DNA of 32,768 bases from Candidatus Pacearchaeota archaeon (lineage in GTDB: Archaea; Nanobdellota; Nanobdellia; Pacearchaeales; GW2011-AR1): NCBI GenBank assembly GCA_018304105.1, contig JAGVWX010000001.1, forward strand, positions 1 through 32,768. The letters run 5' to 3'. The notes beneath the pieces are model-generated. The model made no database searches and had not been told where the DNA came from. It saw nothing but the letters and a program-made list of their open reading frames with translations. Below, piece by piece: positions 1 through 32,768 of this stretch (the first letter of the stretch is position 1; every line of letters starts with the position of its first letter). The position numbers and the translations under genes were made by a program.

Positions 1-148
1 CTGGGTTCGCTAAGACCCGCAGGAGGTCTTGGCTAATCCTGTCGGGCGCGTAGCAACGCGTTCGAGGTGCTGAGCTCTTCAGACCGTCGGGCGCGTAGCT
101 GTCAACGCGTCTGAATTACAGAATGCTCATATGTCGGACGCCTAACCG
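1..148. repeat. GC-rich hairpin/direct-repeat region, no gene
   Basis: No convincing coding frame is seen. The stretch is clearly richer in G+C than the genes around it. A 14-nt word, GTCGGGCGCGTAGC, occurs at 41-54 and again at 86-99, followed at once or after 4 nt by AACGCGT (55-61 and 104-110). Each copy can fold as a CGCGT/ACGCG hairpin. Further hairpins are AAGACC/GGTCTT (about 13-30) and CTGA/TCAG (about 70-82). A degenerate third copy, GTCGGACGCC, lies at 133-142. It may be the end of a structured RNA or a hairpin-type intergenic repeat. The window edge cuts it, so its full extent is unknown. Confidence 0.45.
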
Positions 149-466
149 TCATTTCTTTTCAAATTTCCTTACAGCGTCTTCGATAACTCTCAATGGCTCA
201 TCCGGATCAAAATTTATATTCTTCATACTCTTTTCGTATCTCTCCAGATTTTCTAAAAATAATTTTATTTCCTTTTCAGTCGGTCTTTCAGAAAATTCTC
301 CGATTTTCTTGTTTTGCAAAACAAGGCAATTATAAAATTGTTCATACTGATTTCTAATAGGTATCATAAAAATTGGTTTTTTCAGGTAAATTGCTTCAGA
401 CACCACCGAAAATCCCGAGTTTGAAATTATTGCCTTACAATTTCCAAGGTCTTCAGCAAACTTCCA
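149..466 (-). pseudogene. C-terminal part of frameshifted MurG/GT28-like glycosyltransferase
   Basis: This frame continues the glycosyltransferase encoded upstream at 427-1128. Read from about 466 downward it gives a stretch with SNSGFSVVSEAIYLKKPIF, the usual C-terminal nucleotide-sugar binding segment of MurG-like GT-B enzymes (a Gly-rich turn, then a Ser/Glu helix). The N-terminal part leaves this frame near 462-468. Restoring one A in the GGAAG at that site would give an uninterrupted VYGKFAEDL junction. So this is the second half of one gene separated by a one-base loss, either a real pseudogene or an assembly/sequencing error. It ends at a TGA at 149-151, directly beside the GC-rich region at the window edge. 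Confidence 0.75.
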
Positions 467-1128
467 TAAACAACAAAGTTTTCATCAAGTCTATCTAAAA
501 TTTTAAGTATATAATCATGAGACTTTGCTAAATACACGACAATGAAATCTTCCTTTCGCGGCTTCAATTCCCGAATGGATGTCCTTATTACTGGCGAAGT
601 ATATGTGACGCCGCCCTTATTGAAAGTTTTATCAGAAAAAGAGATAGCTATCCGTCTTTGCGCTCGAGGCGTAATGGCCCGAGTAACCGCCTTGGCAATA
701 AGCGCCGAACTTTTTTTCGAGAACGGTTTTTTGACATCTGAGAATACAAAAGTATTCAACGCACTAAACGAAATCAATGGAATATTTTTCAAATATGCCG
801 TTTGGGCAACAATCGGTTCATTATCGCTTATACAAATCTCTGGTTTGAAGTCTTCAATGACTTTTTTGATTTCTCCCATATGCAAAAAATTTTTCGGGAA
901 ATCAAGCATATTAGAATAAATAGTTTTAAGGCGATTGACCTTCCCTTCTTCATACGAAATAAGCAGACCCCTAATAGGATAAACATCAAAATCCTTCAAG
1001 AACGAAATTCCCTTCCCATATGTAAACACCTTAATTGTATGCCCCATCCTTTCTAAAAAGGGTATTACTTCTGAAGCGATTGATGCATGCCCCATTCCTT
1101 CTCCGCAAACGCCATAAAGTATTCGCAT
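427..1128 (-). CDS. MurG/GT28-like glycosyltransferase, N-terminal part, frameshifted
   Basis: The product resembles GT-B glycosyltransferases of the MurG/GT28-like type found in archaea, which move a sugar from a nucleotide donor to a lipid or glycan acceptor at the cytoplasmic face. The N-terminal Gly-rich acceptor-domain loop GVCGEGMGHAS is visible just after MRILY. The ATG at 1128 is preferred over an in-frame TTG at 1146, because a TTTAAA box at 1152-1157 sits about 26 nt upstream, as expected for a leaderless archaeal start. The reading frame breaks near 465: the last ten or so codons (after VVYGS) do not fit the family, and the expected C-terminal domain continues in another frame down to 149. 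Function is inferred from fold-level resemblance only. Confidence 0.72.
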   Translation of the reverse strand: MRILYGVCGEGMGHASIASEVIPFLERMGHTIKVFTYGKGISFLKDFDVYPIRGLLISYEEGKVNRLKTIYSNMLDFPKNFLHMGEIKKVIEDFKPEICISDNEPIVAQTAYLKNIPLISFSALNTFVFSDVKKPFSKKSSALIAKAVTRAITPRAQRRIAISFSDKTFNKGGVTYTSPVIRTSIRELKPRKEDFIVVYLAKSHDYILKILDRLDENFVVYGSLLKTLEIVRQ

Positions 1129-1151
1129 ATATTTTAGATGAAACAATAAGG

Positions 1152-1157
1152 TTTAAA
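1152..1157 (-). promoter_or_regulatory. TATA-like box for the glycosyltransferase at 1128
   Basis: TTTAAA lies 24-29 nt upstream of the ATG at 1128 on the minus strand. This spacing fits an archaeal leaderless promoter and supports that start over the TTG at 1146. Confidence 0.5.
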
Positions 1158-1185
1158 ACTTGTCTATTGTAGTTTTTCTGAACAT

Positions 1186-1210
1186 GCGCTGGTAGTACAG
1201 TGGTTAGTAC
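1186..1210 (+). other. tRNA 5'-fragment (positions 1-25), probable remnant
   Basis: The 25 nt read as acceptor strand GCGCTGG, linker TA, D-stem GTAC, an 8-nt D-loop AGTGGTTA, and D-stem GTAC. This matches tRNA positions 1-25 exactly and then stops: the next bases (CAACAAAGG) do not form an anticodon arm. It resembles the 5' part of the intact tRNA-Gly at 2078-2149 but differs at many positions. Its acceptor strand pairs imperfectly with that gene's 3' strand (a T-C mismatch at 5-68 and a G-T wobble at 7-66). It lies directly upstream of the endonuclease gene and is probably a displaced half left by an insertion. Confidence 0.6.
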
Positions 1211-1220
1211 CAACAAAGGT

Positions 1221-1227
1221 TTTATAT
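1221..1227 (+). promoter_or_regulatory. TATA-like box of the LAGLIDADG gene
   Basis: TTTATAT is centred about 26 nt before the ATG at 1250. It also overlaps the alternative ATG at 1226, which makes 1250 the more likely start. Confidence 0.5.
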
Positions 1228-1249
1228 GTTTAATTTGGCATCAATAGAC

Positions 1250-2101
1250 ATGGTCAGTTTTATTAGACTAAAAGATGAAGACAGAAAGAGTATGTTCAGT
1301 TCAATTAAGAAGAATCTGGGCACTTCTTGGGAAGAAGTTTACCCAAGATTTAACACTAGCAGAACAATGTTCTTTAATTATATGTCTGGAAGATATGACA
1401 TACCAAAGGAAACATTTATTGCCTTAACAAAAATTGCCCAATCTAAGATTACTAACCTTGAAGAAGTTCAGAAGACCAAACATTTAGAAAAAGAAATTCT
1501 AAAACCACAAATGAGCAATTCTCTCGCAGAAATTTTTGGAGTTTTGAATGGAGATGGTCACATAAATAAATTAAATCATGAAATTTGTGTTGTTGGAAGC
1601 GTTTTGGAAAGGGATTATTTTGATTATTTAAAACATCTTTTCGAAGGTAGCCTCCATTTATCATTTTCAATTCAACCACAAAACACAAAATTAAAATTAA
1701 GGGCATACTCAAAACAGTTGGCAGACATTCTTCATGAGGATTTCGGGCTGCCCAAGGGAAACAAGCTTGGAAAATTGAATGTTCCAAAACAGGTCTTACT
1801 TAAAAAAGCGTTGCTCAAATCTTACGTTCGAGGACTTTTTGATACAGACGGAAGCGTTTATCTTAGAAGAAATAAAGACCAAGTGGTAAATATTTCAAGT
1901 GCAGATAAAATGTATTTAATGCAAATAAAAGAAGCTTTAAATTCGTTGGGGGTTAATTCTTCCATTAGCAAGAAGAACATCTATGTGTATAAAAAACAAG
2001 ATGTAGATAAATTCTTTAAAATAATCAAGCCAGCAAATTCTAAACACTTAAAAAGGTATGAGAAATTTAATACACTTGCGCGGATGGTCTATCGGTTATG
2101 A
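1250..2101 (+). CDS. LAGLIDADG homing endonuclease with N-terminal HTH-like domain
   Basis: A 283-residue protein with two LAGLIDADG-type motifs, EIFGVLNGDGHI (about residues 94-105, acidic D102) and YVRGLFDTDGSV (about 192-203, acidic D200). This is the two-repeat form that can act as a monomer to cut a long DNA target. The first 70 residues look like a small helix-turn-helix region (TSWEEVYPRFNTSRTMF). The start at 1250 is preferred because of the TATA-like box at 1221-1227; an in-frame ATG at 1226 would add eight residues. The gene lies between a tRNA 5' fragment (1186-1210) and an intact tRNA-Gly, and its last codons, LARMVYRL and TGA, run into the first 24 nt of the tRNA. Both catalytic acidic residues are kept, so it may be active. 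The target is inferred to be a tRNA-Gly gene. Confidence 0.88.
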   Translation: MVSFIRLKDEDRKSMFSSIKKNLGTSWEEVYPRFNTSRTMFFNYMSGRYDIPKETFIALTKIAQSKITNLEEVQKTKHLEKEILKPQMSNSLAEIFGVLNGDGHINKLNHEICVVGSVLERDYFDYLKHLFEGSLHLSFSIQPQNTKLKLRAYSKQLADILHEDFGLPKGNKLGKLNVPKQVLLKKALLKSYVRGLFDTDGSVYLRRNKDQVVNISSADKMYLMQIKEALNSLGVNSSISKKNIYVYKKQDVDKFFKIIKPANSKHLKRYEKFNTLARMVYRL

Positions 2102-2149
2102 TTTCTGCCTTCCAAGCAGATGAGCCGGGTTCGACTCCCGGTCCGCGCA
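2078..2149 (+). tRNA. tRNA-Gly (anticodon UCC)
   Basis: The 72 nt fold as a complete cloverleaf. The acceptor stem is GCGCGGA/TCCGCGC with seven perfect pairs and discriminator A. The anticodon stem is TCTGC/GCAGA around the loop CTTCCAA, with anticodon TCC at 2111-2113. The T-arm is CCGGG/CCCGG with loop TTCGACT. No CCA is encoded. The D-stem is weak (G10-U25 wobble and a U13-U22 mismatch). No intron is needed to form it. The first 24 nt are also the 3' end of the LAGLIDADG ORF, so the tRNA must be released from any read-through transcript by normal 5' processing or have its own promoter inside that ORF. Confidence 0.93.
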
Positions 2150-2150
2150 T

Positions 2151-2250
2151 TTACCGAATCAAAGATTCAATGCGGCAGGGCTTGCCCTCGTTTGACCAAG
2201 ATTGGGCGAACGAGCGAGGATTCTATCTGAGCCGGCCTGCGCATTTTGCA
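2151..2250. other. GC-rich structured intergenic region, possible ncRNA
   Basis: Between tRNA-Gly and secF is a GC-rich patch in an AT-rich context. TGCG (2171-2174) plus CAGG (2176-2179) pair with CCTG (2236-2239) plus CGCA (2240-2243), leaving one bulged G. Inside, CTCGTT (2187-2192) pairs with AACGAG (2209-2214). A small GAATC/GATTC hairpin lies at 2156-2168. No open frame or T-arm is seen. It may be a small structured RNA, a tRNA 3' trailer element, or a hairpin-type repeat. Strand is uncertain. Confidence 0.4.
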
Positions 2251-2284
2251 TAACCCTTAAAAACCCTTAGTTTCTAACCTCTTG

Positions 2285-3154
2285 ATGACAAATTGGTATG
2301 ATAAAAATTACAAGAAGATACTCATCTTACCAGTAGCCCTTTTAATCGTCTGTTTAGTTTATTTGTTTTTCTTTTATAACTCTCACGGAGATATTATTTA
2401 TAGGGACATCGGATTATCTGGCGGAACCACTATCACTCTTCAAGGAGACTACGACCAAGGGAAATTAGAAAGCAGTTTAAATTTGCAATTAGATGACGTT
2501 CAGGTAAGGTCAATAGGCGACCTTTCAACAGGGAAGCAGTTAGCTTTAATTATCAGCTCTTCTGCCCAGCCAGATGTTTTAACAGAAGCCATTGAAAATG
2601 ATTTAAACATCAAATTAACTGCGGAAAACTCCAATGTCGAATTTAGTGGACCGTCTCTAGGCGGAAACTTTTATAGGCAACTAATTATCTCTCTGATAAT
2701 TTCATTCTTCCTGATGTCCCTGGTAATCTTTCTCTTATTCAGAACTTTTGTACCATCTATCGCGGTCATATTCGCAGCCTTCGCAGACATAATAATACCT
2801 CTTGCATTACTAGACTTTCTTGGAATGAAAATATCTGCAGCAGGCATCGCCGCTTTCTTGATGTTGATTGGTTATTCTGTCGATACAGACATCCTTCTTA
2901 CAACCCGCGTCTTAAAGAAAAGAGAAGGAACAGTTAATCATAGGATTTACAGCTCTTTCAAAACAGGCATTTTCATGACGTCAACCGCTTTGCTTGCAGT
3001 TCTCCCGGCATTCTTCATCGTAACCGGCTTGCCAGATTCTTTCAGGCAAATCTTTCTTATTTTAGCTCTCGGCCTTTCAGCAGACATAATAAACACATGG
3101 CTGACAAACGCGAGCATAATTAAATGGTACACCGACGCAAAAAAACTAAAATAA
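2285..3154 (+). CDS. secF: Protein translocase subunit SecF
   Basis: SecF is a membrane partner of the Sec translocon and, with SecD, helps secretion using the ion gradient. The 289-residue product has one N-terminal membrane segment (about residues 13-30), an extracytoplasmic P4 domain beginning with RDIGLSGGTTITL, and then five membrane segments. The signature region IAAFLMLIGYSVDTDILLTTR and the amphipathic stretch before TSTALLAVLPAF are typical of the family. The ATG at 2285 is preferred to the TTG one codon earlier. secD starts one nucleotide after the stop, so the two are co-transcribed. The order secF-secD and the lack of a nearby YajC fit archaea. Confidence 0.95.
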   Translation: MTNWYDKNYKKILILPVALLIVCLVYLFFFYNSHGDIIYRDIGLSGGTTITLQGDYDQGKLESSLNLQLDDVQVRSIGDLSTGKQLALIISSSAQPDVLTEAIENDLNIKLTAENSNVEFSGPSLGGNFYRQLIISLIISFFLMSLVIFLLFRTFVPSIAVIFAAFADIIIPLALLDFLGMKISAAGIAAFLMLIGYSVDTDILLTTRVLKKREGTVNHRIYSSFKTGIFMTSTALLAVLPAFFIVTGLPDSFRQIFLILALGLSADIINTWLTNASIIKWYTDAKKLK

Positions 3155-3155
3155 A

Positions 3156-4682
3156 ATGGCAAAATTAACTTTCAGAATCTGGGTGCTGATAATCGCGCTT
3201 TTTCTAGCCGCGCTTATGATATTCAACTGGAATACTATGTTTGCTTCTGGCATAGAAGTTAAAAGCGTCGAGAAAGATTCAACCTCTTATCTGAAGGGAA
3301 TTCGCTCAGGAATGATAATCCAGGAAATAAATTCCAAGGCGATAGAAAACAAGGAAGATTACATTTCTGCAATTTCCGAAGCTTTCAACTCCGGAAACGA
3401 AACAAAGATTTCGATAAAGACAGACAAAGATACATTCGTCTTCTTAGCAAACAATCTTACTGAAATCACCATCCAGCCGCTAACAAAAACAAAAATAAAA
3501 ACTGGCTTGGACTTAAGCGGAGGAACTCGCGCAATCATTCGCCCGGAGAATTTTACCGCAACACAGGCTCAAATTGACGACCTTGTATCAATAACAGATC
3601 AAAGGCTCAACGCATTCGGTTTGAATGACGTCACCGTTCGTTCTGCGCGGGATTTGGGAGGAGACAATTTTATGATTGTAGAAATAGCCGGCGCAACTTC
3701 ATCCGATATTAAAACTCTTTTAGGCGAACAGGGCAAGTTCGAGGCGAAAATCGCGAACGTCACTGTATTCGAAGGAGAAGATAGAGACATCAGTGATGTT
3801 TGCCGGAATGACGCGAAATGCTCTGGAGTAAAAGAATGTTTCCAAAGCCAAAGCAGTTATGTTTGCAATTTTGCATTTGCCGTATATCTTAAAGAAGAGG
3901 CTGCTCAAAAACACGCGGAAGTAACCAAAGGGCTCTCTTTAGATGAAACTGGAAAATACCTGAACGAAAGCATTTATTTTTTTGTTGACAATAACGAAGT
4001 CAGTTCCCTCCTGATAGGAAGCAGCTTGCGTGGTCAGGCAGCCACTGAAATTTTAATAGAAGGTTCTGGCACTGGAATAACGAGGGAAGAGGCAATTAAG
4101 GCTGCCCGGGAAGACATGAATCGTTTGCAGACAATTCTCCTCACAGGGAGCCTTCCTTACAAGTTGGAAATCGTGAAGCTGGATACAATCTCCCCGACTC
4201 TCGGCCAGCAGTTTGAAAAAAATATAATCTTCTTGGGCATAATAGTCTTTATCATAATCTCGTTAGCTTTATTCGTGAAATATCGAAAGATAAAAATTAC
4301 TTTAGCAGTTATATTGACTATGTTTTCCGAAGCTACTCTCACTCTGGCAATTGCTTCATTCATAAAATGGAATCTTGACGCTTCAGCAATCGCTGGAATT
4401 ATCGCAGGACTAGGCACCGGAGTTAACGACCAAATCTTAATCATAGATGAAACTCTCTCCAGAGAGCAAACTAGCGAAAGCATAAAACAAAAAGTAAAAA
4501 GAGCATTTTTCATAATTGTTGGAGCCTTTCTTACCATTATCGCGGCAATGCTTCCGCTCTTCTGGGCTGGCGCTGGAATGTTAAGGGGATTTGCCCTGAC
4601 GACAATTATAGGAGTTACCGTCGGAATCCTAATAACCCGTCCCGCTTTCGCAGACATAGTAAAAAAAATAGCTGGTCAATAA
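3156..4682 (+). CDS. secD: Protein-export membrane protein SecD with PDZ-like insert
   Basis: SecD is the larger RND-type subunit that works with SecF at the Sec translocon. The 508-residue product has a first membrane segment (about 10-30), a PDZ-like segment (about 31-100; SYLKGIRSGMIIQEINSK), the P1 region starting at GLDLSGGTRAIIRP (about 117), and five C-terminal membrane segments from about 355. The conserved SecD feature AGIIAGLGTGVNDQILIIDE is present near 410-430. A loop with four cysteines (C216, C222, C228, C237) interrupts the extracytoplasmic domain and could hold two disulfides. The PDZ-like part and the Cys loop are additions to the core family. It lies between secF (1 nt upstream) and a YdjM-like gene (1 nt downstream), so the three probably form one transcript. 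Confidence 0.94.
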   Translation: MAKLTFRIWVLIIALFLAALMIFNWNTMFASGIEVKSVEKDSTSYLKGIRSGMIIQEINSKAIENKEDYISAISEAFNSGNETKISIKTDKDTFVFLANNLTEITIQPLTKTKIKTGLDLSGGTRAIIRPENFTATQAQIDDLVSITDQRLNAFGLNDVTVRSARDLGGDNFMIVEIAGATSSDIKTLLGEQGKFEAKIANVTVFEGEDRDISDVCRNDAKCSGVKECFQSQSSYVCNFAFAVYLKEEAAQKHAEVTKGLSLDETGKYLNESIYFFVDNNEVSSLLIGSSLRGQAATEILIEGSGTGITREEAIKAAREDMNRLQTILLTGSLPYKLEIVKLDTISPTLGQQFEKNIIFLGIIVFIIISLALFVKYRKIKITLAVILTMFSEATLTLAIASFIKWNLDASAIAGIIAGLGTGVNDQILIIDETLSREQTSESIKQKVKRAFFIIVGAFLTIIAAMLPLFWAGAGMLRGFALTTIIGVTVGILITRPAFADIVKKIAGQ

Positions 4683-4683
4683 A

Positions 4684-5178
4684 ATGTTACCCAAATGGCA
4701 CATTCTTTTTGGCGCAATCTTCACAACCCTAATCTGGTTTTTCATTCCCAGCATGCCCATTATTTATCTAACTTCGATTTTTCTAGCTTCTTTTCTTATA
4801 GACTTCGACCATTACGCTAATGCCCTTATGAAAAATAAAAGCCCAAGCTTAAGAAAGGCATTTGAATATCATGATAAAAAGCGAGAAGAGGAACTAAAAG
4901 AGATATCAAAAGGAATTCGCAGAAAGGGAGATTTTCATCTCTTCCACACAATTGAATTTCACGCAGTCATCGGTTTACTCGGGCTTATTTGGTCCGGGTT
5001 CTTTTTCATTTTTGTGGGAATGCTCTTCCACTCCTTGTTAGACGTTTCTTCACTTTTATTCGCGGGAGTTTTTCACAGAAGAGAGTTCTTTTTCTTTAGC
5101 TGGGCAAAGAAAAGTTTAAACAAAACTCACAACTCCTTTGGCCAAGAGAAAAAAAGCCGGAATCCACAAAAGTATTGA
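4684..5178 (+). CDS. YdjM/DUF457-like membrane-bound metal-dependent hydrolase
   Basis: A 164-residue membrane protein resembling the YdjM family of putative metal-dependent hydrolases. Visible features are an N-terminal His (PKWHILFG), a SFLIDFDHYANAL motif near residues 36-48, and a later His pair (DFHLFHTIEFHAV, about 83-95, and FHSLLDVSSL, about 118-128). About three or four hydrophobic segments are seen. Acidic and His residues facing the membrane are typical of the family, whose substrate is not established. It begins one nucleotide after secD and is probably the last gene of that operon. Its last 63 bp overlap, on the opposite strand, the end of the gene at 5116-5430. Confidence 0.7.
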   Translation: MLPKWHILFGAIFTTLIWFFIPSMPIIYLTSIFLASFLIDFDHYANALMKNKSPSLRKAFEYHDKKREEELKEISKGIRRKGDFHLFHTIEFHAVIGLLGLIWSGFFFIFVGMLFHSLLDVSSLLFAGVFHRREFFFFSWAKKSLNKTHNSFGQEKKSRNPQKY

Positions 5179-5430
5179 TGGAAGATTAAAAGGGATTGAT
5201 AAAAAAAGCAAAACTGCAGCGATAAAATCAACCCCGCTAAGAACATCTCCCATTAAAATGAACAAGCTCTTCAAGAACAAAAGCCCTGCGCAAAAAACAA
5301 GGTATTGAGGCAATACGTTGATTCCAAAAATCAACATGAGGAAAGCCGCCGCTGACGCAAGGTCAATTCCGCCTAGAATTTTTACTAACATGAACAAACA
5401 CAAAAAGACAAGATTAATAAGGTTTTTCAT
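5116..5430 (-). CDS. Small four-helix membrane protein, unknown function
   Basis: A 104-residue hydrophobic protein with about four predicted membrane segments (roughly residues 4-20, 24-42, 46-63 and 67-100) and almost no soluble part. No known family motif is recognised. It starts with ATG at 5430 and overlaps the 3' end of the YdjM-like gene by 63 bp in convergent orientation, an unusually long overlap. Hydrophobic composition along the whole length and a normal ATG start argue that it is real. No clear TATA box is seen at the expected distance. The flippase at 5484 is divergent from it across a 53-nt gap. Confidence 0.6.
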   Translation of the reverse strand: MKNLINLVFLCLFMLVKILGGIDLASAAAFLMLIFGINVLPQYLVFCAGLLFLKSLFILMGDVLSGVDFIAAVLLFLSIPFNLPSILLWIPAFFLLAKGVVSFV

Positions 5431-5483
5431 TCATATGCTCTTTTCAGATAGGCTCCTGAAACCCGTATAGGCAGATTAATGAA

Positions 5484-7037
5484 ATGAAAAACAAAACAGA
5501 ACTCAAAACAAATAAAAATCTTAAATTAATTGCCAAATCTTCCGGAGTAGTTTTTATAGGATTATTTTTATCAAAGGTGTTCACATATCTCTATAGGATT
5601 ATAATTGCCAGAAATTTTGGCTCAGAAGTTTACGGCCTTTTTTCATTAGCTTTTACGATTAGCAGTATTTTTGTTGCAATTGCGTTGCTCGGTTTTGCCG
5701 ATGGTCTGGTAAGATATATCGCCTTATACCGTGGAAAAAATGAAAATGAAAAAATCAAGTATGTGTTCAGGTTTGTTCTTTCAATTAGCCTAATCGCTGG
5801 TTTCTTCCTTAGCCTTATTCTTTTTCTTGGTTCGGATTTTATCTCCGTTAACATATTTCATAATTCCGAGTTGGCAATTTTCTTGAAAATATTCAGCGCA
5901 GCCGTCTTTTTGATGGTCGTTTTCGGAGTGTTCTTTTCAGTATTGCGGGCATTTGAAAAAATATTTTGGTACTCTCTTATCACCAATATTTCCCAAAACT
6001 TCTTGAAAATACTCTTCTTATTGCTCCTGATATTTATTGGACTGAACTCTAACGCTGTAAGTCTCTCTTATGTATTAAGTATCCTCGGAGCATTAATCTT
6101 TTCGTATATCATATGTAAATATCAGATACCTTGGATTTTTAAAAAGTCTACTCTTGTCAAGGGAAAGAAAAACGAAATAAGGGGAGAACTTATGAAATAT
6201 TCTTTACCTATTATGTTTTTGGGAATCTTTTCTTTTCTATTCAACAATTTGGATTCACTCGCTTTAGGGTTTTTCAAAAACGCTTCTGAAGTCGGGATAT
6301 ATAACACGGCAATAATTATCGTTTCAATGGTGTGGTTCACCCAAGAATTGTTTATGCAGCTATTTCTGCCCCTCGTAACAAAAGAATTTTCACGGGGCAA
6401 TCTTGTATTAGTAAAAGAAATAAGCAAACAAGTCGGAAAATGGATATTTGCAATTAATCTGCCCATAAGCATAATAGTTATACTCTTTCCCAATGCAGTC
6501 ATAAACATTCTATTTGGCAGCCAGTTTATAGCCGCAGGCAATGCCTTAAGAATATTGGGAATTGGGCAGCTTATCTTCAGTTTGGGCAGCCTTTCAACAA
6601 ATTTAATTTTAATAACCGGAAGATCCAAATTGGTTTTAATCAATCTCATAGCAATCGCCCTCGTCAATTTTATTTTGGAGATAATTTTGGTGCCGGGATA
6701 TGGGCTTATCGGGGCGGCTCTTGCCGCGACAATTTCAATGTCCCTCTTAAGTTTGATTTTATTAATAGAAGTCAAATATCTTCTTTCTATGACTCCCCTT
6801 AGAAGAAAAATGGGGCAGATGCTTCTAGTTTCTATAATTCCCGCCCTGGGTCTTTTTTATCTAAGGAAAATAATAATTCTTACCCCCCTAAATATGGGCT
6901 TGTTGGTATTGATGTTTTTCTTGGTTTATTTCATTCTTCTATTCTTGACCAGATGTTTTGATAAAAATGATCTTTTAATAATAAAGGGTATTAAGAAAAG
7001 AATAATCAATTTATCGCATTCTCAACTTTCTGACTAA
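5484..7037 (+). CDS. Wzx-like oligosaccharide flippase (MATE/MOP superfamily)
   Basis: A 517-residue membrane protein with about 12-14 hydrophobic segments, starting with the typical SSGVVFIGLFLSKVFTYLYR segment and continuing with ARNFGSEVYGLFSLA. These are the hallmark N-terminal features of polysaccharide flippases (Polysacc_synt family). It should move lipid-linked oligosaccharides from the cytoplasmic to the outer face of the membrane, feeding surface polymer or protein glycosylation. The C-terminal part (PGYGLIGAALAATISMSLLS) is also typical. Its last 27 bp overlap the convergent GT2 gene at 7011-7811. It is the only flippase in the window and so is the probable exporter for the glycan built by the surrounding glycosyltransferases. 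Confidence 0.9.
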   Translation: MKNKTELKTNKNLKLIAKSSGVVFIGLFLSKVFTYLYRIIIARNFGSEVYGLFSLAFTISSIFVAIALLGFADGLVRYIALYRGKNENEKIKYVFRFVLSISLIAGFFLSLILFLGSDFISVNIFHNSELAIFLKIFSAAVFLMVVFGVFFSVLRAFEKIFWYSLITNISQNFLKILFLLLLIFIGLNSNAVSLSYVLSILGALIFSYIICKYQIPWIFKKSTLVKGKKNEIRGELMKYSLPIMFLGIFSFLFNNLDSLALGFFKNASEVGIYNTAIIIVSMVWFTQELFMQLFLPLVTKEFSRGNLVLVKEISKQVGKWIFAINLPISIIVILFPNAVINILFGSQFIAAGNALRILGIGQLIFSLGSLSTNLILITGRSKLVLINLIAIALVNFILEIILVPGYGLIGAALAATISMSLLSLILLIEVKYLLSMTPLRRKMGQMLLVSIIPALGLFYLRKIIILTPLNMGLLVLMFFLVYFILLFLTRCFDKNDLLIIKGIKKRIINLSHSQLSD

Positions 7038-7811
7038 TCTTTTTATTTTCTTAAGTGGTTTAACAATTAAAAAAATTGCTGCAGAATCGAATATTTTCCA
7101 CATCTTCTCTGGAATCGAGAGCACTTTTTTTAGAGAGCCCCAATTTTCATCATTTGCTTTATACGAAAAATTAAGAAGGGATTTTATCATATTGACATAG
7201 GTCTCCGCGCCAAAAGACTCTTCGTGATACTGATGATACATCTTCAAAGTAGAAGGCATCCAATATTGTTTAACTCCTATTCTTTTCATTCTATTAACCA
7301 AATCTCCGTCTTCATATCCATAACCAGTCATCCTTTCATCAAATCCTCTGACTTTAAACCAATTTTTCCTGTCTGAACCCTGAAAGCATCCAGGGAATGG
7401 TCCGGGCAGGTGAGATTTTATTTTCTTTTCTTTTGTTATTTCTTTCCTGGGGATTTGATACAGAACGCTCTCTTTTCTCTTATCAAAATCATCATAAACT
7501 TTTTCTAAAACATCTTTGCTAAGAATTATGTCTCCGTCCATGCAGATTATCAATCTTCCCATGGCCCTTCTTATGCCTATATTTCGCGCTCTTGGAAGAT
7601 TCCAAATCCCTCGTTCGTCAACGTAAATATATCTTATCCTTTCATCTCTAAAGTTTTCAAGCATTTTTCTAGAATCGTCACTTCCCCCATAGTCAACAAC
7701 CACAATTTCAAAGTCTTTCTTATCAAAACTCTGTTTAAGGAGAGATTTCACCGCCCCATAAAGATTTTCTTTTCTATTTCTTACAGGGATTATCACACTG
7801 ATCTTTTTCAT
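7011..7811 (-). CDS. GT2 family glycosyltransferase
   Basis: A 266-residue cytosolic GT-A enzyme. The N-terminus KKISVIIPVRNRKENLYGAV, D40 in VVVDYGGSDDS, the metal-binding DGD (residues 92-94, ICMDGDIIL) and the C-terminal GYGYEDGDLVNRM acceptor motif are all in order. The last motif is like that of the galactosyltransferase/chondroitin polymerase branch of GT2. Donor and acceptor sugars cannot be told from sequence. A TATATAAT-like box at 7833-7840 lies about 26 nt before the ATG. The gene is convergent with the flippase and overlaps it by 27 bp. Confidence 0.9.
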   Translation of the reverse strand: MKKISVIIPVRNRKENLYGAVKSLLKQSFDKKDFEIVVVDYGGSDDSRKMLENFRDERIRYIYVDERGIWNLPRARNIGIRRAMGRLIICMDGDIILSKDVLEKVYDDFDKRKESVLYQIPRKEITKEKKIKSHLPGPFPGCFQGSDRKNWFKVRGFDERMTGYGYEDGDLVNRMKRIGVKQYWMPSTLKMYHQYHEESFGAETYVNMIKSLLNFSYKANDENWGSLKKVLSIPEKMWKIFDSAAIFLIVKPLKKIKRLVRKLRMR

Positions 7812-7832
7812 CGAGTACCTAATTTAAGAATA

Positions 7833-7840
7833 ATTATATA
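7833..7840 (-). promoter_or_regulatory. TATA-like box for GT2 gene at 7811
   Basis: On the minus strand the sequence reads GGTATATAATTA, centred about 26 nt upstream of the ATG at 7811, as for a leaderless archaeal transcript. Confidence 0.5.
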
Positions 7841-7948
7841 CCTTTCTGATATTTCAATCGGTCATTAGATTAACCCTGACCCGTGGTTGCCACAAGGTAT
7901 TCTTTTATAAATGCAAAAATTTTTAATTACGACACTATTTCTATAATA

Positions 7949-8281
7949 ATGATTGAAGGTATAGGCGTCGATATTGAAGAAATCCAGCGTTTTAAAACAA
8001 AGAAAATTGAAAAGTTCTTGAATTCCGTATTTACTAAAAGGGAAATAGCCTATTGCGAAAATAAGAAAGATCCTTCTATGAGCTTAGCCGGCAAATTTTG
8101 CGCCAAAGAAGCGGTAATCAAGGCTTCAAAAAAAGCATTATCACCAAGAGAAATTGAGATTTTAAATAAAAAAGATGGTAAAGTAAAGGTCTACATTAGT
8201 GGATCTTACAAAAAAAACATATTATGTAGCATCTCTCACACAAAGAGAAACGCGATAGCATTCGTTATAATCTCGGCTTAG
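7949..8281 (+). CDS. acpS: Holo-[acyl-carrier-protein] synthase (AcpS-type PPTase)
   Basis: The enzyme transfers 4'-phosphopantetheine from CoA to the serine of an acyl carrier protein. Family motifs are complete: GIGVDIEEIQRF (Mg-binding D), FTKREIAYC, LAGKFCAKEAVIKA (the F-x-A-KEA core), and the C-terminal SISHTKRNAIAF. The ATG at 7949 gives 110 residues and puts MIEGIGVDI at the N-terminus, as in the family; an earlier in-frame start would add about 22 unrelated residues. It is slightly short compared with the usual 120-126. It converges with the SDR gene (2 nt between stop codons), and an ACP gene lies about 1.2 kb away, its obvious substrate. AcpS is unusual in archaea, so acquisition from bacteria is likely (inference). 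Confidence 0.9.
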   Translation: MIEGIGVDIEEIQRFKTKKIEKFLNSVFTKREIAYCENKKDPSMSLAGKFCAKEAVIKASKKALSPREIEILNKKDGKVKVYISGSYKKNILCSISHTKRNAIAFVIISA

Positions 8282-8283
8282 TG

Positions 8284-9021
8284 CTACGAGAACTTACTTC
8301 CACCGTTAACTAAGATGTTTACACCATTCAAATAATTTGATTCTTCTGAATCCAAAAAAGATATTATGTTCGCAACATCCGTCGGAGTAGCGATTCTCTT
8401 AAGGGGATTTGATTGCGCAGTCATTTCTATCAGCTTTGGAGGTAAATTCGAAACCAACCCTGTTTCTACCATTCCCGGAGAAACCATATTGAAAGTGTAT
8501 TTATTAGCATCAAGCTCTGCGGCAAGAGATTTAACAAATCCCATCAGGCCATATTTAGCAGCAACATAATGAGAAATATTCGAAGGCGGCTTTCCGAAAC
8601 AATACTCCGTTAGGAGAATTATGAATTTAACCCTCTCTTTTTGATTTGAATTTTTTAAAATCAGTCTAACTAACGTGAAGAACGCTTTAATCTGAATGTC
8701 TATATGCTCTTGAAAATCTTTCCATTCCAAATTTTCTATTCGACCATTTTTAATCGGCGCTGAAACCGAATAAACAACCGAATTAATTGATTTGTGTTCA
8801 TTTAAAATAGACAAAATATTTTTCTCTATTGACTCTTCGTCAAACAAATTTACATTATAAAAGCCGCATTTATCTGGGGAAAACGCTCTTAGTTCTGATT
8901 TGAGCTTCTCCATGTTTTTGTTGCCCCATACGCATACACGGTTTCCTTTAGCCAATAGTTTTTTAGCAGATTCGAGTCCAATCCCCCCACTGCCTCCAAC
9001 GATTACAGATACTTTATCCAT
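8284..9021 (-). CDS. SDR family oxidoreductase (FabG-like)
   Basis: A 245-residue Rossmann protein of the short-chain dehydrogenase family, most like 3-oxoacyl-ACP reductases. Visible parts are the NAD(P) loop GGSGGIGLESAKKLL, the catalytic YVAAK (Y-x3-K), the following SPGMVETG turn, and the C-terminal NYLNGVNILVNGG. The usual NNAG is SVSA here. The serine normally 13 residues before the catalytic Tyr is Glu (ILLTEYCFGK), with Thr next to it, so catalysis may differ. The ATG at 9021 is used; it overlaps the MaoC stop (9014-9016) by 8 nt, showing translational coupling. It is the last gene of the fkbH-ACP-maoC-SDR operon and probably acts on an ACP-bound acyl group. Confidence 0.85.
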   Translation of the reverse strand: MDKVSVIVGGSGGIGLESAKKLLAKGNRVCVWGNKNMEKLKSELRAFSPDKCGFYNVNLFDEESIEKNILSILNEHKSINSVVYSVSAPIKNGRIENLEWKDFQEHIDIQIKAFFTLVRLILKNSNQKERVKFIILLTEYCFGKPPSNISHYVAAKYGLMGFVKSLAAELDANKYTFNMVSPGMVETGLVSNLPPKLIEMTAQSNPLKRIATPTDVANIISFLDSEESNYLNGVNILVNGGSKFS

Positions 9022-9445
9022 CTTTGTCTCCAATTATCCTGACCTTTGCAACACCCTCGACCTTTATAGATTTATTTGAGATTATCTCAGTTTTTATTAC
9101 TAAAAGGTTTATTCCATCTATCTTGCTCAAAATTTCTCCTCGTATTACCAATTCTTCACCAGCATATATGGGTTCTCTAAAGTTCAGGTTTTGGCTCAAG
9201 TAGAGATTATTTTTTCCAGGACAGACCATGCCCACTAAAGTAGAAAACAAACTTCCAGCAAGCATGCCATAAACCACTCTGTCCTTAAATCCTTTTTTCT
9301 TCGCAAACTCAACATCGCAATGAAGCGGATTGTAATCCCCCACAATTTTCGCAAAACTATCTAAATCCTCATTGGTAATTACTTTTTTGAATTCAAAACG
9401 CATTCCTTGGTACGTCTCATCGTATTCATAATTATTTATTTTCAT
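9014..9445 (-). CDS. MaoC-like (R)-specific acyl hydratase/dehydratase
   Basis: A 143-residue hot-dog-fold protein. The hydratase-2 motif FAKIVGDYNPLHCD, with the catalytic pair D37 and H42 at the same spacing as in PhaJ-type enzymes, is followed by the usual FKDRVVYGMLAGSLFS. It would hydrate or dehydrate a 2-enoyl/3-hydroxyacyl thioester, here probably bound to the ACP encoded just upstream. Its ATG overlaps the ACP stop codon (ATGA at 9442-9445), and its own stop overlaps the SDR start, so the three proteins are made together. Substrate chain length cannot be inferred from sequence. Confidence 0.88.
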   Translation of the reverse strand: MKINNYEYDETYQGMRFEFKKVITNEDLDSFAKIVGDYNPLHCDVEFAKKKGFKDRVVYGMLAGSLFSTLVGMVCPGKNNLYLSQNLNFREPIYAGEELVIRGEILSKIDGINLLVIKTEIISNKSIKVEGVAKVRIIGDKDG

Positions 9446-9687
9446 ATAACCAAAAACTTCTCTTCGACATTCAGTCTCCTCAATGTCTCGACAATATCTT
9501 TAACTGTTTCGATAGTCATAATATCACTTGAAGAAAGCTTAACATTAAAATTTGATTCTATCTCCGAGATAATCATAAAACTATTGAACGAATCCCATGA
9601 AGAGAGGTTTTTTGGCGACGAGGCTAGCTCAATCTCTCCTTCTTTTACGGCAAGCGTTTTTGCAACAATCTTTTTCAGAGTTTCCAT
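9442..9687 (-). CDS. Acyl carrier protein
   Basis: An 81-residue carrier protein. The phosphopantetheine site is S33 in the motif SSWDSFNSFMIISEIES, with the WDSF form common in stand-alone carriers of surface-glycan and secondary-metabolite clusters instead of the DSL of fatty-acid ACP. Helix III, SSSDIMTIETVKDIVETL, fits the fold. Its ATG directly follows the fkbH stop codon (TAA-ATG), and its TGA overlaps the maoC ATG. Holo-ACP would be made by the AcpS encoded nearby. ACP genes are uncommon in archaea, making this gene a marker for the module. Confidence 0.88.
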   Translation of the reverse strand: METLKKIVAKTLAVKEGEIELASSPKNLSSWDSFNSFMIISEIESNFNVKLSSSDIMTIETVKDIVETLRRLNVEEKFLVI

Positions 9688-11376
9688 TTAGACATCCCTG
9701 CAATAGTATTTAGTTGAATTATCTTCGCGAATCAAATTAAAACCTGCAGCTTCTAGAAAATCTTTAGCCGGAGGATTTTTGGGCGTCGGTATAAAAGTTG
9801 CATTTATTTTGCGTATTTTCTCTTCTTTAGCGTTCTCAAGTATTTTTTGCATAAGGGTATATTCAATTTTTTTCCCGAGTATCCTACAGCTTAGTAGAAA
9901 TGAATCTATTTCCCACTCATCAGAGTCTTTTAATTTTTTAACTATCACAACGCCAGTCATACCATAATCTCCAAAATTATCTTTTACTCTTAAAAATTTA
10001 ACCTTGAAATCTTTAGAACTAACGAATTTTTCAATATCTTCTTCTTGATATCTTTTTGTTGTAAGATTAAACTGATTCGTTTTCTGAGTTAATTGAGAGA
10101 TTCGTGATACATCTGTCTTGCTTGCGTCTCCTATCTCCAATTGTATTTTTAATTTCGCTAAAAAGGAATCCAAATCGGTATTAGCCAATTTCAACTGTTC
10201 TCTTTTTCTTTGGTCTATATACATCTTACCGCGCTCAAAATCTTCTTTTGTTGAAACCAACTTACTAAAAAATTTCAGCCCTTCCAAACACGTCACATAG
10301 TCGACAGGGTCTCTTGGCAGGTCAATAACAGTTACTTCAGGAAGAAATTCTTTAATTAACTCCCCATTTGACTGGTCATCATCAATAAATACCATGCTGT
10401 CTAATCCAATATTAAGCTCCTCTGCAATTTCGCGCATGTTCGATACCTTATCCTGCCAGTTTATTTTCATACAAGCAAAGTTGTTCTCTTTTAGCACCAT
10501 GTGCCTATGATTTTTAATTACATTCATAGCATCCTCAGTATTATTTTTGCTGTTAATTGCAAGAATAATTCCTCTATTGAATAGCTCAGCTAACTTTTTT
10601 TGAAAATCTAAAAATGGCTTACCTTCCCTTTCAGGACCCAGCCGTATCCCATCTATTCCAACTTCCCCTACAATTCCCCCCCACAGCGTGTTATCCAGGT
10701 CTAAGACTATACACTTTTTAGTTTTGGAAGCTACCGGAATAACATACTCTAAATACTCTTTAGAAAGCTCCTTTAATGCTGGAATAGAAATTTTCATATC
10801 TGCTAAATAATCGACTCTTTTGTCTACTAACTGTTGATACCCTATTTTCATACAAAAACTGTTTAAATCAAAAACAAATAACCTGTTGCTTGCTAAGAAA
10901 AATTTTCTCAATTCATAATTAAATTTATTTACTAACTCCCTTGCGCCATCCTTTTGCTTATTCTCCAGTATTCCAAAACTTGAATATATCGGAAGAAGTA
11001 TCTCATTGATAACAATTTTCGCAGAGGTTTTACTCTCTAAAATATTCAAGAGCTCTTTTAATTCATTTAATCTATCTGCGAAAATTTTCCTTCTAGTTTG
11101 AACCTTCTGAGTGTATGGGTTAGAATATACATCTCCAAACAATTTTTCTCCATCAAGAAGCAGGAAAATCAGATTTGGTGAAAACCCATACAGCTTGCTA
11201 GAGTTATCAATTATCTCCTGCGCATATTGCCCATAAGGAGCCATATACACTTCAGCAAAAATTCCCACATCTTCACACGTCTTCTTCATTATACTAGAAA
11301 GAGGTTCAATGGTAAAATTGGAAAGAAAACCTAATCTGACACTTTCAGCTTCTTTATTAGCGTTTTTTTCTGCCAT
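9688..11376 (-). CDS. FkbH-like HAD-IIIC family protein
   Basis: A 562-residue protein with the three-part layout of FkbH-like enzymes: an N-terminal SGNH-like region (about 1-190), a HAD-IIIC domain (from CIVLDLDNTLWGG, D226 and D228, to VFIDDDQSNGELI), and a C-terminal GNAT-like part ending with IPTPKNPPAKDFLEAAGF. In polyketide systems FkbH proteins load a glyceryl group from 1,3-bisphosphoglycerate onto an ACP; relatives occur in surface-polysaccharide clusters. The ACP gene directly follows. The ATG at 11376 is chosen over the GTG at 11388 because GGTGG (11385-11389) lies 8 nt upstream as a ribosome site. A TATTTAAA-like box is near 11414-11420. Which acyl group is loaded is not known. 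Confidence 0.87.
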   Translation of the reverse strand: MAEKNANKEAESVRLGFLSNFTIEPLSSIMKKTCEDVGIFAEVYMAPYGQYAQEIIDNSSKLYGFSPNLIFLLLDGEKLFGDVYSNPYTQKVQTRRKIFADRLNELKELLNILESKTSAKIVINEILLPIYSSFGILENKQKDGARELVNKFNYELRKFFLASNRLFVFDLNSFCMKIGYQQLVDKRVDYLADMKISIPALKELSKEYLEYVIPVASKTKKCIVLDLDNTLWGGIVGEVGIDGIRLGPEREGKPFLDFQKKLAELFNRGIILAINSKNNTEDAMNVIKNHRHMVLKENNFACMKINWQDKVSNMREIAEELNIGLDSMVFIDDDQSNGELIKEFLPEVTVIDLPRDPVDYVTCLEGLKFFSKLVSTKEDFERGKMYIDQRKREQLKLANTDLDSFLAKLKIQLEIGDASKTDVSRISQLTQKTNQFNLTTKRYQEEDIEKFVSSKDFKVKFLRVKDNFGDYGMTGVVIVKKLKDSDEWEIDSFLLSCRILGKKIEYTLMQKILENAKEEKIRKINATFIPTPKNPPAKDFLEAAGFNLIREDNSTKYYCRDV

Positions 11377-11384
11377 CTTACTCG

Positions 11385-11389
11385 CCACC
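11385..11389 (-). promoter_or_regulatory. Ribosome binding site for the fkbH-like gene
   Basis: GGTGG on the minus strand, 8 nt before the ATG at 11376. It is one of few clear Shine-Dalgarno sites here and decides the start, since the in-frame GTG at 11388 lies inside it. Confidence 0.5.
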
Positions 11390-11413
11390 TTAATTGAATC
11401 AAATTATAGCGTT

Positions 11414-11420
11414 ATTTAAA
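11414..11420 (-). promoter_or_regulatory. TATA-like box of the ACP operon
   Basis: TTTAAATAA on the minus strand would place the transcript start near 11390, giving a short leader that carries the GGTGG site. It drives fkbH-ACP-maoC-SDR. Confidence 0.45.
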
Positions 11421-11450
11421 CATTTTCAATATCTTGCGAGATTAGACCAA

Positions 11451-11460
11451 TATTTAAATA
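11451..11460 (+). promoter_or_regulatory. TATA-like box for the LbH acyltransferase
   Basis: TATTTAAATA is centred about 27 nt before the ATG at 11483. With the divergent box at 11414-11420 it makes a compact two-way promoter region between the ACP operon and the acyltransferase. Confidence 0.5.
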
Positions 11461-11482
11461 ATTATCTGATTTAACGAGCGTA

Positions 11483-11998
11483 ATGATTCAAACAGAAATA
11501 TATCAGCTAATTGCGTTTTTGTTAAGAAATATCGGAGGCAGTTTAGGAATTGCATTGAGAAATAGCTTTTATAGATTTGCCGGAGCAAAAATAGGAAAAA
11601 ATGTTATTATTCGCGAAAATGTGATTATTTATCGTCCCTATAATTTAGAATTAAAAGACGGTGCTGAAATTGGATTTGGGACAGTGATAAGCGCCGTAGA
11701 AAAAATTAGGCTTGGAAAAGAAGCAGCAATAGGCCCATACTGCGCGATTTACGATAACAATCATAAAATGCCCAAAGTCTCGGGCGATGGCGGTTTAATA
11801 ACAAAGCCCGTAGAGATAAAAGATTTTGCCTGGGTTGGAACACATTCTATAATTCTAAAAGGCGTAACAATAGGTAGTAATGCTACGGTTGGCGCGGGCA
11901 GCGTTGTTATGACCGACGTGCCGGATAACTCGGTAGTAGTTGGCAATCCGGCAAGAATAATAAAACAGAATGCCCCGAAAAAGGAAGATGTTAAATAA
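11483..11998 (+). CDS. Left-handed beta-helix (hexapeptide) acyltransferase
   Basis: A 171-residue trimeric-type acyltransferase of the maltose/galactoside O-acetyltransferase group. Hexapeptide repeats run through the middle (AKIGKNVIIRENVIIY, GAEIGFGTVIS, EAAIGPYCAIY, GVTIGSNATVGAGSVV), and the catalytic His is H94 in DNNHKMP. The C-terminal VVVGNPARII is standard. It would acylate a sugar hydroxyl or amine; acetyl-CoA is the usual donor, but the divergent neighbouring ACP operon makes an acyl-ACP donor possible (inference). The downstream GT9 gene overlaps its end, so they are co-transcribed. A TATA-like box at 11451-11460 precedes the ATG. Confidence 0.88.
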   Translation: MIQTEIYQLIAFLLRNIGGSLGIALRNSFYRFAGAKIGKNVIIRENVIIYRPYNLELKDGAEIGFGTVISAVEKIRLGKEAAIGPYCAIYDNNHKMPKVSGDGGLITKPVEIKDFAWVGTHSIILKGVTIGSNATVGAGSVVMTDVPDNSVVVGNPARIIKQNAPKKEDVK

Positions 11999-12992
11999 AA
12001 AACTTGGCGAAGTAAAAAAGATACTGGCCATTCGAAATGATAAAATAGGGGATTTAGTCTTATCAAGCAAGGTAGTAGAACTTTTGAAAAGAAAATTCCC
12101 GTACGCAAAAATAGATTTGATAGTGTCGAAAGCAAATAAGCATCTGATTGAAGAAAATCCTTTAATTAATAAGTTTTATGTATTAGATTATTCTCCCCGC
12201 ACCCCTCGTGATTTTCTAAATTATTTTAAATTGTCGAAAAAAATTAAAAAAGAACGCTACGACCTAGGTGTAGAAATAAGGGGCAGTTTGTTCAATATCT
12301 TTTTTTTCCTTTTTCTAGGAGGAGTGAAATATAAGATGGGGTTTTATACAAATAACCTCTCGAAGCTTTTCTTAGACTATGCCCATTTAAAAGATTACAA
12401 AGGGCACGCGACGCAGAATATGGTGAAGATGGTCAATGGCGGGTTAGGAACTGATTTTGCAGACTCCTGGCCCAAAATTTTCACAAGTAAAAATGATGCG
12501 GTCGAAGTTAAAAAATTCCTTAAACAAAATAACCTATCAAAATTTGTCTCCCTTTGCATTGATGCGAGCAGTGAGGAAAAGCAATGGTCCTTGGACAATT
12601 TTGATAAAGTCATAAAACACATCCATAAAAAATATCCTTCCTGCAAGATTGTTTTAATTGGAATAGACAATACAAAAATGAAATTTCTTGCTGAGAGAAA
12701 TTCTTTCTGCATCCAAGCATTAAATAAAAATCTAAGGCTTTTATATCTCTTATTCGGTAGGAGCGCTCTTGTTATCGGTCCGGATGGCGGCACAATGCAT
12801 CTAGCATGGGTTTCGAAAACTAATACTATAACCCTCATCCCAGCTTACTTAGCAAATTACTTGGAAGATATAAAACCACTAGGAAAAAATGCAAAATCGA
12901 TACTTAAAAAATTAGAAGACATCAAAACGGAAGAAGTAACTCAATTAGTAAATCAAGTATTATCTAAACAACATGCAAAATCAGGAAACTAA
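11988..12992 (+). CDS. GT9 (heptosyltransferase-like) glycosyltransferase
   Basis: A 334-residue GT-B enzyme of the GT9 (ADP-heptose:LPS heptosyltransferase-like) family. The N-terminus KILAIRNDKIGDLVLSSKVV shows the typical Arg/Asp-rich GDxxLs loop. The C-terminal donor site ALVIGPDGGTMHLAWVSKTN, with its conserved GGTMHLA, is also clear. Family members use NDP-heptose or related sugars; the true donor is unknown. The ATG at 11988 overlaps the acyltransferase by 11 nt; an ATG at 11970 would add six residues (MPRKRK). The end overlaps the convergent FkbM gene by 4 bp. A second GT9 gene lies at 27365-28348. Confidence 0.88.
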   Translation: MLNKKLGEVKKILAIRNDKIGDLVLSSKVVELLKRKFPYAKIDLIVSKANKHLIEENPLINKFYVLDYSPRTPRDFLNYFKLSKKIKKERYDLGVEIRGSLFNIFFFLFLGGVKYKMGFYTNNLSKLFLDYAHLKDYKGHATQNMVKMVNGGLGTDFADSWPKIFTSKNDAVEVKKFLKQNNLSKFVSLCIDASSEEKQWSLDNFDKVIKHIHKKYPSCKIVLIGIDNTKMKFLAERNSFCIQALNKNLRLLYLLFGRSALVIGPDGGTMHLAWVSKTNTITLIPAYLANYLEDIKPLGKNAKSILKKLEDIKTEEVTQLVNQVLSKQHAKSGN

Positions 12993-13834
12993 TCCTTATT
13001 GACTGCGTAAATCATTCCAATGGGTCGCCCTATTTCTGTAGAAACAACATCGAAATTGTTGTCTTCTAAAAATTTTATCAAAGCCAATACCTTTTTGGTC
13101 TTATCAAAATCATGAAATTCTAAACTAATTTTTCTAATTTTTGATAATGTGTCTTTTGAACAATTCATTAGAATTTCATATTCTGCTCCTTCGCAGTCCA
13201 CTTTAAGAAAGTCAATCTTCTCAATTTTGTAACTTCTAATAAATTTATCCAGAGTCACAGTTTCGACCTTTATCGTCTTGGAAGTATCGGCCTGCCAATG
13301 TTTTTTCTCAAAAGAATTTCCGCCAAAATTCTTACCTTTTACCAAATATAGCTTTCTTGTTCCGTTACGTTGAGCGACCGCCCCTTTAATGGGAACAATA
13401 TTTTCTAAGTTATTCAATTTGATATTCTCCATCAACAGATTGAAATTTTCAGAGAACGGTTCGAATGAATAAACTCTTCCTTTTACCGCAGATTTTGCCG
13501 CCAAGAGTGAAAACATCCCAATATTCGCTCCAATATCAACCACTACATCCTTTTCACCAACATCAAATTTTTTTGTATAATCTTTTTTAATAAAAATTTC
13601 ATTAATCAAATTTCTGTCGGACGTTTTATTCCGCGTTTTGAGTCTGAGACCATTTCTTAAATTGTATTGAACAAAAGGTTCATTAGACAATCTAAAATAG
13701 TCAATAAAATAAACCCAGAAATTTTTAACGCCTACAACTATTCTCGCAGCTAAAAAAATTTTTTTTACGATGCCTTGATCTTCATTCGGACATTTTATCA
13801 TCTCTTCTTTTCCCAGATTTTTTACCACGAGCAT
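12989..13834 (-). CDS. FkbM family methyltransferase
   Basis: A 281-residue SAM-dependent methyltransferase of the FkbM family, which often O-methylates sugars in glycan clusters. The SAM loop VVVDIGANIGMFSLLAAK (about residues 97-114), the acidic ribose-binding VYSFEPFSEN, and the hallmark FLKVDCEGAEYEIL (about 215-228) are in the expected order. The first 60 residues form a family-specific extension without a signal peptide. It converges with the GT9 gene, overlapping by 4 bp. The substrate is probably a sugar of the local glycan (inference). Confidence 0.9.
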   Translation of the reverse strand: MLVVKNLGKEEMIKCPNEDQGIVKKIFLAARIVVGVKNFWVYFIDYFRLSNEPFVQYNLRNGLRLKTRNKTSDRNLINEIFIKKDYTKKFDVGEKDVVVDIGANIGMFSLLAAKSAVKGRVYSFEPFSENFNLLMENIKLNNLENIVPIKGAVAQRNGTRKLYLVKGKNFGGNSFEKKHWQADTSKTIKVETVTLDKFIRSYKIEKIDFLKVDCEGAEYEILMNCSKDTLSKIRKISLEFHDFDKTKKVLALIKFLEDNNFDVVSTEIGRPIGMIYAVNKD

Positions 13835-13896
13835 TTATTTGTTAACTTATTTAAAAAATAATAATGTTATTTAAATGTTTAGTAATAAGTAAGGAT

Positions 13897-14220
13897 TTAG
13901 TCTACAAAATACTTATCGCCCTTTACCGAAGGCACCTTCACAACCACATTCATGGCATCAGTTAAAGCTTCAAAATCCGTAGCCTCTCCGGGTTCCATGA
14001 CGATAATGTCTCCTTCACGGTATTCCATTCCATTCATTTTAACCTTGCCTTTAATTATCGTGGTCAATTCAGTAGCAATTTTATGAACATGTTTTTTCTC
14101 AGAATCCCCTGCCTTATATTTCATCACCGCAACTTCGCAATCTTCTGTTTTAAATGCCGCGGGCTCGAAATTTCCAACAAACCATCCCCTCGTCATTTCA
14201 TTAAGATTAGCCTTTTTCAT
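13897..14220 (-). CDS. Small cupin-domain protein
   Basis: A 107-residue single-cupin protein. The first metal motif is present as HVH (H44, H46) and E51, followed by IIKGKVKMNG. The second motif, MEPGEATDFEALTD, has Thr where the metal-binding His is usual, so metal binding may be altered. Proteins of this size often act as epimerases, isomerases or small-molecule sensors; no exact function can be assigned. A TTTATAAAAT box (14241-14250) lies about 26 nt before the ATG. It is divergent from the 2H phosphoesterase at 14317, with back-to-back TATA boxes in about 96 nt. Confidence 0.8.
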   Translation of the reverse strand: MKKANLNEMTRGWFVGNFEPAAFKTEDCEVAVMKYKAGDSEKKHVHKIATELTTIIKGKVKMNGMEYREGDIIVMEPGEATDFEALTDAMNVVVKVPSVKGDKYFVD

Positions 14221-14240
14221 ATTTTAAATCTATGAAGCTA

Positions 14241-14297
14241 ATTTTATAAATTATTGCTTTTTAAGCAATCATTTAAGTGCAATAATCTTTTTATAAA
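14241..14297. promoter_or_regulatory. Divergent TATA boxes between cupin and 2H phosphoesterase genes
   Basis: ATTTTATAAA at 14241-14250 serves the minus-strand cupin (ATG 14220), and TTTTATAAA at about 14288-14296 serves the plus-strand gene (ATG 14317). Each is centred about 25-26 nt from its start codon. The second box decides 14317 as the start over an upstream in-frame codon at 14254. Confidence 0.55.
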
Positions 14298-14316
14298 CGA
14301 GTTTGTCAATCTGCCG

Positions 14317-14976
14317 ATGAACATCCAGGAATTCCTTGCAAAACAAGAGCAAGTTTATGATAAATTTAGAAGTTCTTCTGAACAAATCCAGAGAGAAGGA
14401 GTGAAACCTCACGGCTTAAACGGAAAAGGCGGCTATCTTATCGCATTCAGGCACCCAGACGAAATAGCCGAAGCAGCAGGAACATTTTCTACGAACCTCG
14501 CTCAATTTTCTCCACTTATGGTTTTTCATCCAGGCAACATTCACACAACAATCTCTGATTATCAGCTCGGAGAGAGGTTTTCTCCGGACCTTGGAGTTCT
14601 CAATAGATTAGTCTCAGCAGTAAGGGAAACGGGAAGGTTAGCAGCTCCAACAATAGAATATAACGAATGGCTATTCAATCAATCTACTCTTATAGCCGCA
14701 GGTACACCAAACGAAGCGTTTCTAGAAATTTCACAAAGAATTGTTGATTCAGCAAAAAAAGAGAGTCTGGAGCTTAGGCTTCCTTGGGGAGCTCACATCA
14801 CGATAGCCAGGTTTACACGGCCGCAAACCTACGATGAGTTGGCAGGTTTTAGGTCCTTCTTGGAAAACGCAGCCCTGTTAGGCACAAGCAGGCCTGCGTG
14901 CATTGATGTAGGTCATATGACATTTAAAGAAGATACATTTGAGTTTACATCTTATGAAAGATTCGAGTTAGAATAA
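14317..14976 (+). CDS. 2H phosphoesterase-like protein
   Basis: A 219-residue protein with two His-x-Thr motifs, NIHTTISDY (H76-T78) and AHITIARF (H160-T162), 84 residues apart. This is the hallmark of the 2H phosphoesterase superfamily (LigT/2'-5' RNA ligase and AKAP18-like), which acts on cyclic phosphates or 2'-5' phosphodiester bonds in RNA or nucleotides. The start at 14317 is supported by the TATA box at 14288-14296; the longer frame from 14254 adds 21 residues (including FKCNNLF) that do not match the fold. No signal peptide is seen. The link to the glycan genes around it is unclear, and the substrate is not known. Confidence 0.75.
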   Translation: MNIQEFLAKQEQVYDKFRSSSEQIQREGVKPHGLNGKGGYLIAFRHPDEIAEAAGTFSTNLAQFSPLMVFHPGNIHTTISDYQLGERFSPDLGVLNRLVSAVRETGRLAAPTIEYNEWLFNQSTLIAAGTPNEAFLEISQRIVDSAKKESLELRLPWGAHITIARFTRPQTYDELAGFRSFLENAALLGTSRPACIDVGHMTFKEDTFEFTSYERFELE

Positions 14977-15002
14977 AGAATGTTTCTTAACATAATCATA
15001 TT

Positions 15003-15010
15003 TTTATATT
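15003..15010 (+). promoter_or_regulatory. TATA-like box for nucleotidyltransferase at 15030
   Basis: TTTATATT centred about 24 nt before the ATG, in the short gap after the 2H gene. Confidence 0.5.
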
Positions 15011-15029
15011 ACTAAAATCACCTCTAGTT

Positions 15030-15803
15030 ATGAACATTTTAGTTCCGATGGCTGGGAGGGGTAGTAGGTTTCTAGCGGAGATTTATAAAAATTCGGAATA
15101 CTCTAAGCCAAAGCCAATTATTAGAATCGCCGGCAGGACTATGATAGAATGGGCCCTTTCCTCTCTTCCAATAAAAGAAAATGATCAACTCATCTTTCTC
15201 GTGCTGAAAGAGCATGTAATCAATTCTAGGATCGATGATGAATTAAGGAGAATTTTTGGTGATGGAATAAAAGTAATTATCGTAGACAAAATAACCGAGG
15301 GCGCTGCCTGTACGGCCCTATTAGCAAAGGAGTTTATAAATAATGACGAGCCGTTAATCATAACAGACTCAGATCATTTTGTCGATGGCAGAAAATTGTT
15401 TGAAGATATAAGATATCATGGAAATAAAATTGATGGAATAATTCCAGTCTTTTATGCGAACAATTCAAAATGGAGCTTTTCAAAAACAGATGCCGAAGGA
15501 TTTGTCATTGAAACAGCCGAAAAAATTCAAATATCGAGAAACGCGAACATAGGAATTTATTATTTCTCAAAAGGAAGGGACTTTGTCTGGGCCGCCGAAG
15601 AAATGATTGAAGAGAACGACAGAACAAATAACGAGTTTTTCGTCGCACCGACTTACAATTACTTAATAAGGCGAGGCAAGCGAATTGCTCTCACAAGGCC
15701 GAAGTTTGTTTTCGGATTGGGGACACCCAACGATATTGAAAAATTCAAAGAGTTTCTAAAGAGGGGAGAAGTTGCTCATCGTTTTGATGATATATCATTA
15801 TAA
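15030..15803 (+). CDS. Sugar-phosphate nucleotidyltransferase-like protein
   Basis: A 257-residue GT-A fold protein of the NTP-transferase superfamily. MNILVPMAGRGSRF is the nucleotide loop (the Gly-rich MAGxGxRF form), followed by SKPKPIIRIAGRTMIEWAL, the usual PKP-lysine region. TDSDHFVDG (about residues 112-120) carries the metal-binding Asp. It should make NDP-sugar from sugar-1-phosphate and NTP; the base is not known. It resembles the C-terminal half of the next gene (both have GAAxTALLAKEFINN), so the two look like a tandem duplication. A TATA-like box at 15003-15010 precedes it. The next gene starts 34 nt after its stop and may have its own promoter. Confidence 0.82.
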   Translation: MNILVPMAGRGSRFLAEIYKNSEYSKPKPIIRIAGRTMIEWALSSLPIKENDQLIFLVLKEHVINSRIDDELRRIFGDGIKVIIVDKITEGAACTALLAKEFINNDEPLIITDSDHFVDGRKLFEDIRYHGNKIDGIIPVFYANNSKWSFSKTDAEGFVIETAEKIQISRNANIGIYYFSKGRDFVWAAEEMIEENDRTNNEFFVAPTYNYLIRRGKRIALTRPKFVFGLGTPNDIEKFKEFLKRGEVAHRFDDISL

Positions 15804-15837
15804 AAAAAGTTAAATACATCACTCTTATTGAATTTAA

Positions 15838-17220
15838 ATGATTAAGGCAGTGATTTTTGATTTGGACGGTGTCCTAGTAGATGCAAGAGAGATTCACTAC
15901 ACAGCATTAAATAACGCACTTGCATTATTTAATTATCAGATTAATCGCGACGAGCATCTCTCGACTTATGACGGACTCTCAACGAAAAGAAAATTGGAGA
16001 TGTTGACAGAACGCAATGGTCTGCCAGTTGAGTTATACGAGGATATTTGGAAGGCGAAACAGAAGGAAACAATAAACGTGATAGGCACTTTAGATCCGGA
16101 TGAGAGAATAAAGGGAGTTTTGAGACAATTAAGAGATGAGGGATATAAGATTGCAGTTTGTTCAAATTCAATCAGAGAATCTACTAAGATGATGCTTCTC
16201 AAACGCGGGTTTTTAGAATTTATAGAATTCTTTTTGTCGAATCAAGACGTAGTTGCCCCCAAACCATCTCCTGAGATGTATCTGCGAGCAATGATTCAAT
16301 TAAATGTTAAACCAAAAGAGTGCCTCATAGTTGAAGATTCTCATATCGGCAGACAAGCAGCGATTGACTCTGGAGCACACTTGTGCGGTGTTGAAAATTC
16401 TTCAGACGTTACATATGAAAGAATCAAAGGAGCAATAGACGAAGCAGCTTCATTAAACAAAAACAATCATCAAAAAATAAAATGGCAGGACAAAAAAATG
16501 AATGTATTAATACCTATGGCTGGTGAAGGAACCAGTTTTAAAAACGCCGGTTACACTTTTCCCAAACCACTAATAGATGTATACGGCAAGCCCATGATCC
16601 AGCTGGTTGTAGAAAATTTAAACACAGAAGGCAATTTTATTTTTCTAGTAAAGAAAGAGCATTATGATAAATATAGCCTGCATCATCTACTGAACCTTAT
16701 ATCTCCAGGATGCAAAATAGTTTTAGTAAAAAATCCTACCGCCGGAGCAGCGGCAACAGCACTCTTGGCTAAGGAATTTATCAATAACAAAGATTCATTG
16801 TTAATAGCGAATGCGGATCAATTTATTGAATGGAACAGTAATGAATTCTTTTACGCGATGGCCGCAGACGAATGCGACGGGGGAGTATTAACTTTTAATT
16901 CAACTCATCCAAGATGGAGTTATGTTCGACTAGGAGAAAATGGTTTTATTTCCGAAGCTGCTGAAAAAAAGGTTATCAGTGATATTGCAACCGTCGGATT
17001 GTATTATTATAAAAAAGGCTCAGATTTTATAAAATACGCCGAGCAGATGATTCAAAAAAATTTAAGTTTCAACGGAGATTTTTATATCTGCCCAATCTTC
17101 AATGAGATGATTGCCGATGGAAAAAAAGTCAGGCCCTTTAAGGTTAATAAAATGTGGGGATTAGGCACCCCAGAAGAACTAAATATTTTTCTCACAGTCA
17201 ATAAATCAAACAATCAATAA
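15838..17220 (+). CDS. HAD hydrolase/phosphomutase - nucleotidyltransferase fusion
   Basis: A 460-residue two-domain enzyme. Residues 1-215 form a HAD domain like beta-phosphoglucomutase: DLDGVLVDAREIHYTAL (nucleophile D8, acid/base D10), VCSNS (motif II), APKPSPEMY (Lys motif III) and IVEDSHIGRQAA (motif IV). From about residue 221 (MNVLIPMAGEGTSF) begins a sugar nucleotidyltransferase with FPKPLIDVYGKPMI, similar to the gene at 15030. One chain could turn a sugar phosphate into its 1-phosphate, or remove a phosphate, and then activate it. The loop MAGEGTS lacks the usual Arg. M221 could start a separate nucleotidyltransferase product, but the frame is open throughout. An AAATAC-type box lies about 26 nt before the ATG. 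Confidence 0.85.
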   Translation: MIKAVIFDLDGVLVDAREIHYTALNNALALFNYQINRDEHLSTYDGLSTKRKLEMLTERNGLPVELYEDIWKAKQKETINVIGTLDPDERIKGVLRQLRDEGYKIAVCSNSIRESTKMMLLKRGFLEFIEFFLSNQDVVAPKPSPEMYLRAMIQLNVKPKECLIVEDSHIGRQAAIDSGAHLCGVENSSDVTYERIKGAIDEAASLNKNNHQKIKWQDKKMNVLIPMAGEGTSFKNAGYTFPKPLIDVYGKPMIQLVVENLNTEGNFIFLVKKEHYDKYSLHHLLNLISPGCKIVLVKNPTAGAAATALLAKEFINNKDSLLIANADQFIEWNSNEFFYAMAADECDGGVLTFNSTHPRWSYVRLGENGFISEAAEKKVISDIATVGLYYYKKGSDFIKYAEQMIQKNLSFNGDFYICPIFNEMIADGKKVRPFKVNKMWGLGTPEELNIFLTVNKSNNQ

Positions 17221-17291
17221 ACAAGGCAAGCCCCTGCGATTGCTCAATGAAAAACAAACTAAACATCATAACGTATCCCAATCATAATCAA
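17221..17291. other. Short intergenic gap with GC-rich patch
   Basis: This 71-nt gap lies between the HAD-nucleotidyltransferase gene and the convergent fusion gene ending at 17292. The patch GGCAAGCCCCTGCGATTGC can form a weak GCAA/TTGC hairpin. No gene is seen. Confidence 0.3.
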
Positions 17292-18542
17292 TTAATTCCC
17301 TTTATTTGTTTTAGTTCTTTTGCTAATCATCGGTACCAAAAAAGTTCTTTGCATTTCATTATGTGCATCAGGCCTCTTGAGATAAACCCCAAAGCGATTG
17401 TAAATAAAATTTTTCATATAAAATGTTAACAATATTTTTAGTGACGGGGACGTAGCTCTTCCTAATTTATATTTATTAAATTTGTAATTTAAAATATAAT
17501 CTCCCCACTCTTTCTTTATAGTCATTGAATTAGAGTGCGGATTAAATCTCGGAACAATTCCAGATTCATAAAAGTCTCCTGAAATCTTCATATCTTCTGC
17601 TTGCCACAATAACAATCTCTCATCCCATGGACACCTCTTCCATACAGATTTTTTTATGATGCACAATGCAGCAATATTAACATTCCTATCCCAATCAGCA
17701 TAATCTAAACTGCCGCCAGCCCCAGTAAATGGATATTTCGAGAAAGGCCTCAAAGGAATACCATAAGTTATCCAATCCAAAGCGCGCCTTCCAAGCGGAT
17801 CATGCATGACATTTGTCAGAACTTCAAAATAGTTTCCATACTTCTTCATTCCGTCATACCAATTAGGTTCAAAGCTAACATGGTCATGAATGACGACTAA
17901 ATTTTCATATTTTGCATTTTCGCAGATAATATTTTTTTTCTTCGTTATCCAGGGTAAAGTTGAATCAAAATCAATTAATTTAACATTTTTGTTTTTATTT
18001 TTCTTAAATTGTCCATTGTATGGTCCGCAGATAATAACTTCAAAATGCGGGATTTTTTGTTCCAACATAGAATTAACGCTCTTGTCTATTTGATTATCAC
18101 TAAACCCCCCGCTTAAAATTCCGAAACTCCACTTGTCAATAGAATCTCCCTTCTCCAGAATTGATTTAATCTTTTTCAGAACTACCAATCCATTTTTCGT
18201 AGAAGGGTCGCAGCTGCTTTCAATTATCTTTCCCTTCTCTCCAATCAATAGTTGACATTCTTTTACAAGTGCGTCAAGACCCAAAATCTGATTAGGCCTC
18301 ATTTCGATAATTATATGGCCCCCAACCTTGCAAAAATTCATCCACTCTTTTACCAATATCCTAAAAAATTTTGTCTCGTTAATTAAATTTTTTGAATAGA
18401 TAAAGTCCTGCGATTCATAATCATAAAAATCCTTAAGCGTGTAAAAATTATTCAGTTCTATAAAATGATGATCAAAAGACCCCAAAACTTTATTCCTGGA
18501 AACATCCACCCCCCGACCGCAAAGGTAATTCTTTAAATCCAT
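17292..18542 (-). CDS. Methyltransferase-like / GT2 glycosyltransferase fusion
   Basis: A 416-residue protein. Residues 1-120 resemble a shortened SAM methyltransferase: GRGVDVSRNKVLGSF, then SQDFIYSKNLIN and VGGHIIIEMRP match family strands, but the Gly-rich SAM loop is not complete. From about residue 140 (WSFGILSGGF...FEVIICGPY) a GT2-like domain follows, with VIHDHVSFEPNWY as a likely DxD variant and WQAEDMKISGDFYESG as the acidic acceptor motif. A glycosyltransferase with a vestigial or altered methyltransferase part is the simplest reading. A TTTATATT box at 18562-18571 is about 25 nt before the ATG. Substrate unknown. Confidence 0.7.
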   Translation of the reverse strand: MDLKNYLCGRGVDVSRNKVLGSFDHHFIELNNFYTLKDFYDYESQDFIYSKNLINETKFFRILVKEWMNFCKVGGHIIIEMRPNQILGLDALVKECQLLIGEKGKIIESSCDPSTKNGLVVLKKIKSILEKGDSIDKWSFGILSGGFSDNQIDKSVNSMLEQKIPHFEVIICGPYNGQFKKNKNKNVKLIDFDSTLPWITKKKNIICENAKYENLVVIHDHVSFEPNWYDGMKKYGNYFEVLTNVMHDPLGRRALDWITYGIPLRPFSKYPFTGAGGSLDYADWDRNVNIAALCIIKKSVWKRCPWDERLLLWQAEDMKISGDFYESGIVPRFNPHSNSMTIKKEWGDYILNYKFNKYKLGRATSPSLKILLTFYMKNFIYNRFGVYLKRPDAHNEMQRTFLVPMISKRTKTNKGN

Positions 18543-18561
18543 GCAATAACTCTTTGTTCAA

Positions 18562-18571
18562 GGTTTATATT
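18562..18571 (-). promoter_or_regulatory. TATA-like box for the fusion gene at 18542
   Basis: On the minus strand AATATAAACC is centred about 25 nt upstream of the ATG at 18542, close to the end of the preceding gene (18574). Confidence 0.5.
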
Positions 18572-18573
18572 TA

Positions 18574-18783
18574 TTATGGTTTCATTCTCTCAGAAACATA
18601 CAATGTTCCGTATTTTTCAACAAACTCAAATCCTTCCAACTTCAGCGGTTCTCCAACGCCAATTCCAATTTGTATATTTCCATAGTCAGTTTCGTCCCTA
18701 GAATTCTTGTTTACTCCCCCGCCAATCCAAATTTGTCTCCTTTCATTTAACTTAGTTGAGGGCATAAACTTGTACACTAACAA
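18574..18783 (-). pseudogene. C-terminal extracytoplasmic tail of frameshifted GT-C protein
   Basis: This frame overlaps the end of the GT-C gene (18752-19978) by 32 nt. It continues in sense as VYKFMPSTKLNERRQIW and then a small soluble domain ending with EFVEKYGTLYVSERMKP, which looks like the normal C-terminal part of such membrane glycosyltransferases. The two frames are joined if one base is skipped near 18772-18780 (removing one A gives EFV-VYKFMP). There is no good ATG of its own. It is best read as part of one gene split by a frameshift, real or from sequencing error. Confidence 0.6.
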
Positions 18784-19978
18784 ATTCTTTGACTTCGTTT
18801 CTCCAATAAGCTAATGCAAGAGGTTCATAATCGTCGTAACCATTTCCAACAACAATCGCTTCATTAGGGTATTTTTTGCTAATCGCCACCAAATTTTCTT
18901 CCAGAGCTTCCGCAGGAGTTTGATTCAGTATATGAATCCTTCCTGGAAAAGCAATCATTTCACCAAATTCGGTTGTAGTTATCCCGCGATTAATCTGGAT
19001 TAAATAAGGAGTTATAACGATCAAACTTATAACTCCAAAAATGACGCTCTGCCTTCTAAATTGTTTTTCATCCAGAGTTTTTTCAAGATAAAGAATCATC
19101 AGAGGCCATAAAAAGAACAGGTATCTCGGCTGGGGATTTAATAAGACAAGCACATAACCAAGAAGTAGAAAAACCACTGCTCTTTTATGGCTCATGAAAA
19201 ATTTCTGTTTTGTTAAATTAAAGAGATATATGGGTAAGAATAACAAGACAGAAATATAGATTGGAATGGTTGCGGCCATATTTTGCGAATAAATGCCTCC
19301 AATCAAAGGAAACGAAGATGTTGCAGATAAAAATTTAATGAATGAATAAAACGGCAGGTTATAGAAAATCCAGTCAGTTATTAAAAGCGGTAGAAAACCA
19401 ATAAGCAATGAAAGAATATACAGCACCAATTCACTTACTCTTTTGTTATAAAAGAATATTGCAATCATTAGGACAATGAGAAATAAAGCCGAATTCCAGA
19501 AAATTGCTGATAATCCGACAAGCATTCCAGAAATTAACAGGAAGAATTTCTTTTCTGTTTTTTCAAATTTTTTCAAAAAATAAAAACCCCATAAAAAGAG
19601 AAGGCTCGCTAATTGGATAGGTCCCAAAAACGGAGCAATATACCACACAATAGGAGACAAAACAAACAACAGCAGCGTTCGTTTGTTTCTACCCGAGATA
19701 AAATAAATGCTGTAAATTATTAAAAATAACCACAAGAGATTCACTAACTTAAATAAAAATAGATTATCAGTTAATCCTACAAGCGGCGAATGAAACAGTC
19801 CGAACGAGACACTATGTGAAGGCCGAATCTTTGCTTGAAAATCACCTGCAAAATATTTAGCAACACCCACATAATCTCCCATATCCGTTATCCCATAAAA
19901 CTTGGTAGACAAGCTTACTATTGCCAAAACGAGAAGCAAAGCAATAATTATTGCCCCCCCCTTAAACCTTGATTCCAT
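18752..19978 (-). CDS. GT-C (PMT-like) membrane glycosyltransferase, frameshifted near its end
   Basis: A 408-residue membrane protein with about 10 hydrophobic segments. After the first segment, the loop GITDMGDYVGVAKYFAGDF carries the acidic residues expected in the first outer loop of GT-C enzymes. Further on, LLNPQPRYLFFLWPLMILY is typical of PMT/ArnT-like proteins. Such enzymes use polyprenyl-phosphate sugars on the outer face of the membrane. The frame breaks near 18775: the last residues (SVQVYALN) do not fit, and the soluble tail continues in another frame to 18574. A TTTATAAATT box at 20001-20010 lies about 27 nt before the ATG. Confidence 0.75.
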   Translation of the reverse strand: MESRFKGGAIIIALLLVLAIVSLSTKFYGITDMGDYVGVAKYFAGDFQAKIRPSHSVSFGLFHSPLVGLTDNLFLFKLVNLLWLFLIIYSIYFISGRNKRTLLLFVLSPIVWYIAPFLGPIQLASLLFLWGFYFLKKFEKTEKKFFLLISGMLVGLSAIFWNSALFLIVLMIAIFFYNKRVSELVLYILSLLIGFLPLLITDWIFYNLPFYSFIKFLSATSSFPLIGGIYSQNMAATIPIYISVLLFLPIYLFNLTKQKFFMSHKRAVVFLLLGYVLVLLNPQPRYLFFLWPLMILYLEKTLDEKQFRRQSVIFGVISLIVITPYLIQINRGITTTEFGEMIAFPGRIHILNQTPAEALEENLVAISKKYPNEAIVVGNGYDDYEPLALAYWRNEVKEFVSVQVYALN

Positions 19979-20000
19979 ATTAATTCAATGTCCATGTGAT

Positions 20001-20009
20001 TTATAAATT
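20001..20009 (-). promoter_or_regulatory. TATA-like box for GT-C gene at 19978
   Basis: ATTTATAAA type box centred about 27 nt upstream of the ATG at 19978 on the minus strand. Confidence 0.5.
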
Positions 20010-20109
20010 TTTATTAAAATTGGCATTATTCAGATAAACCTCTAAACAGCTCGAACAATCTATTCAGTTCAAATATTGTCTTTCCTTTGAAATATTATTT
20101 CTCTGCCTC

Positions 20110-20289
20110 TCAGAATTTTAAAAAGATCGTAAACTTATCTATTAAGAACATGATAAACAGATACATCAGTAACATTAGTGGAATGTACGAGGGGATTAAC
20201 TTCATCCACACGTTTTCAAAAAGAAGCGCAAAAATAATTTCCATGATCAAATAAGAACTTAGCAGCAGCAAAACGTAAGTTTTCCTCAT
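20110..20289 (-). CDS. Small two-helix membrane protein, unknown
   Basis: A 59-residue protein with two hydrophobic segments (about residues 4-25 and 34-55) separated by ENVWMKLIPSYIP. No family is recognised. Its ATG (20287-20289) overlaps the TGA of the upstream methyltransferase (20286-20288) as ATGA, which supports real, coupled translation. A longer in-frame start at 20304 would lie inside the methyltransferase. Its role is unknown; being made with the methyltransferase, it could help anchor it at the membrane (inference). Confidence 0.5.
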   Translation of the reverse strand: MRKTYVLLLLSSYLIMEIIFALLFENVWMKLIPSYIPLMLLMYLFIMFLIDKFTIFLKF

Positions 20290-20888
20290 TTTTCTAGTAT
20301 CCAATCAGTAGGTGTGATAATTGGCTGCAATTTTTTCTCAACGACAAACTCACAAAAGGCCTTCATAACCCCTTTTCTAGTAACAATATCATGGCCTGCT
20401 AAAATTCCCCCCTTTTTTATTTTTTCCCAATATAATTCCATATCGTTTTTACAATATTTATAAGAGTGATTACCATCGACATAAACGAAGTCTAAATTGT
20501 TGGGAACATCCCCCACGGCTAAGTGAGAAAGTTTTTTTATAAATACTGCTTTGTCTCCAAAACGCTCCATTCGTTTTTTTGCAGTCATATAGGTTTCATT
20601 ACCAACATCTGGCTGGTTTCTTTGTTTTTCTTCATATTGTTTTCCTACGTCATACCCGCGATAATTTTTGTAAGGATCTATAAGATAGATTTTTTGAATG
20701 TTGAGCGATTTACATATATTCATCGCTGTTAAACCGTTATAAGTTCCTATCTCTGCAGCTAGTATCTTTTTATCCCCAAATTTCTTCTTAGCAAAATCTA
20801 TCGAATGTTTATAGGGAAAATCAAACATAAATCCAAAATGGAACATGTTTCTAAGAAAATAATTAAATCTCCTCAATGGAAAAATCAT
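20286..20888 (-). CDS. Class I SAM-dependent methyltransferase (Methyltransf_24 type)
   Basis: A 200-residue methyltransferase. LAAEIGTYNGLTAMNICKSL is the SAM-binding Gly loop, YLIDPYKNYRGYDV carries the acidic residue, and DFVYVDGNHSYKYCKNDM with WEKIKKGGILAGHDIV are the hallmark late motifs of the cluster-associated group often found in glycan loci. The N-terminal LRRFNYFLRNMFHFGFMF is hydrophobic and might touch the membrane. An alternating AT run (about 20906-20919) lies about 25 nt before the ATG and can serve as TATA box. The next gene down is the small membrane protein overlapping by 4 nt. Substrate unknown, probably a sugar. Confidence 0.82.
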   Translation of the reverse strand: MIFPLRRFNYFLRNMFHFGFMFDFPYKHSIDFAKKKFGDKKILAAEIGTYNGLTAMNICKSLNIQKIYLIDPYKNYRGYDVGKQYEEKQRNQPDVGNETYMTAKKRMERFGDKAVFIKKLSHLAVGDVPNNLDFVYVDGNHSYKYCKNDMELYWEKIKKGGILAGHDIVTRKGVMKAFCEFVVEKKLQPIITPTDWILEK

Positions 20889-21135
20889 TAACCTTCTAAA
20901 TTCTGATATATATATATATTGTTGCCCATGTTAAATTATAACCTCTTTTACAACTCTTACTTTATAAATATTGCTTGAATTTTCCAAATTCGCTCTTCAA
21001 ATGAAACTGAAAAAACAAGCAGTCCTTTCTGGAAGTTTTATAGTCTTGCTGATCGCCTCAGATAAATAAAATGGCAACCAGACTAAACTTCGCTAATACA
21101 GAAAAGATTATAATATGGGAAAATTGTTAATAAAA
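20889..21135. other. Intergenic promoter region with mini-ORF
   Basis: This gap lies between divergent methyltransferase genes. It holds an AT-rich alternating run (20906-20919), a TTTATAAATA box (20961-20970) and another TATA-like TTATAATAT (21108-21116). A 22-codon ORF starting MKLKKQAVLSGSF lies at 21001-21069, too short to support alone. No RNA gene is seen. Confidence 0.45.
21108..21116 (+). promoter_or_regulatory. TATA-like box for methyltransferase at 21136
   Basis: TTATAATAT centred about 24 nt before the ATG at 21136; it overlaps the alternative ATG at 21115, so 21136 is the likelier start. Confidence 0.5.
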
Positions 21136-21741
21136 ATGAAAAAGTCAAGAAAAGAAAAAGGATTTCTAAACAAGTTAAATATTGGTTGTGGACAAAAAAA
21201 ATTGGATGGTTTTATAAATATAGATAAAAATTCAGAATTTAATCCGGATATATGCATGGACGCCAGTCAGATTTCCAATTATAAACGATTTGGAGAGAAC
21301 ACAATTTCAGAGATTCGATCAGAACATTTTTTAGAACACACAGAGAATCCGGAAGAAATCATGAAAGAATGGCATCGTATCCTAAGCACCGGCGGGATAC
21401 TAAAAATCAAGCTTCCTCATTTTAGCAGAGGATTCACAAATCCAGATCATAAAAGGGGATTTGACCTAAGTTGGCCGCTCCATTTTAAAAAAGAAAACTC
21501 CTATTCTACATATGCAGGCGTGGAATACGAAGTAGAAAAAATGAAAATGACTTGGATAGCATTTTTAAAGCATTATCCGGCCGGACCTTTAACAAAGAAA
21601 TTCTTATCTTTGATAAATACAATAATAAACTTTTTTGCTTCTCTTTCACCTTACTTTTGCAGCAGAATTTGGTGTTTTTGGGTTGGAGGATTCGAAGAAA
21701 TGGAAATATGGTTTAAGAAAAAATTACCCGGTCATAGCTAA
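21136..21741 (+). CDS. SAM-dependent methyltransferase (Methyltransf_11 type)
   Basis: A 201-residue methyltransferase. KLNIGCGQKKLDGFINID is the SAM loop with the acidic residue at the end of strand 2, ISEIRSEHFLEHTENPEEI is the motif before strand 4, and ILSTGGILKIKLPHFSRG is the post-motif strand. The C-terminal tail has a hydrophobic part (SLINTIINFFASLSPYF) that might associate with membrane. The ATG at 21136 is chosen because of the TATA-like box at 21108-21116; an ATG at 21115 would add seven residues. The GT2 gene follows one nucleotide after the stop, so both are one operon. It probably methylates a sugar or lipid-linked glycan. Confidence 0.82.
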   Translation: MKKSRKEKGFLNKLNIGCGQKKLDGFINIDKNSEFNPDICMDASQISNYKRFGENTISEIRSEHFLEHTENPEEIMKEWHRILSTGGILKIKLPHFSRGFTNPDHKRGFDLSWPLHFKKENSYSTYAGVEYEVEKMKMTWIAFLKHYPAGPLTKKFLSLINTIINFFASLSPYFCSRIWCFWVGGFEEMEIWFKKKLPGHS

Positions 21742-21742
21742 A

Positions 21743-22486
21743 ATGTCATTGTCAATTTTTGTTCCGGCATACAATGAAGAAAAGATACTTGAGAAGAACA
21801 TTAATAAGATTTATCATTTTCTCAAGAAAACTTCATTTGAATTTGAATTAATCATAGTTGACGATTCTTCAAAAGACCGTACTTCTTTAATTGCCAAGGC
21901 AATGGAAAAGAAAAATCCAGTCATAAAACATATGAGATTTGAAAACGGTCCATCAAGAAGAGAAAACCTTGCGGCCGCAATGAAAAAAGCAAAATACGAT
22001 ACCGTCGGATACATGGATCTTGATCTCGCCACGCCCCTTCATTTTCTGCCCAAATTAATCGATGAGATAAAAGGCGGAGCCGATATTGCGATGGGCAGCA
22101 GAAGAGTGCGCGGAGCTAAAGTCAAAAGAAGCTTGTACAGAAACAGTTGGAGCTTTTTTTATCATAAGACAATAAACCTTTTATTTAACTCCAAGGTAAA
22201 CGACTACCAATGCGGTTTGAAATTGTTCAAGAAAGACGTGTTAATGAATCTTTTAGAACAACTAGGTTACGATAAGAATTTTCAGAGGGGATGGTTTTGG
22301 GATGCGGAACTTCTCTTGGCTGCGGAAAAAGCAAATTACAAGATAAAAGAGATACCCGTGGAATGGACTGAAGGCGCAAAGTCTTCTTTCAAGCTGACCC
22401 GCGAGCTAAAGCTGATTCCCTATTTAATAAGGCTAAAAATGCGCGGCTTTAAAGGAACAAATTCAAATAAGTCTGCCCGAGATTAA
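21743..22486 (+). CDS. GT2 glycosyltransferase (polyprenyl-phosphate sugar synthase-like)
   Basis: A 247-residue GT2 enzyme of the dolichyl-phosphate glucosyl/mannosyl transferase type. MSLSIFVPAYNEEKILEKNI, the nucleotide-binding VDDSSKDRT, the metal-binding DLDLATPL, and NDYQCGLKLFKKDVL with WFWDAELLLAAEK are all in order. These enzymes make polyprenyl-phosphate-hexose, the donor for membrane GT-C enzymes such as those at 18752-19978 and 28383-29954. The ATG at 21743 follows one nucleotide after the preceding stop; the longer frame from 21635 would overlap the methyltransferase and add unrelated residues. No C-terminal membrane domain is present. Confidence 0.88.
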   Translation: MSLSIFVPAYNEEKILEKNINKIYHFLKKTSFEFELIIVDDSSKDRTSLIAKAMEKKNPVIKHMRFENGPSRRENLAAAMKKAKYDTVGYMDLDLATPLHFLPKLIDEIKGGADIAMGSRRVRGAKVKRSLYRNSWSFFYHKTINLLFNSKVNDYQCGLKLFKKDVLMNLLEQLGYDKNFQRGWFWDAELLLAAEKANYKIKEIPVEWTEGAKSSFKLTRELKLIPYLIRLKMRGFKGTNSNKSARD

Positions 22487-22503
22487 TCGATATGACGGGT
22501 ACA

Positions 22504-22511
22504 TTTAAAAA
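22504..22511 (+). promoter_or_regulatory. TATA-like box for methyltransferase at 22533
   Basis: TTTAAAAA centred about 26 nt before the ATG at 22533. Confidence 0.5.
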
Positions 22512-22532
22512 TAAATTGTAATTAAAGTATGG

Positions 22533-23186
22533 ATGAGAATAAAACTTAGAAGCGATGCCCCGTACCTCAAGTTGCCTCTAGAAAAGATTAATGCACTGCC
22601 CAAAAACAAAACCTATAAATTACTTGATGTCGGAGCAGGACCAAAACATCTTAAATCTTTTCTTCCGAAAAATGTAAGATACCATAGCCTTGACTATGGA
22701 GGAGTTCATGATTATCTAATTGATTTGGACAAATCAAAGATACCTGTTAAATCTGGCACATATGATATCATCGTCTGCTTTGAAACGTTAGAACACACCC
22801 TATACCCCAAGAAAGTTCTTGCGGAACTTTTAAGAATCGCGAAAAAAGATGCAATCTTCTTTTTATCAATGCCCAACGAGTACAACTTCTACTGCAGGCT
22901 AAATTTTTTATTTGAAAGAAAAACATTTATCCAAGAGCCTTTTGAAATCGCAGAAAAACACCTGCACATTCACTACCCTCGAGTCAAGGATATCATTGTG
23001 CTGTTCTCAAAATATTTCAAGATTTTGAAAGTAGACTATAACTGGTACTCACGAACAGGATCCAACAGTAAAAGCTTCCGGGGAAAATTATCTTTATTCA
23101 TGGATAAAATAATAAATTCTTTAATCATTTTATCTCCCAGCTTGTTTGCTAGAAACGTTATGGTCTACGGAGTCAAGAAACAATGA
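22533..23186 (+). CDS. SAM-dependent methyltransferase (Methyltransf_11 type)
   Basis: A 217-residue methyltransferase. KLLDVGAGPKHLKSFLP is the SAM loop, SLDYGGVHDYLIDLDKS the following acidic strand, and TYDIIVCFETLEHTLYPKKV the typical pre-strand-4 motif. LLRIAKKDAIFFLSMPNE is the last core strand. The C-terminal half (about 110-217) contains His-rich and aromatic parts for substrate binding. It begins a three-gene operon: the deacetylase starts inside its stop (ATGA), and GT4 overlaps the deacetylase end. A TATA-like box at 22504-22511 precedes it. The substrate is probably a sugar of the local glycan (inference). Confidence 0.83.
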   Translation: MRIKLRSDAPYLKLPLEKINALPKNKTYKLLDVGAGPKHLKSFLPKNVRYHSLDYGGVHDYLIDLDKSKIPVKSGTYDIIVCFETLEHTLYPKKVLAELLRIAKKDAIFFLSMPNEYNFYCRLNFLFERKTFIQEPFEIAEKHLHIHYPRVKDIIVLFSKYFKILKVDYNWYSRTGSNSKSFRGKLSLFMDKIINSLIILSPSLFARNVMVYGVKKQ

Positions 23187-23977
23187 AAATTTGTATAAGC
23201 ATGGATGTTGAACAAGACCTGCACTCAGGAGATTACAAAAGCTTGGAATATGGCCTTCCAGAGTTTTTTAAAATTCTAGATAAAAGGGGAATCAAATCCA
23301 CCTTGTTTGTTCCAGCTAAATTGTTAGAGAAATTTCCAGAGAAATTTAAACAATTGGAAAAAAGAGGACACGAAATAGCACTGCACGGATTAGAACATGA
23401 ACGATTTGATGACCTGGCTTTCTCAGAGAAGAAAAGAAGAATAAAAGAGGCAGTAAAAATTTATAAAAAAGTATTAAAGCATCCGCCTAGTGGATTCAGG
23501 GCACCCCAACACTCCATAGACCGCAGCACTCTCGAGATTTTGGCAGAGAACGGTTTTCATTACGATTCTTCCCATACTCCATTTAATCTTCTGCAACTAC
23601 TTTTTTTCCCAAAGAGAATAAAACATGGTCTGGTAGGTTTCTTTAAGCCGAGAAGTGCATATAAACTAAAAGAGGGGATACACGAGTTCCCAATTTCTTC
23701 ATCTGGAATTTCATTCGTTTCTTTGCCACTAAGAATATTTCCTAAAATAATAATAAAATTTTACTTAAGCACTCTGAAAGCCACGCACAAGAATCTTGTT
23801 TTTTACTGTCATTCTTGGGATTTAATTCCCTTAAAAGATAGTAAAATTGATAGAACTTTTCCTCATACAAGGTTTATAGACCATCTAGATTATTTAGTAA
23901 ATAATTTAACTAAGAAAGATTACTTTATCACCTTGAAAGATTTAACAAAGGAGTTAGATAAAAATGAACATACTTGA
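23183..23977 (+). CDS. Polysaccharide deacetylase (NodB/CE4-like)
   Basis: A 264-residue NodB-homology protein that would remove N- or O-acetyl groups from a sugar. Visible motifs are ISMDVEQDLHSGDY (catalytic base D8), the metal-binding pair H68 and H72 in IALHGLEHERFDDL, PSGFRAPQHSIDRSTLEILAE (motif 3), and LVFYCHSWDL (C-terminal His motif). There is no signal peptide, so it would act in the cytoplasm on a nucleotide- or lipid-linked sugar, as in many glycan-building loci. It overlaps the methyltransferase by 4 bp upstream and the GT4 gene by 14 bp downstream. Confidence 0.88.
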   Translation: MKICISMDVEQDLHSGDYKSLEYGLPEFFKILDKRGIKSTLFVPAKLLEKFPEKFKQLEKRGHEIALHGLEHERFDDLAFSEKKRRIKEAVKIYKKVLKHPPSGFRAPQHSIDRSTLEILAENGFHYDSSHTPFNLLQLLFFPKRIKHGLVGFFKPRSAYKLKEGIHEFPISSSGISFVSLPLRIFPKIIIKFYLSTLKATHKNLVFYCHSWDLIPLKDSKIDRTFPHTRFIDHLDYLVNNLTKKDYFITLKDLTKELDKNEHT

Positions 23978-25049
23978 ACTAACAAATTTCTCTGCTGGCG
24001 CTTGCGGAGTTTGGATGCGTGCAAAGCAGGAATCAGAGCTTCTTTCAAAAAGAGGTTACATTGTTAAAATCTTTTCCTCAAACTTCGTTAAAGGCACTTA
24101 TGAAATCGCTCCGGAAAAAGAAATGCTTGGCAAGATCGAAATAAAAAGATTTCCCGCACGAAAACTCGGAGGCGAGAGTTTTATGAAATGGGACTTTGAA
24201 TCTGAAGCATTAAAATTCAAACCAGACATAATAATTGCTCATTCTTATAGGCATCCTCATACAACTCTTGCTCTTAAAATAAAAAAGAAGCTTAAATGCA
24301 AAGTCTTTCTTGTAACCCATGCCCCCTTTATGTCTGATGCTCAAAGATCGCCGCTTGCAAGGCTCGCCGTAAGCTTCTACGATTTTTTCATCGGCTCTCG
24401 AACTCTCAAGCAGTTCGATAAAATCATTGCGATAACAAAATGGGAAATTCCTTATTTAAAGAAACTCAGAATCAAAAAAGATAAGATAGCATACATCCCA
24501 AACGGAATCCCTATAGAATTTTTTACTCAGAAAAAGTCTAAAGAAGAAAAAAAAGTTCTTTTCCTTGGAAGAATCTCTCCAATAAAAGATTTAGAAACTT
24601 TAATCAAAGCGTCCAAACTTTTGAATAACATAAAGATAGAAATTGTCGGCCCGGCAGAAAAGAACTATCTCGATAAACTAAATTTTTTAAATTCTTCTTC
24701 AATTATATTCCTCCCACCAGTTTATGACATAAAAAATAAGATAAGAAAAATAGACTCTGCAAGAATTTTTGTTTTGCCATCAAAAAGAGAATCAATGCCC
24801 CAGTCTTTGATTGAAGCAATGGTCAGAGAGAAGATAGTTATTGCAAGCAATAATTTAGGCGCAAGAGAATTAATTGAAGAAGGCAAAAACGGATTTTTGT
24901 TCGAAATAGGAAATGAAAAACAACTTGCTGAGAAAATTTCTATTGCATTAGAAAGAGATTTCAAAAAAGTCAGACAACAGGCAAGAAAGAGCGTCGAGCA
25001 ATTTTCATGGGACAAAATAATACAAAAACTAGAAAAACTTCTCAATTAG
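23964..25049 (+). CDS. GT4 family glycosyltransferase
   Basis: A 361-residue GT-B retaining glycosyltransferase. The N-terminal domain starts ILELTNFSAGACGVWMRAKQ, an acceptor-side Gly/Ala loop. The C-terminal donor domain begins VLFLGRISPIKDLETLIKA (the usual GR..xxK.LxxLI), continues with IEIVGP, and ends with FVLPSKRESMPQSLIEAM and ARELIEEGKNGFLF, the E-x7-E nucleotide-sugar motif. It is the last gene of the 22533-25049 operon and overlaps the convergent queC by 8 bp. Donor unknown. Confidence 0.9.
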   Translation: MNILELTNFSAGACGVWMRAKQESELLSKRGYIVKIFSSNFVKGTYEIAPEKEMLGKIEIKRFPARKLGGESFMKWDFESEALKFKPDIIIAHSYRHPHTTLALKIKKKLKCKVFLVTHAPFMSDAQRSPLARLAVSFYDFFIGSRTLKQFDKIIAITKWEIPYLKKLRIKKDKIAYIPNGIPIEFFTQKKSKEEKKVLFLGRISPIKDLETLIKASKLLNNIKIEIVGPAEKNYLDKLNFLNSSSIIFLPPVYDIKNKIRKIDSARIFVLPSKRESMPQSLIEAMVREKIVIASNNLGARELIEEGKNGFLFEIGNEKQLAEKISIALERDFKKVRQQARKSVEQFSWDKIIQKLEKLLN

Positions 25050-25737
25050 TTTCGTATTCTGTTGGATCCTCCACGCCAGCCCAATAAAAACCCTGCTGCC
25101 TCAATCGGCACGCAAGACAAGTTCCGCAGTGTTTCTCATCTCCGACGTAACAGCTAAACGTCTTCCTAAAATCAACGCCTAGTTTTTCAGCAGTTTTAAC
25201 CACATCTTCCTTGTCCATTTCCAAAAGCGGTGCAAGAATCTTGAATTTTCCTTTCGTAGAAACTTCCGAAACTTTATTTAAGGAATCAACAAATTCTTGA
25301 GTTGCATCGGGAAAAGGTTCTCTGCCTTCGTTCTTGAACCCAACAAAAATATCATTAATCTCTCCGCTTTTAATCATCAGTGATTCTGCCAAAGACAACG
25401 CATTTGAAAGAAAAATCAAATTTCTTGAAGGCACATACCATTTGTCGCTCTCTTCTTTTGAATCTTTCAAATCTCCCTTTGTCATTCTTTTGTGCGCCTC
25501 ATCAGAATTCAGTAGAGAAGTTGAAATTTCACTTAAATAATCTAAATTAATTTCTAGAAATTTTGCGTCAGTATCTCGCGCACAGCTCTCCGCACAATGC
25601 TTTTCCATTAAATAATTTCTTTGTCCATAATTAAAAAATAGAAGCATTACCTCTTTATAATTCAATTTCTTTTTGACCAAGAAGGCAGTCGTTACGCTGT
25701 CCAATCCTCCAGAACAAACAACAATCGCATTTTTCAT
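25042..25737 (-). CDS. queC: 7-cyano-7-deazaguanine synthase QueC
   Basis: QueC makes preQ0 from 7-carboxy-7-deazaguanine with ATP and ammonia; in archaea preQ0 is the precursor of archaeosine in tRNA. The 231-residue product has the PP-loop VVCSGGLDSVTTA (S9-S14), the FNYGQRNYLMEK strand, YVPSRNLIFLSNALSLAE, and the zinc-binding SCYVGDEKHCGTCLACRLR with four Cys. The ATG at 25737 is preferred to a TTG one codon upstream. It is a housekeeping-type gene inside the glycan island, convergent with GT4 (8-bp overlap) and divergent from 25788 with shared TATA-like sequence. Confidence 0.95.
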   Translation of the reverse strand: MKNAIVVCSGGLDSVTTAFLVKKKLNYKEVMLLFFNYGQRNYLMEKHCAESCARDTDAKFLEINLDYLSEISTSLLNSDEAHKRMTKGDLKDSKEESDKWYVPSRNLIFLSNALSLAESLMIKSGEINDIFVGFKNEGREPFPDATQEFVDSLNKVSEVSTKGKFKILAPLLEMDKEDVVKTAEKLGVDFRKTFSCYVGDEKHCGTCLACRLRQQGFYWAGVEDPTEYETN

Positions 25738-25751
25738 CAAAACTCCAGCTC

Positions 25752-25766
25752 GATAAACTTTATAAG
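25752..25766. promoter_or_regulatory. Shared divergent TATA-like element, queC and 25788
   Basis: ATAAACTTTATAA is nearly an inverted repeat and reads as a TATA-like box on both strands. It is placed about 22-26 nt from both the queC ATG (25737) and the ATG at 25788, so the two promoters overlap. Confidence 0.5.
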
Positions 25767-25787
25767 TCTAATCCATTATTTGAGAAT

Positions 25788-25982
25788 ATGAAAAAGACAG
25801 CAAAAGAAATAAAGAGGGGAAACAAAATAAAACTTGCAGGAAAAGTTTTAACTGTCGAAGAAACTGAAATCTCAGACATAGGAAAACAGGGAACAAAAAA
25901 GTGCAGAATTGTCGCTAAGTCAGAAACAGGAGAAAAAATCGTTCTTATCAGGCCCGAGGACTATCCTCTCGAGGTAGTCTAA
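25788..25982 (+). CDS. Small SH3/KOW-like protein (EF-P/aIF5A N-domain-like)
   Basis: A 64-residue beta-rich protein, KTAKEIKRGNKIKLAGKVLT and a following VAKSETGEKIVLI strand. It resembles the KOW/SH3-like N-terminal domain of the EF-P/aIF5A family, but it lacks the hypusine loop and the OB domain, so it is not a translation factor itself. The role is unknown. Its stop shares one base with the ATG of the following GT2 gene (TAATG), so they are translated together. A TTTATAAG box about 26 nt upstream fits a leaderless start. The family link is tentative. Confidence 0.6.
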   Translation: MKKTAKEIKRGNKIKLAGKVLTVEETEISDIGKQGTKKCRIVAKSETGEKIVLIRPEDYPLEVV

Positions 25983-26884
25983 TGATTCATATCATCGTAA
26001 CTTCTTACAACGAGCCAAAAGCAACTCTACGAGCCGTGAAATCTTTGTTAAATCAAAACATCAAAGAAGAATACAAAATAATAGTCGTGGACCCATTTCC
26101 TGAAATAGAAAAATTCTTGAAAGAAGAAATCAAAAACAAGAAAGTTAATTTTTTTCTCGACCCTGGAGAAGGAAAGGGCTATGCATTGAATCTCCTATTC
26201 CAAGAGCACAGCACAGGCGAAGAAGATAATATTTTTATTCTGACAGACGGAGATGTTTACGTCTCAAGAAGTGCAATTCAGGAAATTATCAAACCCTTCA
26301 AAGATAAAAAGATTGGATGCGTAACAGGCAAGCCAGTTCAAATTGACTCGACCGGTTCAAAATACGAATATTGGGCAGAAATTGCTTTCAAACGGATAGA
26401 CCAGGTCAGAAAAAGATTATCAAACCAAAAAAAATTCTTTGAATGTTCTGGTTACCTATTCGCAATCCGAGACGGAGTAATCTTGGATTTTCCGACAAAC
26501 ACATCCGAAGATAGTATTATTCCGTATTTGTTCTGGAAAAAAGGATACGGAATAGCTTACGCTGACAAGGCAGAGGTCTACGTCAAGAACCCGAATAACT
26601 GGAAAGATTGGTTCAATCAAAAAGTTAGGAACATAAAGGCTCATGAAAACTTAAACAAAATCGCTCCGGACATGCCTCGCACAAAATCTCTCTTCAATGA
26701 AATAAAAGAAGGCGCTCTTTTTGCAATTCTTCAGCCAAGAAGCCTGAAAGAATTTTTCTGGGTACTCCAGTTCTACTTTGCCAGATTATACATCTACATG
26801 AAGGCATTCAAAGAACTTAGGAAAAAATCTTACAAAGACGGTTGGAGAGAAACAGAGATAAAATCAACTAAGCCTCTTGATTAA
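25982..26884 (+). CDS. GT2 glycosyltransferase, processive-like motifs
   Basis: A 300-residue cytosolic GT2 enzyme. MIHIIVTSYNEPKATLRAVK, IIVVDPFPEIEKF, ILTDGDVYVSRSAI (metal-binding DGD), NTSEDSIIPYLFWKKGY (acidic acceptor motif) and NQKVRNIKAHENL (in the place of Q-x2-R-W) are visible. The last two motifs recall processive synthases, but no membrane segments are present. Donor and acceptor are not known. It starts within the stop of the small KOW-like gene and overlaps the convergent deoxyribosyltransferase by 17 bp. Confidence 0.82.
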   Translation: MIHIIVTSYNEPKATLRAVKSLLNQNIKEEYKIIVVDPFPEIEKFLKEEIKNKKVNFFLDPGEGKGYALNLLFQEHSTGEEDNIFILTDGDVYVSRSAIQEIIKPFKDKKIGCVTGKPVQIDSTGSKYEYWAEIAFKRIDQVRKRLSNQKKFFECSGYLFAIRDGVILDFPTNTSEDSIIPYLFWKKGYGIAYADKAEVYVKNPNNWKDWFNQKVRNIKAHENLNKIAPDMPRTKSLFNEIKEGALFAILQPRSLKEFFWVLQFYFARLYIYMKAFKELRKKSYKDGWRETEIKSTKPLD

Positions 26885-27293
26885 ATTGATTTATAAATTC
26901 TCCGAGTCTTGACCGTAATTCTTCATTTGAAGAAACAATTTCCATTGAACCTATTAAAATCGCGCTGAGATATTCTAACGCATCTGAGGCTGGCTCATCA
27001 GTTTTTATTCCTATTGCCGGAATTCCTTTCGCATAAGCATAACCAAGTTCCCATGCAGTTCCTGCACCAACATGCAACCCGTCCAGCATCGCTACAACCA
27101 AGTCTACATCTCTAAATCCCTTTTTTATATCTCCTTCAAAAATCCTTTCAACATCTTCAATCGTTCTGGCCAGACCGGCGTCCCTATGGGGTAAAAAGGT
27201 TTCAAACCCAAGAGACTTACAAAGGGCATCAATCTCTTCTAAATCGGCTCTTTCTTGTTCGTTCCGCACCTTTCCAGCAATATAAACTTTCAT
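26868..27293 (-). CDS. Nucleoside 2-deoxyribosyltransferase-like protein
   Basis: A 141-residue protein of the nucleoside 2-deoxyribosyltransferase superfamily. MKVYIAGKVRNEQERADL is the family N-terminus. DLVVAMLDGLHVGAGTAWEL carries the Asp and the catalytic Glu (E82) in the GTAxELGYA motif. Members move deoxyribose between bases or hydrolyse nucleotide N-glycosidic bonds (DNPH1-like), so a nucleotide-salvage or clean-up role is likely. It converges with GT2 (17-bp overlap). A TATTAAATA box at 27314-27323 lies about 25 nt before the ATG. Confidence 0.85.
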   Translation of the reverse strand: MKVYIAGKVRNEQERADLEEIDALCKSLGFETFLPHRDAGLARTIEDVERIFEGDIKKGFRDVDLVVAMLDGLHVGAGTAWELGYAYAKGIPAIGIKTDEPASDALEYLSAILIGSMEIVSSNEELRSRLGEFINQFNQEA

Positions 27294-27313
27294 TAAATTC
27301 CCATATGAAGAGC

Positions 27314-27344
27314 TATTAAATACCTTTTGAAAAAGCTTTTAAAC
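27314..27344. promoter_or_regulatory. Divergent TATA boxes at 27294-27364
   Basis: TATTAAATAC at 27314-27323 (minus, for ATG 27293) and GCTTTTAAAC at 27335-27344 (plus, for ATG 27365) are each about 25 nt from their start codon, so both genes appear leaderless. Confidence 0.55.
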
Positions 27345-27364
27345 TGTCTTTTGGGCGTTATAAT

Positions 27365-28348
27365 ATGAAAATAGTTATGATAAAACTAGGGGCATTGGGC
27401 GATGTGATTAGGACGCTTCCTCTAGCCGCAGCAATAAAAAAGAACTTTCCTCAATCAGAACTGACATGGATTACAAAAGCAGATTCATCAGAACTGATTA
27501 AAACAGACAGCCATGTCGACAAAGTTCTTACGTCAAAGCCAGAAGGAGAATTCGACATTTTATACAATTTCGACATAGACAAAGAAGCTACTTCTTTAGC
27601 TTCAGGGATAAAGGCAAAACAAAAAAAGGGATTCTATTTAGACGGCGGCTACGCTGCAGCTTTTAACCTCGGGGCGGAATATTATCTCAACACTTTGTTC
27701 GATGACGAACTGAAAAAATCAAACAAAAAAACATATCAGGAAATGATGTTCGATGTTGCAGAGATTCCCTACACAAAAGAAATATACAAGATAAATCTCG
27801 CTCCCGAAGAAAAGATTTTAGGAAAAAACTTTTTAGAAAAGAATAATCCTTTAAAAAAGAAGATAATAGGATTGCATATCGGTGCTTCGTCAAGGTGGCC
27901 TTCAAAAGCCTGGCACGAAGACAGAATTGTAGAATTTATAAAAAAAATTAAAGAGTCAGGAAATGAAGTGATTATTTTCGCAGGGCCAAACGAAATTGAA
28001 AAAAGAGGCAGCATTCTTGAAAAACTCGAACAGGAAGGAGTAAACGTTTTAATGAATAATCCCAATAACACCATGCGGGAGTTTGCAGCATTGCTCGACG
28101 TTTGCGATGAAGTAGTTTGTTCAGACAGTCTGGCTCTTCATGTCTCTTTAGGGCTCGGAAAGAAAACCATCGCGCTTTTCTTTTGCACATCTCCTGATGA
28201 AGTCGAACCTTATCATCTTTTGACTAAAATAGTCTCTCCAAGAATAAAGGAGTTTTTCCCTGAGAAAATGGATCAGTACGACGAAGACTTAGTCAAAAGC
28301 ATCTCTTCTTTCGACGTCCTAAAAAATATAGCTAATTCTCGGCTATAG
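27365..28348 (+). CDS. GT9 (heptosyltransferase-like) glycosyltransferase
   Basis: A 327-residue GT-B enzyme of the GT9 family. MKIVMIKLGALGDVIRTLPL is the typical N-terminal GDV loop. IGLHIGASSRWPSKAWHED and EVVCSDSLALHVSLGLGKK are the classical nucleotide-sugar binding segments, the second being the variant of the S-D-S-x2-L-H motif. Such enzymes add heptose or other sugars to a glycan core. It resembles but is not a close copy of the GT9 at 11988-12992. The PMT-like membrane protein begins 34 nt after it and may be in the same transcript. Confidence 0.9.
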   Translation: MKIVMIKLGALGDVIRTLPLAAAIKKNFPQSELTWITKADSSELIKTDSHVDKVLTSKPEGEFDILYNFDIDKEATSLASGIKAKQKKGFYLDGGYAAAFNLGAEYYLNTLFDDELKKSNKKTYQEMMFDVAEIPYTKEIYKINLAPEEKILGKNFLEKNNPLKKKIIGLHIGASSRWPSKAWHEDRIVEFIKKIKESGNEVIIFAGPNEIEKRGSILEKLEQEGVNVLMNNPNNTMREFAALLDVCDEVVCSDSLALHVSLGLGKKTIALFFCTSPDEVEPYHLLTKIVSPRIKEFFPEKMDQYDEDLVKSISSFDVLKNIANSRL

Positions 28349-28382
28349 AAACAAATAAAAAAGGTTTTAGGCAAATATCTCG

Positions 28383-29954
28383 ATGGAAAACAAAAGAGAT
28401 GGGTTGAGCAAAAGAAAGAAAAATTTAGTTAACTGGTTCAAAAGTCCAACAAATCTTTTGTTCCTAGCAATCTTGATTTTAGCATTCGGAATTAGATTAT
28501 ATTACTTTTCATTAACGATGAACCAACCGCTCTGGTGGGATGAAGCAGAGTACATGTCTACTGCAAAAGGTTTTGCAGGAATTACCGAGAATACATACAG
28601 CGTATCACTCAATCGTCTTCCCGGCTTTCCTTTTCTTGTTTCTTTGTTTTACACTGTGGGAATAGGGGATGAAGCAGTTCTCAGATTTTTTCTGTCTCTT
28701 ATACCCTCGCTCATAGTAATTATCTTGATGTATTTTGTATTAATATCCTTATATTCAGATAAAAAAATCGCTTTAATTTCTACAGCAATTTTTACAGTTT
28801 TGTGGGAGCATGTTTTTTATAGCAATAGATTTCACACAGAAAATTTATCCTTAATTTTTGAACTTTTAGCTATTTTCGTTCTTTTCAGGGTCTATCTAAA
28901 AAATCAAGACTTTTATTTTATTAAAAGCAGGCACGCCTTTCTCTGGATAGCCCTATTCTCAGTTATTTGCATTTTGTTCAGATCTGCAAACATGGTTTTC
29001 ATTCCAGTTATGATTTTTTTCTTAATAGCTGTTAATTTCTACAGAATCCCTAAGAAATTCAAGGCGCTCTCTGCGATAAGTCTTGCAATCGTCATTATAA
29101 TCGGGTTTAGCATGATGGTCTTTTTATCTCATAAATTCGAGTTTGTCCATCAATTTTATCGTTATGATTTTTCATTGCCTTGGAGCACCCTTTCAGTCTT
29201 TTATGGATTTTATCAGTCATTAGTTCCTTTTATCCCTTCAATTCTATTTTATGTTTTCATTTTGGGAGTTGCCACAGTTTTAGGGGGAATCATCATTTTT
29301 CCAGAAGGATTAAGAAGGCTAAACAAAAATGTCGATGACAACTCTTACAAAGCAGATGTCTTTAATCTCATCCTCATTGCAGGGTTTCTATTCTTCTTTT
29401 TATTTATGTTGAGACCATCCGCCTTTGAATATAGGTGGTTTTTTGCTTTTCTCCCGGGGATGCTTGCATTTACAGCAAGAGGACTAACAAGAATCGGAGA
29501 CTTTCTAAAGACTCTGCTAAATAGTCGTCAGCTTGCTTATATTGTAATTATCATTTTATTAGTATTTGGACTATACACCCAGTTGCAGCATTCCGATATG
29601 ATAGTTAAAGATAAACTAAAGTCTTATCAAGAGGTCAAAGATTCCGGTTTATGGATTAAGGAAAGAACTTCTCCAAATGATATCGTAATAAGTTCTTCCC
29701 AAACCCAGCTCGCATATTACAGCGAGAGAAAGATATACAATCTAAATAATTTTGATTCAGAAGAGAATTTCACAAAATTTGTAATGGACAATAAGCCAAA
29801 ATATCTGGTTTTGTCCGTATTCGAGCCTCATCCTTCTTGGTCTTATGATTGGCCCCAGAAAAATAATGAATCCGCAACCCCTGTTCAAGCTTACTTTGCT
29901 GATGAAGCGAGAACAAAGCCAGTATTGGTAATTTATCAGATAAACTCTGCCTAA
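28383..29954 (+). CDS. PMT/GT39-like membrane glycosyltransferase
   Basis: A 523-residue membrane protein with a cytosolic N-terminus and about 10-11 hydrophobic segments. The first outer loop holds NQPLWWDEAEYMSTAKGF with the acidic DE pair of GT-C enzymes (PMT_2 family). FEYRWFFAFLPGMLAFTARG is the second typical region. The C-terminal ~120 residues are soluble and outer-facing. It should transfer a sugar from a polyprenyl-phosphate donor, such as that made by the GT2 at 21743, to an outward-facing glycan or protein. It is complete, unlike the frameshifted GT-C at 18752. Confidence 0.87.
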   Translation: MENKRDGLSKRKKNLVNWFKSPTNLLFLAILILAFGIRLYYFSLTMNQPLWWDEAEYMSTAKGFAGITENTYSVSLNRLPGFPFLVSLFYTVGIGDEAVLRFFLSLIPSLIVIILMYFVLISLYSDKKIALISTAIFTVLWEHVFYSNRFHTENLSLIFELLAIFVLFRVYLKNQDFYFIKSRHAFLWIALFSVICILFRSANMVFIPVMIFFLIAVNFYRIPKKFKALSAISLAIVIIIGFSMMVFLSHKFEFVHQFYRYDFSLPWSTLSVFYGFYQSLVPFIPSILFYVFILGVATVLGGIIIFPEGLRRLNKNVDDNSYKADVFNLILIAGFLFFFLFMLRPSAFEYRWFFAFLPGMLAFTARGLTRIGDFLKTLLNSRQLAYIVIIILLVFGLYTQLQHSDMIVKDKLKSYQEVKDSGLWIKERTSPNDIVISSSQTQLAYYSERKIYNLNNFDSEENFTKFVMDNKPKYLVLSVFEPHPSWSYDWPQKNNESATPVQAYFADEARTKPVLVIYQINSA

Positions 29955-30010
29955 CTTAAGTTTCTATTTAGATTCATAGCAACAATATCTATAAAAAATA
30001 AATGCGATTA

Positions 30011-30745
30011 TCAATCACTCTTTTCTTTTATTCCTAAGGCGATACAATTTGCGTAAGGGTGCGGATAATTATATTTAGAGCCTTCTGCTTCGTCTTTCGA
30101 TGCGGAACCCCATTTTCCATCGCCGTCCTTCTTATAAAAATAAATTTCATCAAATTTCAAACCATTTTTAAAGATAAGACTGTCCATATCGGGATTGTAT
30201 CCTATCGGAGCAGTTATTGCAACTTTTCCATTTTTCTTTAGGATATTTTTGGTGATATTTTCAAACGACCTTTGTATTTTTTCAGCAGAATTTTTGAAGT
30301 TAGACTCCAAATCATCATCGAATCCTATATGTTCAAAAGTCGAAATTGACACGACCAGCTCATACTTCTTGGAAGGAACAAATGAAAGGAGATCTTCATT
30401 TATAACGCGCTCTGCCTTTTCAAACTTGTCAAGCACATCCCAACTAAGGGGGTAATAATGAGATAAAACATTTCCTATTTCTAGAACGTCCCCCGCCCCA
30501 TTGTCGATAAGGCTTTTAACAAGAGGCACTTCGAGGCATCTTTCATTTTTCCATGTAGTGTTGTATCGGTGATACAACAACGGATAAGTTTTCTTTCTAA
30601 AAGAAAAAGTCGAAGGTTTTAAGGTGGATATTATTACAGGAGCAAATATCTTGCTTATCACACCGTTTATTATGTGGAGCAAACCAAAACGTTCTATGTG
30701 CCATTTTATGGGCCCCAGAGCATCTTTATAATAGCCTTTCTTCAC
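30011..30745 (-). CDS. SAM-dependent methyltransferase
   Basis: A 244-residue class I methyltransferase. GAGDVLEIGNVLSHYYPLSW is a SAM loop lacking the usual run of glycines. SFVPSKKYELVVSISTFEHI is the typical strand-4 region, followed by NILKKNGKVAITAPIGYNP. The GTG at 30745 is the start that fits a TATAAAT-type box at 30766-30774 (about 25 nt). The first 80 residues (including PLLYHRYNTTWKNER) form a family-specific lid. The substrate is unknown, probably a sugar in the glycan made here. Confidence 0.75.
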   Translation of the reverse strand: MKKGYYKDALGPIKWHIERFGLLHIINGVISKIFAPVIISTLKPSTFSFRKKTYPLLYHRYNTTWKNERCLEVPLVKSLIDNGAGDVLEIGNVLSHYYPLSWDVLDKFEKAERVINEDLLSFVPSKKYELVVSISTFEHIGFDDDLESNFKNSAEKIQRSFENITKNILKKNGKVAITAPIGYNPDMDSLIFKNGLKFDEIYFYKKDGDGKWGSASKDEAEGSKYNYPHPYANCIALGIKEKSD

Positions 30746-30765
30746 AATACAATCAGAAAAACAAT

Positions 30766-30807
30766 AGTTATAAATATTTCTAAATCCCAGAGCGATAAAT
30801 ATAAAAA
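30766..30807. promoter_or_regulatory. Divergent TATA boxes between methyltransferase and GT4
   Basis: AGTTATAAAT (30766-30774) faces the GTG at 30745, and ATATAAAAA (30799-30807) faces the ATG at 30829. Each is about 25 nt from its start codon. Confidence 0.55.
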
Positions 30808-30828
30808 CACGTTTTTTTGATAACTATC

Positions 30829-31974
30829 ATGAAGATATCCCTCGTATACGACTTTTTAAGTGAGCATGGAGGTATAGAAAGATTACTGTTGATCCATGCG
30901 CAGATGCTTCAAAACAAAGGACATAAAGTTGAAATATTAACTTGCTATTATGACCCCGAAGTTCTTAAGGGGATGAATTTTAAAAATGTCAAAGTAAAAA
31001 ATATATCTTCTCTGGCAAAAAAATACGAGTTGCCCGCTATCTTGTTTTCTTTGCTCGGATTTAACAAATTAAAGAATATAAATTCTGATTTATTCATAAG
31101 TTATAGTTTTCCTTCAAATTACTTATTGAGAAACAAGAAAGCGAAAAAAATAAATTTCATGAATCATACCCCAAGATTTCTTTATTATGAAGGAAAGCAG
31201 AAATTAGAATGGGCTGCTTCAACTCAAGGAATAAAAAGAAAAATTGTTCTCGCCATTTCTTCCGTAATTGGCGGCTGGCTTAAAAATCTTGATAAACAGC
31301 TGGTCAGAAATAATAATTTTCTCTTTTCAAACAGCATTTTCACAAAGAAAAAACTTGATAAAATATATAACGTCAGTACGAAAGTAAGCTATCCTCCTGT
31401 CGACCCTATTTTCAAGCCATCAGATGAAAGAATAAAAGGAAAGTTTGTATTTGCATCAGGAAGGATAATTCCAGAAAAAAAATACGACTGGCTCATAGAG
31501 GCATGCGGAAGAATGAAAACAAAAGTTCCATTATATATCTCTGGTCAGGTTAATGAATTATACAAGCTAAACCTTGAAAAGCTCGCAAAGGACAATCACG
31601 TTGATTTGAAATTTCTCGGAAAGCTAAGCACCGAAGAGCTTGTTAAGTATTATAGCTCGGCAAGCGTATTCGGGTTCACAATACCATTATGCGATTATGG
31701 GCTTGTTCCAATTGAAAGCATCTCATGTGGAACCCCTGTCGTCGCATGGAAGGACGGCGGGGGTCAGACAGAACTCATCAAAGAAGGAGTCAGCGGACTT
31801 CTCGCAAAGCCCTATGACTTAAACGATTTCGCCAAATGCATGGACGAAATCATAAAAAGTGATATGAAGGTCAAAAAGAAAAAGGAAATAGCCGAATGGG
31901 CAAAGAAGTTTTCCTATGATTACATAAGAGATGAGTTCGTCAAAGATGTTGAAAAAGTTGCTGGAAAAGTTTAA
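30829..31974 (+). CDS. GT4 family glycosyltransferase
   Basis: A 381-residue GT-B retaining glycosyltransferase. MKISLVYDFLSEHGGIERLL holds the Gly-Gly acceptor loop. FVFASGRIIPEKKYDWLIEA begins the donor domain, and FGFTIPLCDYGLVPIESISC plus TELIKEGVSGLLAKPYDLND give the E-x7-E-like site for the nucleotide sugar. The ATG at 30829 is chosen from the TATA-like box at 30799-30807; the TTG at 30817 would add four residues. The Nudix gene begins 24 nt after its stop with a separate promoter. GDP-mannose genes follow, so a mannose-type donor is possible (inference). Confidence 0.9.
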   Translation: MKISLVYDFLSEHGGIERLLLIHAQMLQNKGHKVEILTCYYDPEVLKGMNFKNVKVKNISSLAKKYELPAILFSLLGFNKLKNINSDLFISYSFPSNYLLRNKKAKKINFMNHTPRFLYYEGKQKLEWAASTQGIKRKIVLAISSVIGGWLKNLDKQLVRNNNFLFSNSIFTKKKLDKIYNVSTKVSYPPVDPIFKPSDERIKGKFVFASGRIIPEKKYDWLIEACGRMKTKVPLYISGQVNELYKLNLEKLAKDNHVDLKFLGKLSTEELVKYYSSASVFGFTIPLCDYGLVPIESISCGTPVVAWKDGGGQTELIKEGVSGLLAKPYDLNDFAKCMDEIIKSDMKVKKKKEIAEWAKKFSYDYIRDEFVKDVEKVAGKV

Positions 31975-31978
31975 ATAT
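31970..31978 (+). promoter_or_regulatory. TATA-like box for the Nudix gene
   Basis: TTTAAATATG overlaps the stop codon of the GT4 gene and is centred about 25 nt before the ATG at 31999. Confidence 0.5.
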
Positions 31979-31998
31979 GCTTTCTTTTTAGTCAAATC

Positions 31999-32544
31999 AT
32001 GGATATTTTAAAGGGATTGACTCCAGTAACGGAGAGAATGCCAATGGCAATATACAAGGGTGTCTTAGATAATCTGCCTCTTGCTTGCGTTGATGTGGTT
32101 CTCCATAGAATAACTGCCCCTAAAACTTCTGACGTTCTGATGGTTCATCGATTGGAAGAGCCATCAAAAGGTATGCTTTGGTTTCCTGGAGGAAGAATAG
32201 TAAAGAATGTTGGTTTAACTGATATGGTAAGGGTCCATCTCCAAAGGGAATGCGGTTTAGACGATAGCACATTCGATATAGGCAGACAAATAGGCACATT
32301 TGATTATAGTTCAAGAACGGGCGTAGTTCCAGGGTTGAACGAAGGATTTCATGCTCTTGGCACTTGCTATCTCGCAAGATTGAAAAATCCAAATCATCCA
32401 ATATCATTAGACCATACAAGTAGGAACTATGAATGGACAAATGAATCGGCGCTGAGGGGGGCAACTCTTCACCCATATATCGCAGAGGTTTTAAATGCTT
32501 CAAGATTATTTGAACAGCGGTTTGATAACGTCGCATCCCTTTAA
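31999..32544 (+). CDS. Nudix protein, GDP-mannose mannosyl hydrolase-like
   Basis: A 181-residue Nudix protein. MLWFPGGRIVKNVGLTDMVR with HLQRECGLDDSTF occupies the place of the Nudix box, but the first Glu (GX5E) and the RE pair are replaced, while one late Glu (RECGL) is kept. Such departures occur in the GDP-mannose mannosyl hydrolase branch. That activity, releasing mannose from GDP-mannose, fits the gmd gene next to it. The ATG at 31999 has a TATA-like box at 31970-31978. Its last 4 bp overlap the convergent gmd. Confidence 0.78.
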   Translation: MDILKGLTPVTERMPMAIYKGVLDNLPLACVDVVLHRITAPKTSDVLMVHRLEEPSKGMLWFPGGRIVKNVGLTDMVRVHLQRECGLDDSTFDIGRQIGTFDYSSRTGVVPGLNEGFHALGTCYLARLKNPNHPISLDHTSRNYEWTNESALRGATLHPYIAEVLNASRLFEQRFDNVASL

Positions 32545-32768
32545 GAAACTCTAAGTTCGTGCTTAATCATATCTCCCACGATATCATTTATTGAATGTTC
32601 TGGCTGCCATCCGGTCTGAGCTTTTATCTTTGATACGTTTCCGGCCATTGCGTTGTTCTTTTCTCCTTCTCTGAAATAAAGAGGGTCAACAGTTACATAT
32701 ATTCTTCCTGTTTGTTTGTCATATCCAACCTCATCTATTCCCGAGCCTTTCCAGGAGATTTCAATTCC
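32541..32768 (-). CDS. gmd: GDP-mannose 4,6-dehydratase, C-terminal part (cut by window)
   Basis: Only the last 75 codons lie in the window; the gene continues past the right edge. They read GIEISWKGSGIDEVGYD, then VTVDPLYFREGEKNNAMAGN and a helix with KIKAQTGWQPEHSIND. This is the C-terminal part of GDP-mannose 4,6-dehydratases, where the VDPxYFR segment and the TGWxP region are hallmarks. The enzyme makes GDP-4-keto-6-deoxymannose, used for fucose, rhamnose or perosamine-type sugars. The stop overlaps the Nudix stop by 4 bp. The N-terminal Rossmann part cannot be seen here. Confidence 0.85.
   Translation of the reverse strand, partial: GIEISWKGSGIDEVGYDKQTGRIYVTVDPLYFREGEKNNAMAGNVSKIKAQTGWQPEHSINDIVGDMIKHELRVS

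What the first reader, a model, noticed from the sequence alone, without database searches (positions are those of the whole stretch)
1186..2149. LAGLIDADG gene flanked by a tRNA-Gly 5' fragment and running into an intact tRNA-Gly
The fragment at 1186-1210 is exactly tRNA positions 1-25. The intact tRNA-Gly(UCC) at 2078-2149 gives the endonuclease its last codons and stop (TGA at 2099-2101 = tRNA positions 22-24). The break in the fragment and the end of the ORF fall at the same place in the D-arm. This looks like an endonuclease insertion in the D-arm that carried a new 5' half to rebuild the tRNA. The rebuilt tRNA has a perfect acceptor stem but a weak D-stem, while the old fragment has a perfect D-stem, so each part has the better match in a different place. 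Insertion in the D-arm with restoration differs from normal tRNA introns.
Basis: partly seen in the sequence, partly recalled or inferred. Interest (0 to 1): 0.72.

Follow-up and report, generated by a model that had tools for sequence, protein, structure and literature searches.

The report
Selfish gene that rebuilds broken tRNA
A DNA-cutting selfish gene sits inside what was a glycine tRNA gene and appears to have brought a replacement front half so the tRNA still works; the same arrangement recurs beside many different tRNA genes in tiny archaea and some bacteria.

Summary
Window 1186-1210 is a 25-nt tRNA-Gly 5' fragment (24/25 identical to the genome's tRNA-Gly(GCC); z about 10 against shuffles). 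A LAGLIDADG endonuclease gene follows (start probably 1250, not 1226) and stops inside an intact tRNA-Gly(UCC), the genome's only copy. Relatives carry this tRNA without the gene; their promoter aligns in register with the one upstream of the fragment, so the fragment marks the native 5' end.

It is one of a class. Of 101 distinct relatives (DPANN archaea, bacteria), 80 end in or beside a same-strand tRNA and 3 in an antisense one. tRNA 5' fragments precede many (25 of 76 beat all 40 shuffles; 2 of 76 on the reverse strand). In a second empty/occupied pair the unit also brought a D-arm intron; such introns mark 11/52 endonuclease-linked archaeal tRNAs against 3/187 others.

Best reading: homing into the tRNA D-arm with a carried replacement half, made resistant to recutting by divergence or by an intron. 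Caveat: two close relatives have the replacement half without the gene, so loss or partial conversion must be assumed. Cutting is untested. I found no earlier report for tRNA genes; mitochondrial protein genes have an analogue.

The parts
1152..1158 (+). Native tRNA promoter, TATA-like TTTAAAA, now upstream of the fossil fragment
   Evidence: Aligns in register with the promoter of the uninterrupted tRNA-Gly in G003, G008 and G004
1186..1210 (+). Fossil 5' fragment of the native tRNA-Gly, positions 1-25
   Evidence: 24/25 identical to tRNA-Gly(GCC) of the same genome; z 10.5 against shuffles; resembles tRNA-Gly(TCC) 5' halves of endonuclease-free relatives
1220..1227 (+). Probable promoter of the endonuclease, TATA-like TTTTATAT
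   Evidence: Sequence; same position after the fragment in archaeal relatives
1250..2101 (+). LAGLIDADG endonuclease CDS (probable start ATG 1250; ORF can be opened to ATG 1226); stop TGA 2099-2101 lies in the tRNA
   Evidence: ORF, Pfam, alignments, model and fold match
1523..1558 (+). First LAGLIDADG motif, LAEIFGVLNGDG
   Evidence: Invariant GDG in relatives
1811..1852 (+). Second LAGLIDADG motif, LLKSYVRGLFDTDG
   Evidence: Invariant DTDG in relatives
2048..2054 (+). Probable promoter of the rebuilt tRNA, TTAAAAA, inside the endonuclease C-terminal codons
   Evidence: Position -30 to -24 from the tRNA; such sites as common before endonuclease-linked as before other tRNAs
2078..2102 (+). 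Carried (replacement) 5' half of the tRNA
   Evidence: Differs from family-typical halves; D-arm type shared with other endonuclease-linked tRNAs and with G003/G008
2078..2149 (+). Intact tRNA-Gly(UCC), the only copy in the genome; anticodon 2111-2113
   Evidence: ARAGORN and Infernal

Best explanation
This is a mobile homing-endonuclease unit that targets the D-arm of tRNA genes. The endonuclease cuts an empty tRNA gene in the D-arm; repair from an occupied copy inserts the endonuclease gene together with a replacement 5' half. The native 5' half stays behind as a fossil next to its old promoter, the endonuclease is read from its own TATA box just after the fossil, and its last codons carry the promoter and the 5' end of the rebuilt tRNA. 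The rebuilt gene resists recutting because its D-arm differs in sequence (here) or, in other archaeal members, because a D-arm intron interrupts the target. In this genome the 3' half was probably co-converted too, since the whole tRNA nearly matches the copy in G003/G008. Shown: the anatomy, the empty sites, the recurrence, the linked introns. Inferred: cutting, repair route, resistance, loss in G003/G008.
For: Empty sites: tRNA-Gly(TCC) next to secF without the gene in many family members, native promoter in register with the fragment. Recurrence: 80 of 101 distinct relatives end in or beside a same-strand tRNA, 3 antisense; none of 49 weak viral relatives abuts a tRNA. Fossil fragments: 25 of 76 upstream regions beat all 40 shuffles on the sense strand, 2 of 76 on the reverse (about 1.9 expected); 26 of 53 archaeal best matches end 28-48 nt before the ATG (about 7 expected). 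Second empty/occupied pair in one genus: cupin gene, tRNA-Gln without intron, rpsO in G035; cupin gene, fragment, endonuclease, tRNA-Gln with D-arm intron, rpsO in G047. D-arm bulge-helix-bulge introns: 11/52 linked archaeal tRNAs versus 3/187 others, Fisher p 4e-6, one of the three with an endonuclease C-terminal relic upstream. L161: fragment identical over 25 nt to the carried half, which is followed by an intron. Second same-strand case in this genome at tRNA-Arg. Fold and catalytic motifs kept.
Against: G003 and G008 have the new 5' half (25/25) without gene or fragment, which requires loss, partial conversion or an older origin of that half. About two thirds of tRNA-linked relatives have no fragment that beats shuffles (decayed or absent). 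Relatives were gathered by a conserved-motif pattern and are related to each other, so the counts are no census and the p-values overstate independence. No cleavage, expression or RNA data. The comparisons rest on draft, mostly metagenome-assembled genomes.
Confidence: 0.8

Rival explanations
1. The replacement-type 5' half was already native in the common ancestor of G000, G003 and G008; the endonuclease arrived later in G000 together with a foreign fragment, inserting at the very start of the tRNA.
For: G003 and G008 carry the same half without gene or fragment. The fragment is 24/25 like the genome's own tRNA-Gly(GCC), so it could derive from that gene. It is also well kept for a fossil older than the split of species whose neighbouring protein is only 68.5% identical.
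Against: It puts an insertion exactly at tRNA position 1 with the native promoter in register, unlike the D-arm break of the other members. The fragment is family-typical for tRNA-Gly(TCC), while the G000/G003/G008 D-arm type is otherwise found only with other endonuclease copies.
Confidence: 0.13
2. The endonuclease is the ORF of a giant tRNA intron: the fragment is the 5' exon, 2103-2149 the 3' exon, and everything between, including the second 5' half, is spliced out.
For: Archaeal tRNA introns at 25/26 are known (PMC4090602), and the hybrid tRNA has a better D-stem in a folding prediction.
Against: The hybrid has an acceptor mismatch (5-68) while the contiguous tRNA has a perfect acceptor stem and scores 59.8 bits. 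The contiguous tRNA exists by itself in G003 and G008. The same layout occurs in bacteria, which lack the splicing endonuclease (the lack is general knowledge).
Confidence: 0.03
3. The fragment is one half of a split (trans-spliced) tRNA-Gly, unrelated to the endonuclease.
For: Split tRNAs with breaks in the D-arm region are described in archaea (PMC4090602).
Against: All three glycine tRNAs are intact in the genome, and fragments stand beside endonuclease genes for many different tRNA types.
Confidence: 0.02

Closest known systems
Mitochondrial mobile ORFs that carry a replacement gene end (Allomyces atp6; Glomus atp6, atp9, cox2, nad3; PMC3630166)
   Same: An endonuclease inserted in an essential gene, a foreign functional end carried in, and the native end left as a fossil that matches relatives better than the carried one
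   Different: Protein genes and C-termini in fungal mitochondria; here tRNA genes, mostly the 5' half, in archaea and bacteria, sometimes with a D-arm intron
Archaeal bulge-helix-bulge tRNA introns, including non-canonical positions 20/21, 22/23, 25/26 (PMC4090602)
   Same: Position in the D-arm; splice motif present in a subset of the endonuclease-linked tRNAs
   Different: The endonuclease lies outside the tRNA, not in the intron; the window's tRNA has no intron
Archaeal intron- and intein-encoded LAGLIDADG enzymes (I-Tsp061I, I-DmoI, TliVMA intein)
   Same: Two-motif fold, closest solved relatives
   Different: Free-standing gene with its own promoter, neither intron nor intein; extra N-terminal helical domain
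Integrative elements that insert in tRNA genes and restore them from an attachment site (general knowledge)
   Same: The tRNA is broken and rebuilt from carried sequence
   Different: No integrase was seen; a single endonuclease gene; the 5' rather than the 3' part is usually rebuilt

Membership tests
LAGLIDADG homing endonucleases | Two LAGLIDADG motifs with acidic residues and the matching fold | tested here: met
   Invariant GDG and DTDG; Pfam 3.1e-14; model matches I-Tsp061I and I-DmoI
LAGLIDADG homing endonucleases | Site-specific cleavage of the empty allele | not testable with these tools
   Needs an in vitro assay
Homing elements that carry a replacement gene end (mitochondrial mobile ORF type) | Empty allele in relatives at the same locus | tested here: met
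   tRNA-Gly(TCC)-secF without the gene; cupin-tRNA-Gln-rpsO pair
Homing elements that carry a replacement gene end (mitochondrial mobile ORF type) | Native end left as fossil, closer to relatives than the carried end | tested here: met
   Fragment resembles endonuclease-free family members; carried half does not, with the exception of G003/G008
Homing elements that carry a replacement gene end (mitochondrial mobile ORF type) | Rebuilt gene expressed and functional | tested here: inconclusive
   Only UCC tRNA in the draft genome, with good score; no RNA data
tRNA intron-encoded endonuclease | Endonuclease ORF lies within an intron between two tRNA exons, with a splice motif at the borders | tested here: not met
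   The tRNA downstream is complete by itself and exists so in G003/G008
Split tRNA | Needed partner half; no intact gene for that tRNA | tested here: not met
   GCC, CCC and TCC glycine tRNAs are all intact
Intein | Endonuclease within a host protein ORF | tested here: not met
   Free-standing ORF of 283-291 aa

The most novel reading that the evidence does not exclude
A widespread, undescribed class of tRNA-gene homing elements spans DPANN archaea and several bacterial phyla, each unit carrying its own replacement tRNA half; in archaea these elements also deliver D-arm introns, so that cycles of invasion and loss generate non-canonical tRNA introns and swap tRNA halves.
Probability: 0.6. Interest if true: 0.85.

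Novelty: new variant of a known kind. Interest (0 to 1): 0.77.

Why it matters
Where non-canonical archaeal tRNA introns come from, and whether introns protect tRNA genes from invading elements (a proposal of Randau and Soll cited in PMC4090602), is open. Here D-arm introns coincide with an endonuclease whose apparent insertion point is the D-arm, with an empty and an occupied site in one genus and one relic stage, so the idea becomes directly testable. It would also mean that selfish genes replace parts of essential tRNAs in two domains of life, which bears on tRNA evolution and on gene annotation.

Tried and rejected
Direct alignment of each upstream region to its own downstream tRNA was a poor test (14 of 72 at p 0.05; window p 0.31) because carried and native halves differ; it was replaced by a library of halves from other loci. 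Split tRNA and giant-intron readings were rejected (see rivals). Viral relatives are weak and none abuts a tRNA. A search centred on L161's genome was not possible; the tRNA-Gln pair G047/G035 was used instead. Searches failed on technical grounds and were redone with corrected input. Literature searches found the mitochondrial analogue but no tRNA case; only open-licence papers could be searched.

Full report
WHAT IS THERE. The window belongs to a draft genome of about 1.06 Mb in 23 contigs whose nearest named relatives are DPANN archaea. A 25-nt tRNA-Gly 5' fragment lies at 1186-1210, an endonuclease ORF follows, and its stop codon (2099-2101) lies in the D-arm of an intact tRNA-Gly(UCC) at 2078-2149. 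The fragment is 24/25 identical to the 5' end of the genome's tRNA-Gly(GCC) and stands far above shuffles. The genome has one intact gene for each of the three glycine tRNAs, so the rebuilt UCC tRNA is very probably the functional one. The likely start codon is ATG 1250, with a TATA-like element at 1220-1227 directly after the fragment; the ORF can be opened to ATG 1226, but relatives begin at the equivalent of 1250.

THE PROTEIN. It has two LAGLIDADG motifs with invariant acidic residues, a Pfam LAGLIDADG_3 match, and a confident model (mean pLDDT 90.9) that matches intein- and intron-encoded endonucleases such as I-Tsp061I and I-DmoI, plus an N-terminal helical domain.

EMPTY SITES. In most of the family tRNA-Gly(TCC) sits close upstream of secF with no endonuclease. 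The fragment resembles the ordinary tRNA-Gly(TCC) 5' half of such relatives (for example G018, G007, G004), and the native TTTAAAA promoter upstream of it aligns in register with the promoter of the uninterrupted tRNA in G003, G008 and G004. The fragment therefore occupies the place of the native 5' end.

THE AWKWARD RELATIVES. G003 and G008 share the upstream neighbour with this genome and have a tRNA-Gly(TCC) whose 5' half is identical to the replacement half here, without endonuclease or fragment. The neighbouring protein is 68.5% identical between this genome and either of them, and 71.2% between the two. I read this as earlier occupation followed by loss, or conversion by the carried half alone, with co-conversion of the 3' half in this genome; a pre-existing half cannot be excluded (13%). 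The replacement D-arm type GGTCTAWCGGYTATGA occurs without mismatch in endonuclease-linked tRNAs of L044, L127, L130, L056 and L061, and otherwise only in G003/G008 (L130 is listed there as unlinked only because its ORF was extended past the tRNA).

A CLASS, NOT A ONE-OFF. Of 101 distinct relatives, 80 end in or beside a same-strand tRNA, 3 in an antisense tRNA, 3 lie in long ORFs, and 15 have no tRNA found. They include Pacearchaeota, Woesearchaeota, Nanoarchaeota, Diapherotrites, Patescibacteria, Omnitrophota and others. In 53 of 80 the reading frame ends within the first 25 nt of the tRNA. Sense-strand upstream regions match tRNA 5' halves from other loci beyond all 40 shuffles in 25 of 76 cases, the reverse strand in 2. 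In archaea the recognisable fragment typically ends about 35 nt before the start codon and is directly followed by a TATA-like element. In several bacteria the start codon itself lies in a tRNA-Ser fragment of the form GGAGRNATG. This genome has a second clear same-strand case at tRNA-Arg(TCG), an endonuclease running into tRNA-Glu(CTC) with at best a decayed fragment, and a mirrored case at tRNA-Met, where the 3' half appears to be the replaced part. Weak relatives in viral contigs never lie beside a tRNA.

INTRONS AS A SECOND ROUTE. In a second pair within one genus, G035 has a cupin gene, an intron-less tRNA-Gln(TTG) and rpsO, while G047 has the cupin gene, a fragment, the endonuclease, tRNA-Gln with a D-arm intron, and rpsO. 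The intron starts where the fragment breaks and folds with a 3-nt bulge and a 4-bp helix. By one fixed rule such D-arm bulge-helix-bulge introns occur in 11 of 52 linked archaeal tRNAs and 3 of 187 others; one of the three (L266) has a 25-residue relic of the endonuclease C-terminus upstream. In L161 the fragment and the carried half are identical over 25 nt and the intron follows, as expected if the intron alone protects the gene.

TRANSCRIPTION. The rebuilt tRNA has lost its native promoter, but TATA-like sites at -36 to -24 are as common before endonuclease-linked tRNAs (29 of 54) as before others (77 of 151), against about 10 and 28 in shuffles, and are coded within the endonuclease C-terminus. 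In the window this is 2048-2054.

NOVELTY. The closest described case is the mitochondrial mobile ORF that carries a replacement C-terminus and leaves the native one as a fossil (PMC3630166). I found no report of tRNA genes treated in this way among the searchable open-licence papers. I rate it a new variant of a known kind.

LIMITS. Relatives were found by a motif pattern and are related to each other, so the statistics are indicative. Fragments are not detectable beyond shuffles in about two thirds of tRNA-linked cases. Cutting, repair and resistance are inferred.

Noticed in passing
G000 C13 (L207, about 206-1062, minus strand): Second case in the same genome: fragment GGGCTTATAGTTTAGTGGATAGA, endonuclease, intact tRNA-Arg(TCG).
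   Followed up: partly
L012 760-1575; also L067, L059, L142: Mirror-image version: the endonuclease is antisense to the tRNA and runs into its 3' half; in L012 and L067 a tRNA 3' fragment lies upstream of the endonuclease.
   Followed up: partly
L146, L152, L167, L192, L200 (bacteria): The endonuclease start codon lies inside a tRNA-Ser 5' fragment (GGAGRNATG), which could serve as ribosome binding site and start.
   Followed up: partly
window 2048-2054; archaeal relatives: The conserved protein motif NxKHLKK is coded as CAYTTAAAAAR, which sits near the tRNA promoter position; one sequence may serve both.
   Followed up: partly
L141, L155, L145, L196 upstream of the endonuclease: An inverted D-arm-like CCACTRGACATG or similar lies upstream of the endonuclease promoter; possibly an operator or an inverted fossil.
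   Followed up: no
window 149-1146, minus strand: The upstream glycosyltransferase is in two frames here (ORFs of 239 and 85 aa) but 353 aa in G003 and 349 aa in G008: frameshift or assembly error.
   Followed up: no
window 2150-2240; L116 100-280; L002 1655-1840; L209 100-230: Partial copies of tRNA ends lie beside several tRNA genes in this genus.
   Followed up: no
L272 (G045), L274 (G040): D-arm-intron tRNA-Gln genes with no endonuclease detected beside them; possible scars like L266.
   Followed up: partly

Follow-up and report, generated by a model that had tools for sequence, protein, structure and literature searches.

In Dlt D-alanylation (DltA AMP-ligase, DltC carrier, DltB MBOAT and DltD), a carrier-bound acyl donor serves a surface polymer. 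The sugar N-acyltransferases FdtC/QdtC and PglD/NeuD have the LbH fold and use acetyl-CoA. In bryostatin-type loading, an FkbH protein is treated as a lactyl loader. FkbH forms glyceryl-ACP out of 1,3-bisphosphoglycerate (PMC7489565), and a modelling paper takes an FkbH loading module to yield D-lactate-ACP (PMC7901079). Archaea have been described as being without ACP chemistry save for a few transferred genes, in an account framed as fatty acid synthesis (PMC3533463).

The window analysed here is a stretch of 32,768 nt from a Candidatus Pacearchaeota genome of 1.06 Mb (89% complete), whose host is an archaeon by its SSU rRNA. Six genes within 4 kb (7949-11998) encode AcpS, ACP, an FkbH-type HAD-IIIC protein, MaoC, an SDR and an LbH protein, and all six passed curated family models in profile searches (Table 1). 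The clustering of these genes proposed in a first-pass annotation was thus confirmed in coordinates and families, as was the tight coupling of fkbH-ACP-maoC-SDR. The TAA of FkbH is followed by the ATG of ACP with no gap, ACP and MaoC overlap through ATGA, and MaoC and SDR overlap by 8 nt from the ATG at 9021, or by 20 nt if the upstream TTG is used. The region between the divergent LbH and FkbH genes is possibly a bidirectional promoter, and a divergent LbH/FkbH pair with short spacing recurs in most relatives. The module is surrounded by glycosyltransferases, flippases and nucleotide-sugar genes. AcpS and ACP each gave a single match in the genome, with no second copy found. Since these sole copies lie together and two dozen further archaeal genomes carry the same set, the grouping goes beyond chance.

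Table 1. Features of the acyl module and its surroundings in the window.
Feature	Coordinates	Strand	Support
MOP/Wzx-type flippase, glycan island context	5484..7037	+	PF01943 E=1.3e-22
GT2 glycosyltransferase, glycan island context	7011..7811	-	PF00535 E=1.8e-27
AcpS, holo-ACP synthase (group I phosphopantetheinyl transferase)	7949..8281	+	PF01648 E=1.1e-18; TIGR00556 above cut-off
SDR, FabG-like reductase, alternative start TTG at 9033	8284..9021	-	PF13561 E=5.7e-36
MaoC-family (R)-hydratase/dehydratase	9014..9445	-	PF01575 E=1.3e-15
ACP, Ser33 as pantetheine site	9442..9687	-	PF00550 E=2.8e-7
FkbH-type HAD-IIIC protein, proposed glyceryl loader of ACP	9688..11388	-	TIGR01686 304.9 bits vs cut-off 146.65; PF21211
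Divergent intergenic region, 94 bp, candidate bidirectional promoter	11389..11482		A/T-rich TATA-like stretches in sequence
LbH hexapeptide acyltransferase, WcaF-like, proposed terminal acyltransferase	11483..11998	+	PF00132 E=2.6e-13; NF007797 104 bits
GT9 glycosyltransferase, overlaps LbH, glycan island	11970..12992	+	PF01075 E=3.4e-17
Polysaccharide deacetylase, candidate amine-exposing partner	23183..23977	+	PF01522 E=2.3e-18

Like the tetronate and methoxymalonyl glyceryl-ACP modules (FkbH/Mad7/Mad14-type), the locus has an FkbH-family loader and a discrete ACP side by side, and 1,3-bisphosphoglycerate is the presumed source in both. In contrast to those modules, it has its own AcpS, MaoC, SDR, LbH and glycan island, and is without an adjoining FabH/ketosynthase or FkbI-like dehydrogenase. 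The FkbH lactyl-loading modules in the reaction table of PMC7901079 would share with it the route from 1,3-bisphosphoglycerate to a lactyl thioester by dehydration and ketoreduction. These loaders are domains of PKS proteins, whereas the archaeal genes are discrete or MaoC-SDR fused, with no PKS after them. Bacterial FkbH-ACP-MBOAT/LbH glycan loci (Sinorhizobium pSymB L017, Rhodobacteraceae L110, Tistrella L114, Niveispirillum L014 and Maritalea L019) likewise combine FkbH with ACP or with a fused MaoC-SDR, several having an O-acyltransferase and polysaccharide surroundings, but their FkbH is ~30% identical and the exact six-gene set was present in none of the plasmids seen. One archaeal locus, L087, resembles Dlt in having an AMP-ligase, an ACP, an SGNH-like protein and an MBOAT. 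The module differs from Dlt in that its loader is FkbH, its donor is proposed to be a 2-hydroxy acid rather than D-alanine and its terminal enzyme is usually LbH. The LbH fold is shared with FdtC/QdtC and PglD/NeuD, but an acyl-ACP donor is proposed for the module LbH. An FdtA-like ketoisomerase (L073) and a DegT aminotransferase (L072) lie near the module in some relatives; no DegT was identified among the window genes.

The locus was compared with 24 related archaeal loci, some in genomes related to a Marine Group I thaumarchaeote, others in the window's own phylum. FkbH and ACP were found in 24/24 loci, abutting or overlapping in most, with AcpS within ~2 kb in 23/24 and MaoC in 20/24; the homologues sit with their partners and not alone. 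Across genomes, AcpS was present in 29/371 of the window's phylum and in 24/250 relatives of the Marine Group I thaumarchaeote. The earlier description of ACP systems as rare in archaea is therefore about right, although the rarity is not extreme. AcpS and FkbH co-occur (Fisher p=3e-17, n=250; p=9e-7, n=371; kinship ignored). The FkbH-like proteins of two relatives (L006 in G001 and L004 in G122) represent another, fused type, and the module is missing there.

The most likely reading is the one first proposed for this locus, a self-contained ACP-based acyl module by which a sugar receives a short hydroxyacyl substituent, given the absence of a ketosynthase and the retention of the partners. 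In its specific form, an ACP-dependent glycan acylation module supplied from central metabolism and ending in lactyl transfer, we give it a probability of roughly 45%. AcpS would attach phosphopantetheine to Ser33 of ACP. FkbH would then take the glyceryl group of 1,3-bisphosphoglycerate, its HAD domain removing the phosphate, and pass the D-glyceryl group to ACP. MaoC would remove water from glyceryl-ACP to give 2-hydroxyacryloyl/pyruvoyl-ACP, which the SDR would reduce with NAD(P)H to lactyl-ACP, and LbH would move the acyl group onto a surface-glycan sugar, at either an amino or a hydroxyl position. We infer all of these chemical steps, chiefly those of MaoC and SDR and the nature of the acceptor. 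Gene content, linkage, catalytic residues, PGK, the lack of a ketosynthase, recurrence, MaoC-SDR fusion and interchangeable loaders and acyltransferases are observed. A glycan as the target is fairly well supported; the lactyl product is a prediction.

Catalytic residues at the loading end are conserved. AcpS Asp8 is kept in 36/37 archaeal AcpS and Glu54/Lys58 in 37/37, and Trp31, Ser33 and Glu44 of ACP are invariant (25/25). FkbH, which has a solved relative (3slr), is full length, comprising FkbH_N, a HAD core with DLDNTLWGG and a C-terminal domain with an SCR motif. Its Asp230, Asp232, Lys314, Asp336, Asp337 and Cys501 are invariant in 23/23, Cys501 of the SCR motif being the putative catalytic residue. 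With the HAD aspartates and SCR cysteine in place, an ACP adjoining and PGK encoded in the window's own genome, glyceryl loading of ACP by FkbH is a fairly well supported prediction from sequence.

FkbH-ACP pairs are classic in tetronate and other polyketide-type natural product pathways (PMC7489565, PMC4979870), and some bacterial plasmid matches (L015, L018) belong there, encoding FabH-like and E2-like proteins as well. Such a pathway is nevertheless very improbable for the archaeal module and was rejected, no condensing enzyme having been found: neither FabH nor a ketosynthase is near the module among the window genes, the surroundings are those of a glycan locus, with glycosyltransferases, flippases and nucleotide-sugar genes, and the 23 carrier genomes have no ketosynthase. 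Residual ACP fatty acid synthesis of bacterial origin is barely credible and was rejected, even with FabG/FabZ/FabI-like genes reported from DPANN genomes (PMC10936187). Ketosynthase PF02801 was absent from 23/23 module carriers and present in 10/10 bacterial controls, and an FkbH loader has no place in that pathway. No ketosynthase was found in the window's own genome (PF00109; 89% complete), so the first-pass view that the module does not serve fatty acid synthesis stands, and this search revealed no full fatty acid synthase elsewhere in the genome that might use the ACP.

The identity of the acyl group turns on MaoC and SDR. In the window, dehydratase and ketoreductase are both present and linked to FkbH with their catalytic residues intact: Asp37 and His42 of the MaoC GDxNPxH motif are invariant (18/18), and the SDR keeps the Thr/Ser, Tyr, Lys active-site pattern. 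SDR relatives occur in L064, L070, L105 and L106, and fusions with MaoC in L068 (MaoC-MaoC-SDR) and L069, both adjoining FkbH, which suggests a dehydrate-then-reduce pair; bacterial FkbH proteins also have MaoC-SDR fusions or neighbours (L014, L019, L112). Other MaoC plasmid matches examined were CoA-type or polyhydroxyalkanoate loci without FkbH, and the literature consulted contained no demonstration of MaoC dehydrating glyceryl-ACP. The two lactyl steps do not accompany the module everywhere. An SDR is present in 7/25 loci (window included) and most MaoC-only genomes have just distant generic SDRs (~20-30% identity), so lactyl is unlikely as the common product.

The final group could instead be glyceryl, or an epimerised or oxidised form of it such as hydroxymalonyl, FkbH being the loader and LbH the transferase. 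MaoC and SDR would then not dehydrate and reduce; the SDR might, for example, oxidise the primary alcohol in the manner of the FK520 extender route. Three loci with FkbH-ACP-AcpS-LbH but no MaoC or SDR (L071, L074, L077), one in which a VOC protein takes the place of MaoC (L081) and the known oxidation of glyceryl-ACP in methoxymalonyl pathways (PMC7489565) point this way. We consider it unlikely, as MaoC is kept in 20/24 relatives with both catalytic residues invariant, the MaoC-SDR fusion beside FkbH suggests dehydration followed by reduction, and the window genes include no FkbI-like acyl-CoA dehydrogenase. 3-Hydroxybutyrylated sugars occur in bacterial O-antigens. MaoC and SDR resemble the MaoC/FabG-like pair of bacterial acyl-CoA operons and might yield (R)-3-hydroxybutyryl or another CoA-derived 3-hydroxyacyl group, MaoC hydrating crotonyl or SDR reducing acetoacetyl, on CoA or ACP, while FkbH makes a second group. 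The lack of a ketosynthase, and of a thiolase within the module, argues against this, as do the abutting or overlapping FkbH and ACP genes of most loci and the MaoC-SDR fusions directly beside FkbH, making it distinctly improbable.

At the transfer end, the best models for LbH are WcaF-type acetyltransferases, and LbH could accordingly be a plain acetyl-CoA-using neighbour. LbH homologues stand divergently beside FkbH in ~14 relatives and also adjoin AMP-ligase/ACP/AcpS sets (L087, L088), LbH thus being linked to ACP-loading genes whichever loader is present. MBOAT lies in the module gene run in L065 and L106, and with ACP-SDR in L117. A deacetylase adjoins LbH in 12 loci, where it would expose the acceptor amine. 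Its window homologue (50-72 bits) is 11 kb away.

Loaders (FkbH, AMP-ligase) and terminal acyltransferases (LbH, MBOAT) are interchangeable among loci. A wider reading, which we hold tentatively, is that a modular ACP glycan-acylation toolkit is common to two distant archaeal groups, the window version using 1,3-bisphosphoglycerate for the de novo synthesis of lactyl-ACP and re-acylating deacetylated amino sugars. Such a toolkit would combine an FkbH or AMP-ligase loader, tailoring by MaoC, MaoC plus SDR, VOC or nothing, and an LbH or MBOAT end. In an FkbH tree, most archaeal proteins grouped in a single clade (100/98), apart from 13 sequences that were bacterial or from phage records, and the window gene fell among the archaea. 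The bacterial sample was plasmid and phage records only, a scan of genome contigs having given one match, which was archaeal. With its nearest relatives archaeal, the direct, recent transfer from bacteria suggested earlier is not supported. Plasmid searches with ACP alone and searches of viral contigs gave no match. The combination had also been thought perhaps undescribed: an open-access literature search yielded no description of it and no paper on FkbH in archaea or archaeal glycan loci, but it is not unique to this setting. Since bacterial counterparts exist, the chemistry is already known and the archaeal version is new.

For ACP and AcpS of two archaeal groups, where a ketosynthase is absent, the likely job is to supply donors for glycan acylation. 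The function of archaeal ACPs thereby becomes directly testable, the module being a self-contained gene set that can be transferred to a laboratory host. Lactyl, glyceryl or pyruvyl substituents are predicted on the surface glycans of module-bearing thaumarchaea. If true, the lactyl route of the window version would be a previously undescribed way for archaea to acylate a surface glycan.

Six genes of an ACP-based acyl module had been placed in the window by the first-pass annotation, and each passed a curated model at its assigned position. The junctions it described are also correct: the TAA stop of FkbH, the HAD-IIIC-type proposed glyceryl loader, directly abuts the ATG start of ACP, ACP and MaoC overlap by ATGA, and the MaoC-SDR overlap is 8 nt, given an SDR start at the ATG at 9021. 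FkbH and the divergent hexapeptide acyltransferase gene LbH are separated by 94 bp, A/T-rich with TATA-like stretches. The window's own genome, assembled to 1.06 Mb in 23 contigs, carries an SSU rRNA of archaeal type and encodes one AcpS, one ACP and a PGK; no ketosynthase was found in this 89% complete assembly with two models.

A search of genome contigs gave one match, a Marine Group I thaumarchaeote with contiguous FkbH-ACP-MaoC-AcpS and a divergent LbH. FkbH searches covered 250 relatives of the thaumarchaeote and, from the window's phylum, 371 genomes. Strong homologues were detected in ~18 of the former and ~7 of the latter, counting the window's genome. Identity was 40-52% across 540+ residues in most, and 30-31% in loci L068 and L069. 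Gene maps of 24 archaeal loci revealed FkbH and ACP in all 24; in L065 and L068, the protein counted as ACP is a neighbour of 83 and 99 residues, respectively, that carries a DSF or DSL motif. AcpS was present in 23 (L069 is the sole exception), MaoC in 20 and SDR in six, or seven once the window is counted; an LbH of the window's family occurred in ~14, nearly always divergent from and close to FkbH. AcpS was found in 24/250 and 29/371 genomes and was strongly associated with FkbH (Fisher p=3e-17 and 9e-7, respectively, values inflated by kinship). The module is patchy, since G001 alone among same-genus relatives has an FkbH-like match, of a different kind and without the module. In L106 (7834-10908), the FkbH and SDR genes are split into several frames in the assembly, with gene order kept.

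Catalytic residues were retained: the HAD aspartates and SCR cysteine of FkbH in 23/23, Ser33 of ACP in 25/25, Asp37 and His42 of MaoC in 18/18, and Glu54 and Lys58 of AcpS in 37/37 (Asp8 in 36/37); in the SDRs of the module, Thr or Ser is present together with Tyr and Lys. The module's dehydratase and ketoreductase are the enzymes required to convert glyceryl to lactyl via 2-hydroxyacryloyl/pyruvoyl, and D-lactate-ACP is listed as an FkbH loading module product in a metabolic-modelling paper (PMC7901079). A lactyl route is therefore proposed, in which 1,3-BPG would give glyceryl-ACP, this would become lactyl-ACP by way of those intermediates, and lactyl-ACP would acylate a sugar. ACP loading and glycan use are the firmer parts of this proposal. 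Lactyl as the product is the least firm, because SDR is missing from most relatives and, for most of these, no close copy was found elsewhere in the genome. Such relatives would halt at a pyruvoyl-type intermediate, draw on another reductase or put MaoC to a different use; in the three loci where both MaoC and SDR are missing, glyceryl itself would be transferred.

MaoC and SDR form a single 395-residue protein immediately before FkbH in L069, and a single 563-residue protein (two MaoC domains and SDR) immediately after it in L068. On bacterial plasmids, a MaoC-SDR fusion adjoins or lies near FkbH (Maritalea, L019; Niveispirillum, L014), and Rahnella (L112) has FkbH-MaoC-SDR. In L081, a glyoxalase/VOC-family protein (7932-8330) that may invert the alpha carbon of an ACP-bound acid sits exactly in the MaoC slot; the bacterial FkbH locus L110 likewise has a VOC gene.

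The loader and terminal enzyme look interchangeable. In L087 and L088, AcpS-ACP occurs with an AMP-ligase in place of FkbH, adjoining the window-type LbH family. Dlt-like archaeal sets of AcpS, ACP and AMP-ligase, at L087:5697-11949 (with LbH, an SGNH-like protein and MBOAT), L088:6876-9511, L086:6708-8828 and L096:5511-8997 (with MBOAT), look like a second ACP-based path to glycan acylation. An MBOAT O-acyltransferase shares one gene run with AcpS, ACP, FkbH and MaoC in L065, and follows FkbH-ACP-MaoC-SDR-AcpS in L106. The main FkbH module of genome G228 lacks SDR; on another contig (L117:5010-8732), a DltD/SGNH-like protein precedes a second ACP, an SDR (45% identical to that of L070) and an MBOAT, a set that may supply reductase and acyltransferase in trans. 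Between SDR and AcpS in L064 lies a truncated 2-oxoacid dehydrogenase E2-type acyltransferase (8119-8736; PF00198), reminiscent of tetronate clusters and a possible alternative acyltransferase.

In 12 loci, LbH adjoins a polysaccharide deacetylase (two kinds occur), and L072/L073 have neighbouring RmlB-like, FdtA-like ketoisomerase and DegT aminotransferase genes, which points to a sugar, plausibly an amino sugar, as the destination of the acyl group. The window itself is a surface-glycan island. Its phosphatase-nucleotidyltransferase fusion and two GT9 proteins may serve an unusual sugar of this glycan. A LAGLIDADG homing-endonuclease-like gene stands alone at 1226-2101, and its end runs into the beginning of tRNA-Gly (2077-2150).

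Module genes and surrounding features in the window
Feature	Position	Remark
AcpS	7949-8281 (+)	
SDR	8284-9021 (-)	
MaoC	9014-9445 (-)	
ACP	9442-9687 (-)	
FkbH	9688-11388 (-)	
LbH	11483-11998 (+)	
SecD/SecF, tRNA-Gly	left side	
Flippase	5484-7037	
GT2 glycosyltransferases	7011; 21635	
GT9 glycosyltransferases	11970; 27365	
GT4/GT1 glycosyltransferases	23964; 30817	
Nucleotidyltransferases		two; one fused to a beta-phosphoglucomutase-like HAD phosphatase (15838-17220)
Polysaccharide deacetylase	23183	
PMT-like protein	28383	
Methyltransferases		FkbM-type and others

A maximum-likelihood tree that also included 13 sequences from bacteria or phage records placed 21 archaeal FkbH sequences in a clade apart from these (100/98). 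The window's FkbH clustered with two others from its phylum (100/99), and members of this phylum were interleaved with the thaumarchaeote relatives. The divergent L068 and L069 sequences have long branches and are placed unsurely. These groupings suggest exchange between archaea. No paper describing this module was found among the open-access papers searched. Since the enzyme families are all known and bacterial relatives exist, this is a new archaeal version of known chemistry rather than a new kind.
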